The notes beneath the pieces are model-generated. The model had not been told where the DNA came from, ran no database searches, and saw nothing but the letters and a program-made list of their open reading frames with translations. 64,000 nt of DNA from Noviherbaspirillum saxi (GTDB lineage Bacteria > Pseudomonadota > Gammaproteobacteria > Burkholderiales > Burkholderiaceae_D): positions 1,302,001 to 1,366,000 of the forward strand of contig NZ_QYUO01000003.1 of NCBI RefSeq assembly GCF_003591035.1. The letters are read 5' to 3'. The position numbers and the translations under genes are program-made. Shown piece by piece: positions 1 to 64,000 of the stretch (its first letter is position 1; the number at the start of each line of letters is the position of its first letter).

Positions 1-150
1 GGCGCCTGACGCGCCGCAGTGCGAGCACTGCAAGCGGCAGGCAACAACGCAACGCGCCGATCTCACGCTGAGACGAGGGCGATTTATTTGTCAACACACC
101 CTAAATACCCTGCATCTCATCGCGATCATACCGATTGAAGGCAACTCGCC

Positions 151-1110
151 ATGCTGGAAACGTTCTCGCAATCCGTCGATACACTTTACGGTCTGAGTGA
201 CCAGGTCGCACCTCATCCATTTCGCACCGAAATTCTTCGCCTCATTCGCAAGCTCGTCAGCTACGATGGTGCAATCTTCAAAATTGGTTCCATCGTCGTT
301 CGTATCGACTGCGAGTCCGTAACGCAACACGCGTCTTCCAGCATACCGACTGCCCTACTTCCAGAGGTTTTTTTTCCCGGTCTATCAAAGATTTCAGGCC
401 GCATGTCTGGGGAAACGGCGCTCGGGCCTCTGGTATGCAGCAATCAAAAACTAATAGAGCAAATTCTGGGTAAGGTGGCCCAGCATACAGGCCAGGATTT
501 CGGAGCACAGAGTTTATTGGCGTTCGGAGATTTACGTAGCGAGGGGCCAGAACCGCAGTGGATTATTCTCTACCGACGAAGCGGGGAAGACTTCAACTCT
601 TCCGAGGGCATTCTTCTCCAGGAGTTCTGGATTCACATCGCGCGCGCGGTCTCCTTTAATCTCGGCCAGACGATGAATAGCAATGATCCGGCTCGTCGCA
701 AGCGCGCCATGGGAATGCTCAATCAAAACGGCACACTCGAGGCTGCCGACGCGCTCCTGACCAGCATGCTGAAGGAAGAATGGGGCGATTTCGACGGCTA
801 TTCAGTGCCTGCCTGCGTACTGAACGAGTTGCGTACCGTTGGGCGGTTCCGGGGAACACGAATTGAACTGCGTGTCTTTGAAAAATCGGGCTATCTCGTT
901 TGCGAAGCCAGGCGCACGTCCGTTTTCAACACATTGGCACCGAAAGAAAAGAAAGTCGCCTACCTTTTTGCCAACGGAATCTCCTACGGCCAAATCGCAA
1001 GTCAGCTGGGAGTCTCTCCGCATACGGTGAGGAATCAGCTGGCGCAGGTCTACCAAAAGCTCGACATACACAGCAAGATCGAATTGGCAAAGATCATTGC
1101 AAAAATGTAG
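151..1110 (+). CDS. LuxR-type HTH transcriptional regulator
   Basis: This 319-residue protein ends in a clear LuxR/GerE-type helix-turn-helix (about residues 262-315) with the pattern LAPKEKKVAYLFANG followed by the recognition segment SPHTVRNQLAQVYQKLDI. The first 240 residues show no autoinducer-binding or receiver motif that I recognise, so the input signal is unknown. The ATG follows a GAAGGC-like ribosome site. The gene stands alone, but 380 bp downstream lies a kinase/response-regulator pair whose output domain is of the same family, so the three may form one regulatory unit; that is inference. The DNA-binding assignment is secure and the targets are not visible. Confidence 0.85.
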   Translation: MLETFSQSVDTLYGLSDQVAPHPFRTEILRLIRKLVSYDGAIFKIGSIVVRIDCESVTQHASSSIPTALLPEVFFPGLSKISGRMSGETALGPLVCSNQKLIEQILGKVAQHTGQDFGAQSLLAFGDLRSEGPEPQWIILYRRSGEDFNSSEGILLQEFWIHIARAVSFNLGQTMNSNDPARRKRAMGMLNQNGTLEAADALLTSMLKEEWGDFDGYSVPACVLNELRTVGRFRGTRIELRVFEKSGYLVCEARRTSVFNTLAPKEKKVAYLFANGISYGQIASQLGVSPHTVRNQLAQVYQKLDIHSKIELAKIIAKM

Positions 1111-1257
1111 GGCGTTGAAATTCATCTCCCCCGGCAATTTCCTTCGGCAACTTCCGTTTCCATTAAGAACGCAGATTGCAACGGCAGACCTTGGCTTATG
1201 GTCCGTCGGTGAAACATTTCACTTCTACTTGTAGCAAATCAACAGCTGAATTGACTC

Positions 1258-1293
1258 AGGGCAAATGAATAGCCCATTTGCACTATTCACCCT
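1258..1293. promoter_or_regulatory. Nested inverted repeats upstream of the two-component genes
   Basis: The 382-bp gap between the LuxR gene and the kinase gene holds two interleaved palindromes. GCAAATG (1261-1267) pairs with CATTTGC (1275-1281), and TGAATAG (1266-1272) pairs with CTATTCA (1283-1289). The two foldings exclude each other. The position, about 200 bp before the kinase start, suits an operator for a dimeric LuxR-family protein, but no promoter hexamers could be placed with confidence. No gene is seen in the rest of the gap. Confidence 0.35.
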
Positions 1294-1493
1294 GCCGTGA
1301 TGTATCGATAGTCTAAGACTGACAGTTACCAATTGATACATTATTAAAGACTCGAAGGCGTAATGCGCGGCATCGCTGATTAACCGATCGTGGCAGTGGT
1401 AACTGCTTTCGGGTGAATTCGATACCGGACAACAAGGGAACGAGCTACAGGTTTCATCCGGTATAAGAGCACAAGCGACCGTCTCACTTCCAC

Positions 1494-3164
1494 ATGAATA
1501 CTCGACCGAAGATCATCGCCGCAACCACTCTTGATGCAGAAGAAGCGCATATGATCGCGCGAATGCGGCTGGTGCTGGCTGTCTCGATGCTGCTTACCGG
1601 AATTATCGATCTTTCGGATGACGGTCTCATCCACCGCCTCTCCACGATCGTTTTCTTCGGCTATGTTCTGTATGCCATCGCCATCGTTGTCGGTACAGAG
1701 AGGAAAGTGCTGCAGTCCCAGGAAAAAACCGTTCATTGGCTGGACATCTGGTGGTTTGCACTCATCATTATCGTGACCGGCGGGTCGCTAAGCCCGTTTT
1801 TCCTATGCTTCTTCTTCGCCATATTAACCACTTCGTTTCGCTGGGGATTTGAAGAAGGCGCAAGCGCAACGCTTGTCTCTGCCGGCATCCTGATAACGTG
1901 TGGCTTGTTTTCCGAATCGGTGAGCGATCTCCCGCGCGTACTGATGCGATCCGCCTTCCTCCTTGCCATCGGCTATATGAGCGCCTATTGGGGTGATTCC
2001 AAAGCCGCCTTGACGCGCCGTCTGCAACTGCTGCGCGAAGTCAGTCGCCTTTCCAACCCGCGCTTCGGGATTGACCAGACAATCAATTCGGTACTTGGAA
2101 AGATAAAAGACTTCTACGGCGCAAGAGAATGCATCCTTGTCCTGCGCGACGTGGATACCGGTGCTTGCTCGATACGCATCTATGGGAGAGCCGGTACAAG
2201 TGGGGCCGTTGCGTCCGACAAAATCAGCGTCACAGCAGCAGCTCCCTTATTGGCGTTACCGGAAGCTTGTATCACGACCTATATTTCCTCAAGTTGGCCG
2301 CTGAGATTCTTTTCCGCCAAAGCACACTATCTCGACGGAGAATCGCAGAAATGGATTCCTATCGAAGCGTATACCGCCCGCAACGTGGCCGAAATACTGG
2401 AAGCATCCTGCTACATCAGCGCACCGGTGGTTCTCATGCGAAATAGTGGCCGACTCTACGTGACCGCGCACGACCGGCGATGCGGCAGGCCCGACGCTCT
2501 GTTCCTCGGCCATATCGTCGCACAGGCCTTTCCCGTCATTGAAAACATCGGGCTGGTCGACCGCATGGCCACTGAAGCCGCGTCGCAGGAACGGCGCAAG
2601 ATCGCCATGGATCTTCACGATACCGCCATTCAGCCATATATCGGTTTGAGGCTTTCGATCAGCGCGTTGCGCAACAAGGCAAGCAACGGCAATCCGCTTA
2701 TGCATGACATCGAAAAACTGCTTGAGACGACCACCCATGTTGTCAGCGAGCTTCGTCGATATGGGAAGTTAGTTCAGGTCACCTCCGCCGAGTCCGGCAG
2801 CGCGTTTCTCGCGAGTTTGCATAAACAGACCGCCTATATCAAAGGCCTGTATGGAATTGAGATTGATGTCAGTAGCGAGGGAAACATCAATATCAACGAC
2901 CGGCTTGCGGCAGAAGCGCTACAGCTTGTCAACGAGGGCCTGAACAATATTTGCCGGCATACCACTGCGCAACACGGATCAGTGATGCTTTACTGTGCGG
3001 ACGGCTGGTTAAGAATCAGCATCGGAAATGAATCCGACGAACAGCATCCGACCGTGTTCACGCCTAAGTCGATGTCTGCCCGGGCTGCGGCCCTTGGCGG
3101 CCAGGTGCGGGTGCAAAGCAACGTCAATGGATATACCGTCGTAGAGATTGAGATCCCTGTCTAA
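1494..3164 (+). CDS. Membrane sensor histidine kinase, NarL/DegS-type
   Basis: The 556-residue protein begins with about five hydrophobic segments (roughly residues 22-160). A GAF-like region follows (about 190-350), then a HisKA_3 dimerisation domain whose phospho-acceptor is His375 in the segment RRKIAMDLHDTAIQPYIG. The C-terminus is a HATPase_c domain with an N-box (ALQLVNEGLNNICRHT). This is the usual build of kinases that pair with LuxR-output response regulators. It is followed 5 bp later by such a regulator, so the two are translationally linked. The ligand sensed by the membrane or GAF region cannot be told. The ribosome site before the chosen ATG is weak. Confidence 0.88.
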   Translation: MNTRPKIIAATTLDAEEAHMIARMRLVLAVSMLLTGIIDLSDDGLIHRLSTIVFFGYVLYAIAIVVGTERKVLQSQEKTVHWLDIWWFALIIIVTGGSLSPFFLCFFFAILTTSFRWGFEEGASATLVSAGILITCGLFSESVSDLPRVLMRSAFLLAIGYMSAYWGDSKAALTRRLQLLREVSRLSNPRFGIDQTINSVLGKIKDFYGARECILVLRDVDTGACSIRIYGRAGTSGAVASDKISVTAAAPLLALPEACITTYISSSWPLRFFSAKAHYLDGESQKWIPIEAYTARNVAEILEASCYISAPVVLMRNSGRLYVTAHDRRCGRPDALFLGHIVAQAFPVIENIGLVDRMATEAASQERRKIAMDLHDTAIQPYIGLRLSISALRNKASNGNPLMHDIEKLLETTTHVVSELRRYGKLVQVTSAESGSAFLASLHKQTAYIKGLYGIEIDVSSEGNININDRLAAEALQLVNEGLNNICRHTTAQHGSVMLYCADGWLRISIGNESDEQHPTVFTPKSMSARAAALGGQVRVQSNVNGYTVVEIEIPV

Positions 3165-3169
3165 GGAGA

Positions 3170-3913
3170 ATGAAATTGCGTTTACATGAACTTCCCATCC
3201 GCGTCATGCTTGTAGACGACCATGGAACCATGGTGTGGGGGCTTCAGAAATTGATTGAAGGCGCTCCGAGTAACATGACCGTCGTGGGAACCGCAAAAAC
3301 CTGCCGCGAAGCGCTCGACGGCGCCAGTAGATTCTCGCCGGATATCATTCTGCTGGACCTGGACCTGGGAGGAGAAGACGCGGTCGATATCATTCAGGAA
3401 CTGCAGACACGCTTTGAAGGAAGAATTCTTGTCTTGACCGGTACACGAGACCGGTCCCAACTCGATAAGGCAGTGTTAAGAGGCGCTCGCGGCGTACTCT
3501 CGAAAGACGCCCCCGCCGAACAGGTTCTCAGGGCGATCGAGAAGGTTCATCAGGGTCAAATCTGGGTTGAACAAGAGATGCTCGGGAGAGTATTAGGAGA
3601 ACTGATGAATCCCTCCGAAAACAAATCCCGCAGTGCCGACGATGAGCGCATAGCGCTGCTGACTTCCCGCGAAAACAACATCGTCCGGATGCTCGTGGAG
3701 CATAGCGGCGCACCCAACAAGGCCATCGCCGAACGCTTGTTCATCTCCGAACATACCTTGCGCAACCACCTGACTTCGATCTACCGGAAGCTTGGAGTAA
3801 GCAGTCGACTGGAACTCTATGTGTACGCGGTAAAGCATCAAATTGATTCGCAAGCTTCCGCACCGTCGGCGAGGCCGACTACCGGGAATCATCTACAAGC
3901 CTCGTTCGATTAA
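3170..3913 (+). CDS. Two-component response regulator, NarL/FixJ family
   Basis: The 247-residue protein has an N-terminal receiver domain with the acidic pair Asp16-Asp17, the predicted phospho-acceptor Asp63 (ILLDLDLGG) and the conserved Lys in LSKDAP. A C-terminal LuxR-type helix-turn-helix follows (LTSRENNIVRML and SEHTLRNHLTSIYRKLGV). An AAGGAG site overlaps the stop region of the kinase gene, so the pair forms one operon. It is probably the cognate partner of that kinase. The nearby tad locus is a possible target, but nothing in the sequence shows this directly. Confidence 0.9.
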   Translation: MKLRLHELPIRVMLVDDHGTMVWGLQKLIEGAPSNMTVVGTAKTCREALDGASRFSPDIILLDLDLGGEDAVDIIQELQTRFEGRILVLTGTRDRSQLDKAVLRGARGVLSKDAPAEQVLRAIEKVHQGQIWVEQEMLGRVLGELMNPSENKSRSADDERIALLTSRENNIVRMLVEHSGAPNKAIAERLFISEHTLRNHLTSIYRKLGVSSRLELYVYAVKHQIDSQASAPSARPTTGNHLQASFD

Positions 3914-4153
3914 ACAGGACAATGGCCGTGCTCCGCTCAATTCTGCGAATAAATACAGAAAATACAGAATTGAACTGTTGATAAGATACGAGGCATGCGC
4001 CGCCCGTTCTTCCTGTGTGTAACGTATAGACGACATTGCCGCATCCAGCTTCGCTTGCATCGTCGAACAGAAGACCTTGCCATCACTGCATAGGCTAGTA
4101 AATATCCTCCAGCAGAGCCCTGACAATTACCCACAAGTTGGCAAGGCCTTAAA

Positions 4154-4197
4154 GTTCCTTCCCCCTTGCAGGGGCGCCCGGCGTAGGGGGAAGGAAC
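4154..4197. terminator. Long hairpin between convergent genes
   Basis: The 334-bp gap between the response regulator and the convergent lipoprotein gene holds a perfect 13-bp stem. GTTCCTTCCCCCT (4154-4166) pairs with AGGGGGAAGGAAC (4185-4197), and the 18-nt loop is itself self-complementary (GGGCGCCC). There is no good T-run on either side, so it is only a candidate bidirectional terminator or 3'-end-protecting structure. Nothing else is recognised in the gap. Confidence 0.5.
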
Positions 4198-4247
4198 CCG
4201 ACGGAGAATCGCTCTGATGGATTACAGAGTTACTGGTAACAGCAATG

Positions 4248-5075
4248 CTAAAAGGCGCTGGTGCACTCGCGGGTTCCATACGGGCTTGGCTGCCCTGGCG
4301 GGGAGATCATAAGCTTCGTGAAATCGTCGGCAAGCGCGGGTAAGGTAAAGACGTTCCTGGACATGGACTCGGTTCCCGAGACGGCGCCTCGTACGGTTAA
4401 TCCGACATCGGTCCAGTTCGCCCTGTCCTTCGGATATATTAGCGAGATATTGGCAATGCCAGCGGCGTCTGTCGTCCCACTTACATTGACGATGATAGGC
4501 ACCCCCGGGTCCAGCACGCCATTACCGTTGACGTCTTCAGCCGCTTCGCGCACCCCGTTGCGGTTTGCGTCTTCATTTGGACACGTGAATACCGGAGTAC
4601 TGAACACCCAAGAACCTTCGGTGGGGCTTCCTGTTCCTAACCGCTCCAGATTCGATTGCCACCTGTAGCTCCCCTTGCGGTAGTTCACCGGTGAGATATT
4701 CACCGTGACGGTTGCGCCCGACACCGGATTACCGGCAGCATCCGAGATGAGAATCGAATAGTCCTTCTTATACAGTGTCGAAGAATAAGGGGTCACCGTA
4801 TTGCCAGTACCGAACTGGATCGAAATCGGCGGCGTGTCCTGCGTATCATTAGGTAGCGGCGATGGGGCTGAAGTCGGCGGCGTCGAAGACACGGTCGGTG
4901 TCGTAGCCACCGGTGTGGCGGTCGGCGCTGTTGGGCCGCGCTCGCAGGCGCTCGCATTTCCCGCATTGCACGCCGACTGCAATATACTGGATCGATCTTC
5001 TCCGCCGCCGCCGCATGCGCTAATGCCAAGAACGCCGAATAGAGCGCAGGTTTTTACGAGTCTGAAATTCAACAT
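4248..5075 (-). CDS. Lipoprotein with Ig-like domain and Ca-binding-like loops
   Basis: The 275-residue protein starts with a lipoprotein signal (lipobox ISAC, acylated Cys21) followed by GGGG, then a Thr/Pro/Ser-rich linker (about residues 45-80). It continues with a beta-rich region resembling bacterial Ig-like (invasin-type) domains (DAAGNPVSGATVTVNISPV). Within it are two adjacent DxNxNG-type loops (DANRNGVREAAED and DVNGNGVLD) that look like dockerin or EF-hand calcium sites. It is predicted to sit on the outer or inner membrane facing the periplasm or surface. A GGGGGAAG ribosome site precedes the ATG. The function is unknown. Confidence 0.75.
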   Translation of the reverse strand: MLNFRLVKTCALFGVLGISACGGGGEDRSSILQSACNAGNASACERGPTAPTATPVATTPTVSSTPPTSAPSPLPNDTQDTPPISIQFGTGNTVTPYSSTLYKKDYSILISDAAGNPVSGATVTVNISPVNYRKGSYRWQSNLERLGTGSPTEGSWVFSTPVFTCPNEDANRNGVREAAEDVNGNGVLDPGVPIIVNVSGTTDAAGIANISLIYPKDRANWTDVGLTVRGAVSGTESMSRNVFTLPALADDFTKLMISPPGQPSPYGTRECTSAF

Positions 5076-5124
5076 GGATCTTCCCCCTTTTCCTTTAACG
5101 TGACTGATTTTTTATGAAGAGCGC

Positions 5125-7215
5125 TTACTTCAAAATTGTGTACATACTGCTGTAGTCATCGGTCCAGGGACGCGTCGATCGCTTCAGGTTGATCTCCCTG
5201 GCATTTCCCTTGAATTCGCTGGCGTTGAAGATATCGGCCCGGTCTCCGATCAAAACCCACGTTGAATTATTCAGCCCCTTAACGGCGTCGAAAGACGTAT
5301 CCACGATCCTCGCCTGCTTGCCGAACGAATCGGCGGCCGCCTTCACCACTGGAGCGAGATCCAGATTGTTGTTCGAGATATGCACCGCCAACACTCCTCC
5401 GGGCCTGATATTCCGAAAGTAAATATCGAATGCTTCGCGTGTGAGCAAATGCACCGGGACCGAATCACCCGAGAAGGCGTCAACTGCAAGTACATCGAAG
5501 TTCTGTACCGGTTCCCTTTCCATCGACAGGCGCGCGTCGCCCAGCACCATGTCGATCGCTGCAGCGGAATCCGATAGGAAAGTGAATTCCGACCTGGCGA
5601 GTTCGATCACCAAAGGATTGATCTCGTAGAAACGGTAAGTGTCCGCCGCCCGACCATAAGCCGCGAGGGTACCTGCGCCTAACCCAACGATACCTACGCG
5701 CTGAGGGCCACCATTTCTGGTTGCCACGATTGCCATCCCGGCTCCGCCGTTCTCGCCATAGTAAGTCGTCGGCCATTTGCGCCGCTCGGGATTTAGGTAT
5801 TGCGAGCCATGAGTGATTGAGCCGTGGACCATCTTTCTCTGCAAGCCGGCATCCTTGCCGCTATCGACGATCCTTAGTGTTCCATAGAAGTTGCGTGCCA
5901 TCACCTTCTGCTTGCCAACGAATCTGGCCATGCCGAATGCTACGGTGAGCGATACGATAACGACGGCGAAGGCCGCGAGCCTCAGCCAGGCCTTTCTGTT
6001 GAACCAGCTGCGCGGATCGGCTGGCTCGCTGTAGATCACTGTGAAAAAAACGGTAATGGTTGCCAGGCTGCCCAGCGGGAGCTCGTAATTCCCATTGAAT
6101 AGGCGTGGCGCGACCAAAGCAACGAACGTGCCGCCCACGGCGCCGCCAATTGCAATCATTAGATAAAAATACGTCAGGTACCTGGCATGCGGCTTCCGTT
6201 TCGCCAGTTCGCCATGGCATACCATGCAGGAGATGAATAGGACGCCGCAGTAAAGCACAATTGCGCCGATGATTTCCGTGCTGGTCCAGTGCATCGCCTG
6301 GTCGAGATTAATGGCGCCAAGTCCGAGCAGGAACACCGGCAAGTACCATGCACGCCGATACCATGCCCTGCCTTCAAAGCACATGATGAAGCTCAGGAGA
6401 TACAGGCCGAGGGGCAATACCCAGAGGAAGGGCGTGGGTGCCACATTCTGGGCCAGGTGGCTGGTCACCGACATCAGCAGAATTGTCGGGCATGCCGCCA
6501 GGATGATCCAGAGCGCTAGCGTGGTCACATCCGGTCGCTTATCCACGTCTGCTTTCTCTCCGACGCCGGCAGCCATGCCTGCACGTCTGCCACGCCATGC
6601 CAGCATGCCGCAGATCAAAGCAAATCCGATATAGCCGGTGGACCATCCGGCCGAAAGCAGAGGCACGCCGAACCACGGCTCGAATAGGACTGGAAAACTC
6701 AACAGCCCGAGCATTGAGCCGAAATTGGACAGTGCAAAAAGGCGATACGGCACCGTTCCCGCCCGTTCTCGGGCGAACCAAGCTTGTACCAGCGGGCCGG
6801 TCGCGGAAAGCAGGAAATAGGGCAAGCCGACCGTCGCCGCCATCAGGCCGATGATCAGGAGAGTCGGATCTTTTTCGCCGGCCGGCTTCCAAGCTATGTC
6901 AGGCGTAATCGGAAGCGTCAGGAGACTTGCAGCAAGAAGCAAGATATGGATCCATGCTTGCGTCTTGGGAGCGAACGTCCGAGTGATCCAATGGGCATAA
7001 AGATAGCCAAACAGAAGCAGCACCTGGAAGAACAGTAGGCAGGTGCTCCAAACGGCCGCAGACCCGCCAAACCAGGGGAGGATCATTTTTCCGATGATGG
7101 GCTGTAACTGAAACAGCAAGAAGGCGCTCAGGAAGATCGTGCATGCGTAGAGGAAAACCGGCAGTAGGCTATCGCCGGCGTAAGTTTTCACTTTCGACAT
7201 GAGAACAGCCATCAT
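5125..7215 (-). CDS. Membrane-fused spermidine-synthase-like protein
   Basis: The 696-residue protein has an N-terminal membrane part of roughly ten or more hydrophobic helices (to about residue 430). The C-terminal Rossmann domain is of the spermidine synthase/methyltransferase type, with the nucleotide-binding loop VGIVGLGAGTLAAYG and the following acidic strand YRFYEINPLVIELAR. The aminopropyl-donor site motif GDARL and the catalytic-region segment DVLAVDAFSGDSVP are also visible. Such fused proteins are common in proteobacteria, and in most cases their substrate is unproven. An AAGGAG site precedes tandem ATG codons; the first is used here. Confidence 0.82.
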   Translation of the reverse strand: MMAVLMSKVKTYAGDSLLPVFLYACTIFLSAFLLFQLQPIIGKMILPWFGGSAAVWSTCLLFFQVLLLFGYLYAHWITRTFAPKTQAWIHILLLAASLLTLPITPDIAWKPAGEKDPTLLIIGLMAATVGLPYFLLSATGPLVQAWFARERAGTVPYRLFALSNFGSMLGLLSFPVLFEPWFGVPLLSAGWSTGYIGFALICGMLAWRGRRAGMAAGVGEKADVDKRPDVTTLALWIILAACPTILLMSVTSHLAQNVAPTPFLWVLPLGLYLLSFIMCFEGRAWYRRAWYLPVFLLGLGAINLDQAMHWTSTEIIGAIVLYCGVLFISCMVCHGELAKRKPHARYLTYFYLMIAIGGAVGGTFVALVAPRLFNGNYELPLGSLATITVFFTVIYSEPADPRSWFNRKAWLRLAAFAVVIVSLTVAFGMARFVGKQKVMARNFYGTLRIVDSGKDAGLQRKMVHGSITHGSQYLNPERRKWPTTYYGENGGAGMAIVATRNGGPQRVGIVGLGAGTLAAYGRAADTYRFYEINPLVIELARSEFTFLSDSAAAIDMVLGDARLSMEREPVQNFDVLAVDAFSGDSVPVHLLTREAFDIYFRNIRPGGVLAVHISNNNLDLAPVVKAAADSFGKQARIVDTSFDAVKGLNNSTWVLIGDRADIFNASEFKGNAREINLKRSTRPWTDDYSSMYTILK

Positions 7216-7288
7216 TTTTTTGATACTCCTTCACAATCATCGATACGCAGGCACTGTTCGTATAAAGCCGGGAGCATCAAGTCGGGAC

Positions 7289-7912
7289 TCAATACACAAA
7301 CGGAACAACCCGGTAGCGCACCTGTTCCATGTATTCCCGATATAAAGGATCCTGAGCCAAGTGATTTTCTTCACGAGATATGCGGATCGCGATGCATGCC
7401 ACCACTACGGTGTAGACAAGCAGGTTCCAGAGCGTGGAATGGGTCAGGAGGTAAGCCCCGAATGTCAAGACATAACTTGCATAAAGCGGATGCCGCACAT
7501 AGCGATACATGCCTTTTGTCTTGATTTCACGTTTTGCGGCAACAATTGCAAAACTGCGATTCAGTGATATCAACCCCATCAACTGGATCAACGCGCCGAT
7601 GATGATGAGGTTGGATGCGACAGGAAGGACTCCCCACGAGGCAGGACGAAGAAAAAGCGGAGCAACCGTTCCGGCGACCGCCACCACCCAATCGAAGGGG
7701 ACCATTGAAATGCTCTTCGGGCTGCTTCGGGAAATGAAGAACGCCACTGCAAAAGCCTCGGCAATGCAAATCACAAGAAGCGCCGGCTCATGCGTCTTCA
7801 TGAAGGTCTTGAAATGCACATAGGCGAACGATCCCCAGATTACGGCAAGAAACATCTGGACAAACAGGTTCATCGGTCTGGACCGCAGTATTTCTGCAAA
7901 CGCTACGTTCAT
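7289..7912 (-). CDS. ICMT/PEMT-like membrane methyltransferase
   Basis: The 207-residue protein has about five hydrophobic helices. The C-terminal signature is RYVRHPLYASYVL followed by SREENHLAQDPLYREYMEQVRYRVVPFVY, as in the isoprenylcysteine carboxyl methyltransferase and phospholipid methyltransferase superfamily (RHPxY and EExxL...Y). In bacteria these enzymes act on lipids or unknown membrane substrates, so no substrate is assigned. It lies 73 bp upstream of, and on the same strand as, the membrane spermidine-synthase-like gene, so the two may be co-transcribed. Confidence 0.8.
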   Translation of the reverse strand: MNVAFAEILRSRPMNLFVQMFLAVIWGSFAYVHFKTFMKTHEPALLVICIAEAFAVAFFISRSSPKSISMVPFDWVVAVAGTVAPLFLRPASWGVLPVASNLIIIGALIQLMGLISLNRSFAIVAAKREIKTKGMYRYVRHPLYASYVLTFGAYLLTHSTLWNLLVYTVVVACIAIRISREENHLAQDPLYREYMEQVRYRVVPFVY

Positions 7913-8002
7913 GCTTCCTCCATTGATGTTGAGATCACTCGCGCCACTGAAAGCTATTAGTGCTTTCTTTAGCCGAACGTCGCTTTGCCACTACAGTAGT
8001 GC

Positions 8003-9286
8003 CTATCCCTCGTTCAGCGCACCTCGCCCGGCCATGTCGAGATGCTTGCGGTAATGGGCACGGACGGCGCTGGCGTCGGGCATGTCCCGTCCGAGTATGA
8101 GCCGCAAGTGCGATCCAAAAGCGGTCGTGCTGCGGACGATCGGAACGTCCTGTCCCAGCCTGTCTGCCAGCGTCCGAGCCGCCTGCTCATATCCATCCTT
8201 GTATTCGATCCGTGTCGCCTTCACATCGAAGCGCTGCTGATTGGTCAGCTTCACGACTTGCAGATCCCTGCTGCCGACGATCTGTTCGATTGATCTGGCC
8301 ATGCCACGGATGCCGTTTCCATTGCTGACTTCCATCAGGACCGGAACCAGGCTCGACTTTGCATCGACTTGACCCGGCCGGCGCGGCACCAGTGCTGGAG
8401 ACGGTGGCCGGATTGCGCCTTTTGGGGACGCCGCGGCGCCGACGGAACGTGCTTCCGGCTGCGGCATCGCCCTGGTTCCCGGATGCTGACTAGCAGTGGA
8501 AGTGACCGACAGGGTAGCCGCGACCGTTGCCGTCGAGCCGACGCGGCGAACCTCGTATACACCGGGCCCGATCAGTTTGATCTCGCTCCTGAATTTCTCC
8601 TCCGGCGCAGCGTTGTGCGGAGGATTGTTCGCAGAAACAGGCTTGACGACGGTTGATGCAATTACTGCCTGACCGCTTCCAGCCGCCGCATGCCGCCGCG
8701 AATGATCGCCCGCCTGCGCAGCGGCAAGCTGTTCCGCTGGCAGCGGCGGCATTCCGAGTGCGGCCACCTTGGCTTGCGCGAACGCGGTGCGGGCCCGTTC
8801 GGTGCCGCCGAGCTTTTCCAGCACATTCCCGAGGTTATGCCAGGCGCGTGAATTTTTCGGATCGAGCGCGATGGCCTTTTCCAGTGAAATTCGCGCCAAC
8901 TCAAATTCGCCATTCAGGTAATAGGTATGGCCTAAGTTGCTGAACAGGTGGCCGGCGTCCGGAGTGGCTTGGATCTGCTCGCGCAGGAGCGGAATCGCTT
9001 TCTCATAGTCGCCGTGTTCCGCGTACAGGACAGCCAGTGCATTGCGCGCTTTGACGTGGCCCGGTTCAAGGACCAGCACCTGCTGATATGATTTCCGCGC
9101 TTCCTCCCATCGTTGCGCGCCATGAAAATAGCGCCCGAGCCTGTAATGAGCATCGGCTGTTTCGTAGGAATGTTTCACCTGCATGGTCGGCACTATCTTC
9201 AGCGCGGTTGGCGACTGGTTCGATGCGCAGCCGCACAATGCGCCGGCGGCGCAGGCACCGGCGATAATTTTCAGAGTGGCTCGCAT
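8003..9286 (-). CDS. tadD: TadD-like TPR lipoprotein with LytR_C domain
   Basis: The real start is the ATG at 9286, preceded by AAGGAGAT. The open frame extends further upstream but there is only a shadow of the tadC gene. The 427-residue protein has a lipoprotein signal ending in CGCAS and four or so tetratricopeptide repeats (about residues 45-165, e.g. YRLGRYFHGAQRWEEARKSY). A low-complexity linker follows, then a C-terminal region like the LytR C-terminal domain (VLMEVSNGNGIRGMARSIEQ). TadD proteins are pilotin-like TPR lipoproteins of the Tad secretion system; the added LytR_C region is not part of the classical TadD. It is the last gene of the tad operon. Confidence 0.8.
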   Translation of the reverse strand: MRATLKIIAGACAAGALCGCASNQSPTALKIVPTMQVKHSYETADAHYRLGRYFHGAQRWEEARKSYQQVLVLEPGHVKARNALAVLYAEHGDYEKAIPLLREQIQATPDAGHLFSNLGHTYYLNGEFELARISLEKAIALDPKNSRAWHNLGNVLEKLGGTERARTAFAQAKVAALGMPPLPAEQLAAAQAGDHSRRHAAAGSGQAVIASTVVKPVSANNPPHNAAPEEKFRSEIKLIGPGVYEVRRVGSTATVAATLSVTSTASQHPGTRAMPQPEARSVGAAASPKGAIRPPSPALVPRRPGQVDAKSSLVPVLMEVSNGNGIRGMARSIEQIVGSRDLQVVKLTNQQRFDVKATRIEYKDGYEQAARTLADRLGQDVPIVRSTTAFGSHLRLILGRDMPDASAVRAHYRKHLDMAGRGALNEG

Positions 9287-9330
9287 CGTAATCTCCTTAA
9301 CGAACTCGGTAAAATTTTCCACTGCATCGA

Positions 9331-10275
9331 TCAATTGCCGCCACCCATGCCGGGCAGCAGGATGCGATGGATCTGTATAAACGCCGGTCCCAGTAGCACC
9401 AGCAGCAGAGTCGGAAAGATGAAGAAAATCAGCGGGAACAACAGCTTGAGGGCAATTTTCGCGGCAGCTTCCTCGGCCCGCAGGCGGCGCTTGGTGCGCA
9501 AGGTGTCTGAATGCACGCGTAACGATTCGCCCATGCTGGTACCGAACCTCTCCGACTGGATCAGCATCGCGACCAGCGTGTCGATATCGCCCACGCCGGT
9601 CCGCAGCGCGAGATTGCGCAGCGCCTTTTCCTTCGAAAAGCCGGCGCGCATTTCTATCAGCACCAACTGCAATTCTTCGGCGAGCACCTCGCTCTTCACC
9701 CGCATTTCGTCGGCCACCTTGGCCAGCGCGCTGTCCAGGCTGAGGCCCGCTTCGACACATACGCAGAGCAGGTCGAGCGCATCCGGAAAGTTCTCGAATA
9801 TTTCGCGCTGGCGTTTTTCCACCGCCATCCCGAGAATCTTGTTCGGAAGGTAGTAACCGATCGCGGCGCACATAAGCAGCAAGATCAGGAAGATATTCTT
9901 GCTCGCGGTCCCGATGGTATGTCCCGCGATCAGCGTGAGCAGCAGCGGCAGCAGAATGGCAAGCACCGTTTTCGTGGCGAAATAGATGCCCGGGGCGGAC
10001 GGATTGCGCCACCCCGCGTTCATGAAGCGCGTGCGTAACGGCGATTTCTCCCAGCCGTCTTCCGGGACTGACAGTTTCGCGAACGGTTTAGCGACTTTGG
10101 CAACGCGCTCGATCCATCCGGTGCCAGGCTCCGGCACGGCGCCCGGTGAGTGTGCTGCCACGGTGTCGAGCCGTTGTCGAGTCCTGCTTGGCGAGAACAT
10201 GAACAGCCCCAGGAACGCGATGCCAAACACCACGCCGAACACGATCATAAGAAAGATGAGTTGTTGAATGTCCAC
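9331..10275 (-). CDS. tadC: Tad pilus inner-membrane platform protein TadC
   Basis: I place the start at the GTG at 10275, which follows GGGAGAA and gives the typical N-terminal membrane helix (VDIQQLIFLMIVFGVVFG); the upstream extension of the frame overlaps tadB in another frame. The 314-residue protein has the T2SSF (GspF-like) core with the signature FPDALDLLCVCVEAGLSLD and two terminal hydrophobic segments. With TadB it forms the inner-membrane platform acted on by the CpaF ATPase. It lies directly downstream of tadB. Confidence 0.92.
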   Translation of the reverse strand: MDIQQLIFLMIVFGVVFGIAFLGLFMFSPSRTRQRLDTVAAHSPGAVPEPGTGWIERVAKVAKPFAKLSVPEDGWEKSPLRTRFMNAGWRNPSAPGIYFATKTVLAILLPLLLTLIAGHTIGTASKNIFLILLLMCAAIGYYLPNKILGMAVEKRQREIFENFPDALDLLCVCVEAGLSLDSALAKVADEMRVKSEVLAEELQLVLIEMRAGFSKEKALRNLALRTGVGDIDTLVAMLIQSERFGTSMGESLRVHSDTLRTKRRLRAEEAAAKIALKLLFPLIFFIFPTLLLVLLGPAFIQIHRILLPGMGGGN

Positions 10276-10316
10276 CGCAATTCTCCCTGGTTCGAGTAAG
10301 CGCTGCCCTCGATGGT

Positions 10317-11294
10317 TCAGACGTGGATACGGATGATCTTGCGCATCCAGATAAAACCGGCCAGCATCATTCCTGCGGCGATCCACATCAGCTTCACGCC
10401 AGCGGGGTCGCTCCACAATACCGTGATGAATTTTGGGTTGATCACAACGATGGCGCCCGCCACCGCGAAAGGCAAGATGCCGAGGATCCATGCCGACAGC
10501 CTTCCTTCGGCCGATAGCACCCTGATCTGGCCGAACAGCTTCAGCCTAGCCCGGATGATCTGGCTGATATTGCCCAGGATCTCGGCAAGATTGCCTCCCG
10601 ATTCTCTCTGGATCAGCACTGCGATGACAAAGTAGCGCAGATCGGTCAATGGAATCCTGGTGGCGAGATTCATCAAGGCGTCAGTCATCGGCACGCCATA
10701 GTTGATTTCATCGAATGCAATCCGGAATTCACCGCTGATGGGCTCGGGCATCTCATCACGCACCATTTGCAGCGTGGCGGGAAACGCGCTCCCTGCGCGC
10801 AGTGCCCTGCTGATCAGGTCGGCCGCTTCCGGCAGCTGTTCCTCGAACTTAGTCAGTCTCTTGGCGCGCGCGCGCGTGACCACCATCGCTGGAATCGTGG
10901 AAAAGCAGCTGCCGGCAAGTATGGCCACGAGGAACGGGGCGTGTAATACCATGCCGAGTATCGTGCCGGTCGCAAACGTAATCGTTGAATAGACAAGAAA
11001 CCGTGACACGGTCCAGCCCAGGCCGGATTGCTGCAGCATGCGGTCCAGCGCATGGATGCGCGGCACTCGCCAGAGCAACCTATCCATCGCCGGGGACTGG
11101 CTAAGGAAGCGCTGCTTCAGAATCGACAGGTCTTCGCTATCGCGGTGCGTGCCCGCCGATAGCAGCTGGAGTCGGCGTTCGATGCGCTTGGCGGCATCGC
11201 CGCGCGTGGCTGTCCACCACATGAACACGCCTTCCACCAGGAAGATAACTGCGGCGAATATCAAGCCGGCAAATGCATAGAAAATTATATCCAC
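10317..11294 (-). CDS. tadB: Tad pilus inner-membrane platform protein TadB
   Basis: The 325-residue protein has an N-terminal transmembrane helix ([21 protein letters not shown]), a T2SSF domain with the signature [20 protein letters not shown], and C-terminal membrane helices. It begins with GTG after AGGGAC, 57 bp downstream of cpaF. It is the partner of TadC in the pilus assembly platform. Its order between cpaF and tadC is the canonical one. Confidence 0.92.
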
Positions 11295-11351
11295 TTCAAT
11301 GTCCCTTCGTCATTCCAGATCCTTGCGGGAAACGGCGCCACTTACCTGTGT

Positions 11352-12767
11352 TCACTCGTATTGCTTGGTCGGATCGAATAGCGAATCCGGCACCGGAACG
11401 CCAAAGGCCTTCAGGCGGTCGGCAAAGCGCGGGCGTATGCCGGTCGCGCAGAAATGCCCGGTCACCTTGCCGTCCAGGTTCACGCCGACCCGCTTGAAGG
11501 TGAACACTTCATGCATCGTGATCATGTCGCCTTCCATTCCCGTCACTTCTTGGATGCTCACGATCTTGCGCGTGCCGTCAGTGAGCCGGCTGACCTGCAC
11601 GATGACGGTCACTGCGGATGCGATCTGCTGGCGCGTGGCGCGCGGCGTCAGATTGACACCCGCCATACCGACCATGTTCTCCAATCGGGCCAGGGCATCG
11701 CGCGGCGTATTGGCGTGGATCGTGGCGAACGATCCCTCATGGCCGGTGTTCATTGCCTGCAGCATGTCGAGTGCTTCGGCTCCCCTCACCTCGCCCAGGA
11801 TGATGCGGTCCGGCCGCATGCGCAGCGCATTGCGTACCAGCGAGCGCTGCGTTATCTCGCCCTTGCCTTCGATATTCGGCGGTCGAGTCTCCAGACGCAC
11901 CACATGCGGCTGGCGCAGCTGTAGTTCCGCCGCATCCTCGATCGTCACGATCCGTTCGTCCGCGGGGATGAAGCCCGAAAGCACGTTCAGCAGGGTCGTC
12001 TTGCCGCTGCCCGTGCCGCCGGAAATCAGGATATTCATTTTTGCCTTGGCCAGCGACTGCATCAACTGCACCATGGGCGGTGTCGTGGTCTTGAGCTGCA
12101 AAAGGTCGTTGATGGACAGCGGGTTGACCGCGAAGCGGCGGATCGAAAGAATCGGTCCGTCCACCGCCAGCGGAGGGATGATTGCGTTCACGCGCGAACC
12201 GTCCGGTAGCCGGGCATCCACCATCGGGCTCGATTCATCGACGCGTCGGCCCACGCGCGAGACGATCTTCTCGATGATCTTCATCAGGTGCGTATTGTCA
12301 TGAAATGTAATGCTGGTCAGCTCGAGCTTGCCCCGGCGTTCTACGTAGACCTGGCTGGCGGTATTGACCAGGATGTCGGACACGGTCGGATCGGCAAGCA
12401 GCGGTTCGAGCGGACCGAAACCCAGCATTTCATGCTGGATGTCGAGCACCAGCCGGCCACGCTCGCTCTGATTGATGACGATGCTCTCTTCATCGATGAT
12501 GCGCTCGACCAGCGCGGATAGCTCGGTCTTGAATTGCTCCGCGGTCAACCGTTGCAGACGTTCGAGGTCGATCCGGTCCAGGATGACCTGATGCACCTCC
12601 TTCTTGAGGGCCTGGTACGCGTTGTTGACCAGGGGAGCTTCATGACCATTGAGTTGGCCATTCAGTTTGTTTCTGCCCTCCATGACGGAAAGCCGCTCTC
12701 TCAGACTCACGATATTCTCCTGTTGACCGGTGTCGCGTTGATCCGCGTGATTTGCATAGCGATCCAT
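11352..12767 (-). CDS. cpaF: Tad pilus assembly ATPase CpaF/TadA
   Basis: The 471-residue protein is a type II/IV secretion ATPase of the CpaF/TadA branch. It shows the N-terminal domain segment [20 protein letters not shown] and a Walker A GGTGSGKT at about residues 250-257. The Asp box lies in [10 protein letters not shown], the Walker B region in [19 protein letters not shown] and the His box in [12 protein letters not shown]. It powers pilin polymerisation at the inner membrane. It starts 9 bp after cpaE; the ribosome site before the ATG is weak, which fits translational coupling. Confidence 0.96.
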
Positions 12768-12776
12768 TCAGCCGTG

Positions 12777-13952
12777 TCAAGCGCGCGCTTGCAGGCTGCG
12801 GCTGAAAAGACGGGCGAGAATGCTTTTATCCTCCGTGGTGCGCGTCCCGGTCATGCGATCGGCAAATCCGATCAGGCTTTTCGCGACCGCGCTGCCGCGC
12901 GCCAGCTGCAGCAGCGGTACACCTTGGTTGATCGATTCGTTCACCGCGTCGTAGCCGTTCGGAATCGTATGGACCGCGCCGCCGCCGAGCGCACGTTCCA
13001 GGTCGGAGAGATGCAGCTTCCCGGTTTTTTCGTAGCGATTAACGATCAGATGCGTCTTGTCGCGCGGATAACCAAGCGAATGGAAAATATCCAGCAGCCG
13101 CCGGCCGTCCCGGATGTGGGGCATGGCCAGTTGCAGGACTGGGTAGATTGCGTCGGAATGGTCGAGCGCGCGTATTGTGATCCCGTCGATCTGCCGCCCC
13201 ACGTCGAGAATGACGAAGTCGTAATGGCTGCGGGCAAGCAGTAGGATGGTGTCGATGTGTTCGGGCTTGATATCGACCGTCCGGGTAGGATCCTCCGAGG
13301 CGGCCAGAATGCCGAAATTGGGCAGCACTTCCACCAGGCTCGAATCCAGAAACGCGGGATCGATGCGGTCGATCTGCACGCAGATATCGGACAGCGTCAT
13401 GGTCGGTTTTTTATCTGACATATACAAGGCGGCATCGCCGAAATGCTGGTTCAGGTCGATCAGCAGGACTTTCTTTTTCGCCAGTGACGCCAGCGCATGC
13501 CCGAAATTGGTAGCAATGAAGGTGGCGCCGCTGCCGCCCTTGCAGGAAATGAAGGAGATGATCTTGCCGTTCTTAATGGAGGACGCGTTTTTCTGCGCGA
13601 TGCGGTCGAGTGCCTCGCCGAAGGCCTGCGGCTCCAGGGGCAAGAGCAGCAGCTCGCGCACACCGGCGCGCATGGCGCGCAGCAGGATCTCGGGCGACTG
13701 GTCCTGGGTGAGAAGCATGACCGCAATCTGCGGATATTGCGCGCTGAAAGTCTCCAGGAGGCCGCGCCCGAGGATGTCGGCCTTGGACGTATCGAGTATC
13801 ACTAACTGCGGGGCCTCCGCGGCGATGCGCTGGGTGGCGTCGAGCAGCCCGCCTCCCACCGCAATCACCGTGACGGCTGGCGTCCGCGCCGCACTCAATG
13901 CAGCAATCTCTTTTTGCAGGTTGTCATCGTTGGAAATTACGAGCGTTTTCAT
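12777..13952 (-). CDS. cpaE: CpaE/TadZ-like pilus localisation ATPase
   Basis: I take the ATG at 13952 as the start (MKTLVISNDDNLQKEI), since the upstream part of the frame overlaps the TadE-like gene and does not look like protein. The 391-residue product has an N-terminal receiver-like domain (strand LVILDTSKAD) and a C-terminal MinD/ParA-type domain. The deviant Walker A is poorly conserved (ISCKGGSGATFIATNFGHAL, lacking the usual GKT ending), followed by LLIDLNQHFGDAAL and FVILDVGRQ. CpaE/TadZ proteins place the Tad machine at the cell pole. The altered P-loop is common in TadZ members, so ATP hydrolysis may be weak. Confidence 0.88.
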   Translation of the reverse strand: MKTLVISNDDNLQKEIAALSAARTPAVTVIAVGGGLLDATQRIAAEAPQLVILDTSKADILGRGLLETFSAQYPQIAVMLLTQDQSPEILLRAMRAGVRELLLLPLEPQAFGEALDRIAQKNASSIKNGKIISFISCKGGSGATFIATNFGHALASLAKKKVLLIDLNQHFGDAALYMSDKKPTMTLSDICVQIDRIDPAFLDSSLVEVLPNFGILAASEDPTRTVDIKPEHIDTILLLARSHYDFVILDVGRQIDGITIRALDHSDAIYPVLQLAMPHIRDGRRLLDIFHSLGYPRDKTHLIVNRYEKTGKLHLSDLERALGGGAVHTIPNGYDAVNESINQGVPLLQLARGSAVAKSLIGFADRMTGTRTTEDKSILARLFSRSLQARA

Positions 13953-14067
13953 TTGATCTTGATTCCTATAAAAACTATGCGAGCCCTGCATGCCATTGCC
14001 GGATCGCTGAGTTCCATTCAACTTTCCGCTGCCCGGACGAATGAGCCCGGGCAGATAATCTGTCGCA

Positions 14068-14535
14068 TCAACCGCATAGCGCCTCGTTGCCGGTGCTATC
14101 CATACTCTCGCGCGGCAACGTCGTGGTGAACGGCGGCATCTGCACCACAAAAGGTGTGCGCAGGGAGCCGAAGTCGGGGATCAAGGTGTTCACATTCAGA
14201 TTCGGAGAAATGCTTACCGTGACGGATTCGCAGCTGGCTTGCCCACAGCCCGCCGGGTTATAGGTGACGACGATGTCATCGTCTTCGAGCAGGTGGAGCC
14301 ATCGATTCATTTGGGCCCTTATTTGGGGCGCGTTCAGATTGCAGACCACGGCAATGCGCGCTCCCAGTCGGGTCGCTTGCACTGCCGAGTTCATATAGAA
14401 CAACACCCTGCCGAGCTCGGCGATGCCGATCAGCAGCAGCAGGGTAATGGACGCTACGATGGCGAACTCGACGGCCGTCGCCCCGCGTTGCCGCCGCCGG
14501 GATTGCAACTGGGGCTGAACACGCGCGGTATTCAT
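14068..14535 (-). CDS. TadE/TadF-like pseudopilin
   Basis: The 155-residue protein has the TadE-family start: a basic leader, then RGATAVEFAIVASITLLLLIGIAELGRV. The prepilin peptidase site Gly-Ala with Glu at position +5 suits cleavage by the TadV peptidase in this locus. The rest is a periplasmic domain with a few cysteines (CNLN, AGCGQASCES). Its ATG overlaps the stop of the preceding TadE-like gene by 4 bp, so the two are coupled. By position it would be TadF or a second TadE; the two families cannot be separated here. Confidence 0.87.
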   Translation of the reverse strand: MNTARVQPQLQSRRRQRGATAVEFAIVASITLLLLIGIAELGRVLFYMNSAVQATRLGARIAVVCNLNAPQIRAQMNRWLHLLEDDDIVVTYNPAGCGQASCESVTVSISPNLNVNTLIPDFGSLRTPFVVQMPPFTTTLPRESMDSTGNEALCG

Positions 14536-15092
14536 ACGATCTGCCTCATGACGGCCCGGATGCCGGGATTGGGAAGTTCCTCGCCGAAAATCACTGACGT
14601 CGCGAACTTTCCGAGGGGGATATAGGTCGGCAGGCCGAGATAGTTGAACTGATAGTTGAGGATTTTCACTTCAACCAGGCGCACGGTTCCCATCACCGGG
14701 GCCGTGACTTCAAATTCGCCGGTGCAATCGTCGAGGTGCAGGCGGTCGCAGATGACCACATCCGCCGTCGTGAGGCCGGGTGCCAGCGTCGGTCCGGTGC
14801 AGCCGGGATTGCCGTGGACCACCAGGCATCGGGCTTCTACCATTTTGTTGGCATACGTTACGTCGTCCGGACTGTTCTGTGACAGCAGGCGCGCCCCGTC
14901 GCGCACCGCCTTGGCCAGGGTGTTGTAGTAGAAATAGGCACGCCCGTATTCGACCGCGCCGAAAGCCAGCGGCAGCATGACGAACGGCAGCAATATGGCG
15001 AGCTCCACGGCGGCGGCTCCGCGCATCGCGGCCAGCTTGGCGGCAGAAAGCTTTCGCATCCCGAATGCTCCTGTGCAGGTAAGGTTATTCAT
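14532..15092 (-). CDS. tadE: TadE-like pseudopilin
   Basis: The 186-residue protein has a prepilin-like segment MRGAAAVELAILLPFVMLPL followed by VEYGRAYFYYNTLAKAVRDG, the classic TadE arrangement (PF07811). The periplasmic part contains paired cysteines (RCLVVHGNPGC and CDRLHLDDC). It overlaps the TadG-like gene by 4 bp on one side and the next TadE/F gene by 4 bp on the other, giving a tightly coupled pseudopilin trio. It probably forms a minor pilus or initiation complex. Confidence 0.88.
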   Translation of the reverse strand: MNNLTCTGAFGMRKLSAAKLAAMRGAAAVELAILLPFVMLPLAFGAVEYGRAYFYYNTLAKAVRDGARLLSQNSPDDVTYANKMVEARCLVVHGNPGCTGPTLAPGLTTADVVICDRLHLDDCTGEFEVTAPVMGTVRLVEVKILNYQFNYLGLPTYIPLGKFATSVIFGEELPNPGIRAVMRQIV

Positions 15093-16393
15093 CGCACCAG
15101 GGTCGGAACCAGCGGACCCGCACTGCCCGGTGCGCCCGGCAGGCCGAGGGTGGTGCAGGGGCTCGGCGGCGCGGCTTCGTTCGCCCGCCCCAGGTATTCG
15201 AGGAACATCCGGGTCCGGCCGGTTGGACTTCCACCACCACCGCCGCCGCTACTGTTGTTGATCGGATGCAGCATCAGGATGCACGCCCAATCCGTTACCG
15301 GCGCGGTCGATCCGCTGGTGAACCCTGCGCAATCGACTATGGGCACGATGCCCAACCTGCGGTCGGCGCCATTGGTGCCCAGGTAAGTGGAGTTGGAAAC
15401 CGTGCCGTTCGTGCTCAAGCCGGTAGCGGCATCGCCCTGGTAGGCCGTATTGGTATTCCGCTGCGTCTGGAAGTTGTTAAACGCCCCGAATTGCGATGGC
15501 CAGTTCACCTCGGTATAGCCATAACCGGTGAAATCGGGCACCGCATCCGCCTCACGGACACTGCCCTGGTAGATGCCGAAGCGGGCATTCCAGGCCTGCG
15601 CCGTCGACGAAACGTTGCCCGGTTGCCCTACCTGGGCGCCGACCGCCGGGAGATTGCAGACGCCGGGGCCGTTCAATACGTCGCGCAGTTCGCTGGCGCC
15701 GCCTCCCGGCGGAGTGAAATCGACCCATTTGAAATTTCCCGTCATATTGACGTTTCCTGCGCCGCCTCCGCCGGGTCCGATCGCGCCTTCCAGCCAGGTG
15801 CCTCGCGGCGTTGTTGCCGGCGCGGCGGTATGGCAGAGCGCGACCGGGATGGCGCAATTCGTTTGCGAGGGTCGGAGCCCGGCAATGGCCGAGGCGCGGA
15901 CGGTTTGATTGGCGGCTCCTCCCGGCCCCGGCAACAGACTCGCAATCCGCATGAAAAAGTTCGGAATCGCTTCCCGGACCACTTCGCAGCGTGCGAATTT
16001 CATGGCAAGCGCCCCGCCCGCTCCGATGGCCGCCTTGGTCTGATAAGCGCCATTGAGGGTCGTGCTAAACGTAATGGTCTCGTCCGGATTGACCTCCACT
16101 GCTTCCCCTTGCATCAGCACGGCGTTTCTCGTGCCGGTCGCGATGCCCGCAAGCTCGCCTTTCTCGAGTTGATCCGCATTGACCCCGGTAAGCGCCTGCG
16201 CCGCCGCCAGCGCGCAGGCATCCGCGCTGTTCTGCAGCTCGGTCTTGGCGATGTAAAGCCTGCCCGTATCGAGAGCCAGGCCGGCGAAACCGACGAGCAC
16301 CACCATCGACAGGCCGACAAGAATCGCCACCGCGCCGCCTTGCCGGGCGAGCCGCAGGCGGCGGGTGGCTCCAGAAGGTGAGTGAATGGACAT
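15089..16393 (-). CDS. tadG: TadG-like pilus protein
   Basis: The 434-residue protein has an N-terminal Flp/TadE/TadG-like helix (QGGAVAILVGLSMVVLVGFAGLALDTGRLYIAKTELQ is the region, about residues 19-55), the PF13400 signature. A long Gly/Asn-rich periplasmic portion follows, ending in paired cysteines (PSPCTTLG). TadG anchors or stabilises the pilus at the envelope. Its gene is the first of the coupled pseudopilin set and follows the small lipoprotein gene. Confidence 0.85.
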   Translation of the reverse strand: MSIHSPSGATRRLRLARQGGAVAILVGLSMVVLVGFAGLALDTGRLYIAKTELQNSADACALAAAQALTGVNADQLEKGELAGIATGTRNAVLMQGEAVEVNPDETITFSTTLNGAYQTKAAIGAGGALAMKFARCEVVREAIPNFFMRIASLLPGPGGAANQTVRASAIAGLRPSQTNCAIPVALCHTAAPATTPRGTWLEGAIGPGGGGAGNVNMTGNFKWVDFTPPGGGASELRDVLNGPGVCNLPAVGAQVGQPGNVSSTAQAWNARFGIYQGSVREADAVPDFTGYGYTEVNWPSQFGAFNNFQTQRNTNTAYQGDAATGLSTNGTVSNSTYLGTNGADRRLGIVPIVDCAGFTSGSTAPVTDWACILMLHPINNSSGGGGGGSPTGRTRMFLEYLGRANEAAPPSPCTTLGLPGAPGSAGPLVPTLVR

Positions 16394-16436
16394 AGGGCTA
16401 CCCTGAGTGATCTGTGTCGATGGAAAAGCGCTGCAT

Positions 16437-16745
16437 CTACCTGCCGCCGCTGATGTTGATCGTAACGTCGCTGCGCGGCGGCTCCTTCTCCGCGAAGGAT
16501 TTCTGGTAGCGGTTCATTGCCTCTTGCGCGGCACGGCCATCGATGCCGCTGACCGGATCGTTATTCCTCGATGCATCGGGATTGAGCGTCTGCTGCGCGA
16601 CCGCCGTGCGGACGGAATCGCCAAAGGTCGCGTCGAATTGCGGAGTAGGCTGCGCGCATCCGGCTAGCAGGCACGGCGCGATGAACAAGACAGCCACCGG
16701 CAGAGGCAGCCGTTTTTTAGCATGGTTTGTCGCTGCGTTTTTCAC
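16437..16745 (-). CDS. Small Tad-locus lipoprotein
   Basis: The 102-residue protein starts at a GTG preceded by GGAGAG and has a lipoprotein signal ending in LLAGC (acylated Cys about 29). The mature part is short and hydrophilic, with no recognised domain. It lies 10 bp downstream of the secretin gene. That place is often occupied by a small outer-membrane lipoprotein (CpaD or RcpB role), so it may help insert or stabilise the secretin. The role is inferred from position only. Confidence 0.75.
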   Translation of the reverse strand: MKNAATNHAKKRLPLPVAVLFIAPCLLAGCAQPTPQFDATFGDSVRTAVAQQTLNPDASRNNDPVSGIDGRAAQEAMNRYQKSFAEKEPPRSDVTINISGGR

Positions 16746-16755
16746 TGTGCTCTCC

Positions 16756-18399
16756 TCATTTCAATTCAAAACCGCCGGACACTCTTTGTGCCCTCGCATC
16801 CTGCACAGGCGGCATGGCGGTCTGGGCGGACGCCGGCATCTCCGGCGCTCTGCCTTCCATGGTCCCGCCTAAGAACAGTTCGGGGCGGCTGGGATTGATC
16901 ATCTTATCGGTCGGCAACGCGTAATTCGCTGGCATCGGCTTGACCAGGCGCGGCGTGATGACGAACAGCAGCTCGGTCCTGTCCTCCTGGAAATCGGTGC
17001 TGCGGAACAGGGCTCCCAGTACCGGCACTTCGCCCAGCACCGGCAACGCCCTTATATTGGTAGTGACATTGTTCTTGATCAATCCGCCGATGGCGAAGCT
17101 CTGGCCGTCGAACAGTTGTACCGTAGTTGACGCGTTCCGGTCATTAATCAGTGGAAGGATGGACCGGCCCGTTATGCCGGCGGCTGTAATGCCCACGCCT
17201 TCGCGGGAGAGTTCTGATACTCCTGCCAACACCTTCAGATTGATGCGGCCGCCTGCAAGTACGGTGGGCGTAAAAATCATCTTAACGCCGAACTTCTTCT
17301 CTTCCAACGTGATGGTTGCAAAACCGGCGTTGTTGGTTTGCGCTACCGGGATGAGAATTTTTCCGCCTGCATTGAATTCTCCTTGCTGTCCGCTGATCGC
17401 CATGAGATTCGGCTCGGCGAGAATTTTCACCAATCCGTCACGCTTCTCCGCTTCCAGGCTTACATCGTTGCCGTTGGACTTGGTGGCGTTGAACAAGCCA
17501 TTGGCCGTACCACTGAGGAAGTTGGTCAGCAGGGTATAGGCCCAGCTTCCGCCCGTTGCCTGGAGCGACGCACTCACGCCGAGCTTTTCGAGCAAGTTCT
17601 TCGATACTTCGGCGACTTTGACTTCGAGCATGACCTGCTGCGGCGCCCTGACCCGCAGTTGGTTAACGACGGTTTCGGGCAAGGATGGTTGCGCGCCGGC
17701 TTCCGAAATTTGAACGCTGCGCACGGGTGCGTAACGCCGCATGAATACATCGGCGATCTCGACCGCTCGCTGCACCGCGGCAGCATCGTCCACCTCGCCG
17801 CTCAGTACCAGGCTGTTGGCGGCCGGGGTGACGTAAATATCTTTCTCGTCGGGCATCAGCTGCCTGAGGGTAGCCGTCAATGCCGCCGGATCCATGCGGA
17901 CCAAGACATCGATGACATGGCATGTCCCGCTCTTGTCCTGGATGATCATGTTCGTACTGCCGGCGCTGACCCCGAGCAGATACAGGCCATCGGGCGGCAC
18001 CAGTACCGCCTGAACGATGTCGGGACTGCCTACGGTCCGATAAGCAACCGGGTTCTGCATGCGCAGCAGCGTTGATTTCCCCATTTTCAGTTCCAGCGGT
18101 TCGGAAGGTGGGGCCATGCCTTGCGTGCATCGCGGCCCGGGCATCGTCTGGGTTTGCGCTTTTGCCCCCGCAGCCGGTGCGGGAGACCCGGCAGCCGCTT
18201 TCATGGGGGCTGCGGCACGGGCGCCGGTTTGCGTCCGATTGTTCCCGGTGATTGCTTCGCCCGAGTTCTTCGCGACGTTCCCGGCTTCCATCGCAACCTG
18301 CGCATACGCCGGCTCGACGGCCAGGCTCATGGAGAAAGCGGCAATCCCGATGGCGAATGCGACCGTTCGGTAGCTGGGTGCATTTCTGCTTGTTCTCAT
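16756..18399 (-). CDS. rcpA: Tad pilus outer-membrane secretin CpaC/RcpA
   Basis: The 547-residue protein has a signal peptide, an N-terminal pilus-assembly domain (residues about 100-170, LKMGKSTLLRMQNPVAYRTVGSPD) and a BON-like segment (LRQLMPDEKDIYVTPAANSLVLSGEVDDAAAV). The C-terminal secretin domain shows VMLEVKVAEVSKN and the late signature LPVLGEVPVLGALFRS. It forms the outer-membrane pore for the Flp pilus. It sits after cpaB and before the small lipoprotein gene, the usual order. Confidence 0.94.
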   Translation of the reverse strand: MRTSRNAPSYRTVAFAIGIAAFSMSLAVEPAYAQVAMEAGNVAKNSGEAITGNNRTQTGARAAAPMKAAAGSPAPAAGAKAQTQTMPGPRCTQGMAPPSEPLELKMGKSTLLRMQNPVAYRTVGSPDIVQAVLVPPDGLYLLGVSAGSTNMIIQDKSGTCHVIDVLVRMDPAALTATLRQLMPDEKDIYVTPAANSLVLSGEVDDAAAVQRAVEIADVFMRRYAPVRSVQISEAGAQPSLPETVVNQLRVRAPQQVMLEVKVAEVSKNLLEKLGVSASLQATGGSWAYTLLTNFLSGTANGLFNATKSNGNDVSLEAEKRDGLVKILAEPNLMAISGQQGEFNAGGKILIPVAQTNNAGFATITLEEKKFGVKMIFTPTVLAGGRINLKVLAGVSELSREGVGITAAGITGRSILPLINDRNASTTVQLFDGQSFAIGGLIKNNVTTNIRALPVLGEVPVLGALFRSTDFQEDRTELLFVITPRLVKPMPANYALPTDKMINPSRPELFLGGTMEGRAPEMPASAQTAMPPVQDARAQRVSGGFELK

Positions 18400-18459
18400 C
18401 TTGGCCGTCCCTTGTAGTTGAAACTGTGTATTCGATATCTCGTTCTTTTAATTAGACGA

Positions 18460-19287
18460 TCAGTAGCATTCCTGCGACCCGCGCGATCCTGTGATCACGC
18501 CCACGCAGGTGAGCGGAGCCGGGGCAGGCGCACGCGCCTTGATTTTCTTGACCACGGGTTTCGGTTCGTCGGGAGGCGGCAGCTTTTCGCTCAGTAGCGA
18601 AATCTTGGTCGCGCCCTCGGTAGTGCCTGGCTTCGGATCAATCTGATTGCGCAGAGCCAGCGACAGGGTTCCTACACTACGGGCGAGGTCGAGCTTCTCA
18701 GCCTGCTCCGGAGATACTTCGAGTGTGACCGCGTTGACGACGCGCGGCTTGGTATCGTCGCGGCTGACTTCCTGGGCAACTGCCAGGACCAGGATGCGCT
18801 CAAGCACGATTTTTGAAATGTTCTTGTTCTGCTCGTTCCCGGCGCTCTCTTTCTGGGTGCTGACGATGATGTCCACATAGTTTCCTGGCAGCGCGAAGCC
18901 AGCCACGCCGATGACATCATTGACGCGTACCGTGATGGCGCGCTTGCCTTCGGTGATCACTGCCGACAGACCACCCTTGGTGCCAATCGGAGCGAGTTTG
19001 GCCTCCATCAGCGGCTCGCCGCGCATGACGCTGACCTTGAGCACCCGGCCGTCGAGTTTCTTCGGATCGATGAACGATCCGGGTGGCATGCTACCCGCCG
19101 GCCAATCCACCATCTTGACGATCTCCGGGGTGAGCCGCTGCCCCAGGTTGATGTCGACCGCTGCCACCGCGATCTTGCCCACACCGATGTTCGATCGCTC
19201 CATCAGCCAGCGCGAAGCGAAGAATACGGCAGCAAGCCCGGCGGCGATGGCAACCACCATGATCAATATGGCACGCGTGTTTTTCAC
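18460..19287 (-). CDS. cpaB: Flp pilus assembly protein CpaB/RcpC
   Basis: The start is set at the GTG at 19287 (VKNTRAILIMVVAIAAGLAAV) because AAGGAG lies 6 nt before it; the open frame has another GTG ten codons upstream without such a site. The 275-residue protein has one N-terminal membrane helix, an SAF domain (VAAVDINLGQRLTPEIVKMVDWP, about residues 37-100) and an RcpC/CpaB domain (GVAGFALPGNYVDIIVS). It is a periplasmic scaffold partner of the secretin. Confidence 0.92.
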   Translation of the reverse strand: MKNTRAILIMVVAIAAGLAAVFFASRWLMERSNIGVGKIAVAAVDINLGQRLTPEIVKMVDWPAGSMPPGSFIDPKKLDGRVLKVSVMRGEPLMEAKLAPIGTKGGLSAVITEGKRAITVRVNDVIGVAGFALPGNYVDIIVSTQKESAGNEQNKNISKIVLERILVLAVAQEVSRDDTKPRVVNAVTLEVSPEQAEKLDLARSVGTLSLALRNQIDPKPGTTEGATKISLLSEKLPPPDEPKPVVKKIKARAPAPAPLTCVGVITGSRGSQECY

Positions 19288-19381
19288 TTCAGTCTCCTTG
19301 GTGTCATCACTTTCCACTTCACATCCGCGCTTGCGGACTCATGCCTCATGTATTTCGTCCGCACGCCGTCTCTCGGTCCGT

Positions 19382-20785
19382 TCATGAGTCGACCGTTTCG
19401 TCGTGCTTGGCAAAATAGGTGCTCCATGCCTGCTTCAATGCTTGCGCGGTCATCGCGGGCGGCTCGCCCCGATACCTGGCGTAGTCAACGACCTGGCCCA
19501 GTAGATCGCGCGGATAGCAGGCGAGCAGCGGCCGTTCGCCCTTTGCATGCAGCTCGTCGACCAAGTAGCGAAAGCCACTCTCGTCGTAATCGACTCCCAG
19601 CGCACGGCCGTGTTCGCGCAATACATCCCGGTATTCGCCCTCGGACATCGGTCCGACATGGATCTTGTAGCCAAGGCGCCGCATGAAGGACTCGTCTGCC
19701 AGCGACTCAGGCCGGAGGTTGGTGGAAAACACCACCGACACATCGAACGGTACCGTGAACTTGTAGCCGGTATGCAAGGTGAGATGGTCGCATGCGCGAT
19801 CCAGCGGAACGATCCAGCGGTTCATCAAGTCCTTCGGCGCCACCTGCTGGCGGCCGAGATCGTCCACGATGAAGATGCCACTGTTGGCCTTGAAGTGCGG
19901 CGGCGCCTGGTAAAAACCGGTGCCGTAGTCGTAGCGCAGTTCGAGCATAGGCAGCGTCAGCTCGCCGCCGGTGAGCACGATCGGCCGCTGGCACATTAGC
20001 CACCTGCCGTCGCTGGTCCTGCGATCGAGTGACTCGCTCGCAGGCTCGATCGGCACCGCCTGGTGTATCAACGGATCGAACACCTGGATAATTTCGTTCT
20101 CGACTACGATGGCGTGCGGTACGGCCACCAACCCATGCATCAGGCGCCCGAGTTTCTCGGCCAGATAGGTCTTGCCGCTGCCAGCCGGCCCATAGAGGAA
20201 CAGCGGCCGGCCCGAATTCATCGCGGCGCCGACTTGGTCGCGGACCCCGGGATTGAGGGTGAAATCGGCGAATGCCGCAGCGAGATCCTGCTGAGTGACA
20301 CGGTTGGACCGCACCGACTGGCGCTCGATCATTTCCCGATAGGCGGAAAGCGTGACAGGCGCCGGCCCGATGTAACGGCAGCGCGACATGAACTCCCCGG
20401 CACGCTGCTTGCCAGCATCGGTTAGCTGGTATTCGACATCGATATCCGACGCCCCGCGCCGAACGATCTCCGCCATGTGTTCCGCCACCATGAAACCGAG
20501 CACTTCATTTAATACGTTGATCGACAGCTTGAGCCTTGCGGCCAGGATTGGCAGGTGGATCTTGCCGAATAAAAAGATGGTCTTGCCTATCAGTTCGATG
20601 ATCAGCAGGCGGTCAAGGCCGGTTTCCCGCACCGTCTTCGGCGATCCGGGCATGATCTCCACGGACGAATCTGACTGTGCCGCAGAAAGGGACAACGGCT
20701 GCTTGTTAGCCGCCACTGCGTCCTCACCGATCTGTGCGGCCGATGAGGTTGATGCTCCTCCAAACCTGCCATCGATGTGCTGCAT
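19382..20785 (-). CDS. AAA-type ATPase embedded in the tad locus
   Basis: The 467-residue protein has an N-terminal winged-helix-like region (about residues 55-150). An AAA core follows with Walker A GPAGSGKT (about residues 199-206), Walker B IFIVDDLG, a sensor-1-like VVFSTNL and an Arg-rich segment near FMRRLGYKIHVGP. It resembles MoxR- or chaperone-type ATPases rather than secretion ATPases. It lies between tadV and cpaB on the same strand and so is probably co-expressed with the pilus genes. It is not one of the classical flp-rcp-tad set, and its role there is unknown. Confidence 0.82.
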   Translation of the reverse strand: MQHIDGRFGGASTSSAAQIGEDAVAANKQPLSLSAAQSDSSVEIMPGSPKTVRETGLDRLLIIELIGKTIFLFGKIHLPILAARLKLSINVLNEVLGFMVAEHMAEIVRRGASDIDVEYQLTDAGKQRAGEFMSRCRYIGPAPVTLSAYREMIERQSVRSNRVTQQDLAAAFADFTLNPGVRDQVGAAMNSGRPLFLYGPAGSGKTYLAEKLGRLMHGLVAVPHAIVVENEIIQVFDPLIHQAVPIEPASESLDRRTSDGRWLMCQRPIVLTGGELTLPMLELRYDYGTGFYQAPPHFKANSGIFIVDDLGRQQVAPKDLMNRWIVPLDRACDHLTLHTGYKFTVPFDVSVVFSTNLRPESLADESFMRRLGYKIHVGPMSEGEYRDVLREHGRALGVDYDESGFRYLVDELHAKGERPLLACYPRDLLGQVVDYARYRGEPPAMTAQALKQAWSTYFAKHDETVDS

Positions 20786-20856
20786 GTTCTGTTTTCCTGT
20801 CTAAACCGTTGTCGTTGCCGAGTGTTGTTCTGTGCCCGGCTTGTGGGGCACAGGCT

Positions 20857-21375
20857 TCACCAGCGTCCCCAGAACATGATGGTCAGGGTGCCCAGCGCGA
20901 TCGCCGCGCCATACGGTAGGCGGCCTACGCTTGCCATCGGCATGCCGGTCGTCTCCGATGGCATTCTTGCGGCCCGCATCAATACTGGCTCCAATAGCGT
21001 GCGAATGTTGATCCAGGCCTCACGGCACTTTCCCTTGAACAGGATGACGGCCAGCGCCCACACGCCCCCGATCAGGAAAGTCGCCAGAGCGATCTTGACC
21101 GCGACAGATGCCCCGACGAATGCGCCTACCGCAGCCATCAGCTTCACATCGCCGGCACCCATGCCGCGCAGCGCGTAAACCGGGAGAAATAGAATGAATC
21201 CAGTCAACGCGCCAAGCAGCCAGGTCGTCCATCCGGAACCGTCTGGAAGTAGCGTTTGCGCTCCAAGCGCAGCGAGGAGTCCGATCACAATCAGGAGGTT
21301 GGGTATGCGGCGTGAAGCGAGGTCTGATATCGCTGCCACCCCTACCAGTCCAACGAGAAGAAGTTCGTCGATCAT
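20857..21375 (-). CDS. tadV: Flp prepilin peptidase TadV/CpaA
   Basis: The 172-residue membrane protein is of the size of the short, methylase-lacking A24 peptidases that serve Flp pili. Both catalytic aspartates are visible: one early in ISDLASRRIPN and one in GMGAGDVKLMAAVGAF. It should process the Flp pilin and the TadE/F pseudopilins encoded in the same operon. The ribosome site is weak (AAGGCA). Confidence 0.93.
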   Translation of the reverse strand: MIDELLLVGLVGVAAISDLASRRIPNLLIVIGLLAALGAQTLLPDGSGWTTWLLGALTGFILFLPVYALRGMGAGDVKLMAAVGAFVGASVAVKIALATFLIGGVWALAVILFKGKCREAWINIRTLLEPVLMRAARMPSETTGMPMASVGRLPYGAAIALGTLTIMFWGRW

Positions 21376-21453
21376 TTTTTGCCTTGCCGATGTCTTGTTT
21401 CACATGCCTTTAAAAAACTTGGCCCTATCTCGCGCTGAGTTGGACCTCTGAGG

Positions 21454-21489
21454 CTGTATTTCCGGAAGCGATCGCGTCCGGAAATACAG
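21454..21489 (-). terminator. Perfect hairpin between flp and tadV
   Basis: CTGTATTTCCGGA (21454-21466) pairs perfectly with TCCGGAAATACAG (21477-21489) across a 10-nt loop. It lies after the pilin stop and before tadV on the same strand. There is no following T-run. It therefore more likely protects the abundant pilin mRNA 3' end or attenuates read-through than acts as a full terminator. Confidence 0.6.
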
Positions 21490-21531
21490 TGCCAGGTCAC
21501 GCCAGGATGTCAGGCGAGATCCGCTCTCTTT

Positions 21532-21720
21532 TTAAGCGCCGCCGCCAAGTACCGCTTTCGCCAGCTCCGTATCGATCAGATCGAAGATGCGGTCCAGTTC
21601 CACGCCCACATTGGTCACGGCGGTGATGATGACCACCGAAATCAGGCCGGCCAGCAGGCCGTATTCGATTGCGGTTGCGCCTTCTTCGTCACGAATGAAT
21701 TTCTTAATCATTTCCATCAT
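21532..21720 (-). CDS. flp: Flp-type major pilin
   Basis: This 62-residue prepilin has the leader MMEMIKKFIRDEEG, cleavage predicted after Gly14, then ATAIEYGLLAGLISVVIITAV with the Glu-Tyr pair that marks Flp pilins. Its short hydrophilic tail ends in GGGA. AAGGA precedes tandem ATG codons. It is the first gene of the tad operon on the minus strand and forms the pilus fibre. Confidence 0.96.
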   Translation of the reverse strand: MMEMIKKFIRDEEGATAIEYGLLAGLISVVIITAVTNVGVELDRIFDLIDTELAKAVLGGGA

Positions 21721-22220
21721 GATTCCTTTCGAAAATTGAGATTAATTAAACTAACGGGCCTTACTGCACGAACTACTCGGCAAGTTTTATTGTTCGCGAA
21801 TCCGGCGCCGTATTGGATCCCCTGCGCTTTCTCCGAGACCTCCTGCTGTTTATCCTATCCATCTGCCGGGTCACAGCAGATTTCCAGCGATCCTGTACAG
21901 CCTTGCTTCCCTTAGGTAATTCCGTACTGGGTAGCGCAGCGGCAAACAGCCCTGCAAGTACCTGGCCTATTGCCGGGCATCGGTTCGTACTTTCACAGAT
22001 GCATGAGTAGCATCGAGTGAGTTCGGCCCGTTGCATACCGCATCTGCACTTGAGAGGAGTAGCCACGACGGTTTCATCCCCAGATCGGCACGATTTATTG
22101 TTAGATCAACGATAAGGGAGTCGACGTTTTCGCACATGGTAAAAAAGTCCTTTTTTAGCTGGTACAAGTCGCCCTTTTTATCAACGCGGTTAAGTAGGAG
22201 GTTTGTACTAGTAGTGAATC
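21721..22220. promoter_or_regulatory. Divergent upstream region of flp and tadC2
   Basis: This 500-bp gap lies between the start of flp (minus) and the start of the second tadC (plus), so it should hold the tad operon promoter. I could not place a convincing sigma-70 or sigma-54 promoter. A minus-strand GTG frame (21773-22066) is open but has no ribosome site and an Arg-rich composition, so I do not call it. An A6GTCCT6 self-complementary stretch lies near 22140-22157. Confidence 0.4.
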
Positions 22221-22982
22221 ATGGCTAATTTTTCCTGTCTAAGCCGATTTGAGGTAGAACAAAGGCAGGAGAATGAGCAGCGGGTCAAGTTTATTAACGC
22301 CGGCATCCGGCATTCCAGTGCCCGCCTGATGTTTTACGGCGCCAAGACCTTGCTTCCTCTGCTCTTTGCAACGATGACTTTCTTTGCGCTGCGGACGACA
22401 AGCCAGGTTGAAGGCTTGACGCTGATCTTGTGTCTGATGGTTGCCGCCCTCGCCGGCTGCTATTTGCCGAATATCGCCTTGCACTGGCAGGTCAAGGCGC
22501 GCAAACGCGAAATTTTCGACAATTTCCCCGACGCCGCAGACCTAATGCTTGTTTGTGTCGAGGCAGGACTTGGACTGGACGCTGGGCTGACCAAAGTAGC
22601 CGAGGAAATGAAAATGAAGAGCCTCGCGTTGGCTGAAGAGCTGCAACTGACCAACCTCGAGATGCGTGCCGGCGGAACGCGTGAGAAATCTCTTCGCAAT
22701 CTTGCGTTGCGCACTGGCGTAGAGGAGATTGGCGTTTTTACCACCATGCTGACGCAGGCGGATCGTTTTGGAACGAGTATTGGCGAATCGCTGCGCGTGT
22801 TCTCCGATGATCTGCGCCACAAGCGGCAGATGCGGGCCGAAGAGTTGGCCGCCAAAGTCCCCACCAAGATGCTGTTTCCTCTCGTCGTATTCATCTTCCC
22901 GTCGATCATCATGGTCATCATCGGTCCTGCCGTGATCCAGGTGGTTCGAACGATCTTGCCGATGTTATCCAATGGCCAATGA
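22221..22982 (+). CDS. Second, N-terminally shortened TadC paralogue
   Basis: The 253-residue protein matches the TadC core in this locus along most of its length (FDNFPDAADLMLVCVEAGLGLD against FENFPDALDLLCVCVEAGLSLD, and LRNLALRTGVEEIG against LRNLALRTGVGDID). It lacks the first transmembrane helix and about 45 residues of TadC. It stands alone on the opposite strand from the tad operon. An AGGAGG lies 20 nt before the ATG, too far for normal use, which hints at a rearranged 5' end. It may be a decaying duplicate or a specialised platform protein. Confidence 0.8.
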   Translation: MANFSCLSRFEVEQRQENEQRVKFINAGIRHSSARLMFYGAKTLLPLLFATMTFFALRTTSQVEGLTLILCLMVAALAGCYLPNIALHWQVKARKREIFDNFPDAADLMLVCVEAGLGLDAGLTKVAEEMKMKSLALAEELQLTNLEMRAGGTREKSLRNLALRTGVEEIGVFTTMLTQADRFGTSIGESLRVFSDDLRHKRQMRAEELAAKVPTKMLFPLVVFIFPSIIMVIIGPAVIQVVRTILPMLSNGQ

Positions 22983-23585
22983 AGTCGCTACGGCCAGCAT
23001 GTTTATGCGAGAAGGATTTCGAAGATAGAAATGGCCGCGACGCGTCTACATTCAACGTGCGGGATACATATACTTTTGCTACCGGTTCGACAGATAATTG
23101 GGCAGCTCGCCTTTTGGTGTCAATACGAGCAGCCTGCGCCTGTTGTCGCCGTTCCTTCATCCAATGTCCCGGTTTGCCATATAAACTGAGGCTCTTTAGT
23201 TTTAATGGCATAATAGCCGCGGAAACATCGACCTGATTAGGCAACTTACGTTCATCCGGTTTGCCTGCTCGGCGATGCAATACATCGCGTGACATGAGCT
23301 GTGCCGGAATTTTCTGGATCGTTGATTACGGGCTCATACAAACGTACGGCCTTTTTCCGCAACCATTGCGCAGCCTTTTTGAATCAAGCGAATTAGTCCG
23401 GTTAAGTGTCGTCGAATCATGTTGCGATTGCATGTTTCCTTAATATTGATCCTTGATGCGACAAAGGTGATCCGGCCCTTTTGTTACGGATACGCGTTTT
23501 GGCCCCGTATTCGCGGGCTCATCTTGCATTTATACGCTACTGCACTTTCTTGTTTCTCTCATTTATTTACCGTTAATTACTCTGC
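22983..23585. other. Gap with no supported gene
   Basis: About 600 bp between the TadC paralogue and the next gene. Short open frames exist on both strands but none has a ribosome site or protein-like composition. The DNA turns AT-richer toward 23520-23585, suggesting that the promoter of the downstream gene lies there. I see no repeat or RNA structure I can name. Confidence 0.4.
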
Positions 23586-24962
23586 ATGACCACAAAACTT
23601 AAACAACCCTCTCCTGCCGCGGTCATTAAATGGACTGACGGAGAATGGGAATTGATTGCAAAGCAGCTTTATCAAACAATGGGTCCCGCATTGTCGTCGT
23701 CCGCGGACCTCAGCGAGGTCAAAGCCAAGGATGTCTTTCTGGCGCAGGAAAGCGCATTGCCGGAGGACCGGCATCGCAAGCTCATTTCCATTTCACAAGG
23801 GTTTCAGGCGATCCGTCAAAAGCTAAAGCCGATTCTTGCGAAGGCAGCAGGCACGCCCCAACAGGAACCCTTGCAAGCTCAGTCACGCCAGATTGAACCG
23901 AAGTCTCCTGGCCAAAATACAATGGAGGCGGACAACAAGACCGGCGCTACGCCAATTTCCATTGAAGTGCCAGTTGGGATCCCTGATACCGGCCGCGCAG
24001 ACGCGGTAGCGTCTTCAGAAAGCGGTCACGCTACACAGAACGGATCGCGGCTCAATGGTGCCACCGCTACAGTCGACGTCGCTCGACCAGCTTTCAATGC
24101 CGACAGAAGTAAGGAACGCCAAGGTCAGCCGCGTGATCCTCGCCCTGCCGACTCGCTCTCGAAACACAAGTCGGCGACCGGACACGTAGGATCTATGCAG
24201 CAACTGCCTGCTCCTGCTACAAAGGACTTCATTGAGGTCGTACGTCCCTTTATTACCATGGTATGTGAGGAGTTCGCGAAGGCATTGGTTAACGTCGTGT
24301 CCCAACCAGCCAATATCAATGCCATGTCCGCTATGTTGCGACGAGCAATACCCCCTGCCGGCGGAATCGATCGGAACAAGGCTGGCACCGGCGATCCATC
24401 GCTCCGCCGAAATGAACAACACCGGTCGAACCCGCGCCAGGAGCCTGTCCTTTATAAAAAGGCGGACGCGGTCGGCAACGTATATCCGGAAACGACCGTC
24501 GACGATGAAGAAGAAAGTGATATGGACAATGATGTGCAACCATTGTTTGATCCAAAGTTGCCGCCGTCTGCCAATAGCAGTTTTAAACCCATCGTGGGTG
24601 TCGTCGGTGCAAGCCCACAGGACTTCAGCGACTTGCAACAGATGTATCCGCAACTGAGTTTGACAGCCATAGCCGTCGATGATGTGCCCCATGCCCAGGC
24701 GCTTGATCAATGCCAACGCGTGATCGGTCTGCGTGAGGATGTACCTGCCAAGACGGATGAAGTCTTGCGACAGACCTTCAGAAACCGTTACTTGCGACTA
24801 ACCGGTGGCATGGCACGCGTTCGGGAACAGCTGGATGCCTGGCTTGATCAGCCCGGCGCGACGGAGCCACGTCGTCCAAAGTTTAATAAGTCGCGCGGCA
24901 ATAAAGGTGCGGGCGGCGCGCCGAAGAAGCACAATGGAAATTTTCAGCGTCCGCCCCGCTAG
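23586..24962 (+). CDS. Unrecognised 458-residue protein, possibly DNA-associated
   Basis: I do not recognise the family. The N-terminus (VIKWTDGEWELIAKQLY) has the spaced Trp pattern of Myb/SANT-like helices. Residues about 90-320 are polar and probably disordered. A compact C-terminal domain (about 335-425) begins with a glycine-rich strand-turn (PIVGVVGASPQDFSDLQQMY) and continues with alternating predicted strands and helices, as in a small Rossmann-like fold. The last 30 residues are Arg/Lys/Asn/Gly-rich. That build (HTH-like head, flexible linker, nucleotide-fold tail, basic end) suggests nucleic-acid work, but this is inference. Confidence 0.7.
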   Translation: MTTKLKQPSPAAVIKWTDGEWELIAKQLYQTMGPALSSSADLSEVKAKDVFLAQESALPEDRHRKLISISQGFQAIRQKLKPILAKAAGTPQQEPLQAQSRQIEPKSPGQNTMEADNKTGATPISIEVPVGIPDTGRADAVASSESGHATQNGSRLNGATATVDVARPAFNADRSKERQGQPRDPRPADSLSKHKSATGHVGSMQQLPAPATKDFIEVVRPFITMVCEEFAKALVNVVSQPANINAMSAMLRRAIPPAGGIDRNKAGTGDPSLRRNEQHRSNPRQEPVLYKKADAVGNVYPETTVDDEEESDMDNDVQPLFDPKLPPSANSSFKPIVGVVGASPQDFSDLQQMYPQLSLTAIAVDDVPHAQALDQCQRVIGLREDVPAKTDEVLRQTFRNRYLRLTGGMARVREQLDAWLDQPGATEPRRPKFNKSRGNKGAGGAPKKHNGNFQRPPR

Positions 24963-25300
24963 AGTAGTTTCGCCCTGACTTGCCAGGTGAGGCCGAGGCG
25001 ATTTGTCTGTGGAACAAGGCGCGGCGACGCGACATGGCGAGCCATGGCAAGGAGATGCAACGCCGTGCCGCGGGCAAAGCGTCCGGCATCGACGGCACAG
25101 TCAGGGTGAAACTACTCTTAAATGAGCTCGCGCCGGTCAGTGAATTGTGCGGCCGGTTCAGCACGAACAGGGGATTGATGCGTACACGCTTTACAGCCAC
25201 AATCTGTATTAGTTATGCTACATATTGAATACGCCATGCGAGTACCGATACGCAAGCAAGTTTTTCTAACCGATGTCCAATGAGGCCTTAATGGGTCATC

Positions 25301-25306
25301 TATAAT
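25301..25306 (+). promoter_or_regulatory. Consensus -10 box before the small RHH-like gene
   Basis: A perfect TATAAT lies 42 bp before the ATG of the downstream 61-codon gene. No good -35 hexamer is seen at 16-18 bp spacing. The remainder of the 385-bp gap (24963-25347) has no supported gene. Confidence 0.4.
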
Positions 25307-25347
25307 GCGGCACGCGGTAATACTTAACGAATAATGAGGAGAATGTT

Positions 25348-25533
25348 ATGCCGAGATCGATTTCAACAGTGGTCAGCAGCAAGCCGGATGGTTTCATCAA
25401 CGTGCCTGTATCGCAGGCGACGCGTCAAGGTTTGCATGAATTGAAAGAGTCCATGGGCGTTGCCAGCCAGGCCGAGGTCATTGAGAAAGCCGTGGCGATC
25501 ATGCTGGCGATTCAGAAGATCGCACGGAACTAA
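25348..25533 (+). CDS. Small ribbon-helix-helix-like protein
   Basis: This 61-residue protein has a clear GAGGAG ribosome site. Its middle reads INVPVSQATRQGLHELKESMGVASQAEVIEKAVAIML. That matches the length and hydrophobic spacing of a strand-helix-helix (Arc/MetJ/CopG-type) DNA-binding unit. No toxin partner lies next to it, so it is not an obvious antitoxin. It could be a stand-alone regulator. The assignment is by pattern only. Confidence 0.65.
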   Translation: MPRSISTVVSSKPDGFINVPVSQATRQGLHELKESMGVASQAEVIEKAVAIMLAIQKIARN

Positions 25534-25548
25534 GCAACTAAATCTTCC

Positions 25549-25622
25549 GGTCAAGCGGGATGTGTGGATCCTGTAGCGGTGATCGCGACACAATGAGAGG
25601 CCCCGCCACACTCCGCTTGACC
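25549..25622 (+). other. Long-range inverted repeat, possible structured RNA
   Basis: GGTCAAGCGG with trailing TGTGTGG (25549-25567) pairs with CCACACTCCGCTTGACC (25606-25622), leaving a 38-nt loop. The repeat starts 16 bp after the stop of the small RHH-like gene and is followed 120 bp later by a strong terminator. The segment could be the structured 3' UTR of that gene or a separate small RNA. Confidence 0.4.
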
Positions 25623-25744
25623 ATGGTTTCTTTCGTCCGTTTAGCCGATTCCTCTCCGAATTTAGCTGCTTCGGACGCCTGGTGTCCTGTTCCGCCAATT
25701 CGTTGAAAAATAAATGCGGCGAAATTGTGTCGAGACAAGGAAAA

Positions 25745-25779
25745 AGCACAGCAAGGCCGAGGCCTTGCTGTGCTTTTTT
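25745..25779 (+). terminator. Rho-independent terminator
   Basis: A perfect 14-bp stem AGCACAGCAAGGCC / GGCCTTGCTGTGCT with a two-base gap at the tip is followed by five T residues. It ends the transcript that covers the RHH-like gene and its 3' inverted repeat. The 446-bp gap (25534-25979) around it holds no other supported gene. Confidence 0.85.
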
Positions 25780-25979
25780 GACGCGGTATCGGCGCAATTG
25801 TCGTCGCGTTTATTCAACGAACTGAGGAAACAGGACTCTAGCCAGGGGCACTGTAGTCATTGATGCCTTCCCGGCTGTGGCCGATTCAATATGCTTCGGA
25901 CCCGCCAGGTGGTATCACTGATTGCCGACAAACCCGTTCTCAAGGTTCTTGGCACCCGATCCACGTAGTAGTTTACCTC

Positions 25980-26504
25980 TTACTGCCCCGTCCTAAGAAG
26001 CTGGCCGCGGAGTTCTCCTGCGGGAAATCTCGTCGTATGAACGTTTCCATAGGCTGTGCGAGTCGCAATGGCAGCAACCAGGCCAGTGAAATCACCAGCG
26101 GCCAGATTTTGCGGGGCCTGTGCTACAACACTCTCGGAGGTGATCGTGCCGCTGACTGTACCTTCAAGTTGCGGGCAGGCAGGAGTGCCGGTCGGGGGAT
26201 TAGCCAGATTCGAGCACAGGAAGGCGATAACGCCACCGTTAACATGATGTTTGCCGAAGTGAATATGGGCTTGAGACACTGGACTTGTCACGCCCGAATA
26301 GGACAGCGTGTATTGCATTGTGCCTGCGCCTTCATCAATGGATACATCAAGTGTTCCGGATCCTGGCGACAGGATGGCGAGGGGAACTTCATTGAATCCG
26401 GTCAAGCGCGCGGAGAAATTACGTCCCGAGTCATTCTCGGCGCCTGCAAAGCCGGTAAAGAGATAAGAAACTGCAAACAATGTTCCAATCATCCTGCGGT
26501 TCAT
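25980..26504 (-). CDS. Secreted CHRD-domain protein
   Basis: The 174-residue protein has a signal peptide (MNRRMIGTLFAVSYLFTGFAGA) and then a CHRD domain. The domain runs from NFSARLTGFNEVPLAILSPG through HIHFGKHHVNGGVIAFLC to GNVHTTRFPAGELRGQL, with the typical paired His motifs (HIH and NVHT). CHRD proteins are extracytoplasmic; their bacterial function is unknown. AGAGGTG precedes the ATG. Two cysteines (LCSN, ACPQ) could form a disulfide. Confidence 0.88.
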   Translation of the reverse strand: MNRRMIGTLFAVSYLFTGFAGAENDSGRNFSARLTGFNEVPLAILSPGSGTLDVSIDEGAGTMQYTLSYSGVTSPVSQAHIHFGKHHVNGGVIAFLCSNLANPPTGTPACPQLEGTVSGTITSESVVAQAPQNLAAGDFTGLVAAIATRTAYGNVHTTRFPAGELRGQLLRTGQ

Positions 26505-26797
26505 GTCACACCTCTACTTTCCTTGTTGGTCAGATTTTCAAGGTTCCCCTTATGCCAACCTGGCGGGCTTCTTCAGCCTGCACCGCTATCAGCTTAGTAA
26601 GGGACGCATGCGCGCATTAGAGATATGTCAATATGGCCTTGCCTAGTTGTCCAAACGGTGTCATCGCACCACGCTTGCAATCCCGGTGGTCATGATCAAT
26701 AGTGCAGTTACTGGCAACTGCCGCAACTATCGGCCTCGCCATTCAACGAACAGTTTTTCCATTGGTTATTTTAGCGTCCGCAGGCGACTCGTCCGGC

Positions 26798-27292
26798 TCA
26801 ATTGCTCGTGCAAGTAATCGCGTCCCGCAGTCCCCGACGCAACACTTCAACCGCTTCCATATTTCCGACTTTTTCGGCCAGTCCGCCAAGATCAGTGAAC
26901 TGGGTTGCGCCCAACGCTTTCGCAGCAGCGCGCAAGCCATGCACGATCGCCGGCGAGTAAGCGTAACGCCCTTTCGAATCGAGCAGCACGAAAAACGGGA
27001 CCTGGCCAACCGTTGAACTTGATCTCACAAACTGCAAAAGCTCGAATACCGCACCTTGGGAAAAATGCACGCCGCAGACAACTGCCTCTATACCCTTGGC
27101 AACAGCGGCTTGGGCGGTTTCCAGGGTATGGCTAAATACCAGCTCGTATTCGTCTCCCAGGATAGTGTGTGCAAGCGGCATGTCCGTTTCCCGAATGGCG
27201 ATAACGAGTTTGGATCGATTGTTCTGAGGAATCATTCTTGGAAATACTTCGTTGCGTTTACCAGACAGAATATAACGACCAGATCGGACCAT
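26798..27292 (-). CDS. Degenerate receiver-like protein
   Basis: The 164-residue protein looks like a response-regulator receiver fold: strand KLVIAIRETDMPLA, then AVVCGVHFSQGAVFELLQFVR at the place of the phospho-acceptor strand, then VPFFVLLDS. The phospho-accepting Asp is not present (VVCGVHF). There is no output domain. I start at the ATG at 27292, whose A overlaps the stop of the upstream gene (TGATG); a GTG four codons earlier is possible. It may be a phosphorylation-independent binding module working with its upstream neighbour. Confidence 0.6.
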   Translation of the reverse strand: MVRSGRYILSGKRNEVFPRMIPQNNRSKLVIAIRETDMPLAHTILGDEYELVFSHTLETAQAAVAKGIEAVVCGVHFSQGAVFELLQFVRSSSTVGQVPFFVLLDSKGRYAYSPAIVHGLRAAAKALGATQFTDLGGLAEKVGNMEAVEVLRRGLRDAITCTSN

Positions 27293-27681
27293 CAGAAGTT
27301 CCACAGTTCCAACTGTTTCGGCTTTTCCCTGTCAGGCGGCTTTTCCATATTGCACGCGACCCGCTTTGTAGCTGCCTGGCCCGCAGGCGGCTGATACTGC
27401 TGGAGGCCGGTATGCAGTGCAACAATGCGGTGAACCGCCTCGCTCAACTGCGCTGCGGACAATCGCTCAACTGCTGTGCGTATTTCCGTTAAAACACTAT
27501 CTACGGAACACGGATGAAGGTGGGTGTACAGCCAGTCATGATCCTGTCTTACCTCGCTGGGCAGATCCTTCAATCTGACCTTGTCCAGGTGTCGGTACGC
27601 CTCGGCCAGTCGGACCCGGATGTCACCTTGTTTGCGTAATGCCCGTATTGCATTTTGAAGCTCATGCCACGCATCTGCCAT
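27292..27681 (-). CDS. Hypothetical helical protein, coupled to the receiver-like gene
   Basis: This 129-residue, mostly helical and charged protein (MADAWHELQNAIRALRKQGD) has no family I recognise. A GAGGT ribosome site precedes the ATG. Its stop codon overlaps the start of the degenerate receiver gene, so the two are translated together and may bind each other. The C-terminus (KPKQLELWNF) is polar and perhaps flexible. Confidence 0.65.
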   Translation of the reverse strand: MADAWHELQNAIRALRKQGDIRVRLAEAYRHLDKVRLKDLPSEVRQDHDWLYTHLHPCSVDSVLTEIRTAVERLSAAQLSEAVHRIVALHTGLQQYQPPAGQAATKRVACNMEKPPDREKPKQLELWNF

Positions 27682-28220
27682 TGTCGACCTCGTCAGTGGG
27701 ACAACCGTTTTGCTGTAATCTTGTCAAGAGGAATGAATATAAACGGCCTGGAGAAAAGTTGCAAATGCTATAAACGTGAAGAAGTTGCAAACGATAACGC
27801 CGGCCTTGCGAGTGCAGTGTAACCGGTCAGGATATTTCGCGCTGACTGCGAGCGCTGGAGCGCATATCTGTCATGCAATACCCTCCTGTTCATCGATTGC
27901 TCTTTTGCAATTGAAGTGAGGACATCCCCTGGGCCGAGTGGGTATTTCTTGCGAAATTTTTTCTCTTATCGAACACACAGGCGACCATTTTCTTGGCGGC
28001 AGTTCGATGCGTGGCTTAACGCGTATGGAGGAAATGCGCAATGGGCAGGTTCGCCAACACGCGAAATGGGCCGAGCGGCTGGCGATCCAGACTTGCGCCC
28101 ATTTTGTTATTACATTGCCAATGCAGTGCAATTCTGTAAGACCGGGGGATCGGACCGAACGAATCGCCGGGAGCTGTAGGAAGCATTTCCGGTTAAACGT
28201 AACAATGGAAATGCACCATC
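27682..28220. other. Gap with no supported gene
   Basis: About 540 bp with overlapping open frames on both strands (27871-28131 minus, 27916-28240 plus). Neither has a ribosome site or protein-like sequence. It carries the upstream region of the two-gene unit to its left. I see nothing else I can name. Confidence 0.35.
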
Positions 28221-28252
28221 AAAAAAAGCCGCCTCTATAAGGGAAGCGGCGT
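28221..28252 (-). terminator. Rho-independent terminator, minus strand
   Basis: Read on the minus strand, GCCGC pairs with GCGGC across a short loop that can extend the stem, and seven T residues follow. It lies 35 bp after the stop of the small minus-strand gene at 28287-28553. Confidence 0.8.
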
Positions 28253-28286
28253 TTGGTCCAGCAGAAATTAATTTTGTGCAGACCGC

Positions 28287-28553
28287 TTAATCATGCTGCG
28301 AAGCGATCGCCCGTAGTTCTGCAAGGACTGCCGGACGAACGGAATCAGTGCTGCCCGATAGACGATACAACTTCATCAGATTGACGCCGCTGGCACTTGC
28401 CGATACAGCAGCGGTCTTCGGGGCGGCGGCTACGATTCGGGGCTGTGCGCCCAGTAACGCGGCGATCAGTCGACGAGCAGCACGACCCAGGTTGTCGGCA
28501 TAGTTACCGGCAACGCCGGAGGCGGGGTAAGTGGCAACAGTCGCTGTAGTCAT
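28287..28553 (-). CDS. Small Ala-rich protein of unknown function
   Basis: The start is taken at 28553 (MTTATVATYPASGVAGNYAD), preceded by AAGGAG at 8 nt; the longer frame lacks such support. The 88-residue product is Ala-rich and probably partly helical, with no signal peptide. It has its own terminator and an upstream TTACAT-N12-ATGTAA inverted repeat (28568-28591) that may be an operator, so it looks like a stand-alone expressed gene. I recognise no family. Confidence 0.65.
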   Translation of the reverse strand: MTTATVATYPASGVAGNYADNLGRAARRLIAALLGAQPRIVAAAPKTAAVSASASGVNLMKLYRLSGSTDSVRPAVLAELRAIASQHD

Positions 28554-28758
28554 TATGAGCTCCTTCATTACATGTGTAGACTTCGATGTAATCAGTATGG
28601 AGCAATCCAGAAATAATCCCACTTTCCGTTCATGATGTGGCGCTATTCACTTTCGTGATACCTCAGGTTCTTTATCAAAACTTCACTTTGCCTGGAGAAC
28701 CGGCAAGCTTGGCAACAGCGTTGTCATGAGCGATTGGCCTGGCGTATGGCCATCCTTA

Positions 28759-30834
28759 CTATTGCAAGCTAAGCTTGATTACGCTATTCCCACTAGTAAC
28801 GGCCATGCTATTCGGACCGCTCAATGCCAAGCCAACAGGAAAATCAAGATTTCCTGGCAAAGCGCCCAAAGCGACCCCGCCAACGTTCGGGGTACCGGCA
28901 ATGGTTGTGACATCGCCTGCGGGGGTAAGCCTGCGAATGGTGTGATTCCCGGTATCGGCGACGTAGATGGTTCCTGCCGCATCCACCGCGATGCCTACTG
29001 GAGTGTTGAACTGCGCTTGTCGCCCATTGCCATCCAGGCTGCCGGCGGTTTCGACACTCCCGGCAACCGTACTGACCACGCCTGCCGGGCTGACCTTACG
29101 AATCGTGTGATTTCCTGAGTCTGCGACATACAGGGTGCCGCCAGGATCGGATGCGATGCCAAGCGGTGTGTTAAATCGCGCGGCGGGGCCGGTTCCATCG
29201 GCACCGCTGCTAAAGCTGCCCGGCACCCCCGCGAGAGTGGAGACTACGCCTGTGGATGTGACTTTACGGATCGTATGATTGCCCGTGTCCGCTACATAGA
29301 CAGTGCCCGCCGAATCCACAGCAATGCCGGCCGGGGTATTAAAACGCGCATCCAACCCGGTTCCGTCGGCATTGCCTGCCTGTCCGGCAACTCCCGCCAT
29401 GGTCGTAACCACACCTGTGCCGGTGATCTTGCGGATAACGTGATTGCCGGTGTCGGCCACATATACATTGCCAATTGTATCGACTGCGATACCGTACGGC
29501 AGATTGAATTGACTCGCAACGCCGCTACCATCGGCGGCACCCGGACTGCCCGCCGTTCCTGCAAAAGTGGCCACTGTGCCCGCGGGACTAATCTTACGAA
29601 TAGAATGGTTTCCGGTGTCGGACACGTAAAGGGTTCCTGACGCCTCAGCAGCGATGCCGAATGGAATAGTAAACCGGGCCGCAGCGCCAGTTCCGTCCAT
29701 GCTTCCCCCGCCTGGCAAAGGACCTGCGTAGGTCGTGACTGCACCCGCAAGCGAGATTCCCCGAACGGTATGGTTGCCGGTATCGGCAATATACAAACCG
29801 CCGGATGGATTGACCGCAATCCCGTATGGCGCGTTAAATCTCGCTTCTGCAGTCCCGTCTTCATTACCGAAACTGCCCGCGATCCCAGCGAAAGTTGTCA
29901 CCGTACCGTCAGCACTGATGCGACGTACCGTGAAATTTCCCGTATCGGCCACCCAAAGGTTTCCAGTGTTATCGGCGGCAATTCCGAAAGGCGTGTTGAA
30001 TCCGGCAATAGTTCCAATTCCATCGTTGGCAGCGGGAATGCCGGTCATTCCCGCCAAGGTAGTCACTACGCCTGCCCCATCGATCCTGCGCACTGTATTG
30101 TTTCCGGCATCTGCCACATACACGTTAGCTGCCGTATCCACAGCAATGCCCACCGGTGTATTGAAACGAGCCGCTTGTCCTGTCCCATCGTCACTTCCGC
30201 TGATGTGGGGCATACCGGCGAGAGTAGTGACAACGCCTGTCGATGATATTCTCCGAATCGTATGATTGAACGCATCCGCGACATACAGGTTGTTGGCTGC
30301 ATCTACGGCTATGCCAGTTGGAGCATTGAACTGCGCAGCGGTGCCAACTCCATCGACGCTACCGCCGACCTGCATCGTACCTGCGACGGTGGTGGTGACA
30401 CCGGACGGCGAGATCCTTCGAATGATGTGGTTACCAGTATCTGCAACGTATACATTTCCTGCGGCATCGACGGCGATTCCGACAGGCGTATTGAAGCGCG
30501 CCATGTTTTGTGGGCCGTCGGCGCCGCCAACAATTCCCATGGTGCCGGCGAACGTGCTCACGCCGCCGCCTCGATCGATCTTACGGATCGCGTGGTTGCC
30601 CGTGTCGGCCACATAAACATTTCCCGCAGCATCGGCTGCGATCCCGGCCGGCACTCTGAATCGTGTTGCTGTTCCGACGGCATCGACCGCACCTGGCCCA
30701 CTGGTATTGCCGGCAATCAGGGCCAGACCAGCTTGACCAAAGGCAGGAATAGCTATCAGGAAGGTAAGGAAGAATATCAGCAGCCTGGACCATATCGATT
30801 CCTGCCGCCGAAAGATTAACCCTAGCCGCAACAT
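28759..30834 (-). CDS. Secreted NHL-repeat beta-propeller protein
   Basis: The 691-residue protein has a signal peptide (LLIFFLTFLIAIPAFGQA) followed by eleven clear NHL units and one degenerate unit of about 56 residues. Each carries a pattern like GIAVDAAGNVYVADTGNHTI followed by RKI. Twelve units suit two six-bladed propellers. Such proteins bind ligands or act as lyases/lactonases, but no catalytic metal site is evident. The gene is itself a tandem DNA repeat and may vary in unit number. GGAGCGACT precedes the ATG. Confidence 0.9.
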   Translation of the reverse strand: MLRLGLIFRRQESIWSRLLIFFLTFLIAIPAFGQAGLALIAGNTSGPGAVDAVGTATRFRVPAGIAADAAGNVYVADTGNHAIRKIDRGGGVSTFAGTMGIVGGADGPQNMARFNTPVGIAVDAAGNVYVADTGNHIIRRISPSGVTTTVAGTMQVGGSVDGVGTAAQFNAPTGIAVDAANNLYVADAFNHTIRRISSTGVVTTLAGMPHISGSDDGTGQAARFNTPVGIAVDTAANVYVADAGNNTVRRIDGAGVVTTLAGMTGIPAANDGIGTIAGFNTPFGIAADNTGNLWVADTGNFTVRRISADGTVTTFAGIAGSFGNEDGTAEARFNAPYGIAVNPSGGLYIADTGNHTVRGISLAGAVTTYAGPLPGGGSMDGTGAAARFTIPFGIAAEASGTLYVSDTGNHSIRKISPAGTVATFAGTAGSPGAADGSGVASQFNLPYGIAVDTIGNVYVADTGNHVIRKITGTGVVTTMAGVAGQAGNADGTGLDARFNTPAGIAVDSAGTVYVADTGNHTIRKVTSTGVVSTLAGVPGSFSSGADGTGPAARFNTPLGIASDPGGTLYVADSGNHTIRKVSPAGVVSTVAGSVETAGSLDGNGRQAQFNTPVGIAVDAAGTIYVADTGNHTIRRLTPAGDVTTIAGTPNVGGVALGALPGNLDFPVGLALSGPNSMAVTSGNSVIKLSLQ

Positions 30835-30874
30835 AGTCGCTCCGATCGTCGAAGTGGAAGAGTGAGCAGCAATG

Positions 30875-31306
30875 TCACCTGAAGTTGCCGAACCAGGGGC
30901 CGCAGGCGATTACATACGGTGTGTAGCGTATGGGGGTTCGCACTCTTGCTAAAAACGTTTCATAGCGAATTCCCTGTTGCAAGCGCACTTGAACCTCTCC
31001 AGGGAAAACGTCGAACGGTATGAAATATTGCCCGCGATATCCGTCGTTTATCCACACGTGGGCGGTACGTCGATAGTTAACACTATCAGCCAGAAGGGCA
31101 ACTGTCGTGCCGTTGGCATGTTGCATTACAAATGGCGTAATGCCCGGAATGTAGCTTGTACTTTGGCAGCCTTGTGAGTGAGAAGGTGTTGTGTACGCCG
31201 CACATACAATGAGAGCGATGACAAATTTCGAACGACGAATGCACGTAAGAGTTGTTGCACGCTCGACGCGGAAGAAGCAGGCATCATCTTGACGGGATGC
31301 AGACAT
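30875..31306 (-). CDS. Secreted protein of unknown function
   Basis: The 143-residue protein starts after GAGGAG. It has an unusually long N-terminal hydrophilic part before the hydrophobic stretch (FVIALIVCAAYTTPSHSQG), which looks like a signal sequence cut after SHSQ. The mature part has two cysteines (GCQS and ACGP) and is Tyr/Arg-rich with likely beta structure. No family is recognised. It lies 40 bp upstream of the NHL-repeat gene on the same strand, so the two may be co-expressed. Confidence 0.65.
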   Translation of the reverse strand: MSASRQDDACFFRVERATTLTCIRRSKFVIALIVCAAYTTPSHSQGCQSTSYIPGITPFVMQHANGTTVALLADSVNYRRTAHVWINDGYRGQYFIPFDVFPGEVQVRLQQGIRYETFLARVRTPIRYTPYVIACGPWFGNFR

Positions 31307-31615
31307 GGCAATCTCCTCAGTTCTTAATGGCTTGGCCCACTAAGGCGAAAAGCCTTTATTGCCATGCCAGGACGCGAGTCACATATTCCGTTAGATCCCG
31401 GATACGATAAACGCATGAGGTAACAAGAACTATAGCCACTCAAAGGAGAATTTCGACTACTCTTTTTATTTGGTGACGTACACCTTGATATTAATCAGCG
31501 CTCCCTTCCGGACAGTATGTTTAATGTGCGAGGCTTTAAATTCGTTCTGCAAAGACGCTCGCGGTCATTTCCGAAAAGTGCGGAATCAGCATTGGTGCCC
31601 TCTTTGACAATCATG

Positions 31616-31648
31616 ATGGGGATGCAACGCGGCGCGATGCATCCCCAT
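31616..31648. terminator. Hairpin after the second TctC gene
   Basis: ATGGGGATGCA (31616-31626) pairs perfectly with TGCATCCCCAT (31638-31648). It lies 51 bp downstream of the minus-strand TctC stop and lacks a T-run. It is probably a transcript end structure. The rest of the 392-bp gap (31307-31698) shows no gene. Confidence 0.45.
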
Positions 31649-31698
31649 ACTCGCATGCAAATACCTGCAAGCCATATAAAGAAGATTATTCCTGAACG

Positions 31699-32694
31699 TC
31701 AGTCAGGCTGGATACTTGCGGCTTTGATTACTTTGGTCCATTTCGCAGTCTCCTGCCGTACAAATGTACCGAATTCCGGCGCGCTGCCAGGGGTTATCGT
31801 CGCGCCCAACTCACTCATTCGCTTTTCCACAGCGGCATCTGCAAGGGCCTGACGCAATGCTCCGTTAAGCTTGGCAACAATGTCAGGTGAAGTTCCCTTT
31901 GGTGCGACCAATCCCCACCATACTGTAGCGGAGCTGCCAGGCAGTCCCAGCGAGTTCACCGTCGGGACTGAAGGCAACAATGGCGTGGGTCGTGTATCCA
32001 TGACCGCAAGTGCACGCAGTTTTCCACTCTGGATATGTGATATCACTTCCAGCGGATTAATCGACATGAAGGAAATGCGATCACCCAGAAGATCGGTAAT
32101 TGCCGGGGCGCCACCTTTGTAGGGAACATGCAATGCATCGAAACCGGCCTCTTCTTTCAACAGTTCACTCGCCAGATGACCGGAGCTGCCATTGCCGGCA
32201 GATCCATATGTCAGCTTGTCTGGATTGGTCTTGCCAAACGCAACGAGATCGCGCAATGTTTTAAACGGTGAAGCCTGAGGCACGACAACAACTAAGGGAG
32301 CATATCCGATGCCACCGACCGGAATGAGATCCTTCTCCGGATCGAAACTCATATTTTTGTAAAGGGCGCCGTTGCTTGCCAAGGTATTAGAAGCGGTCAA
32401 AAAGGTATAACCATCCGGCTCGGACTTTGCTGCAGCGCCCATCCCGATATTGGTTCCCGCGCCCGGACGATTGTCCACGATCACGACCTGTTTAAGAAGC
32501 TCGCCCATCTTTTGACCCACGAGGCGAGTCACGATATCAACCCCGCCGCCGGGAGCATAGGGAACGATGATGCGAACCGGTTTATTGGGATACGCGTCTT
32601 GCGCTTGTGCTGCCGATGCCGCAGATGCTGCAAGCAATACGGCAACGCTAATGTTTTTGCAAAATGCGGATAGCGACCAAACGGCGTTTGCCAT
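31699..32694 (-). CDS. Bug/TctC-family periplasmic solute receptor
   Basis: The 331-residue protein has a signal peptide ending AAQAQ, then the Bug-family start YPNKPVRIIVPYAPGGGVDI and the conserved VDNRPGAGTNIGMGAAAKSEPDGYTFL. These receptors bind carboxylates in the periplasm; many are orphans without TctAB membrane partners, as here. It lies downstream of a porin and another TctC gene on the same strand, beside the pyrone-dicarboxylate genes, so an aromatic-derived di- or tricarboxylate is a likely ligand. Confidence 0.9.
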   Translation of the reverse strand: MANAVWSLSAFCKNISVAVLLAASAASAAQAQDAYPNKPVRIIVPYAPGGGVDIVTRLVGQKMGELLKQVVIVDNRPGAGTNIGMGAAAKSEPDGYTFLTASNTLASNGALYKNMSFDPEKDLIPVGGIGYAPLVVVVPQASPFKTLRDLVAFGKTNPDKLTYGSAGNGSSGHLASELLKEEAGFDALHVPYKGGAPAITDLLGDRISFMSINPLEVISHIQSGKLRALAVMDTRPTPLLPSVPTVNSLGLPGSSATVWWGLVAPKGTSPDIVAKLNGALRQALADAAVEKRMSELGATITPGSAPEFGTFVRQETAKWTKVIKAASIQPD

Positions 32695-32903
32695 GGCTGT
32701 CTCCTATAAGATTCGAAGTGGAAGGTAGGGAATGAATGCGTCAGCGATACTATGGAATATCGGTTGGCGATCTGAAAAGCCGCCATACCAGGAAGGTACG
32801 TGGCCCCATTTTTGTTGCCTTGCTTTGTCGATCGCGATGGCAGCGGCATGATCGATTGGGGCGCAGTAAGGGCGCAATAGGTTCGCATTGCGCCCCGCTT
32901 CGA

Positions 32904-33935
32904 TTAAAACGTATGCCGTACGCCCATACCAATTGTGCCGGTCGAACCAAAGCCGGTCTGCCGGTCACGAGAATAGACGGCATAGACATCCGTACGTTTG
33001 GACAAGAAATAGTCGTAACCGACCGATCCGGTATGGCGCTCATTATCCGGAACGCCGGCGCGAGTACGCTTGGTATGTGCCCACTCAGCCAGCAGAGCAC
33101 CGCTTTTGCTTACGGGTATGCGTACTCCGACGTCGTAGGTGCGCGTATCGTTGGTGGTCCCGCTGGCGTCGGTCTTGACAACGGACCCATACAGCTTGAC
33201 GACTTTAAAGTCATACGTCGCGCCCAACAGGTACGCGTCTTGTTGGGTAAGCGGTGCAGTCACCGGAGTACGGAATCGCTGTGCAGAGAAAGCCGCACCG
33301 AAGTTGCCGTTCACATAATTGGCATGCAGGCCGATATTTGCAGTTCCCGGACCTCCGGCAACCTCGCCCAGGCCGTACATCACGCTACCGCCGAGACCGG
33401 CTATACGAGGCATCGTGTACTGGATCGTATTGTTCCAGACCGTATCGCCCACCAAGGCGCCGTTGTAGGTCCCGATGAACGACTGCAACACTAAAGGGGA
33501 AAACACGACCGAGACGCCGAATGGGCTCAACGTACCCATGTTGACGTAGGTCGGGTTGGTCTGGCGGCCAAACGTCAGTTTACCGAATCCGCCTTCAAAT
33601 CCGACATAGGCATTTCGAGAAAACAAGGGGTCCGTCGCGTTTCGTCCCATGCCACCGGTATCGGTCTGGAAGAAGCTCTCCAGTGCGAAGATCGCCTTGT
33701 ATCCGCTGCCCAGGGCTTCGGTACCTCGTACTCCCCAGTACGAGGTAGTAAGCCCGCCATGGCCAAGTTGCGTCACGGCTGCCGGTCCGCCGCTGCGCTC
33801 CGATTTCGCGACGTAGGCACCGACGAGCCCGTATAGTTGAACCTGCGTTGTCTCCTGTCCGAAAGCAGTCAGCGCTGCGCCCGCAGCGATGAAGCCGACT
33901 CCCAGCTTCATCATTTTATTGTGTCTCTTTTTCAT
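32904..33935 (-). CDS. Gram-negative trimeric porin
   Basis: The 343-residue protein has a signal peptide (GVGFIAAGAALTAFGQ), then the porin start VQLYGLVGAYVAKSE. It shows the betaproteobacterial porin pattern SYWGVRGTEALGSGYKAIFALESFF with FSRNAYVGFEGGFGKLTFGRQ, and ends in GMGVRHTF with the C-terminal Phe needed for outer-membrane assembly. It lies between two TctC receptor genes, so it probably admits the same substrate. An internal ATG pair at 33914 is an alternative start. Confidence 0.93.
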   Translation of the reverse strand: MKKRHNKMMKLGVGFIAAGAALTAFGQETTQVQLYGLVGAYVAKSERSGGPAAVTQLGHGGLTTSYWGVRGTEALGSGYKAIFALESFFQTDTGGMGRNATDPLFSRNAYVGFEGGFGKLTFGRQTNPTYVNMGTLSPFGVSVVFSPLVLQSFIGTYNGALVGDTVWNNTIQYTMPRIAGLGGSVMYGLGEVAGGPGTANIGLHANYVNGNFGAAFSAQRFRTPVTAPLTQQDAYLLGATYDFKVVKLYGSVVKTDASGTTNDTRTYDVGVRIPVSKSGALLAEWAHTKRTRAGVPDNERHTGSVGYDYFLSKRTDVYAVYSRDRQTGFGSTGTIGMGVRHTF

Positions 33936-33990
33936 TGTTATGGATTTCGAATTAAAGGGTGAAATAAGTCACTTGGCCAGGCGATCGCGC

Positions 33991-34968
33991 TTACTGCTTT
34001 TCGATTTTTGCTTTTTCGATCACGACGCCCCACTTGGCAATATCGGAAGCAAGCAGGTTCTTGGTCGAATCCGGTGTGCCGCCCTGCGCGACTACGCCGA
34101 GTTCCAGCAGGCGTCTCTTGACGTCCGGGTCCGCTACTGCGAGATTGATTTCCTTGTTCAGACGATCGATGATGACTTTGGGCGTCTTGGCGGGCGCGGC
34201 AAGTCCGTTCCATGAGGTCGCCTGGTAGTTCGGCAAACCGCTTTCCGCGACGGTCGGAACGTTAGGCAGGCCGGCAAAGCGCTTCGTGGACGTCACCCCG
34301 ATCACGTTCAGGTTACCCGCCTTGATTTGGGGAAGCGTCGGACCGAGGATTTCGACGGCCACATCGATTTCACCCGTCGTGACCGCGGTGATGACTTCCG
34401 GCGTTCCCTTGTACGGCGCGATCAAAGCGTCGATACCTGCCATTGATACAAACATTTCGGCGGCCAGGTTCTGCGTGCTGCCGCGATTGATCGTTCCGAT
34501 ATTGAGCTTGCCTGGATTGCTCTTGGCGTAGCTGATCAAATCCGCCGCCGTTTTGATCGGCAGCTTTTTGTTAACGATCATCGCCAGATCGAAATATCCC
34601 AGCGTGGATATCGGCGCAAAGTCTTTCAGCGTATCGTAGGGCAACCTCTTGAACAAACCCGCACTGATAGCTGTGCCGTTACTGATCAGCAGCAGCGTAT
34701 AACCGTCGGGATTCGCCTTGGCGACGGTATCGGCCGCAACGATGCCGCCCGCGCCGGGCCGGTTTTCCACGATGATGGGCTGCTTCATCGAATCGGACAT
34801 TTTCTGTGCGACCACACGCACGGTGAGGTCGGCGATGCCGCCTGCACCGAAGGGCACAACAATTTTCACCAGCTTGCCGGGATACTCCTGGGCCAAAGCC
34901 GATGTGGAGAGTACGAGCGCCAGAGCGGCAACGCAGCACTTACTATTCTTGAATATTTGTCGGATCAT
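33991..34968 (-). CDS. Bug/TctC-family periplasmic solute receptor
   Basis: The start is taken at 34968 (MIRQIFKNSKCCVAALALVL), giving a 325-residue protein with a normal signal peptide. The mature part begins QEYPGKLVKIVVPFGAGGIADL and contains VENRPGAGGIVAADTVAKANPDGYTLL. It is the first gene after the palindromic operator at 35127-35153 and is followed by the porin gene. It likely captures the carboxylate degraded by the plus-strand enzymes. Confidence 0.9.
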   Translation of the reverse strand: MIRQIFKNSKCCVAALALVLSTSALAQEYPGKLVKIVVPFGAGGIADLTVRVVAQKMSDSMKQPIIVENRPGAGGIVAADTVAKANPDGYTLLLISNGTAISAGLFKRLPYDTLKDFAPISTLGYFDLAMIVNKKLPIKTAADLISYAKSNPGKLNIGTINRGSTQNLAAEMFVSMAGIDALIAPYKGTPEVITAVTTGEIDVAVEILGPTLPQIKAGNLNVIGVTSTKRFAGLPNVPTVAESGLPNYQATSWNGLAAPAKTPKVIIDRLNKEINLAVADPDVKRRLLELGVVAQGGTPDSTKNLLASDIAKWGVVIEKAKIEKQ

Positions 34969-35126
34969 GAAAGCACCTTGGTAAGGGAATAGATTGCCGT
35001 GCTTCTGGCAGCCCATATCGTGAATGGAAGTGGTCTATGGAAGCTGCTCTAGATAGCACTGCCTTGCTTCACTGTGCGGCGATTATCAGCCAGCCCTTAT
35101 TCATAAACAATGCGATATATGCGCTA

Positions 35127-35153
35127 GCTGCTATAACAGATTGTTATAGCAGC
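35127..35153. promoter_or_regulatory. LysR-type palindromic operator before tctC
   Basis: GCTGCTATAACA and TGTTATAGCAGC form perfect 12-bp arms around GAT. The centre fits the LysR T-N11-A rule. It lies about 160 bp before the TctC start and just beyond the 3' end of the lysR gene. A close copy lies between lysR and the catabolic genes (36171-36193). Confidence 0.75.
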
Positions 35154-35232
35154 GGCTTCGGACGGCATTGGCTACATTGGCTAACGAGGGGGAATCCGTC
35201 GCGGAACGTACGGTTCCAAACGCGCTCTTTCT

Positions 35233-36132
35233 TTACGTCTTGCGAAGGACCTCGTTGGCGACGCTCTCCAGCAATTGCATCATTGCCTGCTGCGTGCCTG
35301 TTGCAGGGCGATGGGAATTGATAGCAATAAAAAGCTTGGACCGCAGCCCCGGCTCGACGATGGGACGCGTCGCGTAACGCTCCGGATGTGCCGCCGTAGT
35401 GACTGCATTGCCCGACAGGATGGCCTTGCCCATGCCATCGGCGACAAGATCGAGAATCGCCCCAACGCCATCGACTTCCATCGCAATTTTCGGTTGCACG
35501 CCAATATTGATGAGCTCCGTTTCCACGTGCATGCGTATGGCATTCGGCCGGCTCGGAATAATCAATGAATGTTTGCCGATGTCCTTGAGCTTGACCGGTT
35601 TCCCGCTGTCCGCATCGCTGAGACGCTGCACTAACAGGAGTTCTTCCTCGACCAGCGGCAGCAGGTCGATGTCCGGGGACGGCGATGCGTTATAGAGAAG
35701 CGCAATATCGAGCCGGCCGGATAACAGCGACTCCAGCATGGTCTTCGACAAACCTTCACTAATTGACAACGTGGCCTCAGGCATTAAGCGCTTGAATTCT
35801 CGCGTGATCGGCACCGTCAGTATCTTGGACAAGGTCGGCGGAAGGCCGATCGCGACACGTCCCGCCAACGAGCCCTGCACCAGCGACAATTCTTCGCGCA
35901 GGCGGTCCATCTGGTGCAGTACGCCGCGACTGTGCTCCAACAAGACCTTCCCTGCCTCGGTCAGTGTGATGCCCCGTCCATTGCGCACCAGAAGCGTCTG
36001 CCTTACCTCAACCTCCAACAGGCGCACTTGACGACTCAAGGCAGGCTGAGCGATATCCAGAGCTATTGAAGCGCGCGTGAAACTGCCTAGTTCGGCCACG
36101 CGAACGAAATAGGAAAGTTGTTTGAAGTCCAT
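35233..36132 (-). CDS. LysR-family transcriptional regulator
   Basis: The start is set at 36132 (MDFKQLSYFVRVAELGSFTR), the normal LysR beginning; the frame opens eight codons earlier. The 299-residue protein has the winged HTH (residues 1-60, IALDIAQPALSRQVRLLEVE) and a LysR substrate domain with the GRLDIALLYN segment. It is divergent from the ligU/ligJ/ligK/ligI-like genes, and matching operator sequences lie upstream of both the catabolic and the uptake genes. It probably regulates both in response to a pathway intermediate. Confidence 0.92.
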   Translation of the reverse strand: MDFKQLSYFVRVAELGSFTRASIALDIAQPALSRQVRLLEVEVRQTLLVRNGRGITLTEAGKVLLEHSRGVLHQMDRLREELSLVQGSLAGRVAIGLPPTLSKILTVPITREFKRLMPEATLSISEGLSKTMLESLLSGRLDIALLYNASPSPDIDLLPLVEEELLLVQRLSDADSGKPVKLKDIGKHSLIIPSRPNAIRMHVETELINIGVQPKIAMEVDGVGAILDLVADGMGKAILSGNAVTTAAHPERYATRPIVEPGLRSKLFIAINSHRPATGTQQAMMQLLESVANEVLRKT

Positions 36133-36170
36133 CTTCGTAGAAAGCCGGAATTGCAATAGATCGGCCCATG

Positions 36171-36193
36171 ATATAACAAATTGCGATAGCTGC
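36171..36193. promoter_or_regulatory. Second copy of the LysR-type operator
   Basis: ATATAACAAATTGCGATAGC and the following TGC match the palindrome at 35131-35153 at 19 of 23 positions (shared TATAACA, ATTG, ATAGC). It sits in the 104-bp divergent gap, 39 bp from the lysR start and about 44 bp before the first catabolic gene. Confidence 0.65.
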
Positions 36194-36236
36194 TAGAACG
36201 CTGCAGGCCTTACTCGGAAGCGGCAACCGGTCCAAA

Positions 36237-37340
36237 ATGCGGCCCATGCAAACATCTATCCGAACCCTTTTCATGCGAGGAGGCACCTCGCGCGGACCAT
36301 TCTTTCTGGAATCCGATCTCCCTGCCGACAAGGCAGCACGGGATCGCGTTCTGCTTGCCGTCATGGGATCGCCGGACCGACGTCAAATCGATGGCTTGGG
36401 TGGCGCCCATCCGCTGACCAGCAAGGTCGGTATCGTTCGGCGCAGTAAGGTGCCCGGCGTCGATATCGATTTTCTGTTTGCGCAATTGCAACCGGACAAT
36501 GACACGGTCGATACCACGCCCAATTGCGGGAATATGCTTGCGGCTGTCGTGCCATTCGCGCTGGAAACCGGGCTTGCGCAGGTACAAGGTGACACCACGA
36601 CCCTGCGCGTACTGACCCTCAATACCGATATGCAATGCGATATCACCGTGCAGACTCCACATGGCCATGTTGCCTATAGCGGCGATGCGCACATCGACGG
36701 TGTCCTCGGCTCGTCTGCGCCTATCACCATTAACTTCCTGGATACCGCCGGCTCGGTATGTTCGGAACTTCTGCCGACAGGCAATGTTGTAGATGTGATC
36801 GACGGTGTCGAGGTGACCTGCATCGATAATGGCATGCCGCTGGTGATCTTCCGTGCAGAATCTATTGGCCGCACCGGCTACGAAAGCGTCGCCGAGCTCA
36901 ATGCCGACGACGAGCTCAAGGCACGCGTCGAAAAGCTGCGCATTGCCAGCGGTTATGCGATGGGCTTGGGCGACGTAACAACAAAGAACTATCCCAAAAT
37001 GACGTTGATCGCCCCGCCGCGCGACGGTGGCAACCTGACTACCCGCAGTTTTATCCCGCATGTCTGCCACGACGCGATCGGCGTGCTCGCCGCCGTTACG
37101 GTAGCCACCGCCTGCGTGCTCAAGGGTTCGGTGGCCGACGGTATAGCCGTCGTGCCTGAAGGCCAAGTCAAACAGGTATCGGTCGAGCATCCCACCGGCG
37201 AATTTTCGGTCGAGCTCGAAGTCGACGCCGCTGATCCACAGAACGTAACGCGTGCCGCCCTGCTGCGCACCGCCCGTCTCATCATGCGCGGAGAAGTCAT
37301 GGTACCCACCTCGGTATGGAACAAAGGAGAAACAGCTTGA
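36237..37340 (+). CDS. ligU: PrpF-family isomerase, LigU/GalD type
   Basis: The 367-residue protein starts like PrpF/GalD proteins (IRTLFMRGGTSRGPFFLESDLP) and has GGAHPLTSKVGIV, the Cys-containing TTPNCGNMLAAV and late MTLIAPPRDGG. In the protocatechuate 4,5-cleavage route, LigU (PrpF family) moves the double bond of 4-oxalomesaconate to give the substrate of LigJ; GalD does the related tautomerisation in gallate breakdown. Context with ligJ-, ligK- and ligI-like genes favours this over methylaconitate isomerase. Its stop TGA overlaps the TTG start of the next gene. An ATG three codons on (36246) is an alternative start. Confidence 0.87.
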   Translation: MRPMQTSIRTLFMRGGTSRGPFFLESDLPADKAARDRVLLAVMGSPDRRQIDGLGGAHPLTSKVGIVRRSKVPGVDIDFLFAQLQPDNDTVDTTPNCGNMLAAVVPFALETGLAQVQGDTTTLRVLTLNTDMQCDITVQTPHGHVAYSGDAHIDGVLGSSAPITINFLDTAGSVCSELLPTGNVVDVIDGVEVTCIDNGMPLVIFRAESIGRTGYESVAELNADDELKARVEKLRIASGYAMGLGDVTTKNYPKMTLIAPPRDGGNLTTRSFIPHVCHDAIGVLAAVTVATACVLKGSVADGIAVVPEGQVKQVSVEHPTGEFSVELEVDAADPQNVTRAALLRTARLIMRGEVMVPTSVWNKGETA

Positions 37341-38362
37341 TCATCGATATCCACGGTCATTACACCACTGCCCCGAAGGCGCTCGAAGAGTGGCGTAACC
37401 GTCAGATTGCGGGGCTTAAAGATCCCGCTGTCGCGCCCAAGGCATCCGAACTAAGGATCAGCGATGACGAACTGCGCGAAAGCGTCGAATCCAACCAGCT
37501 TGCCAAGATGAAGGAACGCGGCTCGGATCTCACCATCTTTTCGCCGCGCGCCAGCTTCATGGCGCACCACATCGGCGATTTCAATACCAGCGCGACCTGG
37601 GCTGCGATTTGCAATGAATTGTGCCATCGCGTCAGCGAACTGTTTCCCGACTACTTCATCGGCGCGGCGATGTTGCCGCAGTCGCCTGGCGTCGATCCGG
37701 CAAGCTGCATCGCCGAGCTTGAGAAATGCGTGAAGGAATATGGTTTCGTCGCCATCAACCTCAATCCGGATCCGTCCGGCGGCCACTGGACCAGCCCATC
37801 GCTGACCGACCGCCACTGGTATCCGATCTACGAAAAGATGGTGGAGTACGACATCCCGGCGATGATCCATGTGTCGACCTCGTGCAATGCCTGCTTCCAT
37901 ACCACCGGCGCGCATTACATCAACGCCGATACCACAGCCTTCATGCAATGCCTGAGCGGCGATTTGTTCAAGGACTTCCCGACGCTCAAGTTCGTCATTC
38001 CGCACGGCGGAGGGGCTGCGCCCTATCACTGGGGGCGTTATCGCGGCCTGGCCCAGGAAATGAAGAAGCCCCTGCTGCAGGAACATCTGCTCAACAACAT
38101 TTTCTTCGATACCTGCGTCTATCATCAGCCCGGCATCGATCTGTTGACGCGCGTTATCCCGGTGGACAATGTCCTGTTTGCGTCCGAAATGATAGGCGCA
38201 GTGCGCGGCATCGATCCTGAAACCGGGCACTACTACGACGATACCAAGCGCTACATCGAAGCAGCCAACCTGACTGCGGAAGAACGCTACAAGATTTACG
38301 AAGGCAATGCCCGCCGCGTCTATCCACGCTTGGATGCAGCGCTCAAGGCGAAAGGAAAATAA
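37337..38362 (+). CDS. ligJ: 4-oxalomesaconate hydratase, LigJ-type amidohydrolase
   Basis: The start is the TTG at 37337, since AAAGGAGA lies just before it and the protein then begins [20 protein letters not shown], with the metal-binding HxH at once. The 341-residue protein is of the amidohydrolase (decarboxylase/hydratase) superfamily. Further metal-site candidates are His in [10 protein letters not shown] and in [16 protein letters not shown]. LigJ hydrates the LigU product to 4-carboxy-4-hydroxy-2-oxoadipate. The gene overlaps the isomerase gene by 4 bp. Confidence 0.88.
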
Positions 38363-38364
38363 AC

Positions 38365-39063
38365 ATGACGACTCCCTTGTTCAATCAGTTGGGCGTAGTC
38401 AGACGCAATATTGTCCGTCCCGATCCGGCAGTGACCGCGCAACTTGGAAAGTTTGGCAGTGCCACTGCGCATGAGGCCATGGGTCGGATCGGCTTGCTCA
38501 AGCCCTACATGCGGCCCATCTATCGCGGTGCGCAGGTTTCCGGCACTGCAGTCACCGTATTGCTGCATCCCGGCGACAACTGGATGATGCATGTCGCCGC
38601 CGAGCAGATACAGCCGGGCGATATCGTCGTCGCGGCGATCACCGCGGAATGTACGGATGGTTACTTCGGCGACCTGCTTGCCACCAGCTTCATGGCACGC
38701 GGCGCACAGGCACTGATTATCGATGCCGGCGTGCGCGATGTGAGAGTGCTTACGGAAATGGGCTTTCCGGTGTGGAGCAAGGCAATCAGCGCCAAAGGCA
38801 CCATCAAGGCGACGCTGGGCTCGGTGAACATTCCGGTTGTCTGCGCCGGGGCGCTGGTTCATCCGGGCGATGTGATCGTGGCCGATGACGATGGCGTGGC
38901 AGTCGTGCCGGCAGCCGATGCCGGTCGCATTGCCGCTGCGGCCCAAGCGCGTGAAGAGCTGGAAGGCGATAAGCGTAAAAAGCTTGCCGCCGGCGTACTC
39001 GGTCTGGACATGTACAACATGCGCGGGGCGCTGGAAAAAGCCGGTCTTAAATATATCGATTGA
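38365..39063 (+). CDS. ligK: 4-carboxy-4-hydroxy-2-oxoadipate aldolase, LigK/GalC
   Basis: The 232-residue protein is of the RraA-like class II aldolase family. It shows [32 protein letters not shown] and DAGVRDV, with the catalytic Arg124-Asp125 pair at the position expected for HMG/CHA aldolases. It cleaves the LigJ product to pyruvate and oxaloacetate. AAAGGA precedes the ATG, which follows the hydratase stop by 2 bp, so the genes are one operon. Confidence 0.9.
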
Positions 39064-39105
39064 CACTATAGACAGTGATTCGAAAAACTGGCGCTATTAA
39101 TCACA

Positions 39106-40020
39106 ATGGAATTCATGAAGACACCCGGTTGGCTAGATTGGCATCAAGACCCGAGCAAGCCTCGCTTCCAGTTACCGGCAGGCGCAATCGATGCGCATTG
39201 CCATGTATTTGGCCCAGGAGCCGCTTTTCCTTTTGCTCCGGAACGCAAGTACACGCCATGCGACGCCAGCAAAGAAAAGTTGTTTGCGTTGCGCGATCAT
39301 CTCGGCTTCGCACGCAATGTGATTGTCCAGGCGACTTGCCATGGCGCCGACAATCGCGCGATGGTCGACGCATGCCTGTCATCCGGTGGCAAGGCGCGCG
39401 GCGTTGCCACTGTGCGCCGCAGTATTAGCGATGAGGAATTGCAGCAACTGCATGACGCCGGCGTTCGCGGCGTACGCTTCAATTTTGTCAAACGCCTGGT
39501 CGATTTCACACCGAAGGATGAACTGGCGGAGATTGCCGGACGGATTGCGCGTTTCGGCTGGCATGTGGTGGTCTACTTCGAGGCACAGGACTTGCCGGAA
39601 CTATGGGATTTCTTCGCCGCCTTGCCGACCACGGTAGTCGTCGACCATATGGGCCGGCCGGATGTGAGCAAGCCGGTCGATGGCGAAGAATTCGCACTGT
39701 TTCTCAAGTTCATGCGCGAGAATCCGCAGGTCTGGAGCAAGGTCTCTTGTCCGGAGCGGCTGTCGGTCACGGGTCCCGAGGCGCTGCATGGGGAACAGCA
39801 CGCTTATCGCGACGTGGTTCCTTTCGCCCGCCGTATCGTCGAAGAGTTTCCGGATCGCGTATTGTGGGGCACCGATTGGCCGCATCCGAATCTGAAAGGC
39901 CACATGCCGGACGATGGTCTGCTAGTCGACTTTATCCCGCATATCGCGCCGACTTCCGAACTTCAAAAGAAGCTGCTGGTAGACAACCCGATGCGCTTGT
40001 ACTGGCCGGAAGAGTTCTAA
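39106..40020 (+). CDS. ligI: 2-pyrone-4,6-dicarboxylate hydrolase LigI
   Basis: The 304-residue amidohydrolase has the N-terminal AIDAHCHVFGPGAAFPFAPE, the GVRFNFVKRLVDF strand, VVVDHMGRPDV and the C-terminal GTDWPHPNLKGHMPDDG with the catalytic Asp. These are the landmarks of LigI, which opens the lactone ring of 2-pyrone-4,6-dicarboxylate to oxalomesaconate. It completes a four-enzyme route to pyruvate and oxaloacetate. The ribosome site is weak; ATG 39115 is an alternative start. Confidence 0.92.
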   Translation: MEFMKTPGWLDWHQDPSKPRFQLPAGAIDAHCHVFGPGAAFPFAPERKYTPCDASKEKLFALRDHLGFARNVIVQATCHGADNRAMVDACLSSGGKARGVATVRRSISDEELQQLHDAGVRGVRFNFVKRLVDFTPKDELAEIAGRIARFGWHVVVYFEAQDLPELWDFFAALPTTVVVDHMGRPDVSKPVDGEEFALFLKFMRENPQVWSKVSCPERLSVTGPEALHGEQHAYRDVVPFARRIVEEFPDRVLWGTDWPHPNLKGHMPDDGLLVDFIPHIAPTSELQKKLLVDNPMRLYWPEEF

Positions 40021-40079
40021 CGAGCTAACGCAAGCGGGCGACTAAAGTGATTCGATGCCACCGAAGTTGCCCGGCAAAT

Positions 40080-40565
40080 TCACTTTTCCTCGCTCTCAAG
40101 GTTGGATCGGACCCGATCCAGCATAGAAACAAGCACCTGTTTCTCCTCCTCGCTTAAACCCTTCACAGCGATGTGGGACAAATGCCGTCCCTGTTGCTGC
40201 AAGTGCCTGAACACGGCCTGTCCTGCGGAGGTCACTTGCAGGCGAACGCTACGGCGATCTGCTGCATCGGCACCGGCCTCCAGGAAGCCGCGGTCCTTCA
40301 AGCCTCGAATCAGACGGGCAAGCTGGGCTTTGTCCCGTCCCGAGTGCATGACAAGATCGCTTTGCGTTGCTCCTGGATGCCGCGCGAAGAACCCAAGCAC
40401 CTTGTTTTCCATATGCGTCAGGTCATGAATGCCATCACGCAGCGCTCGATATTGCTGGGAGCGGTAGAGATGCATGATCGTATGAATACGTTCAAATACC
40501 TCATCGGCGGCATCGGCCGAAATTTGGTTGACGTTATCAACTTGTTTTCTCATAATAGGAGACAT
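40080..40565 (-). CDS. MarR-family transcriptional regulator
   Basis: The 161-residue protein has the MarR winged helix: MENKVLGFFARHPGATQSDLV, then SGRDKAQLARLIRGLKDRGF and the wing DAADRRSVRLQVTSAG. It is divergent from the siderophore-interacting-protein gene, 22 bp apart, and probably represses it. TTATCAACT occurs twice at its 5' end (40534-40542 and 40566-40574), a possible binding site. The start is uncertain (40565 or 40553), as neither ATG has a clear ribosome site. Confidence 0.85.
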   Translation of the reverse strand: MSPIMRKQVDNVNQISADAADEVFERIHTIMHLYRSQQYRALRDGIHDLTHMENKVLGFFARHPGATQSDLVMHSGRDKAQLARLIRGLKDRGFLEAGADAADRRSVRLQVTSAGQAVFRHLQQQGRHLSHIAVKGLSEEEKQVLVSMLDRVRSNLESEEK

Positions 40566-40587
40566 TATCAACTAATAGGTGGAATCG

Positions 40588-41325
40588 ATGGAAGCAATTT
40601 TGTATAAGCAGCGCGTTCAGCGCGTCCGTCATGAAATAAAACAAAGAGAAGTGGAAGTGGTTAGTGTCAATCCGATAGGTGCCAACTTTATCAGCATTAC
40701 GTTTAAAGGCGACACATTGCACGACTTCGTGTCCGACTCTTTCGATGATCATGTCAAATTCATATTCGTTGACCCGAACGGCGAACGCGTGCGCAGAGAC
40801 TATACCCCCCGGTCTTTCGATCGGGCGAAGCAAGAACTGACAATCGAGTTTGCCTTCCACGGCGATGGACAAGCGTCGGAATGGGCACGACAAGCCACGG
40901 TGGGACAGCGCGCGGTTATTGCCGGGCCGCGCGGGTCAATGATTATTCCAGTCGACTACGATTGGCATTTTCTTGCAGGCGACGCCACTGCACTACCTGC
41001 AATCCATAGACGCCTTGAAGAGCTTCCCGCGACTGCACGCGTGACTGTCGTAGCGCAGGTCGCCGATGCGGCGGATCGGCGTGAATTTATCGGCGACCCG
41101 CAGCTGAAAGTACATTGGGTCTCGACAGCGCAAGAGTTGGTTGCGGCGGTACAGGCTATACAACTGCCTCAAGGCGATGGTTTTGCATGGTGCGCCGGCG
41201 AGGCTTCGGTGATGGTTCAGCTGCGCAATGTCTTATCGGTAGAGAAAGGTCTTCCGAAAGAGGCTATGCGGGTTGCCGCTTATTGGAAGCATGGTGCTTC
41301 AGAGCATCACCAGATGCTGGATTAA
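40588..41325 (+). CDS. Siderophore-interacting protein, ViuB-type flavin reductase
   Basis: The start is the ATG at 40588, six bases after AGGTGG. The 245-residue protein has the FAD-binding segment RRDYTPRSFD, then a NAD(P)H-domain region (HFLAGDATALPAIHRRLEELP) and the C-terminal WCAGEASVM, as in ViuB/YqjH ferric-siderophore reductases. These release iron from siderophores in the cytoplasm. The divergent marR-type gene is the likely regulator. It converges on the formate dehydrogenase operon. Confidence 0.9.
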   Translation: MEAILYKQRVQRVRHEIKQREVEVVSVNPIGANFISITFKGDTLHDFVSDSFDDHVKFIFVDPNGERVRRDYTPRSFDRAKQELTIEFAFHGDGQASEWARQATVGQRAVIAGPRGSMIIPVDYDWHFLAGDATALPAIHRRLEELPATARVTVVAQVADAADRREFIGDPQLKVHWVSTAQELVAAVQAIQLPQGDGFAWCAGEASVMVQLRNVLSVEKGLPKEAMRVAAYWKHGASEHHQMLD

Positions 41326-41336
41326 AAGGCATCGCA

Positions 41337-44159
41337 TCAAGATTCAACCACTGCTCGCGTCAGGATTTGGCCGCCGCCGTAACTGCCCTGCAGCGGACTT
41401 GTGCCGCCCAAGGAAAGTCGCACTGCGCAATACTTGAACTCGGGGATTTTTCCGAAGGGGTCCAGTGCTGGATTGGTCAATTTGTTAATCGCCGCTTCGT
41501 AATAACAGAACGGAACAAACACCGCACCGACAGGCGTGCCTTCATCCACCCTGGCATACAATGCGACTTCGCCGCGACGGGATGTCAACGTGACGAGGTC
41601 GCCTGCCTTGCCGCCGAGTCTTTCCAGATCGAGGGGATGGAGCAGCGCAACCGGATCCGGCTCCAGGGCATCGAGGACGGTAGCGCGACGCGTCATGCTG
41701 CCCGTGTGCCAATGCTCAAGCTGTCGCCCGGTAATCAGCACATGCGGGTACGCCGCATCCGGCTTTTCGGCTGCGGGAATAACCTCCACCGGCACGAAGC
41801 GCGCCTTCCCTGTCGCTGTCGGAAAGTGATCCGTGAACACCACCGCGTCCCCGGCATCGCCTTCTTCCGTGCAGGGATAGGTGACCGCATGCTCATCGAG
41901 CAGCCGCTCCCAGGTAATCCCTGCTATGGTCGGCATGCTCCGACGCATTTCATCGAACACGTCCGACACATCGGTATAGTGCCAGTCGAGTCCCATACGT
42001 TCGGCAATCTGCTGAATGATCCACAAATCCTGCCGAGCGTCGCCCGGCGGATCGATCGCCTGTCGTCCCAGTTGCACAAGGCGGTCCGTATTGGTGAAGG
42101 TGCCGGTCTTTTCCGGGAATGCCGAAGCGGGAAGCACAACATCAGCCAAGTAGGCCGTCTCCGTCAGGAAGATATCCTGCACGACCAAATGATCGAGCGC
42201 AGCCATCGCTTCACGTGCATGGTTGGCGTCGGGGTCGGACATTGCCGGATTTTCGCCCATGATGTACATGCCGCGAACCTTGCCTTCCTTCGCTGCATGC
42301 ATCACTTCGACGACAGTCAGGCCGGGCTCTTTGTCGAGGGTGGTTCCCCACAGGCGCTCGAACTTCATGATCGCCTCGGGGTTGTCGACGCGCTGGTAGT
42401 CCGGATACATCATGGGAATGAGTCCCGCATCGGACGCACCCTGCACATTATTCTGCCCGCGCAGCGGATGCAGCCCGGTGCCCGGCCGGCCGATTTGTCC
42501 GGTCATCAGCGCCAGCGCAATCAGGCATCGCACATTGTCCGTGCCATGGACATGCTGTGACACGCCCATGCCCCACAGGATCATGGACGCCTTCGATGTG
42601 GCATACAGGCGCGCGACATAGCGTATGGTGTCTGCATCGATACCGCAGACCGGCGCCATCAGTTCCGGACTGTACCCTTCGACGTTGTGCTTCAGTTCTT
42701 CGTAACCGATCGTGCGGGAGGCGATGAATTGTTCGTCGACCAGGCCTTCATGAACAATGACATGCATCATCGCATTGAGAAGCGCCACGTCGGTATCGGC
42801 CTTGAACTGCAGGAAGCGATGCGTCAACCGATCCATGTCGGATCGGCGTGGATCGGCAATGATGAGTTTGGTACCGTTCTTGACGGCGTTCTTGATCCAT
42901 GTCGCTGCCACGGGATGGTTCACCGTGGGATTGGCCCCGATGATGATCACGACTTCGGCTTTGGTCACGTCCATGACCGGATTCGATACCGCGCCGGAAC
43001 CGATGCCTTCCAGCAAGGCAGCAACCGAAGACGCGTGGCATAGCCGGGTGCAATGGTCGACATTATTGCTACCAAAACCGGTACGCACCAGCTTCTGGAA
43101 CAGATAAGCTTCTTCGTTGCTACCCTTGGCGGACCCAAAACCGGCAAGCGCCTTTTTACCGTAGTGATCGCGAATAGATGACAGGCGATTGCCGACAAGA
43201 TCAAGCGCTTCTTCCCAGGTCGCTTCGCGGAACACATCCATGACCCGCTCCGGATCCATGGCCATGTCGGCACGTTTCGGTACGCCAGCCCTGCGAATCA
43301 GCGGCTTGGTCAGGCGCTGCGGGTGATGCGCGTAGTCGAATCCATAGCGTCCCTTTACACATAGCCGTGCGTGGTTGGCCGGGCCGTCGCGGCCCTCGAC
43401 ATAAAGGATTTTGTTGTCCTTCACGTTGTAGGTGAGCTGACAGCCGACACCGCAATAGGGACAGACCGAATCAACTTTCTTGTCGGGTATCGAAAGTGCC
43501 GCATCGCGCGCAGGCATCAATGCGCCGGTGGGACAAGCCTGCACGCACTCGCCGCAAGCCACACAAGTCGATGCACCCATCGGGTCATCCATGTCGAACA
43601 CGATTTTCACTTCGTTTCCGCGCAGGGCCAGGCCGATGACGTCATTGACCTGTTCGTCGCGGCAAGCCCTCAGGCAACGGGTACATTGGATGCACGCATC
43701 AAGATTGACCACGATCGCGGGGTGGCTCTGGTCGGGGACAATGCGTTCACGCGGGGCAAAGCGTGGTTTGCCAAGTTCCAGTTTCGCAGCCCATTCATCC
43801 ACTTCGTTGTGGCGCGTGGTCGCGACTTCCGGCATGTCCGACTGCAGCAACTCGACCACCATTTTCTGGGCCTTCACCGCGCGTTCGCTGTTGGTGGTGA
43901 CTTTCATGCCCTTGCTTGGGTAACGGCAGCAGGATGGCGACAGTACGCGCTCGCCATTGATTTCCACCACGCAGGCGCGGCAGTTTCCTGCGGCCGCAAG
44001 TCCGTCCATGTAGCAAAGATGCGGAATCGCGATGCCTTCGCGTTTGGCGATCTGCAATAGGGTTTCGTTTTCGCGTCCGGTGACTGTTTGCCCGTTGAGC
44101 TCGAAAGTAATCGTAGCCGCATCTTGCGACAATTGCTCGCGACGAAGGATGGCGTTCAT
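41337..44159 (-). CDS. fdsA: NAD-linked formate dehydrogenase, molybdenum subunit FdsA
   Basis: The 940-residue protein has an N-terminal [2Fe-2S] domain (GNCRACVVEINGERVLSPSC). 4Fe-4S sites follow (CIQCTRCLRACRDEQ and CVACGECVQACPTGAL), then CPYCGVGC at the start of the molybdopterin domain. The active-site Cys is in RLCHASSV, so it is a cysteine and not a selenocysteine enzyme. It oxidises formate to CO2 and passes electrons to the flavin subunit encoded just upstream. ATGA overlap with that gene shows coupling. Confidence 0.95.
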   Translation of the reverse strand: MNAILRREQLSQDAATITFELNGQTVTGRENETLLQIAKREGIAIPHLCYMDGLAAAGNCRACVVEINGERVLSPSCCRYPSKGMKVTTNSERAVKAQKMVVELLQSDMPEVATTRHNEVDEWAAKLELGKPRFAPRERIVPDQSHPAIVVNLDACIQCTRCLRACRDEQVNDVIGLALRGNEVKIVFDMDDPMGASTCVACGECVQACPTGALMPARDAALSIPDKKVDSVCPYCGVGCQLTYNVKDNKILYVEGRDGPANHARLCVKGRYGFDYAHHPQRLTKPLIRRAGVPKRADMAMDPERVMDVFREATWEEALDLVGNRLSSIRDHYGKKALAGFGSAKGSNEEAYLFQKLVRTGFGSNNVDHCTRLCHASSVAALLEGIGSGAVSNPVMDVTKAEVVIIIGANPTVNHPVAATWIKNAVKNGTKLIIADPRRSDMDRLTHRFLQFKADTDVALLNAMMHVIVHEGLVDEQFIASRTIGYEELKHNVEGYSPELMAPVCGIDADTIRYVARLYATSKASMILWGMGVSQHVHGTDNVRCLIALALMTGQIGRPGTGLHPLRGQNNVQGASDAGLIPMMYPDYQRVDNPEAIMKFERLWGTTLDKEPGLTVVEVMHAAKEGKVRGMYIMGENPAMSDPDANHAREAMAALDHLVVQDIFLTETAYLADVVLPASAFPEKTGTFTNTDRLVQLGRQAIDPPGDARQDLWIIQQIAERMGLDWHYTDVSDVFDEMRRSMPTIAGITWERLLDEHAVTYPCTEEGDAGDAVVFTDHFPTATGKARFVPVEVIPAAEKPDAAYPHVLITGRQLEHWHTGSMTRRATVLDALEPDPVALLHPLDLERLGGKAGDLVTLTSRRGEVALYARVDEGTPVGAVFVPFCYYEAAINKLTNPALDPFGKIPEFKYCAVRLSLGGTSPLQGSYGGGQILTRAVVES

Positions 44160-45886
44160 GATGTCCTTGTTCCGGTTTCGGTTAACTCATGCGGAAAATA
44201 CTTGATGACGCAATCGATCGGGTTCGGCGCTGCCTGTCCCAGACCGCAGATGGATGCATCCCGCATCACTTCCGACAGGTCCGCAAGCAATGCTTGATCC
44301 CAGTGCGACTGTTGAATCAGGTCGAGGGACTTCGCGGTGCCGACGCGGCATGGCGTGCATTGTCCGCACGACTCATCGTGAAAGAATTTCGTCATGTTCC
44401 GGGCCGCGCCGACCGCGCTATCCTGCTCAGACAAAACGATGACTGCGGCGGAGCCGATAAAGCAGCCATAAGCCTGCAGCGTATCGAAGTCGAGCGGGAT
44501 GTTGTTCAGGCTCGCCGGCAAGATGCCTCCCGACGCACCGCCCGGCAGATAAGCATAGAAACGCTGACCCGCCTGCATGCCGCCACAATATTCGTCGATC
44601 AGTTCCTGAATCGTGATACCTGCGGGCGCAAGATGGACGCCGGGCTTGTTGACGCGGCCGGATACCGAGAAGGACCGCAGTCCCTTGCGGCCGTGCCGTC
44701 CATGCGAGGCAAACCAGTCGGGGCCTTTTTCAATGATCTCGCGCACCCAGTACAGGGTCTCGAAGTTATGCTCCAGCGTCGGCCGCCCGAACAAGCCGAC
44801 CTGCGCAACATAAGGCGGCCGCAAGCGCGGCATGCCCCTCTTGCCCTCGATCGATTCAATCATCGCGGATTCTTCGCCGCAAATATAGGCCCCTGCGCCG
44901 CGACGAAGATGAATCTCCGGCAGCTTGCCGGCTGGCGGATTTGCCTGCAGCTTCGCCAGTTCCTGCGTCAATAAAGCGCGGCATCCATGGTACTCGTCAC
45001 GCAAATAGATGTAGATGGCCTCGATGCCAACCGCCCATGCGGCGATCAGCATGCCTTCCAGGAAGCGATGCGGATCGCGTTCGAGATAAGTCCTGTCCTT
45101 GAAGGTGCCGGGCTCTCCTTCATCGATGTTGACTGCCATAAGACGCGGTCCCGGTTCATTGCCAACGATGCGCCACTTGCGGCCCGCAGGAAAACCGGCG
45201 CCGCCCAAGCCCCGCAACCCGGAACTCTCCATCGCTGACATCACGGCTTCGACGCTCTTGTCGCCGGACAAACAGTCGGTCAATAGCCGATAGCCGCCTT
45301 GCTGCAGATAGCCAGCGTAGTCGATGTAGCCCGAAGGCGTGTCCTGCGTTTCGCCGGCGTCGACTACGGCGCAAACTTTCTCGGTTGAGGCATGCGCAAC
45401 CGGTTTTTGCCCCACGACTGCCACCGGAGCCTGCTCGCAACGGCCGACACAAGGCGCAGCCAGTACGCGCACATCGGCGCCGAGCAGCCCCGGCAGCCGT
45501 TCCAGCAAATCCCTTGCTCCAGCCATTTCGCATGAGAGGCTCTCGCAGACGCGCACAGTCAAGGCGGGCACTGCAGCGGCATTGGTTGCGGCGTCGTCTC
45601 TTACCACGTCGAAGTGGTGATAAAAGCTCGCGACTTCATAGACTTCCGCCTGCGCCAAACGCATTTCCTGTGCGAGTGCCGCAAGGTGATGGGTCGATAG
45701 CCGGCCATAGTGGTCTTGAATCAGATGCAGGTGCTCGATCAGCAAATCCTTGCGGCGAGGCCGATCGCCAAGCAAGTGCTGCACTTCGGCAAGCAATGCC
45801 GGGTCAACCCGACGTCCTTTTGGCGCCTGCCTCTTGCGCTCGCGGGTAGGCGACATAGGCCGAATGGGGATAATTTTCTGTTCCAT
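44156..45886 (-). CDS. fdsB: Fused FdsG-FdsB diaphorase subunit of formate dehydrogenase
   Basis: I start at the ATG at 45886 (MEQKIIPIRPMSPTRERKRQ), giving 576 residues. Residues about 20-170 are NuoE/FdsG-like with a [2Fe-2S] site (CESLSC and CVGRC). Residues about 215-576 are NuoF/FdsB-like with GLRGLGGAGFPAGRKW (FMN/NADH), GAGAYICGEESAMIESIEG and the 4Fe-4S motif SCGQCTPCRVG. In Cupriavidus-type enzymes these are two proteins; the fusion resembles the Methylobacterium FDH1 beta subunit. It passes electrons to NAD. Confidence 0.93.
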   Translation of the reverse strand: MEQKIIPIRPMSPTRERKRQAPKGRRVDPALLAEVQHLLGDRPRRKDLLIEHLHLIQDHYGRLSTHHLAALAQEMRLAQAEVYEVASFYHHFDVVRDDAATNAAAVPALTVRVCESLSCEMAGARDLLERLPGLLGADVRVLAAPCVGRCEQAPVAVVGQKPVAHASTEKVCAVVDAGETQDTPSGYIDYAGYLQQGGYRLLTDCLSGDKSVEAVMSAMESSGLRGLGGAGFPAGRKWRIVGNEPGPRLMAVNIDEGEPGTFKDRTYLERDPHRFLEGMLIAAWAVGIEAIYIYLRDEYHGCRALLTQELAKLQANPPAGKLPEIHLRRGAGAYICGEESAMIESIEGKRGMPRLRPPYVAQVGLFGRPTLEHNFETLYWVREIIEKGPDWFASHGRHGRKGLRSFSVSGRVNKPGVHLAPAGITIQELIDEYCGGMQAGQRFYAYLPGGASGGILPASLNNIPLDFDTLQAYGCFIGSAAVIVLSEQDSAVGAARNMTKFFHDESCGQCTPCRVGTAKSLDLIQQSHWDQALLADLSEVMRDASICGLGQAAPNPIDCVIKYFPHELTETGTRTS

Positions 45887-46025
45887 ATATGAATGTGAAC
45901 CACCGGACTGCCTGATAAAATCGGCACCAATATATGCAAATATAAACATATATGACACCCAGCTTTATTCGAACTCTATCAGACGAATTCCGATTACGAA
46001 ATATGTAATAGTTTGCACATATATG
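45884..46025. promoter_or_regulatory. Three CATATATG boxes in the fds/regulator divergent region
   Basis: The palindrome CATATATG occurs at 45884-45891, 45947-45954 and 46018-46025; a near match, CAATATATGC, begins at 45929. The outer copies contain the start codons of fdsB and of the divergent regulator. The first two are 63 bp apart, about six helical turns. A repressor bound here would cover both translation starts and the promoters. Confidence 0.6.
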
Positions 46026-47135
46026 AAAATATCCATCACACCACGCTGGGCGATACAGGCTCCCTCGCACGACACGATTACTCCAGCCATCGATGCGACG
46101 ATGCTCATCCAGCTGCTGACGAATATACAAATCTCGGGGTCGATAGCCTCTGCCGGGCGTTCGATGGGCTTGTCGTACCGGCATGTCTGGGGCTTGCTTC
46201 GCGATGCAGAGCAAGTGCTTGGGGCGACGCTGATCACTAAACATCCTGGTCATGGCACCTACCTGAGCGACCTGGCAAATCTGCTTATTCAGGCAGACAA
46301 GCGTATCGTGGCCCGGCTTGCCCCAACGCTAGAATCCCTGGCATCGGAACTCGAAGCGGAACTTCGGAAAGCCTTGCCTACCGAAGGCGCGGTACTGCGG
46401 CTTTGTGCCAGTCACGGCTTCGCGGTAGAGACGATGCTCAATATGATGAGGGAAAAGGATTTGCTGGTCGAAGTGCGTTATAGAAACAGTACGGAAGCAC
46501 TTGCAGCACTTGCCAACGCCGACTGCGACATGGCGGGTTTCCATGTACCGGTTGGCACTTTCCAGCAGCAGGCGATAGAGCAATACATGAGGTGGCTGTC
46601 TCCCGGCCATATGCTTATTCACTTGGCAACGCGCCGTCAGGGATTGTTCACGGCTCGTGATAATCCACACGGGATTAACGGACTGAAGGACCTTACCCGG
46701 AAAGATATTCGGTTCGTCAACAGGCAGAATGGTTCCGGCACTCGCATGCTAATGGAAATGATGCTGAAAAAGCAGCGCATTTCACCCCATAAGATCACGG
46801 GTTTTGAAACAGCCGAGTTCACCCATGCGGCAGTTGCAGCGTATATTGCAAGCGGCATGGCCGATGTTGGGTTTGGCATTGAAACAGCCGCACATCGATT
46901 TGGTCTGCATTTCATTCCTTTGGCCGAGGAACGGTATTTTTTTGCGGTGAGAAAGACGGCACTGGATCTTTCAACTGTTCAAGACACGCTCTCAGTTCTC
47001 AGATCCGGAAGGTTTCAGGCGGCAGTATCGCAGTTGCCGGGATATGAATCATCCGGTGCCGGTACGGTGATATCGGTTCAGGATGCATTTCAGTTGGCAC
47101 CGGATCGACCGAAAGGACCAAAGCAGATCGCCTGA
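46023..47135 (+). CDS. ModE-type HTH regulator with PBP-like ligand domain
   Basis: The start is set at 46023 (MKISITPRWAIQAPSHDTI); the frame is open further upstream but runs through the fdsB start. The 370-residue protein has a ModE/LysR-like winged helix (NIQISGSIASAGRSMGLSYR and HVWGLLRDAEQVLGATL). A periplasmic-binding-protein-like domain follows (LRLCASHGFAVETMLN, NRQNGSGTRMLMEMML), as seen in molybdate-type regulators. It is divergent from fdsB-fdsA, so it probably controls formate dehydrogenase in response to formate, molybdate or a related oxyanion. Confidence 0.82.
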   Translation: MKISITPRWAIQAPSHDTITPAIDATMLIQLLTNIQISGSIASAGRSMGLSYRHVWGLLRDAEQVLGATLITKHPGHGTYLSDLANLLIQADKRIVARLAPTLESLASELEAELRKALPTEGAVLRLCASHGFAVETMLNMMREKDLLVEVRYRNSTEALAALANADCDMAGFHVPVGTFQQQAIEQYMRWLSPGHMLIHLATRRQGLFTARDNPHGINGLKDLTRKDIRFVNRQNGSGTRMLMEMMLKKQRISPHKITGFETAEFTHAAVAAYIASGMADVGFGIETAAHRFGLHFIPLAEERYFFAVRKTALDLSTVQDTLSVLRSGRFQAAVSQLPGYESSGAGTVISVQDAFQLAPDRPKGPKQIA

Positions 47136-47212
47136 GGAATTATTGCTCGAATGAACGGCTCGGAAGAGCGCACAATAGATTGTATGGCGTCATCGTTGAT
47201 GAGGAGGCTGCC

Positions 47213-47293
47213 ATGACAATGGAGCATTCCCCACAGCACCTGACCGTACCATTTTTGCGCGATGAATATAAAAAGAAGCCGGAGCCCCTTTGA
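47213..47293 (+). CDS. Possible 26-residue small protein
   Basis: An ATG follows a strong GAGGAGG ribosome site and opens a short frame (MTMEHSPQHLTVPFLRDEYK, then KKPEPL and stop). It lies 78 bp after the regulator and before the convergent TonB receptor gene. The peptide is charged, with no membrane segment. It is called mainly for its ribosome site; it could also be chance. Confidence 0.35.
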   Translation: MTMEHSPQHLTVPFLRDEYKKKPEPL

Positions 47294-47326
47294 ACAGCTT
47301 GGCTACAGATGGCTTTGCCCGCCTGG

Positions 47327-49414
47327 CTAGAAGTTCATGTTCAACGTCACCCTGAACGAGCGCGACTCAATAGGATGAAAGTGGATATCATCGGTTGACG
47401 TGCCGACCGGCTCATTGGTCAAGCGCGAAGCATAGTAATAGTCGATGGCGGAGTCCTTCCGGTTGGTCAGATTGAATCCTTCCAGTTCAATACGTGTTTT
47501 CTTGTTGATCTTGTAGCCGATGCGGCCATTGAGGGTCGCCGTGCTCTTGGAGCGCACGCTGTTGTCTTCAATCAAAGGGCGGGGGCCGAAATAGCGCAGT
47601 TGCAGGGCGCCGAAATACGGACCGATATTGTTTACCGCGAGCGCGACCGAGGCAACGCCTTCGACTGCACCCGGTATATGTCGTCCGGTCGGATCGAAAC
47701 CACGGAAACGCGCCCTCGCAAATGCGAGATCGGCATCAATGGTCAGCCAATCAGTCGGCTTATAGTAATTGTTGAACTCGAAACCGAGACGTCGGCTCGG
47801 GCGGCCCGCTTCAGTGGTTCCGGCATCACCGACGAACACCAGTTCCGAGTCGAAGTCGAGTTGGTAAACGGAAAATGAGCTTTGCAAGCCTGGAATGATC
47901 TCGGTACGGATACCTAACTCGGCGCCTTTCGAGCGAACCAGAGGCGGGACGCGATCGGCAGCCTCGCCTGAGGCCGGGTCTATCGTAATCGTGGTGCCGC
48001 GCGCATCGTTGCTATGAAATCCGGAACCGATATTGAAGTAATACTCTGTCTTGGCCCACGGCCCGAAGATCAGGCTCAGCTTGGGGCTGGCGATGCTGTC
48101 ATTTGCCTTCCCCGAGTTCGCCGGGTTATCGCTATTGATGTTGAAGCGGTAGAAGTCTTCGCGCAGACCCGCCACAGTCCTGAACGTATCGGTCCAGCGG
48201 GTATTGTTTTCGAAATAGATGCCGGCACTACTTTCAACAATATGGTCCGCCCGTGTCGTCGACAGCCTTTGCCGGGCGGCGGTGCCAAATAGTCCATTGA
48301 AAATATTGTCGTTCTGTAGCTGCAGTCCGATGGTATTGTCGGACTCGCGTCCAAACATTCTGGTCGGCCATGTATGACTTGCGTTCATCCCGGTCGTCGT
48401 GCGCTTGTCGCGTTGATTGAATTGGTCTCCGTTTACCGGGTCTACATCAAAATACGTGAAGTTGGAATACAGATCGAGTTCATTCCGGATGACATAGGCG
48501 TTCACATTTGTCGATCCGGATGCCGTGCTTTGCCGCCACGCGCTCGACAGGCTGTATCTGCGCGCATTGCCGCCATCTGTCGGATCGATCGCATCAAACC
48601 GTCCGATCAGCCCGCTCTCGACTGCGCGCCGGGGAATCTGGTCCGTGGCGTTCCAATTGCCGCGGTAAGCCATCGCAGTGACATTAAAGCCATTGGCCGT
48701 CGTGCCTTCGCTGTAGCGCAGAACGCCATTCAGCTTCCGGTAGTCGTCCGGATTGGTGAACGGTCCGTCGTTATGAAAAAGTTCCAGCGCATACAGCAGG
48801 TTACCGTTGCCGGCTTTCGGAGCATCCATCAATAAAGTCCGGCGATATCCGTTCTGGCCTATGCCTATGCTTGCCAGACCCTGGTCAAGTCTGTTCGGAT
48901 ACAAGACGCTGACGGCCCCGGCGGAAGCGAAATCACCTTCAGACGCATAGTAAGGACCTTTCTTGTAATCGAGTCGGTTCGCGAGTTCGGGAATCAGGAA
49001 GTTCAAGTCGGTCCATCCCTGGCCGTGGCCATGGCTGCGCTGATTGACCAGCATGCCGTCGACGGAGGTACGAAGGTCCGTTCCGTGATCAAGATTAAAC
49101 CCGCGGAGGTAGAACTGATTCGCTTTGCCCTCACCGCTATGCTGACTGACAATCAATCCGGGCATGGCTTCCAGTGTTTCACCTGCCCGGTAAACAGTAC
49201 GAGCCTCCAGCTGCTCCTGGGTGACGAAACCGGCATTCGCCGACTCCGCAACGCCGATCTGGCTTGTCCGTGATGCATCGACGCTTACTGCGGGCAGGAC
49301 GTTATCCTGTGCTATGGATGTCGGAGAAAAGCCGAGAATTGAAGCGCCGAAGAGGGTCGCGACGAGCGGATTATGTTTAAAAGACCGAATTGCGAATTGG
49401 TTGGAGTATTTCAT
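47327..49414 (-). CDS. TonB-dependent outer-membrane receptor
   Basis: Starting at 49414 (MKYSNQFAIRSFKHNPLVAT), the 695-residue protein has a signal sequence and a plug domain (AGETLEAMPGLIVSQHSGEG, FYLRGFNLDHGTDLRTSVDG). A 22-strand-type barrel follows, ending in SFRVTLNMNF. The loop NQRSHGHGQGW is His-rich. It is the last gene on the minus strand after cobN-exbB-DUF2149, 270 bp downstream of them, with no gene between. Its ligand is unproven; B12-riboswitch control of the neighbouring genes suggests a corrinoid or cobalt complex. Confidence 0.9.
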   Translation of the reverse strand: MKYSNQFAIRSFKHNPLVATLFGASILGFSPTSIAQDNVLPAVSVDASRTSQIGVAESANAGFVTQEQLEARTVYRAGETLEAMPGLIVSQHSGEGKANQFYLRGFNLDHGTDLRTSVDGMLVNQRSHGHGQGWTDLNFLIPELANRLDYKKGPYYASEGDFASAGAVSVLYPNRLDQGLASIGIGQNGYRRTLLMDAPKAGNGNLLYALELFHNDGPFTNPDDYRKLNGVLRYSEGTTANGFNVTAMAYRGNWNATDQIPRRAVESGLIGRFDAIDPTDGGNARRYSLSSAWRQSTASGSTNVNAYVIRNELDLYSNFTYFDVDPVNGDQFNQRDKRTTTGMNASHTWPTRMFGRESDNTIGLQLQNDNIFNGLFGTAARQRLSTTRADHIVESSAGIYFENNTRWTDTFRTVAGLREDFYRFNINSDNPANSGKANDSIASPKLSLIFGPWAKTEYYFNIGSGFHSNDARGTTITIDPASGEAADRVPPLVRSKGAELGIRTEIIPGLQSSFSVYQLDFDSELVFVGDAGTTEAGRPSRRLGFEFNNYYKPTDWLTIDADLAFARARFRGFDPTGRHIPGAVEGVASVALAVNNIGPYFGALQLRYFGPRPLIEDNSVRSKSTATLNGRIGYKINKKTRIELEGFNLTNRKDSAIDYYYASRLTNEPVGTSTDDIHFHPIESRSFRVTLNMNF

Positions 49415-49683
49415 TATTTTTACCAAAGGCAAGTTTGCAAAATTAGTCTTCCACCAAATCCGGGCAGATCATCAAATAGTACGGTGATAGAACAGCGATG
49501 GATTCAAAATACCGGACAAATTGCTATTCATTAATCAAGAGTCACGAAGATGCGTACTGTGTATGTCCTACTACTCGTCCCAGTAATCCGTCGCTCTTCA
49601 ATTTTCGGCTTACCGCCATGTTGGCGGAAGCGTGCCGGAGCACTAGACTGAAATTGAGATGGAATCCACGACTAACTGAGCAA

Positions 49684-50028
49684 TTATTTGTTCTGCTGGT
49701 TCTTAGTAAAGGGAGTAGAAGGCTCGATCAAAACGAGCTTGCCGGTTTTCGGGTCACGAAATACCTCGCCGACGCGGTCATAGCCGTTGCCTTGCTGGGT
49801 AATGCCGCTGGCCGGGCGCTGAATTTCCCGGCCCTTGTCTACTGGCTTCGGTACCTTCAATGCGTTTTGCGTGCTAGCTGCCAGTGCCGCGAGCAGGCCG
49901 CACGCAAAAACGAGCATAACATCGACCAGATTGACCAGACTTGCACGCGGGTCTTCGTCAACGTCGTCGAGGTGAGCATCGAGCCGGGAATAGAGGCGCA
50001 GACGCTTGCGCGCTTGATTGGCTTTCAT
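49684..50028 (-). CDS. DUF2149, ExbD-like membrane protein
   Basis: The 114-residue protein has a single hydrophobic helix in DPRASLVNLVDVMLVFACGLLAALA, the DUF2149 signature. As in ExbD/TolR, an Asp sits at the start of the helix (NLVDVML), where it could carry protons. A short periplasmic part follows (GNGYDRVGEVFRDPKTGKLV). It overlaps the ExbB-like gene by 4 bp. DUF2149 proteins accompany membrane-anchored CobN-like proteins in other bacteria, so it is probably the ExbD-role partner here. Confidence 0.87.
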   Translation of the reverse strand: MKANQARKRLRLYSRLDAHLDDVDEDPRASLVNLVDVMLVFACGLLAALAASTQNALKVPKPVDKGREIQRPASGITQQGNGYDRVGEVFRDPKTGKLVLIEPSTPFTKNQQNK

Positions 50029-50459
50029 TCCATCGCCTCCAGTGTTTCTTCGTACCAGCGGCGCCGCAGCTTACCGATGACCAGGCCGCCCATTCCTGCC
50101 AATAGTCCCAGCACGGTAGCGTCGAATGCGACGGTGACCGCGCTGGCCAATTGTGCGGGATCACCCTTGCCAAGCGCGGCTAATCCCGGGCCAAGCGGAA
50201 TGATGGTGGCCATCAAGCCAAGCATGGGCGGAATGCGAGCCAGCAGGTCAGCGCGTTCGAGGCGATGGCGAGCGACAGCCTGGACGCGCTGCACGTCGCC
50301 GACGGTCTTAAGCCGGGCAAGGCCGTAAAAGCGTTCCCCGACAGCGATCCCTGCTTCAATGAGGGCGATGGCGCATGCTAGCAATAGTGCAGCGAGCGCT
50401 GGCGTCAGTAGCCAGGTGACGCCTTCATGTAGCCAGGCGAAGGATAACGAATCGTTCAT
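50025..50459 (-). CDS. MotA/TolQ/ExbB-family proton channel protein
   Basis: Starting at 50459 after AAGGAG, the 144-residue protein has three hydrophobic segments and the family core LLARIPPMLGLMATIIPLGPGLAALG followed by VAFDATVLGLLAGMGGLVIG. It is shorter than typical ExbB, as is usual for the copies beside CobN-like genes. It lies 17 bp after the CobN-like gene and overlaps DUF2149. It likely forms an inner-membrane motor with DUF2149 that energises the CobN-like protein, the receptor or both. Confidence 0.88.
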   Translation of the reverse strand: MNDSLSFAWLHEGVTWLLTPALAALLLACAIALIEAGIAVGERFYGLARLKTVGDVQRVQAVARHRLERADLLARIPPMLGLMATIIPLGPGLAALGKGDPAQLASAVTVAFDATVLGLLAGMGGLVIGKLRRRWYEETLEAME

Positions 50460-50476
50460 CAAAAACTCCTTTCAGG

Positions 50477-53400
50477 TTATGAGGTTTGCCGGCCGCACCA
50501 CAGGCCGGCACTAAACAGGACAAGGCTTGCGGCAAGCAAACCGAGCAGGTTGATGGTACGACCGACAAGATCTCTTGCCGGTGCATCAGGTTCGGTCAGT
50601 TCGTAGTAACGCGGCACGGCTTCGGGAGCGGTCGGCGCATCTGTCGCTTCCTGGTATTTTGCCGGTAGGACCGCGGGGTTCGTCTTGGCGGCTTGGATCG
50701 GCGGGCGGGGTGCAACAGCGGGCTCTTCACCTCGTGATTTGGCCAGCGTCACACCGAGCGCATGCGCATCAGCGCTGTCGAGTTGCGGCGAAAGCCACTG
50801 CCACATCGGGTGGTTCGGCGCGGTATGACCGCTGCCGGGCAAGCCGTTTTTGGCAACGAGTCGGGCCAGTTCGCCTCCCATCTGCTTGATGGTGGCAGCG
50901 TCGGTATTCCAGAAACCCTTTTCAGCAGCAACCATGAAGATGGCCAGCATGTGTGCCTTGACATGCGCATTCTGTCCCTCGCCGAGGAACTGAGCGAGGC
51001 CGAGCTTATGCGCATCATCGAAGTAGACCGATTTCACCTCGTCCCAAGCCCAGTTCTTGATCAGGTCGGGACGCGTAACCTGCCAGCCCCACAGGTTTTC
51101 GAGGAATTCCGTGCCCATCGTACGGGCACCGGCATAACCGTGACCCATCAGCGGCCTGAGCCATGCGGGATTAAGGAATCGGCCACGCAGTTCGCCCAGC
51201 AGTGCGCTTGTCAGTGGCTCGACATCGGCCCGGCCGGGTTCGGCATGCTGCAGGATCAGCGCTTCCGGCGGGCGCCCGGTGCGGCCTTCGATTGCCAGCG
51301 ACAGGCCGCCGAGGTAGTCGAAGGCGTCGTTGTTGTCGAGTAAGCCATAAAGGTTGCTGGCACGGCCATGGTACGTACGAGCGATGCCGTCGAGCGCCGT
51401 GTCGAAAGCGGCGTGGCTGGCTTCGCCACTGTCATCGAGGCCATAGGCGTGACCCATCCGGTTGCGATAGACGCGGCCAATTTCGTCGCGTTCGCGCCAG
51501 GCACCTGAGCGTTCGGTCAGCCGGTTGACGCCGGTACCGTATGCGCCAGGGGCGTCGCCGAAGATACGCTGGGCGGCAGCGCGGCCGGCCTCGCTGGCTG
51601 AAAGACCGGATTGCCTGAGGGCGGCAAGACGGTTCATCCATTCGCGGGCAATCCGATTCTCGGCCGCCGCCTCATGGCCCCAGATCGCCGTCGGTACCGG
51701 ACCAAGGGCCGCGACCAATGCTTCCTTGAATTCAGGCCGCTCTTCGGACAAGCCTGCAGCGGAAGCCGCCAGCGCCATTCTGCCGGCCCGGTCGATGAGA
51801 TTGATCAGGTTGGGGTAGAGGTCGCGGAACAGGCCAGAGGTGGTGATGATCACATCGCGGCGCTTGGCCCCTGGTTTGAGGCGGACGTCGGTGACGATAC
51901 CGCGAGCATTCCATACCGGTTCAGCACCCATCATGGCGAGCGCGAAAGCGACCATGACACCTTCGTCGCGAACCGCGTCGGAAGCCCACAAAATGACACC
52001 TTCGGAGCCCTGCTCCGACCTGCTACGGGCCAGGGCCTTGCCAACCAGTTCCTCGCCAAGACGGTAACCAAGGCGGGTCGGCAGGATGTCGCCGTCCACG
52101 GCATGAAAATTACGGCCAGTCGGCAGTGAATCCGGCGAACGCAGCGGGTCGTTCCCCTTGCCGGGCGGGATATAACGCCCCTCGAGCCCGGCCAGCAGGC
52201 CACGCATTTCGAGGCGCGGTGAATCGGCTAGCATGCGGCTGATATGCGGGTCGTCGATGCCGCCTTTCCTCATCGAGTCGAGCATCAGATCCAGGGACTG
52301 CTGACTCCAGGTACGACCGAAAATGTGCAATCCGAAGGGCATGAACTTTTCCTGCAGCTTGGTCAGATAGTGGCCGACTTCGTGAGCCAGCAAGTCGTCG
52401 TCGGCCGCTTCGTAGTCGATGCCACGTACTGCCAGCACGTCCGCCATCGAGGCTTCCAATTCTGCCTTCAGGTTGAGAGCGATGACCTGTTCGCGGATGG
52501 TGCGAGCGGCCTGGGCTTTCAGCGATTCGCTGGAGGCAGCCTGAAAGCTCTCGACAAGCTGGCGCAAGGCCAGCAACTGGTCGTAGAGGGGCGTCGCGGC
52601 TAGCGGTGGCGTGAGGTGATCGACGATGACGGCCAAGCCGCGACGCTTTGCCTGGGTTCCTTCGCCGACACCATCGACGATATAGGGGTAGATACCGGGA
52701 AGGTCGGCTGCGATCAAGCTTGGATAGTCGTCGGCCGTCAGCCCTACTGCTTTGCCAGGCAGGAATTCGTAGGTGGAGTGGCGACCTACATGCACGATCG
52801 CATCGGCCTGGAAGCGGTCACGCAGCCAATGATAGAAGGCGAGATACTGGTGCGGTGGCGTGACGCTGGTATTGGCGTGCAGGAGTTCCTCATCCACTTC
52901 CCAGCCACGCGGCGGCTGCGGACCGATGAATACGTTGCCGAACGTGATACCCGGCACAAGCAATTTCCCGCTGTCGACCATTACTTTGCCCGGCGCTGCG
53001 CCCCACCCCTTCAGTCCCTCAATACCGTAACCCGTCAGCCGGCGGTTGAGTGGGGCTAGCGTAACGCAACGGTGGCTCGGCTTGTCGGCCAGGCAGGCGA
53101 GATAACCGGCTTCCAACGACTGCATGTCGCGGATTGCCTGGTCGCGTTTCGGATGATCGGCGCCGTCCACCAGATGACGCAATTCCTTTAACACCGCATC
53201 GACTCGTTTGCGACCGACCGCACGTTCGTTGGCGGCCTCGGCTTCGAGCACTTCAGCCTGCAGCCGTCCGAGCGGTCCGCCCGTCATTTCAGCCTGGACG
53301 CGAACCGGCAGCGTCGCAAACCAGCGGGCATAATCGGCTGCTTTGATCGTTTCAACGGAAGAGCTCAACTCACGTAGCGCAGCGCGGTCTTCCGGCAGAT

Positions 53401-54802
53401 TCACACCGTGAGACATGATGCGATCGAGCAGCGCTTCCGGCGACGCGGGCAAATCACCGACCGTATAGCCTGCCGCCTTAAGCGCGTGCAGCATGTCGAA
53501 CAATGACGCCGGCACATCAAGGTTGTCGGCGCCGATGTTTTGACGTCCCGGCGGGTGGTTGTAATAGATGATGGCAACGCGCTTGTCCCGGTTTGCCTTG
53601 CTGCGCAACGTCAGCCATCGATGGACGCGGGCCGCGAGGCGATCAACTTCCACTGCCAATGTGGCGGGCGGTCGCGTTTCAATGCCGGTAACCCGATCCA
53701 GCTTGCTACGTCCAAGCGCCGAGACGACAATAGGCTGGCCGATACCCTGCAGCTCAGGCAAGGCAACGCGGTACTGCACGGAGTCGGCCGGCAGTCCATC
53801 GGGTGAGAGACGCCACTGGGTCACGTTACGATCAGTTAAGCGGATAGCTTTGAGCACTGGCACATCCAGCTTTTTGAAGGCTTCAGTTACAGTCTCCCGT
53901 CCTTCGGCGGCTCCCACCACGAAATCCTGCAACACAATCAACGCTTTCGGCTTAGCTGGAGCAATCAGCTCGGGCAGGCGCTCGAGCGCGTTCCGCGAAG
54001 CGCCGCCCCAGCGGGTCAATACCTGCACACAGGGCAGGCCCCGTTGTTCGATGCGCTGGCAGATAGCTGTGGGAGCGCTGCCGTCCATGTTGGCGAGGTC
54101 GAGGACAACGACGGTTGGCATCGCCTTCAGGCCAAGGGCTTCACCGCCGCCCCAGGCTGCCGCATCGCTTAATTCCTTGTCGCCGACACGCAATCGCAGC
54201 GTCGGTTCCGGTTTCACTGCTGCCAAGGTGTGGCGCGGGTCAAGTAGATGCGCGAAGAGCGCCGCCGTATTTTCAGTGCCGCCGGCCTGCCATATTTGGC
54301 GCGCGGCTAGCCAGTGACGGGCCGTCGGGTAAGCTGTGGCGGCAGCCAGTGCTGCTGCGGGCGGGTGTTCAAGCGCAAGCTCGCGTAAGGTTTCTGGAGG
54401 GAAGTTATTCAGGCTGCCTGATTTATTCGCAGAAAGATTACGGCTCATCAGGCTTAAACCGGAGTCGCCGTTCATCGCCAGGACAGCCGCTTGCGGTCGG
54501 GCATACCGCGCCACGGCATCCTTCAGGCGCCGCGAGGGATCCCCGAAGACAGAGACCGCTAATACGATGTCGGCCTGCGCAAGCCACTGGCTGAGTTGCC
54601 TGTCGCTCGCCGCCATGAGTTGAGCCGGCGTACGCAACAGAATGCGGTCGTTCGGGTGGCTTGCGAGATGGCGGTGCGCTGCCTCGATCGCAGTCGGAGC
54701 AGCGCGTTCAGTGACGATGCCAAATAGGGTTGCCGCGTTTAGCTGCCCAGAGATCGCGCAGAAGAGGATGCAAACCAGATAGGATGCGAGTTTACTGACC
54801 AT
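50477..54802 (-). CDS. Membrane-anchored, exported CobN-family protein
   Basis: The 1441-residue protein has the CobN/Mg-chelatase H family build. The core includes NHPPGRQNIGADNLDVPASL (from about residue 415), GRHSTYEFLPGKAVGL, and WASDAVRDEGVMVAFALAMM followed by LFRDLYPNLINLIDRAG (about 940-1000). Unlike cytoplasmic CobN it has a signal peptide (LASYLVCILFCAISGQLNAA) and a C-terminal helix (NLLGLLAASLVLFSAGLWCG), so the body should face the periplasm. No cobS/cobT or chlI/chlD lies nearby. Anchored relatives such as HmuS of Bacteroides work in heme handling, and this copy sits under a B12 riboswitch. The ATG has a weak ribosome site. Confidence 0.92.
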   Translation of the reverse strand: MVSKLASYLVCILFCAISGQLNAATLFGIVTERAAPTAIEAAHRHLASHPNDRILLRTPAQLMAASDRQLSQWLAQADIVLAVSVFGDPSRRLKDAVARYARPQAAVLAMNGDSGLSLMSRNLSANKSGSLNNFPPETLRELALEHPPAAALAAATAYPTARHWLAARQIWQAGGTENTAALFAHLLDPRHTLAAVKPEPTLRLRVGDKELSDAAAWGGGEALGLKAMPTVVVLDLANMDGSAPTAICQRIEQRGLPCVQVLTRWGGASRNALERLPELIAPAKPKALIVLQDFVVGAAEGRETVTEAFKKLDVPVLKAIRLTDRNVTQWRLSPDGLPADSVQYRVALPELQGIGQPIVVSALGRSKLDRVTGIETRPPATLAVEVDRLAARVHRWLTLRSKANRDKRVAIIYYNHPPGRQNIGADNLDVPASLFDMLHALKAAGYTVGDLPASPEALLDRIMSHGVNLPEDRAALRELSSSVETIKAADYARWFATLPVRVQAEMTGGPLGRLQAEVLEAEAANERAVGRKRVDAVLKELRHLVDGADHPKRDQAIRDMQSLEAGYLACLADKPSHRCVTLAPLNRRLTGYGIEGLKGWGAAPGKVMVDSGKLLVPGITFGNVFIGPQPPRGWEVDEELLHANTSVTPPHQYLAFYHWLRDRFQADAIVHVGRHSTYEFLPGKAVGLTADDYPSLIAADLPGIYPYIVDGVGEGTQAKRRGLAVIVDHLTPPLAATPLYDQLLALRQLVESFQAASSESLKAQAARTIREQVIALNLKAELEASMADVLAVRGIDYEAADDDLLAHEVGHYLTKLQEKFMPFGLHIFGRTWSQQSLDLMLDSMRKGGIDDPHISRMLADSPRLEMRGLLAGLEGRYIPPGKGNDPLRSPDSLPTGRNFHAVDGDILPTRLGYRLGEELVGKALARSRSEQGSEGVILWASDAVRDEGVMVAFALAMMGAEPVWNARGIVTDVRLKPGAKRRDVIITTSGLFRDLYPNLINLIDRAGRMALAASAAGLSEERPEFKEALVAALGPVPTAIWGHEAAAENRIAREWMNRLAALRQSGLSASEAGRAAAQRIFGDAPGAYGTGVNRLTERSGAWRERDEIGRVYRNRMGHAYGLDDSGEASHAAFDTALDGIARTYHGRASNLYGLLDNNDAFDYLGGLSLAIEGRTGRPPEALILQHAEPGRADVEPLTSALLGELRGRFLNPAWLRPLMGHGYAGARTMGTEFLENLWGWQVTRPDLIKNWAWDEVKSVYFDDAHKLGLAQFLGEGQNAHVKAHMLAIFMVAAEKGFWNTDAATIKQMGGELARLVAKNGLPGSGHTAPNHPMWQWLSPQLDSADAHALGVTLAKSRGEEPAVAPRPPIQAAKTNPAVLPAKYQEATDAPTAPEAVPRYYELTEPDAPARDLVGRTINLLGLLAASLVLFSAGLWCGRQTS

Positions 54803-55057
54803 CAATATGGATTTTCACTATAGTCCAGCGCTGATCAGTGGTAGAAAAATCAGCGAAGAGAACTCTTGGGGAAGCTCACCATCCGTTGCAGAAGCTTTTT
54901 TGTCGAGCGTGCAAAAGATTATCGAGCGACACTAGGTTCCCTTTGATTGGCATATGCAATGCACCAGATCCAGGCGAAACTGTTCTATGAGAGGTTGCGG
55001 CACGCAGCCATCAACAGAACCTTTCCCATCACCCCGGGGAATGGTGCTACTTATGCT

Positions 55058-55231
55058 TTAGGCCGGTCTCCTGGCTTGCCATCTTCTTTCTCCGTTCCTT
55101 CCCATGCACTAGCACAGTGGAGCAATGCGGAGTCATCCGGCCTACAGTAGCGGGGGCTGCGCCGGAATGTCTGAATATCAGAGTCACCGGCTTCCCGTTT
55201 CACCCTCTCAATGAACATGAGAAAGGCACCT
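55058..55231 (-). promoter_or_regulatory. Cobalamin riboswitch
   Basis: Read on the minus strand, the aptamer shows GGTGCC near 55225, then AAACGGGAAGCCGGTGAC (55183-55200 region), the core GCGCAGCCCCCGCTACTGTA, GGGAAGG, and the B12 box AAGCCAGGAGACCGGCC (55061-55077). These are in the right order and spacing. It lies about 255 bp before the CobN-like gene and points at it, so high cobalamin should lower expression of the operon. The 255-bp segment between holds the expression platform; its terminator or sequestor could not be assigned. Confidence 0.95.
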
Positions 55232-55353
55232 AAAGTGGCCCGGAGTATAACACCAGTTGAATGGATCGCCGCCTTAAAACATGCAAATCCCGCCGGTGTT
55301 AAGATCAGCGTCATTCCCCAAAACCGGCCAAAGCCATCGCGAAGGAGACAGCA

Positions 55354-56508
55354 ATGCACACCAATGAATCAGGTACCTCCCTGCAACTTCGTTCGCTCGT
55401 CAAAAAAAGCGGTGAGCTGGAGTTGTCTCTGGTTGAAGTGCCTGTGCAGGTACCCAAGGACAATGAGGTGCTGGTTCGCATCGACGCCTCCCCTATCAAC
55501 CCCTCCGACATTGGCCTGCTGTTCGGCGCAGCCGACATGAGCGCGGCGACGGCCATCGAAACGGCCAACGGCCCTGTCGTCACAGCCCGTGTTCCAGAAC
55601 GCGGATTGAAAGCCATGGCCGCGCGGCTCGACATGTCCATGCCGGTGGGTAACGAGGGCGCCGGACTCGTGGTTGGATCGGGCGCATCCGCCGCTGCCCG
55701 GCAGCTGCTGGGCAAGACCGTCGCTGTGCTCGGTGGCGCCATGTACTCTCAGTACCGCTGCGTCCCGGTAGAGCAATGCCTGCTGCTGCCGGATGGCGCA
55801 ACCGCCGTGGAGGGGGCATCCTCGTTCGTCAATCCATTGACTGCACTCGGCATGGTGGAAACCATGCGTGCGGAAGGACACAAGGCACTGGTGCACACGG
55901 CCGCTGCATCCAATCTTGGCCAGATGCTGAACCGCATTTGCCTGCAGGACGGTATCGACCTGGTCAACATTGTGCGGTCGCAGGAGCAGGAAAACCTGCT
56001 CAGGAAAATCGGCGCGAAGTACATTTGCAATTCCGATGCCGATAACTTCATGCCGTCGCTGACCGATGCGCTTGCGGCAACCGGTGCGACGATCGCGTTC
56101 GACGCCATCGGTGGCGGCAAGCTGGCCGGACAGATCCTCAGCGGAATGGAAGTTGCGGCAAACAGAAACGCCAAGGAATACAGCCGCTACGGCTCAACCA
56201 CGTTCAAGCAGGTCTATATCTACGGCTCGCTGGACATGCGCCCGACGGAATTTATCCGCGACTTCGGCATGACCTGGGGCATGGGAGGTTGGCTGCTGTT
56301 TCCGTTCCTGCAGAAGGCCGGTCCGGCGACCGTTGAACGACTGAAGCAACGCGTGGCCGCCGAATTGAAAACGACCTTCGCCAGCCATTACACGAAGGAA
56401 GTTTCGCTTGCCGAAGCCTTGCAGCCGGATGCGATTGCAGCATATGGCAAGAGAAGCACCGGCGAGAAATACCTGATCGTCCCCTCGAAGGGACTGGTCG
56501 GGCAGTGA
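55354..56508 (+). CDS. Zinc-free MDR oxidoreductase
   Basis: The 384-residue protein has a GroES-like N-terminal domain (LVEVPVQVPKDNEVLVRIDA, GNEGAGLVVGSG) and a nucleotide-binding domain (KALVHTAAASNLGQMLNRIC). No structural zinc cysteine cluster is seen, as in quinone oxidoreductase-type MDR enzymes. AAGGAGACAGCA precedes the ATG. It points away from the riboswitch, 120 bp away, so it is not part of the cobalamin unit. The substrate is unknown. Confidence 0.85.
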   Translation: MHTNESGTSLQLRSLVKKSGELELSLVEVPVQVPKDNEVLVRIDASPINPSDIGLLFGAADMSAATAIETANGPVVTARVPERGLKAMAARLDMSMPVGNEGAGLVVGSGASAAARQLLGKTVAVLGGAMYSQYRCVPVEQCLLLPDGATAVEGASSFVNPLTALGMVETMRAEGHKALVHTAAASNLGQMLNRICLQDGIDLVNIVRSQEQENLLRKIGAKYICNSDADNFMPSLTDALAATGATIAFDAIGGGKLAGQILSGMEVAANRNAKEYSRYGSTTFKQVYIYGSLDMRPTEFIRDFGMTWGMGGWLLFPFLQKAGPATVERLKQRVAAELKTTFASHYTKEVSLAEALQPDAIAAYGKRSTGEKYLIVPSKGLVGQ

Positions 56509-56949
56509 GCGATATTGCTGACGTTCTGATATTCGTTCTGTAGGCGCCGGCAGGGAGACCTCGTGGCCGGTGTTCGATAACCATAGTCGTATGCATGCCC
56601 GCTGTGGGGCCGCCCACAGCCGGAGAATCGAGTTCGACGATCTCATGCTTTCCGTTCGCTGGCAGCCGGCAGCCATTCCCTCCTTTTCGCGAATCAGCAA
56701 AAGCGCTTCTCCATGCGCTTGTTAAAACACGTTTTGAGCCTCGCCAAGTGAGTTGAAAGGCGTCGCATCAGGCACAGATGCCGATCTGTCGTTAAACCAT
56801 CGTTAGACGCATTAAAGAAACACTACAAAGCCAGAATGTATGACGCCAATGCGAAGTTGTACGATGACTGTTATGATCTTCCCTTTTGATGCCGCGTCGG
56901 CCGCTATAACCGGCGCGCAGCTTGTTCTGATTTTTCAATCTTCCTGTCC
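56509..56949. other. Gap with no supported gene
   Basis: About 440 bp between the oxidoreductase and the exporter. Only frames antisense to the oxidoreductase reach into it. It should hold the exporter promoter, but I could not place one. No repeat or RNA structure is recognised. Confidence 0.35.
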
Positions 56950-57915
56950 ATGTCAACTGTATCAGCCGTGAAATCCCGCAGTATGCCCTCCGTCGGCAAC
57001 ATCTTTACCAAGCCCAAAGTCGTCTTGCTGATCGCTACCTTATGCTGCCTGCTCTGGGGTAGTTCTTATCCGGCTATCAAGAATGGCTACGCGCTGTTTG
57101 GAATTGCACAAGCCGACATCCCCGGCAAGCTGGTGTTCGCAGGCTACCGCTTCGTGCTGGCTGGACTATTGCTGCTCGCAATCGCTATCGCAACCGGCAA
57201 GCCGGCGTTCGGGCTGAACCTTCGCAAGATAGGACAACTATCGCTGCTGGGACTGACGCAAACCGCGATTCAATATGTATTCTTTTACGTGGGACTGGCC
57301 TATACCACTGGCGTGCGGGGTTCGATTCTCAATGCAACCACCGCATTCTTCAGTGTGCTGCTTGCGCACTTCATCTTTCACAATGACAAAGTATCGGCGC
57401 GCAAGGCGCTTGGCTGCCTGACGGGCTTTGCCGGCGTGCTGGTCGTCAATTTCGGCCAGGGACTGCTCGATTTTGAATTCACCTTGTTGGGCGAGGGTTT
57501 CATCGTGATCGCGGCATTCATCTTGTCGGCCGCATCGATCTACGGCAAGCGGCTTTCGCAAGACATGGATGTCATGGTGATGACCGGGTGGCAGCTCGCC
57601 ATTGGCGGCATCTTCCTGCTGTTTGCCGGTCTTGCTTTCGGAGGCACGCTAAGCAATTTCACGCCGATATCAACCGCGCTGCTTGTCTATCTCGCCGTGC
57701 TGTCGTCAGCGGCATTCGGTATGTGGAGTCTGCTGCTCAAATATAATCCGGTCGGCATGATCAGCATCTTCAATTTTCTGGTGCCGATTTTCGGCACCGC
57801 GCTCTCTGCGCTCTTTCTCAATGAAAGCATTCTCGAGTGGAAAAATCTATTGGCCCTGTTGCTGGTGTGCGGCGGCATTTGGCTTGTCAGCGTCAGTCCT
57901 AAAGCATCGAGGTAA
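56950..57915 (+). CDS. DMT-superfamily (EamA) transporter
   Basis: The 321-residue membrane protein shows two EamA halves with about ten helices, from LLIATLCCLLWGSSYPAIKN at the start to ILEWKNLLALLLVCGGIWLV at the end. The family exports amino acids or other small metabolites from the inner membrane, but the substrate cannot be read here. The gene appears to be transcribed alone. Confidence 0.9.
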   Translation: MSTVSAVKSRSMPSVGNIFTKPKVVLLIATLCCLLWGSSYPAIKNGYALFGIAQADIPGKLVFAGYRFVLAGLLLLAIAIATGKPAFGLNLRKIGQLSLLGLTQTAIQYVFFYVGLAYTTGVRGSILNATTAFFSVLLAHFIFHNDKVSARKALGCLTGFAGVLVVNFGQGLLDFEFTLLGEGFIVIAAFILSAASIYGKRLSQDMDVMVMTGWQLAIGGIFLLFAGLAFGGTLSNFTPISTALLVYLAVLSSAAFGMWSLLLKYNPVGMISIFNFLVPIFGTALSALFLNESILEWKNLLALLLVCGGIWLVSVSPKASR

Positions 57916-58081
57916 GAATCATCGGCGCGGCGAATGTTTTGTTGTCTTATGCGTTACCGCGCTTTGACTAAATAGCGACGAGCGCGCGACTTTATTTGCC
58001 GGTTTCGGCACGTATTATCCGAATGGTATACTCCGTCGCTTAAGGAATACGCTGGCTTAAAACATTAAACAGGGAGACTCT

Positions 58082-58405
58082 ATGCGCACGTTTCTTTTCG
58101 CACTGTTTGCGATGACTACAGGGATAAATACCGCAAACGCCGCATCGCAGCAGCAATGTGAAGCGTTACTGAAGCCGATTGAAGCGAAAATGGATCGCAT
58201 GCAGAGCATGGACACCGGTAAACCTACACCTCAAGCCTGTGCTCGCGGCGCCGAAATGATAAAGATGTATGTTAGCTACAAGGCAGAGGCCGATAAATTG
58301 AACTGCCCTTTCGCCTTTGTCTCGGGACAAAAAGTCGGCGGCGCGCCTGAGCGCGCGGAACTGATTGCGGACATGAAGAAGGCATACAGCGAACAGTGCC
58401 GGTAG
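58082..58405 (+). CDS. Small secreted cysteine-containing protein
   Basis: The 107-residue protein has a signal peptide (MRTFLFALFAMTTGINTANAA) and a helical mature part with four cysteines (QQCEAL, QACARG, LNCPFA, EQCR), which may form two disulfides. AGGGAGA precedes the ATG. No family is recognised; a periplasmic role is likely. Confidence 0.75.
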   Translation: MRTFLFALFAMTTGINTANAASQQQCEALLKPIEAKMDRMQSMDTGKPTPQACARGAEMIKMYVSYKAEADKLNCPFAFVSGQKVGGAPERAELIADMKKAYSEQCR

Positions 58406-58728
58406 AAAATCTCATGGCAATGGGCCGCGCGGCGGCCGCATGCCGCGACTTGCCGTTCAAGCCCGATTGCGTACAACCGGTCCGGTAATTGTAATAGGCC
58501 TTACGCAAGCAGTTACTGATTTCAAAATTTATGTAAGCCCAAATGGGGCAAAGATTCGGTAAATTTCCGGCCATGACATCGAACCGACCGACGCGACCGG
58601 ATTACTGCCAATGCCTGCTGGTGAGCCAGATCAACTGCACCATTAGCGTCCCCGGTTGGTCGACAAGAGATTCTACGAGAAGCGCGACGCATCGTAGATG
58701 TTTCGCGCTCCCGATGAAAAGTATCGAA
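58406..58728. other. Gap with no supported gene
   Basis: About 320 bp with only short, poorly supported frames. A weak GCGCGA/TCGCGC pairing occurs near 58681-58712. It marks the boundary between the ordinary genes to the left and the small-gene region to the right. No attachment site or repeat was identified. Confidence 0.35.
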
Positions 58729-58938
58729 CTACGGTGAGCGTTCTCCGGTCAGGCTACTGTTAAGTCTTCTAGCTTCCGCCTTTACCGCTTCGCGATCACG
58801 GGAGACCTCCATCAGCGACACCACACCATACTCGCGAGCCAGTTCGGCCATTCTGATCGGATGGTTGCCGAACCTGAAATGTTTTGTTGCTTTGCATGAA
58901 GAAGGTAATTCGTAGAGGCCATATTCACCGGTCTTCAT
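58729..58938 (-). CDS. Small hypothetical protein
   Basis: This 69-residue charged protein (MKTGEYGLYELPSSCKATKH) has GAGGTG 5 nt before the ATG. It looks soluble and partly helical (IRMAELAREYGVVSLMEVSR). I recognise no family, and there is no partner beside it. Confidence 0.55.
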   Translation of the reverse strand: MKTGEYGLYELPSSCKATKHFRFGNHPIRMAELAREYGVVSLMEVSRDREAVKAEARRLNSSLTGERSP

Positions 58939-59052
58939 CGTGCACCTCGCATTAATGGTTGATGGATGGTTGAACCCAGTGTAGTTAATCCAGCGACGGA
59001 ATAAACGAGGCTGAATTACTCGGCGTATGCCGATGAAAGCGAAGCGATAACG

Positions 59053-59430
59053 TCACTTTGCGTCGTTCGCGCGGCCGCCGCCGCCGGTGGGCCGTCCGCC
59101 TGCTGAGCCGGCACCGGCCGTTCCCTTTCCCTCGCCAGCTGGAAGCGACGTACCTACCACTTTCCCGGACTTGTCGTAGGTTCCAGCGTTTGGGGCTTCT
59201 TTCGATCCTGATCGCGTCGCCGCCTGCCCGCTGTCACCGCCCTTCTTCCCACTCCCCTGGTTGTCTTGTTCGTTCTTGTGTCCAGAAGTGGGGGCACCGC
59301 TGCCACTTGGCGCTTTGGCGGGCGGGACGTCTTTCGTACTGCCCGTTCTACCGACCCCAGAATCTTGTGTCAGCGCTGTGCTACCCATGCAAAGACACAT
59401 TGATGCCACTACCAAGGCTGTTCGTTTCAT
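59053..59430 (-). CDS. Secreted Gly/Ser-rich low-complexity protein
   Basis: The start is at 59430 (MKRTALVVASMCLCMGSTAL) after GGAGGAAGT; the frame opens four codons earlier. After the signal peptide the 125-residue product is Gly/Ser/Lys/Thr-rich and probably disordered (e.g. NQGSGKKGGDSGQAATRSGS). It may be a surface or periplasmic filler protein. No function is suggested. Confidence 0.65.
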   Translation of the reverse strand: MKRTALVVASMCLCMGSTALTQDSGVGRTGSTKDVPPAKAPSGSGAPTSGHKNEQDNQGSGKKGGDSGQAATRSGSKEAPNAGTYDKSGKVVGTSLPAGEGKGTAGAGSAGGRPTGGGGRANDAK

Positions 59431-59545
59431 GACTTCCTCCAATGTAAAGCGAACAAAGGGAGCGTCAACTGTACGCCTGGGACATGCTCATGTACGCGGC
59501 CTTTCCCGCGTCAAAGCGGTATCAATCAACTGAACGGAAAAGCCC

Positions 59546-59890
59546 ATGGAAATTGCGGTCCCTCGCATTACAGCGGTGCTCGGCTTCATAGGTGGTCTGA
59601 TTACGCCCTGGGTTAAATCGCGAGTAGCGGAGCGCGAGCAGCGCAATGAGTACCGTCGGAAGCAGCTGAAGGCGTGGCGAGACGCGATTTCGGATTATGA
59701 GGTCTGGAATAACGGGTTCGGTAGCACGCCGGAATACTCGTCGCTTCGTGCCCATATGCTACCCGACATTATTGTGAAGTTTGAAGCGCCACGGACGATG
59801 TATGTAGCAGGTGGGCGCGGCGAAGACGTCCGAAAGCACATGCTGCTGGATGAAGTTGCTCGTATCGAGAAAGAGTGGAGTTTGCTCTAG
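59546..59890 (+). CDS. Membrane-anchored hypothetical, first of the small-gene array
   Basis: The 114-residue protein has an N-terminal hydrophobic segment (ITAVLGFIGGLITPWV) and then a charged helix (RVAEREQRNEYRRKQLKAWR) facing the cytoplasm. GGAAAAGCCC precedes the ATG. It shares this architecture, though not obvious sequence, with the protein at 60937-61380. No family is recognised. Confidence 0.65.
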   Translation: MEIAVPRITAVLGFIGGLITPWVKSRVAEREQRNEYRRKQLKAWRDAISDYEVWNNGFGSTPEYSSLRAHMLPDIIVKFEAPRTMYVAGGRGEDVRKHMLLDEVARIEKEWSLL

Positions 59891-59911
59891 AGAAACTGGC
59901 ATGCCCCTCGC

Positions 59912-60124
59912 TTGCAAGACTTCCCGACCTATATGCAACCGCATGCAACCCGCGACGAGCGGTTTCATGGCTGCGGCACGGTAGAATGCCCCTTTGTTGG
60001 TGGCTGGCGAGTCGATGGTAGGGTGGTGTCATATGACAATGAGGCGAAATCTTGGCTCAAGCCTCATGGATTCATACATCATGGCCGTCGCTGGCTCCGT
60101 GCAGACGACGTTGGATCGAAATAA
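59912..60124 (+). CDS. Probable small protein filling an array gap
   Basis: This frame (TTG start, or the ATG at 59933) encodes up to 70 residues ending GGWRVDGRVVSYDNEAKSWL followed by a His/Arg-rich tail. It ends 11 bp before the next gene, which is the array spacing, and the composition is protein-like. No good ribosome site is seen, so the exact start is unsure. Confidence 0.45.
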   Translation: MQDFPTYMQPHATRDERFHGCGTVECPFVGGWRVDGRVVSYDNEAKSWLKPHGFIHHGRRWLRADDVGSK

Positions 60125-60135
60125 GAAGGAAAAAT

Positions 60136-60375
60136 ATGTCTGACCAATTCAAGTTTAGCTCCATCAATTACAAAACCGCACGTAGCCGCGAAATCGGCAG
60201 CAACGCGCCTCCACAGCAGGTTGGAGTCAATAGTGCGCATGTCAAGTGTGCTTGCGGTCATGAATGGGATGCGCGTGCTGGTGCCGGTCTCGATGGTGTG
60301 CTTGGCGGCGTCCTTGTCACATGCCCTGTTTGTCACGCATCTGCCAGCGTCAGCGGTCGCCAGCTTGGCATCTAG
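60136..60375 (+). CDS. Small zinc-ribbon-like protein
   Basis: The 79-residue protein has two cysteine pairs, CACGHEW and TCPVCHAS, about 35 residues apart, the pattern of a zinc ribbon. AAGGA precedes the ATG. Its stop TAG runs directly into GGAAAAC. The fold is predicted from the cysteine spacing, with no known target. Confidence 0.65.
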   Translation: MSDQFKFSSINYKTARSREIGSNAPPQQVGVNSAHVKCACGHEWDARAGAGLDGVLGGVLVTCPVCHASASVSGRQLGI

Positions 60376-60474
60376 GAAAACCTATTCCCATATCTATGGG
60401 ATTTCCGATCTGTGCATTCGAACGACAATGGCGGTTTGATAAAAAAGCAATCGACCTGTAAAGGATAAGCAATA

Positions 60475-60924
60475 ATGGACTTGGCGAGCAAGCTTCCTGA
60501 GCTTCTACAAAAGGCAACGACCTGGGCAGAAGGCCAATCGGAATTTATCATGGAGCATGGGTCTCCACTTTCTGTGACCGGTATAACTGACGCCAGGGTA
60601 GTTGGCGTGTCCAATCCTGAAGCTATCCGAGTATGTGTGGTGCAATGCTTGCCTCTACCAATTGACAACGAACTTAGGACGGTCGCGTTGGAGACTGGCT
60701 TGCTTGCTCCGAATATAGTTGGATTGACGCTGGGTCATGGAATCTTCATCGTGGATGGCCATGGTACGCGCCGACTGCTGTCGCACGAATTCCGACACGT
60801 TCATCAATATGAGCAAGCTGGATCGATTTCTGCGTTCTTGTCTGTCTATCTATCGCAGATTGCTTCGGTCGGATACCGCGAAGCACCTTTGGAAATTGAC
60901 GCTCGTTATCACGAGATTCAGTAA
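60475..60924 (+). CDS. Predicted zincin-like protein with HExxH
   Basis: The 149-residue protein contains LLSHEFRHVHQYEQAG, an HExxH motif (HEFRH), with a later acidic segment APLEIDARYHEIQ that could supply a third zinc ligand. The arrangement resembles small DUF4157-type metallopeptidase domains. No signal peptide is present. The ribosome site is AAAGGATAA. Activity is inferred only from the motif. Confidence 0.7.
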   Translation: MDLASKLPELLQKATTWAEGQSEFIMEHGSPLSVTGITDARVVGVSNPEAIRVCVVQCLPLPIDNELRTVALETGLLAPNIVGLTLGHGIFIVDGHGTRRLLSHEFRHVHQYEQAGSISAFLSVYLSQIASVGYREAPLEIDARYHEIQ

Positions 60925-60936
60925 AGGAAAACGACC

Positions 60937-61380
60937 TTGGGTACTGCACTCCCGATCATCGTTGCTCTTGTCGCAGGGTTCTTTTCCCTGTTAGGCGGCT
61001 TTTTTGGCGCGAAGTTGACTCGCCGCACCGAGTATGAAAAGTGGTTAAGGCAAGAGCGTGGCACCGTCTTTGGTGAGTTCTTGAGACAGATAAACAAGGC
61101 GCAAGCAGAGGCTCTAGACGCTATTTACTCCACAGAGAGAACTGATCTAATGCGCGATATTCGGGTAAGCGAAATTTTCCAGCCCCTCAGGGCGCAAGAG
61201 AACATCGTGCGACTCTATCTCCACCCGGACGATCGACAAGCCTTTTCGGAGGAGATATCAAAGTTTATCGTCGCCTATAGCCCAACGACAGAGCAAATGA
61301 AACGCTTAAAACAGTCTGAAGCGACTTTGAAACACGTTCAAGAGGTATTTGAACGCACAATTTTCGTACGGCCCGAGTAA
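60937..61380 (+). CDS. Membrane-anchored hypothetical protein
   Basis: This 147-residue protein starts at TTG after AAGGAAAAC. It has one N-terminal membrane helix (LPIIVALVAGFFSLLGGFFG) and a long, charged, probably coiled cytoplasmic part (EKWLRQERGTVFGEFLRQIN). No family is recognised. It starts 12 bp after the zincin-like gene. Confidence 0.68.
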   Translation: MGTALPIIVALVAGFFSLLGGFFGAKLTRRTEYEKWLRQERGTVFGEFLRQINKAQAEALDAIYSTERTDLMRDIRVSEIFQPLRAQENIVRLYLHPDDRQAFSEEISKFIVAYSPTTEQMKRLKQSEATLKHVQEVFERTIFVRPE

Positions 61381-61414
61381 GAAGGAAAACGGCGTACACG
61401 GAAAAGGAATAGAA

Positions 61415-61597
61415 ATGAATGAAAATCCAAACATACTGCATTTGGTTAAAGAAGTTCGCCACGTCTACGAAACCGAAGTAAATGCGCTGCTTGACCAAGG
61501 GTGGATTATTTTGGCGGTTGCATCAGGTCATGAACCAACGGAATCGCAAGACAATCTGCCTGTATTCAAATATAGCCTTGGATTTGTTCCCTTTTAA
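61415..61597 (+). CDS. Small hypothetical protein
   Basis: The start is at 61415 (MNENPNILHLVKEVRHVYET), supported by AAAAGGAA. The 60-residue product is soluble, with a helix-strand pattern (EVNALLDQGWIILAVASGHE) like short single-domain proteins that fold around a 'leaky' strand. No family is recognised. Confidence 0.6.
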   Translation: MNENPNILHLVKEVRHVYETEVNALLDQGWIILAVASGHEPTESQDNLPVFKYSLGFVPF

Positions 61598-61625
61598 TGC
61601 AGTTACAAATAGAGCGTAGCAGGGC

Positions 61626-61934
61626 ATGTTCAATAAATCTTTAATTACAATAGGTCTCGTGGTGCCATTTTTTGCGCTAGCCGCGCCCGTTCCACAGATA
61701 GATGTTTGTGGCACCCTCATTTCGACGGGAAAGCATTGGAATGGCGACGAACGACTCGAGCGTGTGCTGGATGTGAATGGAACCACGATGAGTACAAAGG
61801 AGTTCTATCTCCGCTATTGCCAAAGCGGCGAGGCAAGCAAAACAGAAACATGCAACAGAGCGGCTACCGTTGCGCGATTAGATATGGGTCATGTGAATCG
61901 TGAGATGCCGCCCGGCCTATGTAAAAACAGCTAG
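61626..61934 (+). CDS. Small secreted Cys-rich protein
   Basis: The 102-residue protein has a signal peptide (MFNKSLITIGLVVPFFALAA) and four cysteines in the mature part (VCGTL, YCQSG, TCNRA, LCKNS), suggesting two disulfides. It is a periplasmic or secreted protein of unknown family. The ribosome site (AGCAGGG) is weak. Confidence 0.65.
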   Translation: MFNKSLITIGLVVPFFALAAPVPQIDVCGTLISTGKHWNGDERLERVLDVNGTTMSTKEFYLRYCQSGEASKTETCNRAATVARLDMGHVNREMPPGLCKNS

Positions 61935-61945
61935 GAAAACAGTTG

Positions 61946-62686
61946 ATGAAACCAATTGGAAAAATACGTCCAGCGACCGCAGCCGACATGACGACCATTG
62001 AGGCATGGCTGCCGAAGGATCGTTCTATCGGCACGTTAGCTGCGAACTGGAATCTCACCATGTGTATTTTCCATGAAGGACGGGTGTCAGTATGGGAAGA
62101 TGAGATCAGTCGTAAGCCCGTGGCGTACTGCTGGGGAAGTTTGAATTCGTACGACAGCATTTTGGAAGTTCAACGTGAATATCGGGGACAGGGCGTTGGT
62201 CGAGCCATGTCCGATTTCATGTTTGAAAGCTCCATCGCCGATAGTGAACCGCTGTTGGAGATCCAGATCGCGCCGGAGTCTTCGGAACCATTCTGGCAAG
62301 CGATGGGCTTCGAGACATACTGGACAGGAGGTTTCTGTTATGGCCGTCGCATGCTTGAACTCCGACGAGATGTCCCTACCGGTGTGCGGCGTCAGGTGGG
62401 AGTTGCCTTTCTACCAGAGCAAGCCGCCTGGATGCCGGATACAAGGCCACTGATTGTTCATCAGTTGGAAGGCATCGAAGTTCAAGCTGACAACAAGATT
62501 GTCCTTGGCACGACGGTTGCGCATTTCGATCTGCCGCCTGGTGAAGACCTCGTCGTTGAAGTGACGGTCTGTGGACAACGCCGTTATCGAGGGAAGGCCA
62601 AGTACGAGGAAGCGGCTCTGATCGGTGTCCAGCGTTGCAGGAATGGTTTTATGATCAGCGAAATCGTATCTAACGGAAGTCTGTAG
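61946..62686 (+). CDS. GNAT-family acetyltransferase
   Basis: The start is the ATG at 61946. The 246-residue protein has the GNAT acetyl-CoA loop REYRGQGVGRAMSDFMFESS and the following LEIQIAPESSEPFWQAMGFE, the standard motifs A and B. The C-terminal 100 residues form an extra, unrecognised, beta-rich part. It is the one confident enzyme of the array. The acceptor is unknown. Confidence 0.85.
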   Translation: MKPIGKIRPATAADMTTIEAWLPKDRSIGTLAANWNLTMCIFHEGRVSVWEDEISRKPVAYCWGSLNSYDSILEVQREYRGQGVGRAMSDFMFESSIADSEPLLEIQIAPESSEPFWQAMGFETYWTGGFCYGRRMLELRRDVPTGVRRQVGVAFLPEQAAWMPDTRPLIVHQLEGIEVQADNKIVLGTTVAHFDLPPGEDLVVEVTVCGQRRYRGKAKYEEAALIGVQRCRNGFMISEIVSNGSL

Positions 62687-62707
62687 CGAGGCAGTGACGG
62701 GAAAATT

Positions 62708-62941
62708 ATGTGGCTCGAAATGTTGATGAGAGGTGACTTGAACACGATTGGCCTTGTCCTCGGGTTCCTCGGGACCGTCGTTGTGTTCTTTTTCGGCATG
62801 CCCTCCGTGAACGTATTGAACGAAGGGAGCTATGTCGCGATGGAGATTACGCCAAAGATGAGGTTATACAGCTGGATATCACGCCTCGGACTGGGCCTCA
62901 TTGCCATTGGTTTCGCTTGTCAGCTTTCCGCTATCGGATAA
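62708..62941 (+). CDS. Small two-helix membrane protein
   Basis: The 77-residue protein has two hydrophobic segments (NTIGLVLGFLGTVVVFFFGM and LGLGLIAIGFACQLSAIG) joined by a polar loop. GGGAAAATT precedes the ATG. No family is recognised. Confidence 0.65.
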   Translation: MWLEMLMRGDLNTIGLVLGFLGTVVVFFFGMPSVNVLNEGSYVAMEITPKMRLYSWISRLGLGLIAIGFACQLSAIG

Positions 62942-62956
62942 CCTGAGGAAAACAAT

Positions 62957-63202
62957 GTGTTCACACTTCGCTTTCCATTGCATAGGCATGCGGCATTGAA
63001 GCCCGTCTTTACACAGCTCTCCCTGGCAGAGCGTGTATTTATCAAGGAAGGAATGTTGGTCTTGCAGCTAAGCGAAGAGGAATTCTTTGAATTGAAGCTT
63101 AGCTTGTCCGGCATCCACACTGGCCCTATCGGTGGCTGGAAAATGAACCCTGATAAGGATCGTCCGACAACAAAGGCTCCGGACGGTCTGGATTTCAGCT
63201 AG
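62957..63202 (+). CDS. Small hypothetical protein
   Basis: The start is a GTG at 62957 after GAGGAAAAC; an ATG two bases earlier opens only a short dead frame. The 81-residue product (MFTLRFPLHRHAALKPVFTQ) is soluble, with a helical middle (LQLSEEEFFELKLSLSGI). No family is recognised. Confidence 0.6.
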   Translation: MFTLRFPLHRHAALKPVFTQLSLAERVFIKEGMLVLQLSEEEFFELKLSLSGIHTGPIGGWKMNPDKDRPTTKAPDGLDFS

Positions 63203-63213
63203 AGGAAAACAAC

Positions 63214-63405
63214 ATGGAGCGCGTCAAGGTACAGGCAAGCTATACGGTCGGTGCTGATCCTACGGTGAAACGTGCTGAATTCGTTGCGAGGATCAAGGAT
63301 TCAACCGAGGACTACAAACTGGCTGCGCGTGCGCAAAATGCGGCTGCTCGCCGCGAGAACCTGCCTCGATCTCACATCAACATCATCGGTTGTGCAGGTG
63401 AATGA
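63214..63405 (+). CDS. Small hypothetical protein
   Basis: This 63-residue charged protein (MERVKVQASYTVGADPTVKR) follows AGAGGAAAAC. It has a helical, Arg/Ala-rich centre (YKLAARAQNAAARRENLP) and no signal peptide. No family is recognised. Confidence 0.6.
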   Translation: MERVKVQASYTVGADPTVKRAEFVARIKDSTEDYKLAARAQNAAARRENLPRSHINIIGCAGE

Positions 63406-63439
63406 AAGTACGAGGAAACTGACCAATAGGAGGAAAGTA

Positions 63440-63649
63440 ATGGCAACAACAATGTACTTTGAGGAGACAATTCATGACCAGGGCGGCAAAGCTACGTTCG
63501 ATGTTGAGTTAGGCCGCTCTTCATTCTATAAAGAGGACAGCATTTACCTGACCGTCGACGGAAAGACCGTCATTATGGATCGGTCTACAGCAAAGCGGTT
63601 TGTGGAAGCTATGGTTGCAGTGGGCCAGTACCACGGCATGATCGACTAA
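63440..63649 (+). CDS. Small hypothetical protein
   Basis: The ATG at 63440 follows AGGAGGAAAG, the strongest ribosome site in the array; the longer open frame is not used. The 69-residue product (MATTMYFEETIHDQGGKATF) looks like a small beta-rich domain with a C-terminal helix (KRFVEAMVAVGQYHGMID). No family is recognised. Confidence 0.68.
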   Translation: MATTMYFEETIHDQGGKATFDVELGRSSFYKEDSIYLTVDGKTVIMDRSTAKRFVEAMVAVGQYHGMID

Positions 63650-63685
63650 TCGAGCCAGCGGAAAACGGAAAAGAATGGAGCGCGT

Positions 63686-64000
63686 TTGAAAAGCCGTATG
63701 CATATTGCGGCCATGCTTTGGATTACCCTCCCGGTCGCTGCCCAAAATGTAACTACAGATTCTGGGTCACTTCCTTCTGTGCTGAAGCCACCGCTATATT
63801 TCTACCCAGATGAGGCCAGGAATAAAGGCGAGCAAGGTACGGTGATCGTCCGTTCGTTGATTGATGAGGAAGGGTACGTGCGTACAGCGGAAGTCGTAGA
63901 GTCGTCTGGCTCTAAAAGCCTTGACCAAGCTGCTGTCATTGCGGTCCGCTATGCCCAGTACTCTCCAATATTAGTCGCGGGAGCGCCAACACCTACGCAC
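63686..64000 (+). CDS. TonB C-terminal-domain protein, cut by window end
   Basis: A TTG start after GGAG opens a frame that runs off the window. The visible 105 residues have a signal-like segment (MHIAAMLWITLPVAAQ) and then FYPDEARNKGEQGTVIVRSL, IDEEGYVRTAEVVESSGSKS and LDQAAVIAVRYAQYSP, the TonB C-terminal fold. There is no Pro-rich spanning linker, so it may be a secreted TonB-like domain rather than a true energy transducer. The end is missing. Confidence 0.75.
   Translation, partial: MKSRMHIAAMLWITLPVAAQNVTTDSGSLPSVLKPPLYFYPDEARNKGEQGTVIVRSLIDEEGYVRTAEVVESSGSKSLDQAAVIAVRYAQYSPILVAGAPTPTH

What the first reader, a model, noticed from the sequence alone, without database searches (positions are those of the whole stretch)
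47327..55231. B12-riboswitch-controlled CobN-like / ExbB / DUF2149 / TonB-receptor envelope module
A cobalamin riboswitch, a CobN-family protein, an ExbB-like protein, a DUF2149/ExbD-like protein and a TonB receptor lie in one direction. Anchored CobN relatives with ExbB/DUF2149 partners are known in heme handling (HmuS type), and comparable gene sets in Pseudomonas are reported to respond to zinc. Control by B12 points instead to corrinoids or cobalt. The proposal is a periplasmic machine, driven by a dedicated proton channel, that handles a corrinoid or removes or inserts its metal. The arrangement is seen in the sequence; the function is inference.
Basis: partly seen in the sequence, partly recalled or inferred. 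Interest (0 to 1): 0.85.

Follow-up and report, generated by a model that had tools for sequence, protein, structure and literature searches.

The report
B12-controlled periplasmic CobN–ExbB–DUF2149 module
Many bacteria that seem only to scavenge vitamin B12-type molecules carry a B12-switched set of envelope genes for a metal-handling enzyme with its own small proton channel, probably to make scavenged B12 precursors usable before they enter the cell.

Summary
On the minus strand lie a cobalamin riboswitch, a CobN homologue with signal-like N-terminus and C-terminal anchor, a short ExbB, a DUF2149 protein and a TonB-dependent receptor. It is not a one-off. In 79 of 80 related named loci, and in 10 of 10 evaluable loci of an overlapping class-wide sample, a cobalamin riboswitch lies upstream on the CobN strand (four below Rfam's gathering score). 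In 31 of 80 loci at least two other corrinoid-uptake or salvage families lie within 10 kb. These CobN proteins form one clade, apart from HmuS, biosynthetic CobN and BchH. They lack HmuS's methionine-rich insertion and carry Asp where HmuS has His-1209, as biosynthetic CobN does. ExbB and DUF2149 keep the proton-channel residues in 88 of 88 sequences. The host, and 42 of 50 tested relatives, show no corrin-ring gene cbiC/cobH. I read it as a corrinoid-salvage variant of the HmuS–HmuU–HmuV arrangement: a periplasmic, proton-motive-force-coupled CobN that probably metallates or otherwise prepares scavenged corrinoids. The substrate class is well supported; reaction and direction are inference. 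B12-riboswitch Hmu-like operons and a 'BtuS' family are already in print, so it is a new variant, not a new kind.

The parts
55044..55248 (-). Cobalamin riboswitch aptamer (RF00174)
   Evidence: 114.9 bits, E 4.5e-28
50477..54802 (-). CobN-family protein with signal-like N-terminus and C-terminal hydrophobic anchor (ATG 54802; TTG 54805 also possible)
   Evidence: PF02514 829 bits; hydropathy of both ends
52778..52780 (-). Codon of His-676 in the GRHS motif, aligned to HmuS His-538
   Evidence: H in 89 of 89 clade members
51326..51328 (-). Codon of Asp-1160, aligned to HmuS His-1209
   Evidence: D in 89 of 89 clade members
50025..50459 (-). Short ExbB-like protein (ATG 50459); invariant Thr-86 and Thr-116 (P0002 numbering)
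   Evidence: PF01618 31 bits; hhalign to host ExbB 77.5%, E 1.9e-5; Thr in 88 of 88
49684..50028 (-). DUF2149 protein, ExbD-like membrane segment with invariant Asp-36
   Evidence: PF09919 37.5 bits; Asp in 88 of 88, aligned with host ExbD 'VDVMLV', hhalign E 5.6e-4 but probability only 30%
47327..49414 (-). TonB-dependent receptor, BtuB-like plug (ORF opens at TTG 49432, ATG 49414)
   Evidence: PF00593/PF07715; the 6 PDB sequences matched are all BtuB entries, E about 1e-6, plug region
47272..47291 (-). Terminator-like hairpin with T tract after the receptor (weak)

Best explanation
It is an adenosylcobalamin-controlled corrinoid-salvage module. When the cell is short of B12 the riboswitch presumably lets the operon be expressed. 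Corrinoids cross the outer membrane through TonB receptors. In the periplasm they are bound by an inner-membrane-anchored CobN homologue whose conformational cycle is driven by a dedicated ExbB/DUF2149 proton channel instead of the CobST ATPase. The most likely reaction is insertion of cobalt (or exchange of a wrong metal) into metal-free or mis-metallated corrinoids, before BtuFCD uptake and completion by BtuR, CobB, CobQ and the nucleotide-loop genes. Shown: anatomy, conserved B12 riboswitch, corrinoid gene context, distinct clade, conserved channel and active-site residues, no corrin-ring marker in the host. Inferred: periplasmic location (hydropathy only), coupling to proton flow, the substrate, and cobalt insertion as the reaction.
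For: Riboswitch upstream on the CobN strand in 79 of 80 named loci: 52 within 332 nt of the CobN match, 27 further away, where the labelled genes between are on the same strand and are corrinoid genes in 26 (L039: only a receptor) (unlabelled ORFs were not judged). 8 of 8 window-type loci of the order sample and 10 of 10 evaluable of the class sample. In 31 of 80 loci two or more other corrinoid families within 10 kb, in 28 counting only families that are not transporters or aminotransferases; btuR in 27. Example L025: riboswitch, BtuB-type receptor (TIGR01779, 492 bits, cut-off 599.7), ABC ATPase, periplasmic binding protein, BtuR, CbiZ, CobN, ExbB, DUF2149, CobB. Asp at the HmuS His-1209 position in 89 of 89, as in the 3 biosynthetic CobN compared. 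Channel residues 88 of 88. Host: salvage genes behind two riboswitches, one CobN-family gene, no CbiC. Natural cobalt-free corrinoids exist (PMC6771967, passages).
Against: No biochemistry. Metal insertion outside the cytoplasm would need periplasmic cobalt; no cobalt transporter was seen as a constant neighbour (same-strand unlabelled ORFs only, few of them named). Asp at this position also occurs in 11 of 17 non-clade sequences, so it is not specific to cobalt. CobB, which would suit salvage of early corrins, is not specific: TIGR00379 matches 147 of 399 order genomes, two score groups mixed, and many of these lack the module. The host also has an orphan CobS/CobT-like pair and 7 of 50 relatives a CobT. 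8 of 50 relatives have CbiC/CobH. A Marinobacter plasmid copy lacks the anchor and has no annotated ExbB/DUF2149 beside it, yet sits in a corrinoid operon. Recombinant HmuS is reported to turn over heme, in a paper that does not mention ExbB (PMC12583661, abstract, headings and passages), so the motor may be dispensable in that relative.
Confidence: 0.5

Rival explanations
1. PMF-driven corrinoid handler without chelation: the CobN-like protein binds corrinoids in the periplasm and the channel drives capture, ligand stripping or hand-off to BtuF or the inner membrane.
For: Near-constant riboswitch and frequent btu context. The module sits mainly in genomes without CbiC/CobH (42 of 50), for which complete corrinoids are the usual food. 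The GRHS motif differs from the GTHG, GKHG and similar motifs of the 17 other sequences compared.
Against: The metal-site positions His-676, Asp-1160 and Asp-1163 are kept in 89 of 89, which a pure carrier would not need.
Confidence: 0.25
2. De-chelatase in the HmuS direction: it removes a metal (wrong metal, or cobalt) from incoming corrinoids.
For: Closest solved structure by profile is the HmuS dechelatase (478.6 bits against 443.1 for ChlH and 428.5 for CobN). Same ExbB plus DUF2149 partners as hmu (L138).
Against: HmuS features missing: methionine-rich insertion, His-1209, His-254. B12 repression suits making corrinoid usable, not destroying it. Cobalt is held very tightly in corrins (established chemistry, recalled).
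Confidence: 0.18
3. Metal (zinc or cobalt) acquisition like PA1922-PA1925 of P. aeruginosa, with B12 control as a proxy for cobalt need.
For: PA1922-1925 is a Zur-linked operon with receptor, CobN-like and ExbD-like genes (PMC4542158, PMC8531726, passages).
Against: B12 riboswitches are near universal in the clade (79 of 80); a cobalt proxy does not explain linkage to btuR, cobB and cbiZ. My Zur-type scan covered only 13 loci with a recalled pattern and is no real test.
Confidence: 0.05
4. Heme system (an HmuS orthologue) that happens to be under B12 control.
For: Homology and shared partners.
Against: Separate clade (SH-aLRT 100; HmuS is a long branch there), insertion and His-1209 missing, no HmuY gene seen in the window operon; the one heme-type locus examined, L138, has no cobalamin riboswitch.
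Confidence: 0.02

Closest known systems
Hmu system of Bacteroidota: HmuS heme de-chelatase with HmuU (ExbB-like) and HmuV (DUF2149)
   Same: Membrane-anchored CobN-fold protein beside an ExbB and a DUF2149 gene (L138); best PDB profile match
   Different: Cobalamin riboswitch and corrinoid neighbours; no HmuY; no methionine-rich insertion (median 115 aa with 5 Met against 325 aa with 32 Met in L138); Asp for His-1209; separate clade
CobN of the aerobic cobaltochelatase CobNST
   Same: PF02514; Asp at the HmuS His-1209 position (3 of 3 CobN compared); corrinoid context
   Different: C-terminal anchor and signal-like N-terminus; partners are ExbB/DUF2149; the host has no CbiC/CobH; separate clade
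B12-riboswitch 'Hmu-like' operons noted in Bacteroides fragilis (PMC10100974, passages)
   Same: HmuS-like gene set with receptors under a cobalamin riboswitch; those authors suggest cobalamin metabolism
   Different: Bacteroidota example noted in passing; not compared here by sequence
BtuS family (Rodionov 2003, seen only as described in PMC6460266 passages)
   Different: The name is now used for heme-linked HmuS-type proteins in B. fragilis; original paper not read
PA1922-PA1925 of P. aeruginosa
   Same: Receptor, CobN-like, ExbD-like genes in one operon (passages)
   Different: Zur-linked, zinc-responsive; not compared by sequence here

Membership tests
HmuS heme de-chelatase | Methionine-rich insertion in domain IV | tested here: not met
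   Clade median 115 aa, 5 Met, maxima 141 aa and 8 Met (89 sequences); HmuS of L138 325 aa, 32 Met
HmuS heme de-chelatase | Heme ligand His-254 | tested here: not met
   Falls on the Glu-301 region in the HMMER alignment; that column is E 75, D 8, S 4, Q 2 of 89, but HmuS is gapped there in MAFFT, so the pairing is less sure than the absence of His
HmuS heme de-chelatase | Heme ligand Met-79 | not tested
   The N-terminal domain is not aligned with HmuS
HmuS heme de-chelatase | His-538 and His-1209 at the cation site | tested here: not met
   His-538 kept (H676, 89 of 89); His-1209 replaced by Asp-1160 (89 of 89)
HmuS heme de-chelatase | ExbB and DUF2149 partners, membrane anchor | tested here: met
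   Both partner genes in 76 of 80, other 4 end at contig ends; anchor over the hydropathy threshold in 83 of 88
Biosynthetic CobN (CobNST) | Cytosolic, no signal or anchor | tested here: not met
   C-terminal anchor 83 of 88, none in 3 CobN and 1 BchH reference. N-terminal measure over 1.6 in 71 of 88, 1.16-1.58 in the rest; it overlaps one CobN reference (L143, 1.32), so the anchor is the cleaner sign
Biosynthetic CobN (CobNST) | Part of de novo corrin synthesis | tested here: not met
   No CbiC/CobH in host nor in 42 of 50 relatives, completeness of those genomes not told
Biosynthetic CobN (CobNST) | CobS and CobT partners | tested here: inconclusive
   Not in the window operon; host has an orphan CobS/CobT-like pair on another contig; CobT in 7 of 50 relatives
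ExbB/ExbD-type proton channels | Channel Thr residues in ExbB and membrane Asp in ExbD | tested here: met
   Thr-86, Thr-116 and Asp-36 in 88 of 88; profile match of DUF2149 to ExbD weak; role of these residues recalled
Cobalamin riboswitch regulon | RF00174 upstream on the coding strand | tested here: met
   Window 114.9 bits; 79 of 80 relatives by R1 or Rfam
Cobaltochelatase activity | Inserts cobalt into a corrin | not testable with these tools
   needs enzyme assay

The most novel reading that the evidence does not exclude
A proton-motive-force-powered cobaltochelatase in the periplasm that lets B12-auxotrophic bacteria use cobalt-free or mis-metallated corrinoids from the environment, with an ExbB/ExbD-like motor replacing the AAA+ ATPase of CobNST.
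Probability: 0.3. Interest if true: 0.85.

Novelty: new variant of a known kind. Interest (0 to 1): 0.6.

Why it matters
PF02514 proteins outside CobN, ChlH and HmuS are largely unassigned; [quoted passage not shown] Here one clade gets a substrate class from regulation and context, and a residue signature (GRHS plus NND-x-FD) that separates it from the 17 other sequences compared. If the reaction is metallation, it would be metal insertion into a tetrapyrrole outside the cytoplasm, powered by ion flow rather than ATP, and would mean that scavengers can use cobalt-free corrinoids. It also gives a testable role for HmuU and HmuV: DUF2149 looks like a shortened ExbD, while HmuV is described as without homology to any known family (PMC13227078, passages).

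Tried and rejected
Heme (HmuS orthologue) rejected: clade, insertion, ligands, regulation. Biosynthetic CobN rejected: anchored, and host has no CbiC. CobB as a partner specific to the module rejected: TIGR00379 hits 147 of 399 order genomes; all 8 module genomes have it but so do many without. A Zur-type palindrome scan of 13 loci gave only hits with 5 to 7 mismatches and showed nothing. A clustering of unlabelled same-strand ORFs found no further constant neighbour; the widest clusters were a PepSY_TM and a Tim44-like protein, 9 loci each. Leader folding showed no unusual stability (z -0.75), so whether the switch acts on transcription or translation is open. No structure model was obtained: the machine was busy at every try.

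Rows dropped and limits: 296 relatives were found and only the best 80 kept, which favours close kin. L085 has no riboswitch but only 1.2 kb upstream. Whole-genome checks used 50 of the 80 loci. The R1 riboswitch model was trained on 21 riboswitches from these loci and the host, so strong R1 hits are partly circular; Rfam was run on 13 of the 80 loci, mainly the weak R1 hits plus L085 and L094: 12 of 13 matched upstream of CobN, L092 (29.8 bits) and L094 (25.1) below the gathering score. Of the class sample's 22 matching genomes one is the host, 20 were fetched and G740 was left out; L137 had no module genes, L130 was too short; L120 and L121 of the distant type are short too. The CobN alignment kept ORFs of at least 1200 aa (88 clade sequences plus the Marinobacter one; L082, L086, L108, L130 and the distant L120, L121 dropped); the tree used 47 of 106, with a quick search, and HmuS is a long branch in it. 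Neighbour labels are BLAST hits to host, L025, L028 and L029 proteins with cut-offs of 1e-8 for BtuB and BtuF; reference proteins for BtuB, BtuC, BtuD, BtuF, CobB and CobQ were checked against NCBIfam: receptors best match TIGR01779 but stay below its cut-off, CobB and CobQ pass a cut-off, the host permease and one binding protein best match BtuC and BtuF models below their cut-offs, the ATPase best matches a heme transporter model, the L025 BtuF-like protein matches none.

Literature: searches. I read passages, not whole papers, of PMC12583661 (also outline and section 23), PMC13227078, PMC6460266, PMC10100974, PMC4542158, PMC8531726, PMC10434189, PMC8620254, PMC2864759, PMC2667541, PMC4465626, PMC10846266, PMC6771967. 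PMC8620254 cites an earlier speculation that chelatase genes beside a cobalamin receptor in Chlorobaculum tepidum insert cobalt into acquired cobalamin. Rodionov 2003 was not read. In these searches I saw no paper describing this proteobacterial module; subscription papers are mostly not held.
Full report
What is there. The minus strand carries a cobalamin riboswitch (55248-55044, RF00174, 114.9 bits), then a 1442-residue CobN-family protein, a 145-residue ExbB-like protein, a 114-residue DUF2149 protein and a TonB-dependent receptor. The CobN-like protein starts with a hydrophobic signal-like stretch and ends with a hydrophobic anchor (hydropathy only). The receptor's matches among solved structures are BtuB entries, in the plug (E about 1e-6). 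Flanking genes look unrelated: oxidoreductase subunits at 41337-45958 and a dehydrogenase-like and an EamA transporter gene beyond 55354.

The host. The genome has 6.5 Mb in 3 contigs and four cobalamin riboswitches. In a tree of 47 sequences the nearest CobN relatives are those of Noviherbaspirillum malthae and Dechloromonas hankyongensis. Two riboswitches precede corrinoid genes: DBI_PRT (CobT), CobS and a histidine phosphatase; and a B12-type TonB receptor, FecCD permease, ABC ATPase, BtuR, CobB, CobU, CobD, an aminotransferase, two periplasmic binding proteins and CobQ. The genome has one CobN-family gene, the one in the window, and no CbiC/CobH. So it lacks a marker of corrin-ring synthesis and has a broad salvage set.

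Distribution. Of 399 genomes of the order, 14 have a match to the CobN protein at E 1e-50 or better; 8 of them, host included, match over nearly the full length at 49% identity or more, and all 8 have ExbB and DUF2149 beside it. A scan of one genome per species with an alignment of these eight (A1) gave 296 relatives, the best 80 kept: Massilia, Duganella and kin, Dechloromonas, Zoogloea, Methylobacillus and kin, Lysobacter, Steroidobacter, Pseudomonas, Azotobacter, Methylophaga, marine gammaproteobacteria and one Nitrospirales MAG. ExbB and DUF2149 were both found in 76 of 80; the other four end at a contig end.

Regulation. With a covariance model made from 21 riboswitches and Rfam, a riboswitch lies upstream on the CobN strand in 79 of 80 loci: in 52 within 332 nt of the CobN match, in 27 further off, with the labelled genes between all on the same strand. 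L085 has only 1.2 kb upstream and none was found. A second sample, drawn class-wide by DUF2149, had matches in 22 of 369 genomes. The 20 fetched loci fall in two sorts plus one without module genes. Eleven are of the window type (CobN 45-50% identical); one is too short, and 10 of 10 others have a riboswitch, two of them (L126, 22.4 bits; L127, 30.1 bits) below Rfam's gathering score but 109 and 135 nt before the gene. Eight are of a distant type (CobN about 25-32% identical, DUF2149 near 100 bits) and 0 of 8 show one. A heme-type locus from Prevotella nigrescens has none (L138). The two samples overlap (see limits).

Neighbours. In 31 of 80 loci two or more other corrinoid families lie within 10 kb, in 28 when transporters and aminotransferases are not counted. 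BtuB-type receptors were labelled in 32, BtuR in 27, CobB in 22, CbiZ in 5. In L025 the order is riboswitch, BtuB-type receptor, ABC ATPase, periplasmic binding protein, BtuR, CbiZ, CobN, ExbB, DUF2149, CobB. In others, such as L097, L101, L107 and L112, the next gene lies on the other strand, so the riboswitch would control just the three genes. The window's receptor type lies beside the module in 12 loci by BLAST (L114 is a weaker thirteenth), in five of them (L041, L042, L046, L058, L076) right behind a riboswitch of its own.

Type of protein. In the tree the 30 clade members, including a Marinobacter plasmid copy, are on one side of a branch with support 100, apart from HmuS, three biosynthetic CobN, BchH and the distant types. 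By profile the nearest solved structure is HmuS (478.6 bits), then ChlH (443.1) and CobN (428.5). Aligned with HmuS, His-538 is kept as His-676 in 89 of 89; His-1209 is Asp-1160 in 89 of 89, and the 3 biosynthetic CobN also have Asp; Glu-1212 is Asp-1163 in 89 of 89. The motif GTHG, GKHG or similar of the other kinds is GRHS in 89 of 89 and in none of 17 others. The methionine-rich insertion of HmuS is absent (HmuS residue roles from PMC12583661 passages). Asp at position 1160 is not unique: 11 of 17 non-clade sequences have it.

Motor. ExbB keeps Thr-86 and Thr-116, and DUF2149 keeps Asp-36, in 88 of 88 sequences. They align with Thr residues of the host's ExbB (hhalign 77.5%, E 1.9e-5) and with the ExbD membrane Asp (E 5.6e-4, probability 30%). 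That these residues carry protons in ExbB/ExbD is recalled knowledge. This suggests a working, reduced proton channel; coupling to the CobN protein is inference.

Who carries it. 42 of 50 tested relatives show no CbiC/CobH and 8 have it (some are MAGs and completeness was not told). All 50 have a PF02514 protein; 34 of 50 show just three matched pieces, the number that the single gene gives in the host, though in one of these (G429) the listed pieces belong to two genes and the list was cut. A CobT of the ATP-driven chelatase is in 7 of 50; the host has an orphan CobS/CobT-like pair elsewhere. So CobST is not a constant partner, but it cannot be excluded in the host.

Mechanism. B12 repression would mean that the module is wanted when cobalamin is short, mostly in cells that cannot build the ring. 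A CobN fold with a kept metal site, outside the cytoplasm, beside corrinoid uptake and adenosylation genes, is best read as acting on incoming corrinoids. Cobalt insertion into metal-free or mis-metallated corrinoids is my first choice; natural cobalt-free corrinoids are known from purple sulfur bacteria grown without cobalt (PMC6771967 passages). A carrier or ligand-stripping role and metal removal are the main rivals.

What was known. HmuS is a membrane-bound heme de-chelatase (PMC12583661), and hmu operons hold ExbB and DUF2149 genes (PMC13227078, PMC10434189; passages). B12-riboswitch Hmu-like operons were noted in Bacteroides fragilis (PMC10100974, passages). A BtuS family for salvage was proposed in 2003 (as told in PMC6460266). 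Cobalt insertion into acquired cobalamin was speculated for Chlorobaculum (as told in PMC8620254). New here, as far as these searches show, are the proteobacterial clade, its near-constant B12 control, its residue signature, the ExbD-like reading of DUF2149 and the contrast with the distant type.

Noticed in passing
L007 1501-6601 (host contig C1, about 1737457-1742557): A strong cobalamin riboswitch (116.1 bits) precedes an aldehyde dehydrogenase, acyl-CoA dehydrogenase and two enoyl-CoA hydratase-type genes, a set that looks like valine catabolism rather than a corrinoid operon.
   Followed up: partly
L149 4671-7606 (host contig C2): Orphan CobS/CobT-like pair (CobS_N plus AAA_5; CobT plus CobT_C) in a genome whose only CobN-family protein is the anchored one.
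   Followed up: partly
L141 8007-12209 (Marinobacter sp. M3C plasmid): A clade member without C-terminal anchor and without annotated ExbB/DUF2149 beside it, in a riboswitch-preceded gene row with receptor, cobalamin-binding protein, permease, ATPase, CobB, CobO, CobQ and BluB.
   Followed up: partly
L032 7789-15456: A different anchored CobN type (about 36% identical in part) also follows a cobalamin riboswitch (90.4 bits), TonB receptor and ExbB, so B12 control of anchored CobN may have a second lineage.
   Followed up: partly
L127 12347-12477: A TPP riboswitch (74.2 bits) stands between the three-gene module and a downstream TonB receptor-like gene.
   Followed up: no
L092, L094, L126, L127 upstream of CobN: Divergent cobalamin riboswitches scoring 22-30 bits, below Rfam's gathering score, at the expected place; L094 has a second, strong one (104.4 bits) on the other strand.
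   Followed up: partly
L038 15350-19398 and Massilia-type loci such as L084: A TonB receptor and a PepSY_TM-type protein follow the module, in L038 behind a second riboswitch; PepSY_TM was checked by Pfam in L038 only, the receptor in L084.
   Followed up: no
L143 3374-12515 (Spirosoma oryzicola plasmid): CobB, CobN without anchor, a putative cobaltochelatase and CobQ lie together near a TonB receptor, a possible cytosolic counterpart of the salvage idea.
   Followed up: no
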